From: a virus
Direction: 5' to 3' (one strand)
DNA: 21,015 nt
Virus record (IMG/VR): IMGVR_UViG_3300025759_009870
Location: 1 to 21,015 of that record
How positions within the stretch are numbered: the first letter of the stretch is position 1; each line of letters begins with the position of its first letter. Shown here piece after piece: positions 1 through 21,015 of this stretch. Made by a program: the position numbers and the translations under genes. The notes under the pieces were generated by a model. It searched no databases and was not told where the DNA came from. It worked only from the letters and a program-made list of their open reading frames with translations.

Positions 1-1
1 A

Positions 2-688
2 CTCGGTGTAATACACGTATCAGATATCATTAAACCATGTATGAGAAATGTAATCTACAAAAAAACAATGCCTGATACTGGCATGACAACAGAAGATTTT
101 AAATCATTATACTTTGGACAAGCAGTTCATTCCAACTCCATGATAGCAGAACCACAGCATCATGAAAAGTTTCTAGCATATAATTATGTCAAGGATGAAC
201 CACTGACAAGAGAGGAAGCACTACAGATACCACCAGAAGACCCTGAACATTTAGATATAATCTACGGTAGCATAGACGACTTGATTAAAGTAGGAGACAA
301 GTGGGTAATATGCGACAAGAAGACTACAGGTTCTATTGACTATTTCAGCAGGGCTACATCCAAAGCAAGTGAATCACATGTAGACCAAATCAACAGATAC
401 AGAGTATTGCTAAAGAAATGTTACGATATAGATGCAGAGTTTGGATGTGTTATCTATATCTCAAACAGAATAGAGAAAGACAAACGTGACATGCCAGTTC
501 CTATTGCATTTAAACTTAAACCAATAGAGGAGACATTAACAGATATGGTCAACAAGGCACGTATAATTAAACAATCCATGACAGAATGTACCTTGCCTGA
601 GAGAACCAAATGTTATCTATGCGATGGCATGTGTGGTTTTGCATCCATATGTTTCGAAGACAACAGAAAGAAATGGAATGAGAAATGA
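2..688 (+). CDS. Cas4/RecB-like PD-(D/E)XK nuclease with Fe-S cysteines (5' end cut by window)
   Basis: Probable DNA exonuclease of the Cas4/RecB nuclease superfamily, likely acting in viral replication or recombination. The frame is open to the left edge, so the true start lies outside. Numbering from the in-frame ATG at 41: core GSIDD (D79), the D92-x-K94 pair in 'CDKK', and the QxxxY motif 'QINRY' (116-120). A C-terminal cysteine set C191, C194, C198, C204 resembles the Cas4 4Fe-4S ligands. The residues before the ATG read IHVSDIIKPC, and Cas4 proteins carry their first Fe-S cysteine in exactly such an N-terminal segment. The ATG at 41 is therefore probably internal. Its stop overlaps the next start as ATGA. 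There is no cas1 or array nearby, so a CRISPR role is not suggested. Confidence 0.8.
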   Translation, partial: LGVIHVSDIIKPCMRNVIYKKTMPDTGMTTEDFKSLYFGQAVHSNSMIAEPQHHEKFLAYNYVKDEPLTREEALQIPPEDPEHLDIIYGSIDDLIKVGDKWVICDKKTTGSIDYFSRATSKASESHVDQINRYRVLLKKCYDIDAEFGCVIYISNRIEKDKRDMPVPIAFKLKPIEETLTDMVNKARIIKQSMTECTLPERTKCYLCDGMCGFASICFEDNRKKWNEK

Positions 689-792
689 TCTATCCTAGTT
701 GCAAAGATGGAGACCACTTCAAATGTCCAATACAATATGGTAACATGCCTAAATGCGTATGTACTTGTCATAAAATTATAGGTGCAGGATAA
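685..792 (+). CDS. 35-residue Cys-rich mini-protein, possible zinc ribbon
   Basis: Unrecognised very short reading frame placed exactly between two genes. Its ATG overlaps the nuclease stop (ATGA) and its TAA overlaps the next ATG (TAATG), which is hard to explain if it is not translated. It encodes cysteines at 6, 14, 24, 26 and 28 and a histidine at 29, with the core 'CVCTCH', suggesting a metal-binding knuckle. The arrangement is not a clean CxxC-CxxC ribbon, so zinc binding is inference. Translation would be coupled to the nuclease upstream. No function is proposed. Confidence 0.6.
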   Translation: MIYPSCKDGDHFKCPIQYGNMPKCVCTCHKIIGAG

Positions 793-992
793 TGATAATA
801 TACGAACCAAGGAATACAATCAAAGTAGAAACACCAAGAGGTATGGGTAGAATATGGTTAGTCACAGAATATGGACTAGAAACTCAAAAACTGTTTACTT
901 GTATTTTAGATGATAGTGGACAGATATGGGAGTTTACAAATGCTGATATTGTAGTAGAAGCCAATCCTACAGTAGAAGGATTTGAGAATTGA
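792..992 (+). CDS. Small beta-rich hypothetical protein (66 aa)
   Basis: Not recognised to family level. The sequence alternates hydrophobic and polar residues in short strands separated by Gly/Asp turns (PRGMGRIWLVTEYG, then FTCILDDSGQIWEF). This suggests a small SH3-like or other beta-barrel fold of the kind often seen in phage accessory proteins. There are no cysteines in a metal pattern, no signal peptide and no membrane segment. It begins in a TAATG overlap with the preceding mini-gene, and its TGA lies in a TTGA overlap with the following TTG start, so it belongs to a translationally coupled operon with the nuclease and the TGT-like gene. Confidence 0.7.
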   Translation: MIIYEPRNTIKVETPRGMGRIWLVTEYGLETQKLFTCILDDSGQIWEFTNADIVVEANPTVEGFEN

Positions 993-1759
993 GACTATAC
1001 TTTAACGGAAACAACAAGGCTCACATGGAGGCACTGGAGCAGTGCAAGGTAAAGAATGTGATGCTATCATTCAAATACTCTTATGCCAACATTACAAAGT
1101 TCAGAGACAAGTTTGAAAAGATATTCGTGGTAGCAGGTACAAAGACAGAACCAGAAAGATATTACGAACTGCTAAAGAAACACAGAGGAGTATACGATTA
1201 TGCAACTCAGTTTGATGTATTCTATGATATGAAGCAGACTTTGGAATATTATAAGAAAGAAAGGGAGATGGGTATAGATTGGACAATCCCTGTATTACAA
1301 GAAAACTATCTCAATCATTTATCACAGTTAAGACCAGAACCAGATTCCTATGTGTGTTTAGGAGAAATACATGGTAGGGAAGAAACAGAAGATCAGATAC
1401 GAAAACTACCTGCTAATCTAAAATATCATGGATTGGCAAAGGGTAGATACGTAACACAGACAAGACAGTTTGAATCACTAGATACATCAGGATGGATATC
1501 AGCAGCCATGTCAAAGAAGTGTGAAGTATGGAATAACAACTCTACTAACTTTATGTTCTTTGGAGAAAAAGGTAAAGCGATGAAACCAATGCTTAATCAT
1601 GCATGTGAAATACACAAAGAGTTTCTGGAAATAATAAACGTAAACAGGAACGATATACTTGACGGAGAGTATTATGCATTACTTAAAGCACCATTTGCAT
1701 TACTATATATGCCAATGTGTAAACAATTAAACATACTTGAGCACAATTTTAATCTTTAA
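989..1759 (+). CDS. TGT/DpdA-like TIM-barrel protein
   Basis: Resembles the phage-encoded branch of the tRNA-guanine transglycosylase TIM-barrel superfamily, which includes DpdA enzymes that place 7-deazaguanines in DNA. Features seen in order: a D76-V-F-Y-D80 stretch, 'IPVLQ' (100-104), 'LGEIHG' (124-129), 'YHGLAKG' (146-152) and 'SLDTSGW' (163-169). In related phage proteins these positions read roughly PVLQ, iGG, HxxG and SVDSxSW. The length (256 aa) fits the short phage forms. The start is TTG in a TTGA overlap with the previous stop. No preQ0 synthesis genes lie in this window, so a base-modifying role would depend on host or distant viral genes. The family call is from memory of motifs; the substrate is unknown. 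Confidence 0.55.
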   Translation: MRLYFNGNNKAHMEALEQCKVKNVMLSFKYSYANITKFRDKFEKIFVVAGTKTEPERYYELLKKHRGVYDYATQFDVFYDMKQTLEYYKKEREMGIDWTIPVLQENYLNHLSQLRPEPDSYVCLGEIHGREETEDQIRKLPANLKYHGLAKGRYVTQTRQFESLDTSGWISAAMSKKCEVWNNNSTNFMFFGEKGKAMKPMLNHACEIHKEFLEIINVNRNDILDGEYYALLKAPFALLYMPMCKQLNILEHNFNL

Positions 1760-1765
1760 ATATTT
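1754..1765 (+). promoter_or_regulatory. TATA box for the packaging genes
   Basis: The A/T element CTTTAAATATTTG follows the stop of the TGT-like gene and is centred about 25 bases before the ATG at 1785, the archaeal TATA spacing for a leaderless transcript. Confidence 0.65.
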
Positions 1766-1784
1766 GTTTTTCTAACTGATTTAT

Positions 1785-2300
1785 ATGTCTGATATATTTA
1801 AGATTCAGCCATTAGACGAACATGGAGCAAAAGTTGTTGTTGATGGTAGAAAGACAGTATCTCCGTTCAACTCTGCCAAACATCTAAAGACAGCAAACAT
1901 ACCTGCATTGTGTGATCAGTGTGTATATCGTAGCATAGATACAGGTGGAAACGGTAAATGTCCAAAGTATGAAGCAGGTGCTATGTGTGCGATTAGGAAG
2001 GATTTTATACAATTAATTAACGAACTTGATACAAGAAATCCAGAACACGTTAAGACAATGTTAGACATGTTAGCAAAGTTATCATTTGAAAATGTATTGA
2101 TGGCACTGACAGAATCAAAGTTTGATGGTAATATTCCAGATAGAAATACCAAATCAGAGATTAACACTTTACTTAAAATCATATCCACAATAGGAGAAAT
2201 ATCCAACAAGATTGTGGTTAGTGAGGAACAGAGATTTAACAAGCAAGGAGACATAGAGTCTATCTTCCGACAGATAAAGGCTCAAAAATCTAGTGATTGA
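1785..2300 (+). CDS. Putative terminase small subunit
   Basis: Candidate DNA-recognition subunit of the packaging motor, inferred mainly from its position: it overlaps the GTG start of TerL by 8 bases. The N-terminal part has four cysteines, C43-x2-C46 and C59 and C68 (within 'CPKYEAGAMC'), a likely zinc or Fe-S site. The rest is helical, and the C-terminus is polar (QGDIESIFRQIKAQ), suitable for contacting TerL. At 171 aa it has the usual size of small terminases. It begins a new transcript with its own TATA box. No helix-turn-helix is obvious, so it could instead be another packaging-associated metal-binding protein. Confidence 0.5.
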   Translation: MSDIFKIQPLDEHGAKVVVDGRKTVSPFNSAKHLKTANIPALCDQCVYRSIDTGGNGKCPKYEAGAMCAIRKDFIQLINELDTRNPEHVKTMLDMLAKLSFENVLMALTESKFDGNIPDRNTKSEINTLLKIISTIGEISNKIVVSEEQRFNKQGDIESIFRQIKAQKSSD

Positions 2301-3684
2301 TTTGGTAAAACCAACAGACGAGTTTATAGAAGAACGTAGAAACTTTGTGGAATCTCTGACAGAGTGTATTACAAAGCCTAGTGCTTTCAGTGAGATATTT
2401 CTAGGTCACAAATTGTTTGAATATAATAAAAAATATGTTGATTGTATGGATAGATTCATTGTATATCGTTCTGGTAGACAGGTAGGTAAAACAATGTCTA
2501 CAGCAGTAAAGACAATTCATTTTGCCTTCTTTGCTCCCTTGTTGTTAGAGACAGTTCAGAAAGAATGTACCATAGTTATAGCAGCACCTACACAAAATCA
2601 GGCTAGTATCATGTTCGATAGAATCAGAACACTTGTAATGAACAGTGACTTTCTCAGAGCATACGTGGTTAGGAACACACAATCAGAACTATGGATTAAC
2701 TTTCTAGACAACTCTGGAATGAGCAAGATTATCACAAGGGCTACAGGAGAGACAGGTACAGGACTTAGAGGTTATTCTCCACACGTTATCATAGCAGACG
2801 AATGTTCATTTATCAAGACAGATATTCTCAAGGCTTTCCTTCCATCAGGTATGGCTACAAAGTCTAGGGTATGGCTTACATCTACACCATTCAGCAAGGC
2901 AGGATATTTCTATGAAGCATGTATGAATTCCAAGCCTACAAAACCTGACGGTGTATGGACAGAGTTTCATGTTACATCACTAGACAACCCTATGATTAAT
3001 GATGACCCTGCATTTGTAGAGGAAATTAAGAACCTTACCAGAGATGCATATGTTCAGGAAATTGAAGGTAACTTCTTGGACATAGGAGATGCGTTAATTC
3101 CTAACAGTCTTATCATGGAATCTATTACAGACTATACTCCTAAAGGCAGAGTCACATATTACATGGGTGTAGACGTAGCAAGAACTGGTAGAGACGAGAC
3201 AGTATTCACAGTATTAGGTGTGGACAGTAATGACGTAGCGTTTATCGAAGAAGTAGAACATGAGGCACAATCCAACGTGGTTCAGGTATCAGGTAGAATA
3301 CAGGACTTTTGTAGAAAGTATAACATAGAAACCGTATTCGTAGATGAGACTGGATTGGGTGGAGGTCTAGTAGACTTGGCTAGATCACAGGGAACACCAG
3401 TAAGAGGTGTCATGTTTACGTTACAGGAGAAGGCAGAAATGTATAGAAATCTTAGATTACTATTTGAGAATCACAGAATCAAACTTAAACAGATTAACAA
3501 ACTGATATACCAACTATCCTATTTACGAAGAGAATATACTGAAACAGGTATCATGAAGATTAAATCAGACGAACATGACGACTATCCAGATAGTCTAGTT
3601 CTAGCATGTAAGGCTATGTCAGCAGGTGGAACATGGCATGTAATAGACGTAGGTAAGAACTTACGTAAGGCTTTGTTCGGTTAA
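2293..3684 (+). CDS. terL: Terminase large subunit (packaging ATPase-nuclease)
   Basis: Motor that translocates viral DNA into the procapsid and cuts it. N-terminal ATPase: Walker A 'RSGRQVGKT' (59-67), Walker B with catalytic Glu 'VIIADE' (165-170), and motif III 'WLTSTP' (194-199). C-terminal RNase H-like nuclease: 'GVDVARTGRDET' with D294, 'VFVDETGLGGG' with D351, and 'DEHDDYPDS' carrying the last acidic residues (D430/D433). At 463 aa it is a full-length, intact TerL with every key residue present. The start is GTG, inside the end of the putative small subunit, indicating coupled translation. No portal gene follows, which is unusual: the next four genes encode disordered proteins. Confidence 0.97.
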   Translation: MIDLVKPTDEFIEERRNFVESLTECITKPSAFSEIFLGHKLFEYNKKYVDCMDRFIVYRSGRQVGKTMSTAVKTIHFAFFAPLLLETVQKECTIVIAAPTQNQASIMFDRIRTLVMNSDFLRAYVVRNTQSELWINFLDNSGMSKIITRATGETGTGLRGYSPHVIIADECSFIKTDILKAFLPSGMATKSRVWLTSTPFSKAGYFYEACMNSKPTKPDGVWTEFHVTSLDNPMINDDPAFVEEIKNLTRDAYVQEIEGNFLDIGDALIPNSLIMESITDYTPKGRVTYYMGVDVARTGRDETVFTVLGVDSNDVAFIEEVEHEAQSNVVQVSGRIQDFCRKYNIETVFVDETGLGGGLVDLARSQGTPVRGVMFTLQEKAEMYRNLRLLFENHRIKLKQINKLIYQLSYLRREYTETGIMKIKSDEHDDYPDSLVLACKAMSAGGTWHVIDVGKNLRKALFG

Positions 3685-3694
3685 ATTTAAATAC
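3685..3694 (+). promoter_or_regulatory. TATA box for the disordered-protein operon
   Basis: ATTTAAATAC directly after the TerL stop, centred about 26 bases before the ATG at 3715. This separates the disordered-protein block from the packaging transcript. Confidence 0.65.
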
Positions 3695-3714
3695 GAATAC
3701 TACCTGTTTTATAT

Positions 3715-5223
3715 ATGGGAGAATTAGAAAAGTATATAGATAATTTAATTAGACAAGTAAAAGATCCTAAAAAGAAAAAAGATTTAATTTCACGATTAAA
3801 AGCTTCTCAATCTAAAGAACAACCATTAGAACAACTAACAGATGGTAAGTTAGAAGAGATTGAGAAATTAAAAAAGAAACTTAACAAAGTAAGTAAATTA
3901 AATAAATCATTAATAAATGTAGCAAAAAAATATCAACGATCAACTGGTGTTGGTGGTCCACTTTCTAATATAGGTAGTAAAGTTAAACCACAAGAAGATC
4001 CCAGATTAAGAACTACAGGTGCAGGTACAGGATGGAGAGGATTTACAGAGAAACCTGAAGTAAAACCAACACTACCTATTGGACATGAGAAGAAACGTGC
4101 AACTACATTTGCAACACATCGTAAACAACCATATGGAGAAAAAGCACCATTATCAAAATTAGTTCCAACAAATGTAAAAACAGATGATCCTACACCATTA
4201 GGACAAGGAACAGAATATAGAGATAATACAAAAAGTCCAGTAAATTTACCAGGCGGTAAAGACCCAAGAGGTAAAGATAGTGCATCTCCAACTCATGGAA
4301 CTCCTGCAAAACAAGGTAAAATTACTACAGCAAAACAAGATAAAAAAAGTAAAAGACGAAAAGCAAAAGATTTTCTAAATAGATTAATAGGTAGAGGTAA
4401 GAAAGATAAAAAATTAGCACAAGGTCAAGGACCAAGACCTGGATCTTCAACTGCATCTAACCAATCATCAAGACAGGCATCACAACAGAACTATCAACAA
4501 AGCACTACACAGGATAAAACATCTCAATCAGCAACAGCAGATATGGGTCAAAAACAAGAACAAGGTAAGAAACAAGATAAAAAACAAACAGCAGATTTTA
4601 CAGCAGATGATAAAGGTAATGTATGGGATAATAAAAAAGAAAGTAAAACTAAAAAAGAAGAAAAGAAAGACGAAGATCCATTAACAAAATTAATGAGAGA
4701 ACATAAAGAAGCAAAGAAAAAGAGAGAAGAGATATTTGAAGGTAAGAAAAATGAGACTCCTAAAGAAGAACCTAAAAAAGAAAAGAAAGGTAAGAAGGGT
4801 AAAGGTAAGAAGAGCACTAGAAAAAAAGATATAGAAGATTTCCTTGGCAGTAAATATTCAGGTAGTGATGGATCTTTTGTAGAATCAGGGAAAACTACTA
4901 CTGGTAAAAAAAGTCAGATACCACAAATAAGAAGTGCATTTAACATAATGAATACACCTACACACGCATCAAAAATCAATAGAAAAAACCTACGTAGAGG
5001 TAAGAAAAAATCTGCGATTATAAAAGCTATGGCTGATTTTCTAGAAAAAGATGCTAGTGGATATGGAGATTTGGGAGTTGCAAATGTATATCCTATGGAT
5101 AGTTACAATGAACCATCACTTATAGGCAAACCTGTAGGAGAAATAAAAACACCTATAAATGATAGTGAAACTTATATACTAAATGGGCAAAATAAAGGTA
5201 AGGAAAATGAACAAAATAATTAA
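3715..5223 (+). CDS. Lys/Gln-rich, mostly disordered 502-aa protein
   Basis: No known family recognised. Residues 1-75 are helical and highly charged, with a likely coiled coil around 44-72. Residues about 80-370 are low-complexity Lys, Gln, Thr, Gly and Pro sequence with many KK and KGK runs and no hydrophobic core. A short more regular segment follows near 400-470 (INRKNLRRGKKKSAIIKAMADFLE). The strong positive charge suggests contact with DNA or RNA, or an internal virion or scaffold role; this is inference from composition and from position right after TerL. It has its own promoter, and its end overlaps the next gene by 17 bases. Codons are plainly A-rich compared with TerL. Confidence 0.85.
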   Translation: MGELEKYIDNLIRQVKDPKKKKDLISRLKASQSKEQPLEQLTDGKLEEIEKLKKKLNKVSKLNKSLINVAKKYQRSTGVGGPLSNIGSKVKPQEDPRLRTTGAGTGWRGFTEKPEVKPTLPIGHEKKRATTFATHRKQPYGEKAPLSKLVPTNVKTDDPTPLGQGTEYRDNTKSPVNLPGGKDPRGKDSASPTHGTPAKQGKITTAKQDKKSKRRKAKDFLNRLIGRGKKDKKLAQGQGPRPGSSTASNQSSRQASQQNYQQSTTQDKTSQSATADMGQKQEQGKKQDKKQTADFTADDKGNVWDNKKESKTKKEEKKDEDPLTKLMREHKEAKKKREEIFEGKKNETPKEEPKKEKKGKKGKGKKSTRKKDIEDFLGSKYSGSDGSFVESGKTTTGKKSQIPQIRSAFNIMNTPTHASKINRKNLRRGKKKSAIIKAMADFLEKDASGYGDLGVANVYPMDSYNEPSLIGKPVGEIKTPINDSETYILNGQNKGKENEQNN

Positions 5224-5701
5224 AACTAAAGTCGGAGACGAGATTCATTATTTTGTAAATGGTCAAGAGAACCATGGTGTAGTAGCCAAAATGAGTGCAA
5301 CTTATGTTACTATATTTAAAGAGGATGGTAAATTCTACCAAGTTCCATTAGACGATACATTCTTCGTAAAGGATATCCTAGTCAATAAGACTTGGGATGA
5401 TATGTCTATGGAAGAGAGAACCGAACAATTACAACTAATCAAAGCATATTCTCCACGATACCTATCAAAATCATGGGAACAATTACCAAAAGAATTACAA
5501 GATGTATTAAAAATAAAGTTTCCATTAAATCCTGACACTAGAGAAGGTCAATCAACAGCCGCAAGACTTAGAGGTGGAACACCAGATCCTAAAATGTCAT
5601 TACATCAAACAGGTGCAACAGGTGCTAAAAATATTATTGCAGAATCAAAAACACCAACACCAAAAACTGGACAACCACCAATGGAGAAAAAAAATGTCTA
5701 A
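5207..5701 (+). CDS. Hypothetical protein with beta-barrel-like N-terminus and disordered tail
   Basis: Not recognised. I take the ATG at 5207 over the one at 5183: it reduces the overlap with the previous gene to 17 bases and is preceded by the purine run AAGGTAAGG, a plausible ribosome site. Residues about 5-55 look like a small KOW/SH3-like barrel (VGDEIHYFVNGQENHG then ATYVTIFKEDGKFYQVPL). A helical part follows with the pattern 'WDDMSMEERTEQLQLI' and 'SWEQLPKELQDVL'. The last 50 residues are Pro/Thr/Lys-rich and disordered and contain 'TGATGAK', similar to 'AGVTGAK' in the next protein. A structural or assembly role is inferred only from the neighbourhood. Confidence 0.8.
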   Translation: MNKIIKTKVGDEIHYFVNGQENHGVVAKMSATYVTIFKEDGKFYQVPLDDTFFVKDILVNKTWDDMSMEERTEQLQLIKAYSPRYLSKSWEQLPKELQDVLKIKFPLNPDTREGQSTAARLRGGTPDPKMSLHQTGATGAKNIIAESKTPTPKTGQPPMEKKNV

Positions 5702-6842
5702 ATTAAATAATTTATTAAAAGCATTAGAATTATTAAAAGAAACAGGATATCATCAAGGTGTATTACAACAGAAACAAAGAAGACCAGTTGGAGCAGGAGC
5801 ACCTTCAACATATGAGAAAAAACCAGTTAAAGATGTAAAGAATCCATCTAAGAAATTTCAACAACAAGCAGCAGGTGTAACTGGTGCAAAACTTGTAGGA
5901 GGAGAAACAGTTCACAGTGATGATGGTAAAAATTTCTATAGTATTAAACCATCAAGTGCAGTAACATCAAGAGGTAGACATATAGTAACTTCAGCAGGTA
6001 AAGAAAGAAAGAAACCAGTATTTGGATTAAAGAAAGCATCTAAAGATTTAGAAGATGTAATGGATAAATTAAAAAAGAAACAAAGAAAAAGAAAGATTCA
6101 AACAGCATTAGATGATATGAAAAAGAAAGTAAAGAAATCAGGAACACAAAGATTACTAGAGCAATTAAAATCAGATGTAGAACAAGGAGTATATGGTAAC
6201 GTAGCAGGTAGACCAACTAACGGATTATCAACTGACACTAAAGTAGATGCTCCTAAAGATTACGAAGGACAATCACATGATGGTATTAGATCAGAACAAT
6301 TCAAATACGAAGATAAGAAACCAAAAGTAGATGATGATCACAAGAACAAAGCAGGAGAATTTGTATACTCTGAACACGTTCCTTACAAGACAAAATCATT
6401 TGGAGCAGTAGGTATTCCATTAACACAAGAAAATACTTGGGGTATGAAGTATGCTACTAAAGAAGAAGTAGAAGCATATCTAAGTAAACAGAATGTATTA
6501 AACAAAGTTGAACAACCAAAAGGAGAAACAATTTCTTTTGGAGATGATTACAAACCAAAGACTACAACAAAGGAACCATCAGCAGAAGTGAAACCATCAA
6601 AATTATCAGAAGAACAACAAGCAAGAATACAATCTGCACAAGACAAATATGCAAAAGGAAAAGAATATGGTAAACAACAACAAACAAAAAGAAAAGAGCC
6701 AGGAAAAGCAGATGCTAATACAAGATTCATAGCAGATGATGGTTCAGTTCATACTACAGAGGAATCAAGAAACACACGTAATACAGCCTACGGTCAAATG
6801 AGTGGTAAAGATAAACCACCAAAAATGTATGGCGATAACTAA
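5694..6842 (+). CDS. Lys-rich, mostly disordered 382-aa protein
   Basis: Unrecognised. The longest frame would begin at 5574, but that start lies deep inside the previous gene. The ATG at 5694, preceded by GGAG and overlapping the previous stop by 8 bases, is the better start (MSKLNNLLKALELLKE). An N-terminal amphipathic helix is followed by a long Lys/Gln/Pro-rich region. One strongly helical basic segment lies near 120-160 (DLEDVMDKLKKKQRKRK). Two short 'DDG' strand-like motifs occur ('VHSDDGKNFYSI' and 'FIADDGSVHT'), the latter echoed by 'FTADDKGNVW' in the 502-aa protein, hinting at common origin. Possibly a virion-internal or scaffold-like protein; inference only. Confidence 0.8.
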   Translation: MSKLNNLLKALELLKETGYHQGVLQQKQRRPVGAGAPSTYEKKPVKDVKNPSKKFQQQAAGVTGAKLVGGETVHSDDGKNFYSIKPSSAVTSRGRHIVTSAGKERKKPVFGLKKASKDLEDVMDKLKKKQRKRKIQTALDDMKKKVKKSGTQRLLEQLKSDVEQGVYGNVAGRPTNGLSTDTKVDAPKDYEGQSHDGIRSEQFKYEDKKPKVDDDHKNKAGEFVYSEHVPYKTKSFGAVGIPLTQENTWGMKYATKEEVEAYLSKQNVLNKVEQPKGETISFGDDYKPKTTTKEPSAEVKPSKLSEEQQARIQSAQDKYAKGKEYGKQQQTKRKEPGKADANTRFIADDGSVHTTEESRNTRNTAYGQMSGKDKPPKMYGDN

Positions 6843-6847
6843 TACTA

Positions 6848-7279
6848 ATGTCCTCAATAGATTATCTAAAGTTTTTACTTAAAAAAACTGACGAAGAACG
6901 TGAAAAAGATATGAATGATGAGGAAAACATCCTCATATCTGAAGGAAAAATTCCTAGACCGAAAGCAGTTGATGTAAAAACATATCTTAAACATCCAGAT
7001 TTTTTTGCACATGAAGGTAACTTTACTCCTGTTGAAATAGAACAAATCAGTAACATGCCAAAGGATAGATATCATGAAGATGAAGAAGATGATAAAAAGA
7101 AAGCAATAGATAAACTCAAAGCATTACTTGCAAAGGAAGGAGAAACAAACAGTGGGGAAAAATCACACATAGAAGACAAAGAAAGACAAGAAAAAGAAAC
7201 AAAGACTCCTGAAAATCTGATTCCTTGGAGTAGACTTAAAAGAGAGTTTGATGACGAAACACATGAAGATCCTTATTAA
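6848..7279 (+). CDS. Charged Glu/Lys/Asp-rich hypothetical protein (143 aa)
   Basis: Last member of the run of low-complexity genes after TerL, starting 5 bases after the previous stop. It is more acidic than the other three (DEERE, DEENIL, HEDEEDDKK). It has helical segments at both ends and a possible short ordered part around 37-70 (PRPKAVDVKTYLKHPDFFAHEG, then FTPVEIEQI). There are no motifs for catalysis, metal or membranes. The opposite charge to the Lys-rich neighbours could allow a complex among the four products, which is speculation. Confidence 0.75.
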   Translation: MSSIDYLKFLLKKTDEEREKDMNDEENILISEGKIPRPKAVDVKTYLKHPDFFAHEGNFTPVEIEQISNMPKDRYHEDEEDDKKKAIDKLKALLAKEGETNSGEKSHIEDKERQEKETKTPENLIPWSRLKREFDDETHEDPY

Positions 7280-7280
7280 A

Positions 7281-7291
7281 GGTTTATATAT
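7281..7291 (+). promoter_or_regulatory. TATA box for the zinc-ribbon/oxygenase pair
   Basis: GGTTTATATAT, centred about 27 bases before the ATG at 7314. It supports the short zinc-ribbon frame at 7314 as the first gene of this transcript, rather than the longer overlapping frame that opens at 7351. Confidence 0.7.
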
Positions 7292-7313
7292 TAGAAAATA
7301 GATATGTTTTTAT

Positions 7314-7460
7314 ATGAGGAATGATGAGCCTAAAAGATGCATAGAGTGTAATGCAACTTTACCTTATAGATATAAAGGCAGACAAAAAATATACTGTTCA
7401 GATGTATGCAGAAAAAGTTATAACAAACGTAAAGAACAAGAAAGTAATGAATCCAATTAA
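7314..7460 (+). CDS. FCS/treble-clef-like zinc-ribbon mini-protein (48 aa)
   Basis: Small zinc-binding protein with a clear pattern: 'CIEC' (C9, C12), then 'YCSDVC' (C28, C32) followed by a basic tail (RKSYNKRKEQ). CxxC...YCSxxCRxxY is typical of short FCS-like or treble-clef zinc proteins common in archaea and their viruses, often nucleic-acid or protein adaptors. The ATG sits at the expected leaderless distance from its TATA box. The 3' end overlaps the oxygenase start by 14 bases, so the two are probably co-expressed. Partner unknown. Confidence 0.8.
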   Translation: MRNDEPKRCIECNATLPYRYKGRQKIYCSDVCRKSYNKRKEQESNESN

Positions 7461-8046
7461 AATAAATGATGAAATTTTAGTAGTTGAAAATTTTTTTACC
7501 GATGAACAAATATCAGATATAAGAAAAGAAATCTTATCTTTAAAAGATAGTTTTAGAAGATCAGAAAATAAACATTTTGCATTTGATAGAGTTTTTTTGG
7601 ATGATCATTATAAAAATACCGAAAGATATTTATCTCCAATGCTTACATATTTTATACCTACACTTTATAGTAAAGAATTAATAGAATTTATTGAACTTTA
7701 TTATCCTACATATAGTTTTCAAACTCTTAGAAAATTACCAGTTTCAGAGTCACAATTAACAGTGTATAAAAAAGATTTTTTTTATAAACCTCATACTGAT
7801 AATTCTATTGGAAGAGTATTTTCTTTTGTTTTACCTATATTTTTAGATGATGAAAAACCATTTGAAGGTGGAACAACTACTGTATTTTATAAAGATGAAG
7901 AGATAGAATTAGAACCAATTCATAATAGATTAATGTTATTTTCAACTCATGTACTACACGCAGTTAATCCAGTAACAAAATATACTAAAACTGATTTACC
8001 TATAATTGGAAGAATAACATTAAATGGTCATATAAATTGGTATTAA
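7447..8046 (+). CDS. 2-oxoglutarate/Fe(II)-dependent oxygenase (prolyl-4-hydroxylase fold)
   Basis: Predicted hydroxylase using 2-oxoglutarate, O2 and Fe(II). The double-stranded beta-helix core is visible: Fe ligands H116-x-D118 in 'KPHTDNS', the strand pair around 'FEGGTTTVF' (139-147), distal histidine H171 in 'LHAVNPV', and R189 in 'IIGRITLNGH' for binding 2-oxoglutarate. I place the start at 7447 (199 aa). The longer frame from 7351 lies inside the zinc-ribbon gene and adds no conserved sequence. The target could be a viral protein, a host protein or a nucleic acid. The gene is noticeably richer in A/T than its neighbours (one 60-base line counted 23% G+C against 38% in TerL), suggesting separate acquisition. 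Confidence 0.88.
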   Translation: MNPIKINDEILVVENFFTDEQISDIRKEILSLKDSFRRSENKHFAFDRVFLDDHYKNTERYLSPMLTYFIPTLYSKELIEFIELYYPTYSFQTLRKLPVSESQLTVYKKDFFYKPHTDNSIGRVFSFVLPIFLDDEKPFEGGTTTVFYKDEEIELEPIHNRLMLFSTHVLHAVNPVTKYTKTDLPIIGRITLNGHINWY

Positions 8047-8049
8047 AAT

Positions 8050-8394
8050 ATGATCATCTACATAGACGGTGGTACTAGGAATTCTAATATCTGTCTAGTA
8101 GACGGAGACCACACAGTTGTAAAACATAGAAGTAAAAATCCTACAAACAATGAACTAGAATACTTGGCACTGCTTTACGCACTTGGTTATATACGTGACA
8201 AGTACAAGGGAGAAAAGGTAACTATATACAGTGATTCACAACTCATGGTTAATCAGATGAACGGTAAGTGGAGAGTAACCACACCAAACCTAGTAGCACT
8301 ACATGAGAAATGTTCGTGCATGATTACGCATAAAATAAAATTAAAGTGGATCTCAAGAAAGTTTAACCTTGCTGGTCATGTACTTGAGAAGTAG
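8050..8394 (+). CDS. rnhA: RNase H-fold nuclease (RNase HI/RVT_3-like)
   Basis: Predicted to cut the RNA strand of RNA-DNA hybrids, for example primers during viral replication. The catalytic series is visible: D6 in 'YIDGG', E37 in 'NNELEYLAL', D62 in 'YSDSQLMVNQMNG', then 'WISRKFNLAGH' with H110 where bacterial RNase HI has its fourth acidic residue. A histidine there is common in the RVT_3-type branch, so activity is still plausible. At 114 aa it is a compact form. It starts 3 bases after the oxygenase stop, and its 3' end overlaps the convergent gene at 8363-8608 by 32 bases. Confidence 0.85.
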   Translation: MIIYIDGGTRNSNICLVDGDHTVVKHRSKNPTNNELEYLALLYALGYIRDKYKGEKVTIYSDSQLMVNQMNGKWRVTTPNLVALHEKCSCMITHKIKLKWISRKFNLAGHVLEK

Positions 8395-8608
8395 TATTTT
8401 TTCTAGGATAAGTATTGTTAGGTCTCTCGTTAGGTTGCTCATGTTGTTTAAATAATTCTAACATCCTTTTAAATAATGCGGCATCACTTTCATACATGTT
8501 ACCGTTTCTTGTCTTCTTTACAAGTTTGGCGAATTTTCTAAACTCATCTTTATCTTCCCATAGAATAGAAATAGTTGTAAATACTGTTCCTACTTTTCTG
8601 TTAACCAT
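8363..8608 (-). CDS. Small putative DNA-binding protein (81 aa)
   Basis: Possible ribbon-helix-helix-type regulator. The longest frame begins at 8815, but the ATG at 8608 is preceded by a - strand TATA box at the leaderless distance, so I use it. Residues 5-15 (KVGTVFTTISILWED) look like a beta strand. A basic helix (DEFRKFAKLVKKTR) and a second helix (ESDAALFKRMLELFKQH) follow, as in MetJ/Arc-like proteins. The last 25 residues are Asn/Pro/Gln-rich and disordered. It is the only - strand gene in the left half and is transcribed divergently from 8681, a typical position for a local regulator. Its specificity is unknown. Confidence 0.65.
   Translation of the reverse strand: MVNRKVGTVFTTISILWEDKDEFRKFAKLVKKTRNGNMYESDAALFKRMLELFKQHEQPNERPNNTYPRKNTTSQVHDQQG
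8397..8402 (+). terminator. Possible U-tract terminator after RNase H
   Basis: Six T's just after the RNase H stop (TATTTTTTC), inside the convergent gene. It fits archaeal U-tract termination but is short. Confidence 0.3.
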
Positions 8609-8626
8609 AAACACAATTACGTTAAC

Positions 8627-8639
8627 AAATATATAAATG
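8627..8639 (-). promoter_or_regulatory. TATA box for the 8608 gene (divergent region)
   Basis: Read on the - strand, CATTTATATATTT lies about 25 bases before the ATG at 8608. Together with the + strand box at 8652-8661 it makes a compact divergent promoter of about 70 bases. Confidence 0.6.
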
Positions 8640-8651
8640 TTTATAGATACG

Positions 8652-8661
8652 TTTTTATAAA
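8652..8661 (+). promoter_or_regulatory. TATA box for the 8681 gene
   Basis: TTTTTATAAA, centred about 25 bases before the ATG at 8681. Only about 20 bases separate it from the divergent - strand box. Confidence 0.65.
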
Positions 8662-8680
8662 CGATATACGTCTCTATCGT

Positions 8681-9061
8681 ATGGGTTCTAAAATCAAAGC
8701 AAAGTTTGATGGAGGTTGTAAAATCTGTGGAGCAGAGTGGTCTGTTGGAGATGACTTGTTCTATCAGAAAAATCCTAAAGCAATATGTGCTGAAGAACAA
8801 TGCTTCAATCAACAAGGTGGAACTGTTCGTGAATACACATTCAATAAAAAAGATGATGTAATTGTAACAAAGATACCTGATGTTGAAGTAGGAGATTCAG
8901 TTAAACAAGTTGCAGAGATACTACAACAATACATCGTTGTTGCACATCACTTAACTAAATCATTATATCCAGAGTTAGATGTCAACACACATACCTTCGG
9001 TCAAATCCGTTCAAAGATTATTGACCAACTTCTGTACTGTACTGACATACAGAAACAATAA
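8681..9061 (+). CDS. Protein with N-terminal PARP-type-like zinc finger (126 aa)
   Basis: The N-terminus carries C13-x2-C16 ('GGCKICGAEWSVGDDLFY') and C36-x4-C41 ('AICAEEQC'). This is the layout of a recurrent phage zinc finger in which a 'G-E/D-x-I/L' turn follows the first knuckle. Residues 50-126 are unrelated to a known family: a short beta part (REYTFNKKDDVIVTKI) then a helical C-terminus (VGDSVKQVAEILQQYIVVAHHL). It has its own promoter and is followed by an eight-T tract. A nucleic-acid-binding or adaptor role is inferred from the finger; nothing indicates an enzyme. Confidence 0.75.
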   Translation: MGSKIKAKFDGGCKICGAEWSVGDDLFYQKNPKAICAEEQCFNQQGGTVREYTFNKKDDVIVTKIPDVEVGDSVKQVAEILQQYIVVAHHLTKSLYPELDVNTHTFGQIRSKIIDQLLYCTDIQKQ

Positions 9062-9069
9062 TTTTTTTT
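9062..9069 (+). terminator. U-tract terminator
   Basis: Eight T's begin right after the TAA of the 8681-9061 gene. Archaeal transcription often ends at such tracts without a hairpin, and a new TATA box follows within 10 bases. Confidence 0.5.
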
Positions 9070-9075
9070 CATAAG

Positions 9076-9086
9076 GTTTATATTAT
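9076..9086 (+). promoter_or_regulatory. TATA box for the 9107 gene
   Basis: GGTTTATATTA, centred about 25 bases before the ATG at 9107. Confidence 0.65.
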
Positions 9087-9106
9087 CCATTATGTTACAA
9101 TAATCA

Positions 9107-9439
9107 ATGAACGTATCAGACGTACTAGACATCGAATCAAGTTACGGAAATTCTGTTGCACTTAAAGCAGGAGACAAAATTGTCATCCAAGGCTTCAAAG
9201 TAAAACACGTTGACGGAGTTGGTGCAGATGTTGCAGAGATTAAAACTACTGAAGGTATGAAACATTCATTTGGTAAGACTATCATCGGTCAAGCCAAGAG
9301 TGAATACTGGAATGATGTAGTTGCAAAATGTTTGGAGAAGGATGCAAGTGACGGACTCGACTGTTGGGTTGTTGAAAGACAAGCCGAAGGTACTAATCGT
9401 ACCATGTTAAGCCTATCAATGTTTCCACCTAAACAATAA
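9107..9439 (+). CDS. Hypothetical beta-rich protein, OB-like (110 aa)
   Basis: Family not recognised. Residues 18-60 read as successive beta strands (SVALKAGDKIVIQGFKVKHV then ADVAEIKTTEGMKHSFG). A helix follows (SEYWNDVVAKCLEKD), then two more strands (DCWVVERQAEG and TMLSLSMFPP). That strand-helix-strand order would fit a small OB-fold, so a single-stranded DNA-binding role is conceivable, but no diagnostic residues are visible. It has its own TATA box. Codons are somewhat more G/C-rich than in the neighbours, hinting at good expression. Confidence 0.7.
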   Translation: MNVSDVLDIESSYGNSVALKAGDKIVIQGFKVKHVDGVGADVAEIKTTEGMKHSFGKTIIGQAKSEYWNDVVAKCLEKDASDGLDCWVVERQAEGTNRTMLSLSMFPPKQ

Positions 9440-9441
9440 TC

Positions 9442-9450
9442 TTTTTTCTT
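9442..9450 (+). terminator. Possible U-tract terminator
   Basis: TTTTTTCTT lies between the stop at 9439 and the ATG at 9455. The gap is only 15 bases and holds no TATA box, so some read-through into the next gene is likely. Confidence 0.3.
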
Positions 9451-9454
9451 TATT

Positions 9455-9673
9455 ATGACTGACATTGAATATATGAAGATTGAAACAAATCAATTAGAGT
9501 ATGGTGCTTTTTGTTCACTTGGTATATGTGAAGATGATTTTGAATTGGGAGAAGTTGTAGTAAGACAGAGAGGAAATCTATTTCATGTAAGATGTTTTTA
9601 TTCAGATGAAGATATTCCTGATATAAAAATAGGTATAAATAAAACGTTTGATAATGCTAAACATCTAAAATGA
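9455..9673 (+). CDS. Small Cys/His protein, LIM/PARP-finger-like fragment (72 aa)
   Basis: Not firmly recognised. C20-x4-C25, a 'DFELGEVVVRQRGNLFH' stretch, then H44 and C47 resemble one zinc knuckle of a LIM or PARP-type finger, where a glycine-turn strand leads to 'FHxxC'. The rest is acidic (DEDIPDIK). It starts 15 bases after the previous stop with no TATA box at the usual distance, so it probably shares a transcript with 9107-9439. Its end overlaps the following zinc ribbon by 4 bases (ATGA). Confidence 0.65.
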   Translation: MTDIEYMKIETNQLEYGAFCSLGICEDDFELGEVVVRQRGNLFHVRCFYSDEDIPDIKIGINKTFDNAKHLK

Positions 9674-9777
9674 TATGTGATAGGTGTGGTTTTGAGATGG
9701 ATAAGATGACAGTATGTCATCAGATATGTCCTAACTGTGGAGCAGTAGTTGATTGTTCTGACGGTGTGTTTGACTAA
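9670..9777 (+). CDS. Zinc-ribbon mini-protein (35 aa)
   Basis: Very short but convincing: CxxC 'ICDRCGFEM' (C3, C6) and CxxC 'ICPNCGAVV' (C20, C23), each followed by Gly plus hydrophobic residues as in rubredoxin-like zinc knuckles, with extra C16 and C29. Its ATG overlaps the preceding TGA (ATGA), which supports translation. Such stand-alone ribbons are frequent in archaea and archaeal viruses; partners are usually unknown. Confidence 0.75.
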   Translation: MICDRCGFEMDKMTVCHQICPNCGAVVDCSDGVFD

Positions 9778-9778
9778 A

Positions 9779-9790
9779 AGTATTAATATT
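9779..9790 (+). promoter_or_regulatory. TATA box for the 9810 operon
   Basis: AGTATTAATATT, centred about 25 bases before the ATG at 9810. Confidence 0.55.
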
Positions 9791-9809
9791 ACTTCATTCG
9801 TATTCAGGT

Positions 9810-10352
9810 ATGGAAATTACATTCACTACTGAAAACATAGACAGAAAGTTATACGAACAATTAATTCTATTCTATATTTACGAACATTATAATTACAAGG
9901 ATCATAAAAGAATTGTAGATCAAGACAAGTGGAAGATTGAAATTAAAAGAACACAAGATTTCAATACAACTTTTTACAATGACAGTGCTAGACAAGAAGA
10001 ATTAGATTACTCATTACCACATGGAGTTACAGGTTTAGGTAAAGTTACATGTTACATTCAAGATAACAATAACGATATGTATACCATGCAGAACATGTCT
10101 GTCATATGTCATGAACTTGCACATATGATACTAATGATTTATTATCCAACAAAGACTGTGCAACAAAGATACAATGATTATTATGGTAGAGTAGGAGACA
10201 CAAGAAAGTTCTTTTCATGTGAGGTACACGATAGAGTAACGGAAGGCAGAACAAAAATCTTTGAAAGAAAACTAACAGTAACTAAAAAATATAGATTCAT
10301 TGGTGTGGATATATCTGACATCACAAATGACAGGAAGACAATACGAGTATGA
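9810..10352 (+). CDS. HExxH zinc metallopeptidase-like protein (180 aa)
   Basis: Contains the zincin motif 'HELAHMILMIY' at 101-105, within a hydrophobic helix as expected for a metalloprotease active site. A possible third metal ligand lies downstream in 'SCEVHDR' (E138 or H140). The 100 residues before the motif are unrecognised and contain Tyr-rich helices (YEQLILFYIYEHYNY). There is no signal peptide, so it would act in the cytoplasm. It resembles SprT-like small metallopeptidases in layout, but I cannot assign the family. It could process virion or host proteins. It leads an operon with 10349 and 10512, and its stop forms an ATGA overlap with the next gene. Confidence 0.7.
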   Translation: MEITFTTENIDRKLYEQLILFYIYEHYNYKDHKRIVDQDKWKIEIKRTQDFNTTFYNDSARQEELDYSLPHGVTGLGKVTCYIQDNNNDMYTMQNMSVICHELAHMILMIYYPTKTVQQRYNDYYGRVGDTRKFFSCEVHDRVTEGRTKIFERKLTVTKKYRFIGVDISDITNDRKTIRV

Positions 10353-10519
10353 ATCCTAGAGACGAGATAAGATTAAACAAAGGTCACGTAGGTAAGAAGA
10401 CTAGAGAAGTATTAGAACAGGAGATGTTTTCAATGCTTAACACAAAGAAAGCATTTAGAAAACCTGATTGGCAAGAAACATTTAAATCACTAATCAACGA
10501 ATACTTATTGCTTGAGTGA
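10349..10519 (+). CDS. Small basic helical protein (56 aa)
   Basis: Unrecognised short gene sitting precisely between two others: its ATG overlaps the metallopeptidase stop (ATGA), and its end overlaps the TTG start of the next gene by 8 bases. The protein is basic and helical (MNPRDEIRLNKGHVGKKTRE, then WQETFKSLINEYLLLE), without cysteines or membrane segments. 'NKGHVGKKTREVLEQEM' is reminiscent of small phage proteins of unknown role. Confidence rests on the double overlap. Confidence 0.6.
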   Translation: MNPRDEIRLNKGHVGKKTREVLEQEMFSMLNTKKAFRKPDWQETFKSLINEYLLLE

Positions 10520-10886
10520 TAAAGTCTGTAACCGTTGTGGCAAGAAAGGATTAGGATGGGATGTTCCTTTTCATCAAAAGACTGGCAAGTGGAAACTAGA
10601 GAATCATAAAACAAACGAAGGTGTTTGGTGTAACAAACCAACAGAAGTTTCCATGATGAGAAAGAAACATGAAGTAACTCTGTGTCAATTATGTAGTGAT
10701 AGTAACTTTGGATTGTTAGAAAAGAATCAAGATGCAATTAAAAAACATATGGATATGTTTCACAAAGATGGTAGAACAATGACAACGTTAGATTATTCTA
10801 TGATGATGGGATTATCAAATCATTATCTAAAATTTTACAGAGACGATCCAAATTATCATCGTTATAAACATTTAGACAAAGGTTAA
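10512..10886 (+). CDS. Two-zinc-finger protein (124 aa)
   Basis: Two metal sites can be seen. The first is 'VCNRCGKKGLGWDVPFH' with C6, C9, H21 and C40 ('GVWCNKP'), a ribbon with a GKW-x-L strand as in many phage 'CR..G' proteins. The second is 'LCQLC' (C58, C61) with H79 and H84 ('KKHMDMFHKDG'), a C2H2-like arrangement. Residues 85-124 are a polar helical tail (LDYSMMMGLSNHYLKFY). The start is TTG within the end of the previous gene, giving coupled translation. Nucleic-acid binding is likely but not shown. Confidence 0.75.
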   Translation: MSDKVCNRCGKKGLGWDVPFHQKTGKWKLENHKTNEGVWCNKPTEVSMMRKKHEVTLCQLCSDSNFGLLEKNQDAIKKHMDMFHKDGRTMTTLDYSMMMGLSNHYLKFYRDDPNYHRYKHLDKG

Positions 10887-10892
10887 TATATC
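10881..10892 (+). promoter_or_regulatory. TATA box for the phosphoesterase gene
   Basis: GGTTAATATATC, overlapping the stop of the previous gene and centred about 26 bases before the ATG at 10913. An out-of-frame ATG at 10903 is too close to the box to be the leaderless start. Confidence 0.6.
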
Positions 10893-10912
10893 GGACATCC
10901 GTATGACAAACA

Positions 10913-11713
10913 ATGTTTTGTACACGTAAAACGATAGAACTACCTAAGAAAGATTCTGTCATTCAGTTACGACCTCTAGGAGATATTCATCTTGGTAACC
11001 TAGGGTGTGACATTGACAAGTTCATGAAGAGTGTAGATACCATCGCAAACAATGATGACTATATCACAATCGGTATGGGAGATTACATTGATAATGTAAT
11101 GGCTTATGCCAATGGTGCAATAGACAAACGTTGGAATCCTGAAACAGTTGACAGAAGAATGTTAACTACTGAGGAACAAACGGATGTATTCTTACAAGCA
11201 TGGGAACCTATCAAACACAAAACATTAGGACTTCACGCAGGTAATCACGAATGGAAAACTATCAATCAGAGAAGATTCATTAAGGATTTCTGCGAACCAC
11301 TTAACCTACCATACTTAGGAAGACTTGCATACACATCTCTAACCTTTACACATAAAGGCAAAGAGATAAGAAACTATCTAATCCTATCTATGCATGGTGG
11401 TTATTCTGGTATGGCTGCAGGGGGAGCAGTTAACAGAATGAAAGCAATCACAGGAGACTTTGATTGTGACTTGGTTCTTATGGGTCACAACCATGATACA
11501 TGGGTAAGACCAATAGTAAGAACTGGTTATGATAGAAAGCACAATCTACCTGTAGAAAAGAAAGTCCTAATGGGAAACACTGGTACATTCCTTCGTGGAT
11601 ATGAGAAGGGCGTAGATTCCTATGTCGAAATCAATCCAAAGGAAGCAAAGAGAGTAGGTACTATTACCATTACTTTCGATCCATACAACGGAGACTTGTT
11701 CGGACATGACTAG
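10913..11713 (+). CDS. Calcineurin-like metallophosphoesterase
   Basis: Predicted two-metal phosphoesterase. All family motifs are in order: 'GDIH' (23-26), 'GMGDYID' (54-60), 'GNHE' (110-113), 'MHGG' with H161, and 'GHNHD' (191-195). A final 'LMGNTGTFLRGYE' stretch follows. At 266 aa it is a complete single-domain enzyme without signal peptide. Members cut nucleic acids (Mre11/SbcD), nucleotides or proteins; no Mre11 capping domain or Rad50 partner is visible, so the substrate is open. It has its own promoter, and its end overlaps the winged-helix gene by 8 bases, so the two are co-transcribed. Confidence 0.93.
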   Translation: MFCTRKTIELPKKDSVIQLRPLGDIHLGNLGCDIDKFMKSVDTIANNDDYITIGMGDYIDNVMAYANGAIDKRWNPETVDRRMLTTEEQTDVFLQAWEPIKHKTLGLHAGNHEWKTINQRRFIKDFCEPLNLPYLGRLAYTSLTFTHKGKEIRNYLILSMHGGYSGMAAGGAVNRMKAITGDFDCDLVLMGHNHDTWVRPIVRTGYDRKHNLPVEKKVLMGNTGTFLRGYEKGVDSYVEINPKEAKRVGTITITFDPYNGDLFGHD

Positions 11714-11975
11714 ACCACAAGGAAAACTACTAAAGGCTTCTACGGTTAATGACATTCCAGCAAGAAAAATGATACCAGAAAATACTATAAGATATAAAAC
11801 CTACAAGTATATACAGACAGCAAAGAAACCATTACTACAACGAGACATTCATCAGGCAGTAGCTCCTACATCTCCTAAAAGAGTTATAGAAGTTATACTT
11901 GCTGACTTGGCAAACCAAGGAATAATCAATCGTGAGAAATGTTTCTGTGGATGCTCATACATATATACAAAGTAG
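11706..11975 (+). CDS. Winged-helix-like DNA-binding protein (89 aa)
   Basis: Probable small transcription factor. Residues 28-80 show a winged-helix layout: helix 'TIRYKTYKYIQTAKK', then 'PLLQRDIHQAV' and 'SPKRVIEVILADLANQG' as the turn and recognition helices, then the strand 'IINREKCFCGCSYIYTK' as the wing. The C-terminal CFCGC could bind a metal but lacks a partner pair. The ATG overlaps the phosphoesterase stop by 8 bases. A T-rich tract follows the stop. DNA target unknown. Confidence 0.7.
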   Translation: MTRPQGKLLKASTVNDIPARKMIPENTIRYKTYKYIQTAKKPLLQRDIHQAVAPTSPKRVIEVILADLANQGIINREKCFCGCSYIYTK

Positions 11976-11982
11976 ATTTATA

Positions 11983-11990
11983 TTTTTTTT
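11983..11990 (+). terminator. U-tract terminator
   Basis: Eight T's within an A/T-only stretch 8 bases after the stop of the winged-helix gene, before the next promoter. Confidence 0.5.
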
Positions 11991-12007
11991 ATATTTCTTT
12001 GACAGCT

Positions 12008-12018
12008 TAATTTAAATA
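12008..12018 (+). promoter_or_regulatory. TATA box for the 12041 mini-gene
   Basis: TAATTTAAATA, centred about 27 bases before the ATG at 12041. An ATG at 12031 opens only a six-codon frame. Confidence 0.6.
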
Positions 12019-12040
12019 GGGTATTGTGTTATGGTTCTTT

Positions 12041-12166
12041 ATGTTCATTGAATTTAAAATAGATGGATTACAACAACCACAAGTTATTCCTATTGAGAAA
12101 GCTTCCTCTGTTGCAAAAGAACTTGAGAAGAGAGGAAAGAAATTTCAACTAGGAAAAACTCTTTAA
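12041..12166 (+). CDS. 41-residue hypothetical protein
   Basis: Short free-standing gene delimited by its own TATA box and a nine-T tract after the stop, which is the main support. The product begins with a strand (MFIEFKIDGL), has a helix (ASSVAKELEKRG) and a basic end (KKFQLGKTL). It has no cysteines and no membrane segment. No family recognised; it could be a small adaptor or inhibitor peptide, without direct evidence. Confidence 0.55.
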   Translation: MFIEFKIDGLQQPQVIPIEKASSVAKELEKRGKKFQLGKTL

Positions 12167-12175
12167 TTTTTTTTT
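12167..12175 (+). terminator. U-tract terminator
   Basis: Nine T's directly after the TAA of the 41-codon gene. Confidence 0.5.
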
Positions 12176-12182
12176 AACTAAC

Positions 12183-12193
12183 GTTTATATTTT
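12183..12193 (+). promoter_or_regulatory. TATA box for the MCM-RadA operon
   Basis: GTTTATATTTT, centred about 26 bases before the ATG at 12214. This is the only promoter visible for the replication/recombination genes that follow. Confidence 0.65.
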
Positions 12194-12213
12194 AGGACTT
12201 TGTATACTATCGT

Positions 12214-12516
12214 ATGCAGTTTAACTCTAGCATCAAAACAATATCTGTCACTGAAAATGCAAGAAGAATTTTTCAAGAACTAGATGAGATAAAACCAAAG
12301 GGAATGTCGTTCAGTTCTTTCCTTGCTTTTGTTGCAGAAGATTATTTAATCAATTACACTGGTCACACACCAGAACAAAAACAAACTAACATATTATCTG
12401 ACGATTGGTATTCGATTGTCAATAATTGTGATGAAGAAGAATTAAAAAATATACAAGAAGCCTTAATAAGAATACAAAACCTAGTAGATAACAGAGTGAG
12501 AAAGCAATTATGTTAA
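12214..12516 (+). CDS. Small putative DNA-binding protein heading the MCM operon (100 aa)
   Basis: Possible ribbon-helix-helix protein. The N-terminus has a strand (SIKTISVTENA) and two helices (ARRIFQELDEI; SFSSFLAFVAEDYLIN), the usual Arc/MetJ order. The C-terminal half is acidic and helical (CDEEELKNIQEALIRIQNLV), perhaps for dimerisation or contact with MCM. It is first in a transcript with its own TATA box, and its end overlaps the MCM start by 7 bases. It may autoregulate the operon or assist origin recognition. These roles are inferred from position; no signature residue proves the fold. Confidence 0.65.
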   Translation: MQFNSSIKTISVTENARRIFQELDEIKPKGMSFSSFLAFVAEDYLINYTGHTPEQKQTNILSDDWYSIVNNCDEEELKNIQEALIRIQNLVDNRVRKQLC

Positions 12517-14492
12517 CACGTTCTGCTGTACGAGATGCATTGTATAATGTAGATGGCACTGGTGTATTTCAAAAGAAAAAATATGTTGATGTCATAGATA
12601 GATTAACTACAAACAGTGTGTTCACTGTAAACTTTATGGAAGATAATATCTATGAGTATCTTTCAGAGTTATCTCCAGAAGATTTCAAAGAGATAATTAA
12701 AGAGGCAGTATTCTTATCACTCGATACAAAATTTGCAGGTGGTATTGATGTTCAAAATGCTTTCAAGAATCTTACAATCAGATTGGTATCTGATAACGTA
12801 GAACTTATGCACAATCTAAATGCAAGAGAGCATGAGAATACTGTAGTAATTTTTGACTGTGAAGTTATTGCAACTGAGAGAGAGAAAACTTATACCAAGT
12901 TCTGTCAAGGCTACTGTCCTTTATGTGGTCAGAACTTTGATGTCAAAGCAAATGAGGATAGAATGATTGAAGATAGTTATTGTACCAACATGAAATGTAA
13001 GAAGGCAAAACTTATTCTAAAAAAGAACACATTGGAAACTGATAATATACAAGTCATCTATGTTCAAGAGCCAATGGTTAATGCAAGAAACAATACTCCT
13101 GTTATACTCAAGGCTATTCTTACTGGCAAGTTATCTGGTACTGTATTCATAGGACAGAAGAAAAGAATCACAGGTATCTACAAATCAATCATAGATACGA
13201 AGAAGAATATCAACGAGATATCAATCGAGATTATATCTGAACGTGATTTAGAAGAGAAGAATCTTATGGAGTTATCTGACGAGGAGATTTCTGATTTAAA
13301 AAATGAAACAAAAAATGAAGAAACGTTTATACAAAAAATTACAGATAGTTATGCTCCACTCATTGTAGGTTACAAGGATATCAAGTTGGCTATCATGTTG
13401 TTTCTAGTTGGTGGACATTCAAAGGTAAAACGTGAAGACATAAACATGTTTCTTATTGGAGACCCATCAATGGCTAAATCAGAACTGTTAAAGTTTGGTA
13501 AGAGAGTGACAGACAAGTCAATGTATACTTCAGGTAAGGGTTCATCAGCAGCAGGTCTTACAATCGGTCTAGTTAAAATGGAGAGTGGTAATTATGTTGC
13601 ACAAGCAGGTGTTCTACCATTATGTTCTGGTGGCTTTGCATTTATTGATGAGTTTGACAAGATGTCTAACGATGATAGAAGTGCTTTGCACGAAGGCATG
13701 GAACAACAGACTGTCAGCATCGCAAAGGCAGGATTTAGAATGACGTTACCTGCAAAGACTCCAATACTGGCAGCAGCGAATCCAAAGTATGGCAAGTATG
13801 ATTCAACACAAACTATACTTGACAACATTGACATTCCAATTCCACTGATATCAAGATTCGATATGATATGGTTGATACGTGACAAGGTTGATGAGCAAAG
13901 TGATGAAGAGAAAGCAAGGTTCATACTTGATACGTTTACAGGAGACGTAGAGATAAAGACAAACATATTCAATGAAGATAAACTACGTTCATTCATAAAC
14001 TATGTGAGACAGATTGAACCAGAGATGACAGAAGAAGTTAAGGTAAGACTTACAGAGATATACAAGAACATGAGAAAGGCATCAAACAATTCTAATGGTA
14101 TTGCAATAGGAACAAGACAACTGGAAGCATTAGTTAGACTCACAGTTGCACATGCAAAACTACTCATGAAGACGAAGACAGATATATCAGATGTAGAATG
14201 TGTAGAAGCTTTGTTCAACTCTATGTTCAAAGAGTTTGGTATGGATATACAGAAAGGTTCTTTCAATCAGAATGTATTCTACACTACAGCAAGTATGACA
14301 AAGCAACAGTTGTTTGACCATGTGTGGGCAGAGTGTAAAGACCATGAGGGAACAGTAACTTATGCAAACTTTATCAAGAAACTATCAGAGAATGAAAAGT
14401 TTGATGAGAAATCTGCAAAGGTATACTTTGATAACATGGAAAGACAATGTATTATAAAACATGTAGGAGATAACAAATGGAAAAAGATATAG
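12510..14492 (+). CDS. mcm: MCM replicative DNA helicase
   Basis: Ring helicase that unwinds viral DNA for replication. The N-terminal domain (about 1-260) has the zinc knuckle C136-x2-C139 ... C158-x4-C163. The AAA+ domain shows Walker A 'GDPSMAKS' (317-324), Walker B 'FIDEFDKM' (378-385) and the arginine-finger motif 'SRFD' (448-451). The last about 70 residues form a winged-helix (TKQQLFDHVWAECKD to ERQCIIKHVGDNKW). Its length of 660 aa matches archaeal cellular MCM, and all key residues are intact. It overlaps the small gene before it by 7 bases and RadA after it by 16. No DNA polymerase or primase lies in this window. Confidence 0.97.
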   Translation: MLTRSAVRDALYNVDGTGVFQKKKYVDVIDRLTTNSVFTVNFMEDNIYEYLSELSPEDFKEIIKEAVFLSLDTKFAGGIDVQNAFKNLTIRLVSDNVELMHNLNAREHENTVVIFDCEVIATEREKTYTKFCQGYCPLCGQNFDVKANEDRMIEDSYCTNMKCKKAKLILKKNTLETDNIQVIYVQEPMVNARNNTPVILKAILTGKLSGTVFIGQKKRITGIYKSIIDTKKNINEISIEIISERDLEEKNLMELSDEEISDLKNETKNEETFIQKITDSYAPLIVGYKDIKLAIMLFLVGGHSKVKREDINMFLIGDPSMAKSELLKFGKRVTDKSMYTSGKGSSAAGLTIGLVKMESGNYVAQAGVLPLCSGGFAFIDEFDKMSNDDRSALHEGMEQQTVSIAKAGFRMTLPAKTPILAAANPKYGKYDSTQTILDNIDIPIPLISRFDMIWLIRDKVDEQSDEEKARFILDTFTGDVEIKTNIFNEDKLRSFINYVRQIEPEMTEEVKVRLTEIYKNMRKASNNSNGIAIGTRQLEALVRLTVAHAKLLMKTKTDISDVECVEALFNSMFKEFGMDIQKGSFNQNVFYTTASMTKQQLFDHVWAECKDHEGTVTYANFIKKLSENEKFDEKSAKVYFDNMERQCIIKHVGDNKWKKI

Positions 14493-15514
14493 AGAAAGAC
14501 TCAAATATCAGTGATGATATAGAGATAGATATGTCAGAAGAAATTATAGAACAAGAACTAGATTTATCACTGTCACAACTAAAAGGTGTTGGACCAAAAA
14601 CTGTAGAAAAACTAAACAACTTTGGTGTTACATCTTTGTTTGACTTGTGTGTTCGTGGTGCCAAAGAGATATCAGAGATTACAAGTGTTGCAAAAGACAC
14701 AGCACGTAGTTGGATATTCATGGCACATAAAATCTTAGAGGATAATGGCTTAATCAGAAAGTCCGATATGCCAACAAAAGAATTACTTACATACCAATTA
14801 AATCATAGAAGATTAAAGTGTGGAGCCAAGGAAGTAGATGAGTTATGTGGAGGTGGTCTTATACCAGAAGCAGTATACGAAGTCTACGGAGAATTTGGTA
14901 GTGGTAAGACACAATTCTGTATGTCAACAACAGCAGAGACAATCGCTAATGGTGGTAGAGTTATCTGGATAGATTGCGAAGATACTTTCAGACCATCTAG
15001 ACTTGTAGAGATTCTTAAAGCAAGAGAACACGCAGTAGATGATGAGTCAGCAATAGACAGTCTTGATAACGTACTATATTTTCACACGCCAACAACTGAA
15101 CAACTCTCTGGAACCGTAGATAGTTTATCAAAACTAATGTTAGAGAAGAAAACAGAACTACTTATAATTGACGGTTCCATCGGACAGTTCAGAGAAGAGT
15201 ATCTAGGTAGAGGAACACTAGCAGAGAGACAGAATGAGATAGCAAGATTGATGACACACATCAAAAACATCTCATACTACTTTAGATGCACAGTAATCTT
15301 TACCAATCAAGTACAGAGTGACCCTGCTATTATGTTTGGAGATCCAATCAAACCTATTGGTGGTAACATTGTAGCACATGCATCAACATACAGAATCTAT
15401 TTTAAGAAGTCAGGAAAAAACAGAATTGCAAGAATGGTTGACAGTCCTGAACACAAACAAATGGATGCTTCATTCATTCTAAATGAAAGAGGTATCGCAG
15501 ATGCAGAAGACTAA
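14477..15514 (+). CDS. radA: RadA/Rad51-family recombinase
   Basis: Forms filaments on single-stranded DNA and catalyses strand exchange. An acidic N-terminal extension (1-30) precedes a helix-hairpin-helix domain 'LKGVGPKTVEKLNNFG' (35-50). The RecA core has Walker A 'GEFGSGKT' (138-145), Walker B 'LLIIDGSI', and the L2/C-terminal 'GGNIVAHAST' region with 'RIARMVDSPEHK'. At 345 aa it is the normal archaeal RadA size. The segment where RadA proteins carry the Phe-x-x-Ala polymerisation motif reads 'DMPTKE' (97-102), so the motif is altered. The start overlaps MCM by 16 bases and is preceded by TAGGAGA, a good ribosome site. Confidence 0.94.
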   Translation: MEKDIEKDSNISDDIEIDMSEEIIEQELDLSLSQLKGVGPKTVEKLNNFGVTSLFDLCVRGAKEISEITSVAKDTARSWIFMAHKILEDNGLIRKSDMPTKELLTYQLNHRRLKCGAKEVDELCGGGLIPEAVYEVYGEFGSGKTQFCMSTTAETIANGGRVIWIDCEDTFRPSRLVEILKAREHAVDDESAIDSLDNVLYFHTPTTEQLSGTVDSLSKLMLEKKTELLIIDGSIGQFREEYLGRGTLAERQNEIARLMTHIKNISYYFRCTVIFTNQVQSDPAIMFGDPIKPIGGNIVAHASTYRIYFKKSGKNRIARMVDSPEHKQMDASFILNERGIADAED

Positions 15515-15602
15515 GTGTTTACACTGTAATAAAATAACAGAGGGTGTTTTTTGTTCAATCAACTGTTACAATCTTTTCTTTTTAAATACGACACCCGCAT
15601 AA
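15501..15602 (+). CDS. FCS-type zinc-finger mini-protein (33 aa)
   Basis: Short frame overlapping the RadA end by 14 bases. It has 'KCLHCNK' (C6, C9) and 'VFCSINC' (C18, C22), the same CxxC...FCSxxC layout as the mini-protein at 7314, followed by a hydrophobic end (YNLFFLNTTPA). The four cysteines at family spacing make chance unlikely despite the small size. It would be the last gene of the MCM-RadA transcript. Function unknown. Confidence 0.6.
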   Translation: MQKTKCLHCNKITEGVFCSINCYNLFFLNTTPA

Positions 15603-15614
15603 CATTTATATAAC
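15603..15614 (+). promoter_or_regulatory. TATA box for the putative structured RNA
   Basis: CATTTATATAAC, centred about 26 bases before position 15635. The first bases of the predicted RNA stem begin at 15634-15636, exactly where transcription should start. No reading frame begins there: the ATG at 15634 hits a stop after three codons. Confidence 0.6.
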
Positions 15615-15635
15615 GTAACGACTTATTACTATCAT

Positions 15636-15716
15636 GTGGGCTAGATGTTGGTTATAAGTTCCATCTTTAGAACGAAAGCCAACCAGAGGTTCCCGATTCC
15701 TCGCATTGATGCCCAC
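15636..15716 (+). ncRNA. Putative structured small RNA (81 nt), tRNA-sized but not tRNA
   Basis: Non-coding segment with its own TATA box and about 48% G+C by hand count, against roughly 35% around it. The ends pair: GTGGGC (15636-15641) with GCCCAC (15711-15716), extendable outwards by T-G and A-T. Within lie an arm GTTGGTT (15647-15653) with AGCCAAC (15677-15683; one G-T pair), topped by the hairpin GTTC/GAAC (15658-15661 with 15670-15673), and a second arm GAGG/CCTC (15686-15689 with 15699-15702). A further short pairing GATG/CATT is possible at the junction. It is not a tRNA: the T-arm is not adjacent to the acceptor strand and the T-loop and anticodon loop are not standard. Role unknown: regulatory RNA, RNA primer or origin element. 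Confidence 0.5.
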
Positions 15717-15730
15717 GTTTATTAATTACC

Positions 15731-15742
15731 TAGTATAAATAT
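15731..15742 (+). promoter_or_regulatory. TATA box for the nuclease pair
   Basis: TAGTATAAATAT, centred near 15738, about 27 bases before the ATG at 15765. It is too close to the GTG at 15747, which is why the ATG is preferred. Confidence 0.65.
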
Positions 15743-15764
15743 CTTTGTGAATCCAAGAGAACGA

Positions 15765-16100
15765 ATGAGACAGTCTAATAGAAAGGCAGTGATGTGGTTA
15801 CTTAAGAATAGCTATGATGAGATATGGTTAAAACCTCATACACGTAGAGCAGACTTGGTATATACTAGGGGGGAATGGTATCGTGCTCTTGATCTGTGGA
15901 ATCTATTTGATGGTATATGTTTTGATGATAAAGATAATGTAGTGTTCATTCAGATTAAAACAAACGCATGGGCTCCAGAAAAACCACTAATTTCATTCGC
16001 AAATACACACAAAAGTGTAAGGGTCATGTCAATAAACGTCAAGCAAAACAAGGAGAAAAAATGGGAAGTTTTATATAGAGAATACTCCCATATCAAGTAA
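15765..16100 (+). CDS. PD-(D/E)XK nuclease-like protein (111 aa)
   Basis: Small endonuclease-like protein related in pattern to phage resolvase/VRR-type nucleases. Core: 'LFDGICFDD' with D49, then 'VVFIQIKTNAW' with Q63-x-K65, where Gln replaces the usual Glu, as in several phage and archaeal resolvase-like families. The N-terminus is basic (MRQSNRKAVMWLLKN). It could act on branched DNA with RadA. The frame can be extended to a GTG at 15747, but the TATA spacing favours this ATG. Its stop overlaps the next ATG (TAATG), pairing it with a second nuclease-like gene. Confidence 0.7.
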   Translation: MRQSNRKAVMWLLKNSYDEIWLKPHTRRADLVYTRGEWYRALDLWNLFDGICFDDKDNVVFIQIKTNAWAPEKPLISFANTHKSVRVMSINVKQNKEKKWEVLYREYSHIK

Positions 16101-16501
16101 TGCATAAAGATGCTAATGGTTTTATCATAGGTAGAGGAGAGGAAACAGCACTCGATTTACTTATGCAATTATTTCCTGACAAAGAAGTAAAGATTCAAGT
16201 ACCATTCAAAGACTTGTTGCATGGAGAGTGGGTAGATACTGTTACAGAGAGACAGGAGAAGGAGACAATAGACATAGTTGTATACACAGATCCAGTCTTA
16301 GCAATAAGAGTTCAAGACCCACATCATAATGGAAGAATCACATCAGCAAGAGACTTGGTTCAACGTAAGACTCTAGAGTGGAACGGTCTAAGAGTGGTTG
16401 ACCTTCAACACTATGAATGTACTGAAATCATGAAGGAAAGAATCAATGATAAGAGTATGAAAGAGTTACTTAACGCACTTAACGATGAAGGAATAAATTA
16501 G
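16100..16501 (+). CDS. Second PD-(D/E)XK-like protein, active site altered (133 aa)
   Basis: Fold resembles Vsr/DUF559-type small nucleases: E15 in 'GRGEETALDLL', a beta hairpin 'ETIDIVVYTDPVLAIRVQDPHH' (D58 to H76), then 'SARDLVQRKTLEWNGLRVVDLQHYEC', the usual helix-strand end. In that family the strand reads roughly 'IEVDGxxH'. Here it is 'IRVQDPHH', with R70 and Q72 in the acidic positions, so catalysis may be lost or rearranged. It is translated from a TAATG overlap with the previous nuclease-like gene, suggesting that the two products work together, perhaps as a catalytic and a structural subunit. That is inference. Confidence 0.6.
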   Translation: MHKDANGFIIGRGEETALDLLMQLFPDKEVKIQVPFKDLLHGEWVDTVTERQEKETIDIVVYTDPVLAIRVQDPHHNGRITSARDLVQRKTLEWNGLRVVDLQHYECTEIMKERINDKSMKELLNALNDEGIN

Positions 16502-16637
16502 TTAACAATTCTTTATAACAAGTGTTACAGTATTTACCACTGGTAACTGACATACTTTCTTTTCTACATAATTTACATGGTTCGTTAATATTATCCGTAA
16601 ATTCCCTTTGATTTTCTGTCGTTGTCTGCTTCTTCAT
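16479..16637 (-). CDS. Zinc-ribbon mini-protein (52 aa)
   Basis: Below the usual size limit but with a clear metal pattern: 'EPCKLCRKE' (C21, C24) and 'KYCNTCYKELL' (C37, C40), spaced as in a zinc ribbon. Residues 1-18 are polar (MKKQTTTENQREFTDN). The start overlaps the end of the upstream gene (16591-16824) by 47 bases, longer than other overlaps here, so the true start could differ. The 3' end overlaps the convergent nuclease-like gene by 23 bases. Function unknown. Confidence 0.6.
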   Translation of the reverse strand: MKKQTTTENQREFTDNINEPCKLCRKESMSVTSGKYCNTCYKELLTNLFLHR

Positions 16638-16824
16638 ATTCCATCTTGTTCATTATCCTATGTTTCTCCTGTTTAAGTTTTTCTTCCACCATATAGATTG
16701 CAATATCTATCTCAATAAAATTCATGTCATCTTCAATGGCTTCATCTATATTTTTATCAAGTTTTTCAGATAACTTTGTTATCTTTTTCCAATCAGGTTG
16801 AAACTCAGATGGTTCCTCAGACAT
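16591..16824 (-). CDS. Acidic helical protein (77 aa)
   Basis: Unrecognised. Almost entirely helical and charged, rich in Glu, Asp, Lys and Ile with a heptad-like run (WKKITKLSEKLDKNIDEAIEDD, then IYMVEEKLKQEKHRIMNKMEYEE), so a coiled coil is likely. It has no cysteines and no membrane segments. Its ATG lies at the leaderless distance from a - strand TATA box, and the zinc-ribbon frame at 16479-16637 follows on the same transcript. A role as an adaptor or inhibitor is possible but not shown. Confidence 0.7.
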   Translation of the reverse strand: MSEEPSEFQPDWKKITKLSEKLDKNIDEAIEDDMNFIEIDIAIYMVEEKLKQEKHRIMNKMEYEEADNDRKSKGIYG

Positions 16825-16841
16825 GATTGATTTATATATTA

Positions 16842-16855
16842 ATATTATATAAACT
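16842..16855 (-). promoter_or_regulatory. TATA box for the 16824 gene
   Basis: On the - strand AGTTTATATAATAT is centred about 26 bases before the ATG at 16824. A second A/T-rich stretch nearer the ATG is too close. The box overlaps the 3' end of the membrane-protein gene. Confidence 0.6.
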
Positions 16856-17090
16856 TATGCCTTATTTTTGAAATAATTGCAAGAGTTATGCTAATAATAG
16901 GTATCATTTCCAATAAATCTATACCATAAATCAAGAAATCAAGTACAGGATTAGCATTATACAAGCCTATATTGAGCCTAAAAAAGCACTCAGCGGCACT
17001 AATTGTATGTGGAATCTGCATATATAGTATAATAGCAGTAATTATGAGGCTACCAGTGACATGTCTCTCATACCAGTCTAAAAACCCCAT
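16845..17090 (-). CDS. Small membrane protein with two helices (81 aa)
   Basis: Two hydrophobic segments are visible: about 13-30 (GSLIITAIILYMQIPHTI) and about 49-75 (LDFLIYGIDLLEMIPIISI...). A basic C-terminus follows (SKIRHKFI), suggesting that end faces the cytoplasm. I use the ATG at 17090 rather than the GTG at 17102, as it fits the upstream A/T box. No holin or other family signature is recognisable. A viral two-helix membrane protein of this size could be a holin-like lysis factor, a superinfection protein or a virion membrane anchor; none is supported beyond size and topology. Confidence 0.65.
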   Translation of the reverse strand: MGFLDWYERHVTGSLIITAIILYMQIPHTISAAECFFRLNIGLYNANPVLDFLIYGIDLLEMIPIISITLAIISKIRHKFI

Positions 17091-17106
17091 ACATATACAC
17101 ACAATC

Positions 17107-17119
17107 TTTATTATTTTAG
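17107..17119. promoter_or_regulatory. Possible shared bidirectional TATA element
   Basis: TTTATTATTTTAG lies about 25 bases before both divergent starts (ATG 17090 on - and ATG 17138 on +). With under 50 bases between the two genes, one A/T element may serve both directions. Confidence 0.4.
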
Positions 17120-17137
17120 TCTTTCTTAGTTTAAGCT

Positions 17138-17371
17138 ATGGTTACAGTAGACTTTAAGACATTTGGCAAGGGCGAGGCAGGTATATACTTTGGCTCATCA
17201 GGAAGAATACTAATCTATCTAAATAACCACGAATCATTGACAGATATAATGAAGACCATACAACATGAACTAATACACCATGCTATTGCAAGATGCGAAG
17301 AAGAAATGGATGAAGACCAAGAAGAGAAATTAATCTATTTCATGGCTTGGGCTGATGAATTCTTGGTATAA
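17138..17371 (+). CDS. Minimal HExxH metallopeptidase-like protein (77 aa)
   Basis: Very small protein with a full zincin helix: 'TIQHELIHHAIARCEEE' (H43-E44-x2-H47). Downstream acidic residues near 61-63 and 'YFMAWADEF' could supply a third ligand. The first 30 residues form strands (VTVDFKTFGKGEAGIYFG, then RILIYL), as in the sheet preceding the active-site helix. At 77 aa it is far shorter than known peptidases, so it may be a stripped domain, a metal-binding decoy or part of a complex. It is the only + strand gene on the right side, divergent from the membrane protein, and it overlaps the convergent gene at 17335 by 37 bases. Confidence 0.65.
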   Translation: MVTVDFKTFGKGEAGIYFGSSGRILIYLNNHESLTDIMKTIQHELIHHAIARCEEEMDEDQEEKLIYFMAWADEFLV

Positions 17372-17541
17372 AATAATCTAACTTTTGTTCTAACTAATCC
17401 TTTACAGCAATTACACCTGTATCGGCTTAGTGATTTATTTTCTTTATGTAAGTTTGCTTCTTCTATGAACTTTCTACATGATTCACAGTAATGATACTTA
17501 CCACTAATCTTTTTGTATCTATAACAGATGTTCCGACACAC
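17335..17541 (-). CDS. Cys-rich zinc-binding protein (68 aa)
   Basis: Metal-binding pattern: C2-x3-C6, 'YHYCESCRKF' (C19, C22) and 'YRCNCCKGL' (C43, C45, C46), enough for two zinc sites. Lys/Arg-rich throughout, so RNA or DNA binding is plausible. No in-frame ATG is available at the start; the GTG at 17541 lies 5 bases after the stop of the upstream mini-gene and is my choice. The last codons overlap the convergent HExxH gene. Confidence 0.65.
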   Translation of the reverse strand: MCRNICYRYKKISGKYHYCESCRKFIEEANLHKENKSLSRYRCNCCKGLVRTKVRLFYTKNSSAQAMK

Positions 17542-17546
17542 ATATA

Positions 17547-17687
17547 TTAGATTGTGTCCTTCAATTTAAGCCTTTCGTCTACAGGTTTGTCTAATTCTGC
17601 CTTAACTGCCCTGTAACACTCTTTACAAAGGTCTAATTGGTCATACTTGGTGGTATTTTCGTCTTTAATACATATACTACATATCAT
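17547..17687 (-). CDS. Zinc-ribbon mini-protein (46 aa)
   Basis: Begins with 'MICSICIKDE' (C3, C6) and continues to 'LCKECYRAV' (C21, C24), a compact ribbon. A charged helical tail follows (KAELDKPVDERLKLKDTI). The ATG sits at the leaderless distance from a - strand TATA box. The next gene begins 5 bases after its stop, so the two zinc proteins form a small operon. Not assigned to a named family. Confidence 0.75.
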   Translation of the reverse strand: MICSICIKDENTTKYDQLDLCKECYRAVKAELDKPVDERLKLKDTI

Positions 17688-17707
17688 AAGGAAAATAGGC
17701 GTACCCC

Positions 17708-17720
17708 ACTTATAAAATTT
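17708..17720 (-). promoter_or_regulatory. TATA box for the 17687 operon
   Basis: On the - strand AAATTTTATAAGT, centred about 27 bases before the ATG at 17687. Confidence 0.6.
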
Positions 17721-17752
17721 CCTCTAAAAAAAACTTTGATTTTCAAATTTTC

Positions 17753-17791
17753 TTGTGTACACCTCCTCGATTCGTGATTTTTTTGTGTACA
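17753..17791. repeat. Two direct TTGTGTACA repeats in a non-coding gap
   Basis: The 9-mer TTGTGTACA occurs at 17753-17761 and 17783-17791, 30 bases apart, each preceded by a T-rich run and containing the palindrome TGTACA. The 164-base gap 17688-17851 holds no gene I can support. About three helical turns between copies would suit a regulator binding one face. They lie upstream of the - strand TATA box at 17708-17720. Confidence 0.45.
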
Positions 17792-17834
17792 TATTTTACT
17801 ACTCTACTACCAATTTGTTATGCAAAATTTTTTT

Positions 17835-17856
17835 CCTAGATATTATAGTATCTAGG
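17835..17856. repeat. Inverted repeat CCTAGATA/TATCTAGG at the end of the - strand operon
   Basis: Perfect 8-base arms (17835-17842 and 17849-17856) with a 6-base loop, spanning the stop codon at 17852. It could form a 3'-end hairpin protecting or ending the long - strand transcript. On that strand it is followed by an A-tract, not a U-tract, so it is not a standard terminator. Confidence 0.5.
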
Positions 17857-18094
17857 TATCGGTAGGCATACTACCGAATTCATCCCACATAGTTTTAGAT
17901 AGTTGCATCTCCATGCGAACCTGCTCTATTAGTTTACCAAGTTCTCCCATAGATAGGTTGCGACATCTATTCCTATGTATGAAGTTAAGGATCTGTTCGT
18001 GTGGTATCTTTATGTTAGGGTCACTCTCTATTGTTAGAGAAGCCATGACAGCATGTAGTATGAATCGTTCACGTTCTGTTAACTCATCTTCCAT
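17852..18094 (-). CDS. Small helical hypothetical protein (80 aa)
   Basis: Last gene of the long - strand operon. Helical throughout: 'LTERERFILHAVMASLTIE', 'PHEQILNFIHRN', 'LSMGELGKLIEQVRMEMQL'. The spacing of the second and third helices could make a helix-turn-helix, so DNA binding is possible, but I do not recognise a family. The ATG overlaps the end of the 31-residue membrane peptide frame by 11 bases. The 3' end contains two tandem hairpins. Confidence 0.65.
   Translation of the reverse strand: MEDELTERERFILHAVMASLTIESDPNIKIPHEQILNFIHRNRCRNLSMGELGKLIEQVRMEMQLSKTMWDEFGSMPTDT
17859..17877. repeat. Inverted repeat TCGGTAG/CTACCGA
   Basis: Perfect 7-base arms around GCATA, lying in the last codons of the 17852-18094 gene and only 2 bases from the first inverted repeat. 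Two tandem hairpins at a transcript end are unlikely to be chance. Confidence 0.5.
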
Positions 18095-18179
18095 TAGATA
18101 TCATCTTCCTAATCATTCTGAATACTATGAACATTATCATACCTAACAGCACACTAACTAATAAGTTCTTATGCTTCAA
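18084..18179 (-). CDS. 31-residue single-helix membrane peptide
   Basis: Fills the otherwise empty gap between two operon genes. TTG start in a TTGA overlap with the preceding zinc-ribbon stop, the same device used at 989. The product has a Lys/His start, one hydrophobic helix (LLVSVLLGMIMFIVF) and a basic end (RMIRKMISNGR), a typical small membrane peptide. It overlaps the next ATG by 11 bases. Very short, so uncertain. Confidence 0.45.
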   Translation of the reverse strand: MKHKNLLVSVLLGMIMFIVFRMIRKMISNGR

Positions 18180-18313
18180 GAGTATTCAGCTCCACAGTTA
18201 TCACAGTAGTAGAAATGTTCCACATCATATCCACCATCTTCTGTTTCATATCCGTTAGTGCCGACACTCATACGTATGTTGCAGTGTCTACATATACTTG
18301 GATCGAACTTCAT
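18176..18313 (-). CDS. Zinc-ribbon mini-protein (45 aa)
   Basis: Two CxxC pairs, 'ICRHCN' (C8, C11) and 'YYCDNCGAEYS' (C37, C40), framing an acidic loop (GYETEDGGYDVEH). The 'YYCDNCGAEY' end is a classic zinc-ribbon strand. It starts one base after the stop of the upstream gene (18315-18557), so it is part of the tightly packed - strand operon. Function unknown; protein or nucleic-acid contact is the usual role of such ribbons. Confidence 0.78.
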   Translation of the reverse strand: MKFDPSICRHCNIRMSVGTNGYETEDGGYDVEHFYYCDNCGAEYS

Positions 18314-18314
18314 A

Positions 18315-18557
18315 TCAGTAACCTCTTAGGTAATCACACTTAGCACAACGAGGGTGTACTTCATATGTATCTGATTCCAATATGCGAGGGTCATCAATGT
18401 CTATCCCTTGTATATCAGGATTGCAATAATCATCATCACATATAGTATGATCATGTGTTGTTAATCCTTCAGGGTTTCTATTACAATACCATATCTCCCA
18501 TTGGTTATCTGTAATTGCTTTACAGTTATCACAGTATTCTTTAGTTATGTCTTCCAT
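18315..18557 (-). CDS. Acidic Cys-rich zinc-binding protein (80 aa)
   Basis: Three cysteine groups: 'YCDNCKAI' (C9, C12) with C25, 'TICDDDYC' (C40, C45) and 'RCAKCDYL' (C71, C74), plus His residues at about 35 and 37. Probably binds one or two zinc ions. Strongly acidic between 40 and 66, so more likely a protein-interaction module than a DNA binder. It lies in the - strand operon, 2 bases after the HsdS-like gene and 1 base before the next zinc ribbon. Confidence 0.72.
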   Translation of the reverse strand: MEDITKEYCDNCKAITDNQWEIWYCNRNPEGLTTHDHTICDDDYCNPDIQGIDIDDPRILESDTYEVHPRCAKCDYLRGY

Positions 18558-18559
18558 AT

Positions 18560-18823
18560 CTATTCATGTAACTCCAAGTTGAATTGACCAACAGGTTGTA
18601 TGAGTATCTTACCTTTTGTTGATTCGTCTTTACGCAGGTATCTTGCTTTTACAGGTAGATGTGCTTCATCAAATATACTATTGAGCATTGATGTTGTCAT
18701 ACATTTTTGCACTGAACCTGTATACAATCTATCGAACATAGGTTTCTTTGACATCAACATATAGTATAGATACTTGGGCAGTAATCTATTGCTGTCTATA
18801 TCTAATACGATTCTCTTTCTCAT
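18560..18823 (-). CDS. HsdS-like target-recognition-domain mini-protein (87 aa)
   Basis: Residues about 14-57 resemble the conserved end of a type I restriction specificity (HsdS) target-recognition domain: 'LPKYLYYMLMSKK' then 'YTGSVQKCMTTSMLNSIFDEAHLPV'. In HsdS this reads roughly 'fLyyll.s...G..q.....l..i.iplP'. Here it stands alone as 87 aa, with no second recognition domain and no methylase or nuclease partner in view. It might bind DNA by itself or interfere with host restriction subunits, both speculative. The match is by eye and the family could be wrong. The start lies 1 base after the preceding stop. Confidence 0.45.
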   Translation of the reverse strand: MRKRIVLDIDSNRLLPKYLYYMLMSKKPMFDRLYTGSVQKCMTTSMLNSIFDEAHLPVKARYLRKDESTKGKILIQPVGQFNLELHE

Positions 18824-18824
18824 A

Positions 18825-19058
18825 TCAGTATGTTCCCTCTCTCATTGGTTTTTGATATACCTCAAGAACAGTAGTAGCTCCACATACCTTAGCCTCATCT
18901 ATGGTATTGTTGAACACCATATGAACATCACAATCTTTGAAGTTTATCTTATCTGTTGTTCTTATCTTACCTGTTATCATGTTCTTCACTACGATAGGTT
19001 TGCCTGTTCCTTTCAGTGTCTTCTTATACCAAACGATATGTGTTAGTTGTTTGTCCAT
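18825..19058 (-). CDS. Hypothetical protein after the VWA gene (77 aa)
   Basis: Unrecognised. It appears beta-rich, with strands 'LTHIVWYKKTL', 'GKPIVVKNMITGKIRTT', 'DCDVHMVF' and 'TTVLEVYQKP', and a short helix near 'TIDEAKVCG'. A small barrel or sandwich is possible. It begins 2 bases after the VWA stop and ends 1 base before the next ATG, so it is co-translated in the operon and may work with the VWA protein. No motif indicates catalysis or metal binding. Confidence 0.7.
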   Translation of the reverse strand: MDKQLTHIVWYKKTLKGTGKPIVVKNMITGKIRTTDKINFKDCDVHMVFNNTIDEAKVCGATTVLEVYQKPMREGTY

Positions 19059-19060
19059 AA

Positions 19061-20974
19061 CTATATACTCTTCTTCACTGTCTCTTTAAACTCTCTACGT
19101 ATAAAGTCAGACACTTTATCTATGGTGCATGTGATATAGTCATTACCGAATATCATATTGTATGTATTCAAGTGACAATGTTCGGCTCCTATTATTACAG
19201 GCTTGATAACTAGATGAGGATTGTTTGCCTTGATAGATTTGTATGTATTACCTGCTTGTTGTGCTAGTGCAAGATGGTGTGTATTCTGTGCGTTCTGTGG
19301 CATACCATCTGTAAGATAGATGAGGAGTTTCTTTTTACCTTTCATCTTATTCAATGCTTCTGCACAATACAATAGTGAATGAGTTGTTGGTGTCAGTACA
19401 TGATTGCTATCTGTTCCGATACGACTACATTCATATTCATTGTTAATATCACATACACCTGTCTTATCGTATGTTGTACTTGCACCACCATAACAAACAG
19501 CTTTCATAGTTATGTTTGGTATGTTGTTAACTGCCTTGAACATGGTTGCACATATGTTTCGACATATCACTAATCTATTTTCTTGTTTCATAGAACCTGA
19601 ACAATCTACTGCAATAATAATAGAAGTTCCTTCAACTTTATTATTGTCTATGTAGAATTCGTTGCTACCTTTCTTAACTGCTTCGAGCATAGTCTCTATG
19701 TCAATGTCATCTCCCTCATCTGATACCTGTAGTTTGACTTTCTGTTTGAGAGTATTGAATATCTTACGTATATCTGATACTGCGTCATTGTATATGGTAG
19801 GTGCACCCATAGGATACATATTGAGTGGTTCAACTTGTTTTGCTATAGTAGGTGCAGGTTCTTTTTCTGCTTTACTTAATGCTTTCTCTGCTTCTATCTC
19901 TTTACGTTTAATTGATTTCTCTTTACCACTATCTGTAGTAGACATTCTTTTTTCCATAGCTTCTATTTGTTTATCAGTAGGTTGAAATTTTTCATTTTGA
20001 TTCTTGGTTATTTCTAATCCTGAACCTTGTTCTGCCATACCTGAATTAGCCTTTCGAGTTCTAAATCTCCGATTTGAAATCATATCGTCTTGTGATCTCC
20101 CAAGTGAATCTTCTGCTTCCTGTCTTTCTTTTTTAATCCTATTATATTCGTCTGCTTCTTCGTCTGTCATATCTTCTATGCTAACTTTATCTCGCATATC
20201 ATTTAACATATTCCTTAGGTTGCTTAGGTTATCCCTTTTCTCATTTATATCTGCGTTTTCCTTTTCTTCTTGTTCTCTATTTTCTTCAGCAGTTTCTTTT
20301 AGTTGTTTCTTTATGTATTCGCCTAGACTACCATTCAACCATGTATGGAATATCTTATGTATGCCTCTCACTGTTGTTTCTTTACTTGCTTGATAGATAT
20401 GATTGACTTCTGCTTTATGTTCATCAGGTATTAGATCATCTCTAAAGAATCTCTTTGCCAATACATATCCATGTATAGCATCAGGTTTGAAGCATGTTTC
20501 ATTCCATTCAATACCTGCACCTTTACACATAGAATCGTATGCAATCTTTCTTCCCATGTATACTGCACCATCATTGGATTCAATACGTATGTCCTCAATG
20601 ATATTCATAGCCTCATGACATATCGTATTGAATTGTTGTTTGGTATTGTTAGTTTTATTCTCATAAGGAATGTTATTTGTATACCAATGTTCTGTCATAG
20701 TTTTGTATGGTTTCCAGAATGTAGATTCTAAACTACCCTCTTTGATATGAGATAGTTCGTGGTCGATACCAGCTCTGATAGGTATGCTTCCATTCAATAG
20801 TATTTTATATGAATTGTTACTCATTTTCATAGCACAGTTATTCTCATGGTACCTATCATAATCCACTTTGATTTCCTTACCTACCTTATCTTCTACGACC
20901 TTTATCTTCTTGTCATTGTATTGTTTCTCCTCGTCAACTTCTTTTGTGAAGCCAACGAATGATCTGGTAGACAT
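19061..20974 (-). CDS. CobT-like VWA protein with HExxH motif (637 aa)
   Basis: Three parts. Residues 1-150: a metallopeptidase-like region with 'HELSH' (72-76) and 'NIIEDIRIE' (124-132), a pairing seen in CobT-type VWA proteins. Residues about 220-430: charged, partly coiled-coil linker. Residues about 448-637: VWA domain with MIDAS 'DCSGS' (457-461), a Thr in 'LTPTTHS' and D556 in 'YLTDGMP'. Such proteins normally pair with a MoxR/CobS AAA+ ATPase that remodels a target, and phages often carry the pair. The partner is not in this window; the upstream side (right edge) is where it would be expected. It is the first complete gene of the - strand operon. No signal peptide. Target unknown. Confidence 0.88.
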   Translation of the reverse strand: MSTRSFVGFTKEVDEEKQYNDKKIKVVEDKVGKEIKVDYDRYHENNCAMKMSNNSYKILLNGSIPIRAGIDHELSHIKEGSLESTFWKPYKTMTEHWYTNNIPYENKTNNTKQQFNTICHEAMNIIEDIRIESNDGAVYMGRKIAYDSMCKGAGIEWNETCFKPDAIHGYVLAKRFFRDDLIPDEHKAEVNHIYQASKETTVRGIHKIFHTWLNGSLGEYIKKQLKETAEENREQEEKENADINEKRDNLSNLRNMLNDMRDKVSIEDMTDEEADEYNRIKKERQEAEDSLGRSQDDMISNRRFRTRKANSGMAEQGSGLEITKNQNEKFQPTDKQIEAMEKRMSTTDSGKEKSIKRKEIEAEKALSKAEKEPAPTIAKQVEPLNMYPMGAPTIYNDAVSDIRKIFNTLKQKVKLQVSDEGDDIDIETMLEAVKKGSNEFYIDNNKVEGTSIIIAVDCSGSMKQENRLVICRNICATMFKAVNNIPNITMKAVCYGGASTTYDKTGVCDINNEYECSRIGTDSNHVLTPTTHSLLYCAEALNKMKGKKKLLIYLTDGMPQNAQNTHHLALAQQAGNTYKSIKANNPHLVIKPVIIGAEHCHLNTYNMIFGNDYITCTIDKVSDFIRREFKETVKKSI

Positions 20975-20976
20975 AT

Positions 20977-21015
20977 CTAATCTAAATCAGAACAATAGTT
21001 ATAGCCATGCATACT
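20977..21015 (-). CDS. Possible 3' end of an upstream operon gene (cut by window)
   Basis: One - strand frame is open from the right edge to a TAG two bases before the VWA ATG, giving the tail 'SMHGYNYCSDLD'. The 2-base gap matches the spacing of the other genes in this operon, so it is probably the C-terminus of the preceding gene. Too short to identify. Confidence 0.35.
   Translation of the reverse strand, partial: SMHGYNYCSDLD

Follow-up and report, generated by a model that had tools for sequence, protein, structure and literature searches.

Viruses are known to carry copies of host noncoding RNAs, phage tRNAs for example. Ammonia-oxidising archaea rank with the most abundant microbes of ocean and soil, and to our knowledge almost no noncoding RNAs have been described in them past the universal ones. 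Among RNAs already described, the haloviruses HF1 and HF2 have a hammerhead variant, named HHphage, 13 nt before an early helicase gene (PMC3088659), and marine group II Euryarchaeota possess Tan1, an abundant noncoding RNA of 229 nt (PMC5069720). Here we describe a small structured RNA encoded between RadA and a candidate nuclease gene in a 21,015-nucleotide stretch of viral DNA (IMG/VR record IMGVR_UViG_3300025759_009870; the window), together with its relatives in other viruses and in archaeal chromosomes.

A noncoding RNA gene with a three-way-junction fold

The RNA occupies positions 15635-15717 of the plus strand (about 83 nt), within a covariance model match spanning 15631-15722 whose score of 72.7 bits is that of a training member of the model. 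The segment folds at -26.6 kcal/mol as compared to -16.9 +/- 2.9 kcal/mol for shuffled sequences (z = -3.4), and the opposite strand folds less well (z = -1.9). A first-pass annotation of the window had proposed here a structured viral RNA that is noncoding, has its own promoter and belongs to no known family, and this proposal is borne out by covariation, by the spacing of the TATA box and by the absence of any Rfam match; P1, P2, the P3 cap, P4 and the TATA-like letters all lie where that annotation had placed them.

Reading from the 5' end on the plus strand, P1 pairs GTGGGC (15636-15641) with GCCCAC (15711-15716), with changes on both sides in 6 of its 8 model pairs and an inner end, GGC/GCC, that is almost unchanging across the alignment of viral and host members. 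The first junction strand, J1 (UAGA, 15642-15645), is nearly invariant in the first alignment (A1) as well as in alignment A3. P2 joins GTTGG (15647-15651) to CCAAC (15679-15683), all five pairs covarying and 94% of cells being paired; above it lies an internal loop of AUAA (15654-15657) and GAAAG (15674-15678), conserved in A1 and A3, and above this in turn an optional cap, the P3 hairpin (15658-15673; GTTC at 15658-15661, GAAC at 15670-15673), which shows double changes in the RNAalifold consensus and is missing from some members in A3. J2 (CA, 15684-15685) is kept in most members, and all three model pairs of P4 (15686-15702; GAGG at 15686-15689, CCTC at 15699-15702, around a UU-rich loop) covary. 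The most conserved single-stranded stretch is J3, GCAUUGAU (15703-15710), which contains invariant columns of A1. Across the family the layout is P1, UAGA, a P2 of about 5 bp carrying a loop in which AUAA faces GAA(A/U), with P3 optionally on top, C(A), P4, CAUUGAU and P1; in the junction UAGA, C(A) and CAUUGAU hardly vary, nor do the AUAA/GAA loop and the GCC of P1 that follows J3.

Homologues of RadA and of the nuclease led to 120 IMG/VR loci, and in many of these the stretch between the two genes holds an obvious relative of the element. Seventeen relatives entered A1, on which RNAalifold found double changes at 12 of 15 pairs. A covariance model (R1), together with DNA patterns for the junction letters, extended the set to 38 distinct viral members, which contain 160 double-change cells as compared to 48 in shuffled alignments, standard pairs in 87.5% of cells as compared to 63%, and a covariation score of 0.632 as compared to 0.175 when shuffled and 0.05-0.17 when the structure was slid along the alignment. 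With host members added, 95.0% of cells are paired and the score reaches 0.797 (0.187 shuffled). Because this combined alignment holds 48 G-U pairs and only 7 A-C mispairs, the plus strand is read as the functional RNA. The three stems of the first-pass annotation were therefore right, since relatives carry compensating changes in them; of its long arm, drawn as GTTGGTT/AGCCAAC, the GTTGG/CCAAC helix stands, whereas the outermost TT/AG forms in relatives part of the conserved AUAA/GAAAG internal loop. Covariation and fold show that the segment encodes a structured RNA with a three-way-junction fold, and it is probably a noncoding RNA gene standing on its own.

Chance matches provide a useful background for these scores: a pattern scan of the genome collection returned 111 matches, approximately the chance expectation, of which those sampled reach at most 30 bits with the extended model, and chance pattern matches in viral contigs likewise fall below 30 bits. 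A rumen phage locus absent from the training of R1 (L335) scores 39 bits with that model.

The promoter is similarly regular. The window carries a TATA box, TTTATATAA, at 15605-15613 on the plus strand, at the distance that the first-pass annotation had expected, and this spacing is general: a TATA-like motif lies at -30 to -25 of the first model position in 24 of the 38 viral members, with at most 3 of the 38 having one in any other 5-nt bin, and A+T content is near 100% at -27 to -24 in 19 host members. Relatives whose RNA directly follows the RadA stop codon have a weaker TATA-like string within the end of RadA. These data strongly indicate a transcription start at the foot of P1, driven by the RNA's own TATA box. 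A T-rich stretch 3' of the RNA is found in just 11 of 26 members (background 15%).

We compared the RNA with a number of known classes. Firstly, ARAGORN finds no tRNA in the window or its relatives, and neither the order of the arms nor the J3 of 8 nt that links the last arm to P1 fits one, which speaks against the tRNA mimic considered by the first-pass annotation. Secondly, neither the window nor its viral or host relatives match any Rfam 15 family at gathering score, and the window has no match even at lax thresholds. Thirdly, the hammerhead core (CUGANGA, GAA(A), UH) is absent, its place being taken by CAUUGAU, UAGA and C(A) in a comparison made by hand on A3. Inspection of A3 and A4 by eye revealed neither a constant ACA after P1, as box H/ACA guide RNAs would have (e.g., L006 and L325), nor a pair of C (RUGAUGA) and D (CUGA) boxes; the archaeal RNase P and SRP RNAs (RF00373 and RF01857) lie at other loci in 10 of 10 and 9 of 10 genomes. 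As to coding, some viruses have a short frame beginning with an ATG in P1, but lengths spread across all three remainders modulo 3, and each reading frame is open in at most 10 of 26 members. Stems mutating without compensation, a conserved peptide and a tRNA or Rfam match, which had been named at the outset as counting against a structured RNA, were thus all looked for and none occurred. Nor did we find a description of this RNA in the open-access PMC literature. We call the family new in this sense, as being without an Rfam 15, tRNA or open-access PMC description; its function could be of a known kind.

A homologue in Nitrososphaeria chromosomes

Model R2, built from viral members only, matched 25 of 400 Nitrososphaeria genomes at E <= 0.001, and with strict prefilters model R3, built from viral and host members, matched 90 of 300 at E <= 0.01, in a class that includes lineages not oxidising ammonia. 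The E-values of these purpose-built models are rough, and R2 and R3 include some of the members that they score. At E <= 0.001, R3 matched none of 151 Bathyarchaeia and none of 116 genomes of another archaeal phylum.

The host copies are mostly single, 95-123 nt long and preceded by a TATA-like A+T run, and none matches Rfam. Their surroundings are cellular, one (L401) adjoining a proteasome subunit gene, and differ between lineages; in many Nitrosopumilus-like genomes the RNA lies 40-45 nt before a gene for an 86-amino-acid, zinc-ribbon-like protein. Some host genomes have two copies, and a conserved inserted or longer P4 hairpin (GACUAGAGCAGUGAAGCUCGUCAUUCAGGUCUG) is found in L434-L436 and L403. 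Closest to the viral RNA are the Nitrososphaerales-like copies L400-L402, which score 56, 40 and 40 bits with R2. Judged from sequence and predicted structure, the viral RNA is homologous to an unannotated chromosomal RNA of Nitrososphaeria, the class of the ammonia-oxidising archaea. A viral copy of a host noncoding RNA should have such a homologue, the assignment of the host itself being indirect.

This assignment comes from the terminase. Nitrososphaeria genomes encode relatives of the window's TerL protein, the best with 51% identity across nearly the whole protein, and for this reason ammonia-oxidising archaea or their close kin are the likely virus hosts; the window is likely to derive from a tailed virus of these organisms. 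Elsewhere in the window, a 637-amino-acid protein (19061-20974, minus strand) has no Pfam or PHROG match, and by eye ends in a VWA-like domain (DCSGSMKQ) as in CobT-like proteins.

Viral settings and candidate roles

In the window and its near relatives the element lies beside the genes for RadA, MCM and the nuclease. Other settings are varied: a portal-like gene follows the RNA in six loci (L314, L319, L325, L334, L354 and L303), tail-type genes flank it in L342 and L320, and it stands alone in L292, L293, L296, L304, L305 and L359. The tie to an MCM-RadA operon that the first-pass annotation had entertained is, given these relatives, unlikely. In the rumen phages L335 and L352 the RNA follows a winged-helix gene in the company of lysozyme, Erf-like and lipoprotein genes, and these bacterial-phage members place the motif outside archaea and their viruses too. 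One virus carries two copies (L065 and L161/L296). Many RadA-bearing virus records have no copy detected by our models, so that either the RNA is not essential to this group or it has diverged beyond the models' reach. An INPHARED search returned near relatives of neither RadA nor the nuclease, and a FastTree of so short an RNA is too weak to tell how many times the RNA gene moved or which way.

The downstream gene (15747-16100, plus strand) encodes a small nuclease candidate of PD-(D/E)XK-like type, with an invariant D55 and Q69-I-K71 (a QxK variant). Its AlphaFold model (pLDDT 85) has weak PDB matches to PD-(D/E)XK-type nucleases (best E 0.011), the weak structural matches being a chain of the SPARDA complex, Cas4-like proteins and tRNA splicing endonucleases. 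In the window, one promoter may serve both the RNA and this gene. Upstream, a 33-amino-acid CxxC...CxxxC microprotein (MQKTKCLHCNKITEGVFCSINCYNLFFLNTTPA; 15501-15602, plus strand) overlaps the end of RadA, and similar short zinc-ribbon-like frames occupy this place in L001, L003, L011 and L053. At about 5170-5330 of L051, upstream of the element, a second TATA box precedes a possibly structured noncoding stretch (GGGACTACACTCTAAGGACTGTTTAGACAGTTCG...), in which ARAGORN finds no tRNA.

We think it probable that the window RNA is the viral form of a host noncoding RNA not yet described, and that it acts in trans as the stand-in or competitor of that RNA. Once expressed by the virus, this form would occupy the protein partner or partners of the host RNA; the host complex would thereby be topped up during infection, or the host RNA displaced from it. 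We infer action in trans because the contexts are mobile and sometimes oppositely oriented. The downstream nuclease gene is then probably a neighbour of the RNA and not its target. The RNA may be a decoy or a regulator, as the first-pass annotation had suggested, the homologous host RNA now being a concrete target. More speculatively, and with less confidence than we place in the viral copy itself, ammonia-oxidising archaea could have a machine, a ribonucleoprotein or catalytic RNA so far undescribed, that has this three-way-junction RNA as its basis, and tailed viruses, some of them infecting bacteria, would repeatedly carry the RNA in order to take that machine over or replace it.

The main rivals are a cis-acting leader and a new self-cleaving ribozyme. 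That the RNA is the 5' leader of the next gene, here the small nuclease, exerting riboswitch-like or protein-binding control, is suggested by position: a gap of 6-45 nt separates the end of the RNA from a same-strand start codon in the portal-like group and in most RadA-nuclease viruses, many Nitrosopumilus-like loci have a similarly short gap, and the promoter ahead of the RNA would drive the gene too. We nonetheless regard a leader as unlikely. Riboswitches and other cis leaders would be expected to precede related genes on the same strand, and the genes that follow this RNA are unrelated (nuclease, portal-like, tail-type and zinc-ribbon protein) or, in at least eight loci, reversed, including the viral L002, L359, L335 and L292 and the host L401, L403, L404 and L411. 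In L304 and L296 the downstream gene is 325-465 nt away, and L002 keeps the RNA where the nuclease is gone. A role as leader only does not fit the loci in which the next gene is reversed or this distant.

Still less probable, in our estimation, is a new class of self-cleaving ribozyme that processes viral transcripts, although the small compact junction, its invariant single-stranded letters and its varied intergenic viral sites would suit one, and the hammerhead variant of HF1/HF2 provides a precedent (PMC3088659). Compared by hand, the equivalents of hammerhead G8/A9 and G12 are absent, and the one possible G8 is a P1 base that undergoes compensated change in L053 and L400-L402; there is no Rfam ribozyme match, and it would be unusual for a small ribozyme to be encoded in host chromosomes by a gene that is mostly single-copy and has its own promoter.

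It is very doubtful that the likeness of viral and host RNAs is mere convergence upon a simple three-way junction. In its favour, the RNA is short, the host P4 is longer, and host J3 reads GCUGGAU or GCUGAU as compared to the viral GCAUUGAU. Against this, viral and host RNAs agree in UAGA, in the loop AUA(A)...GAA, in the C within J2, in the GAU that closes J3, in the inner GGC/GCC of P1 and in the position of the promoter; the viral-only model picks out host copies in one class, and the extended model gives no match in either of two other archaeal groups; and L400 lies near the viral consensus. A DNA-level element (an origin, as the first-pass annotation had considered, or a packaging or recombination site, extruding as a single-strand structure), for which the neighbouring RadA, MCM and nuclease genes speak, is hardly credible given a seven-fold retention of G-U over A-C that a DNA structure would not favour, a TATA box at fixed spacing, and copies that move between unrelated viral loci and host chromosomes.

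Comparison with described RNAs

We thereby gain a conserved RNA family whose core is clear, whose viral and host forms can be compared and for which there is a detecting model, and it can now be asked what task of an RNA matters so much to a virus that it brings a copy along.

The archaeal RNase P and SRP RNAs are likewise chromosomal noncoding RNAs of ribonucleoproteins, differing in being far longer and in lying at other loci of the same genomes. Tan1 is also a lineage-restricted orphan noncoding RNA of abundant marine archaea, but it belongs to another host phylum and has another length, a distinction drawn from its published description; R3 matched none of 116 genomes from the phylum of a marine Euryarchaeota MAG. 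HHphage differs from the window RNA in its core letters and catalytic positions, and the window RNA has a host-chromosome homologue and a sequence that does not indicate cleavage; both are small three-way-junction RNAs that have an invariant core and, in an archaeal tailed virus, closely precede an early gene. Phage tRNAs have counterparts of known family, whereas here the host RNA is itself undescribed and matches neither tRNA nor any other known family; what the two have in common is a structured host RNA carried in a virus under its own promoter.
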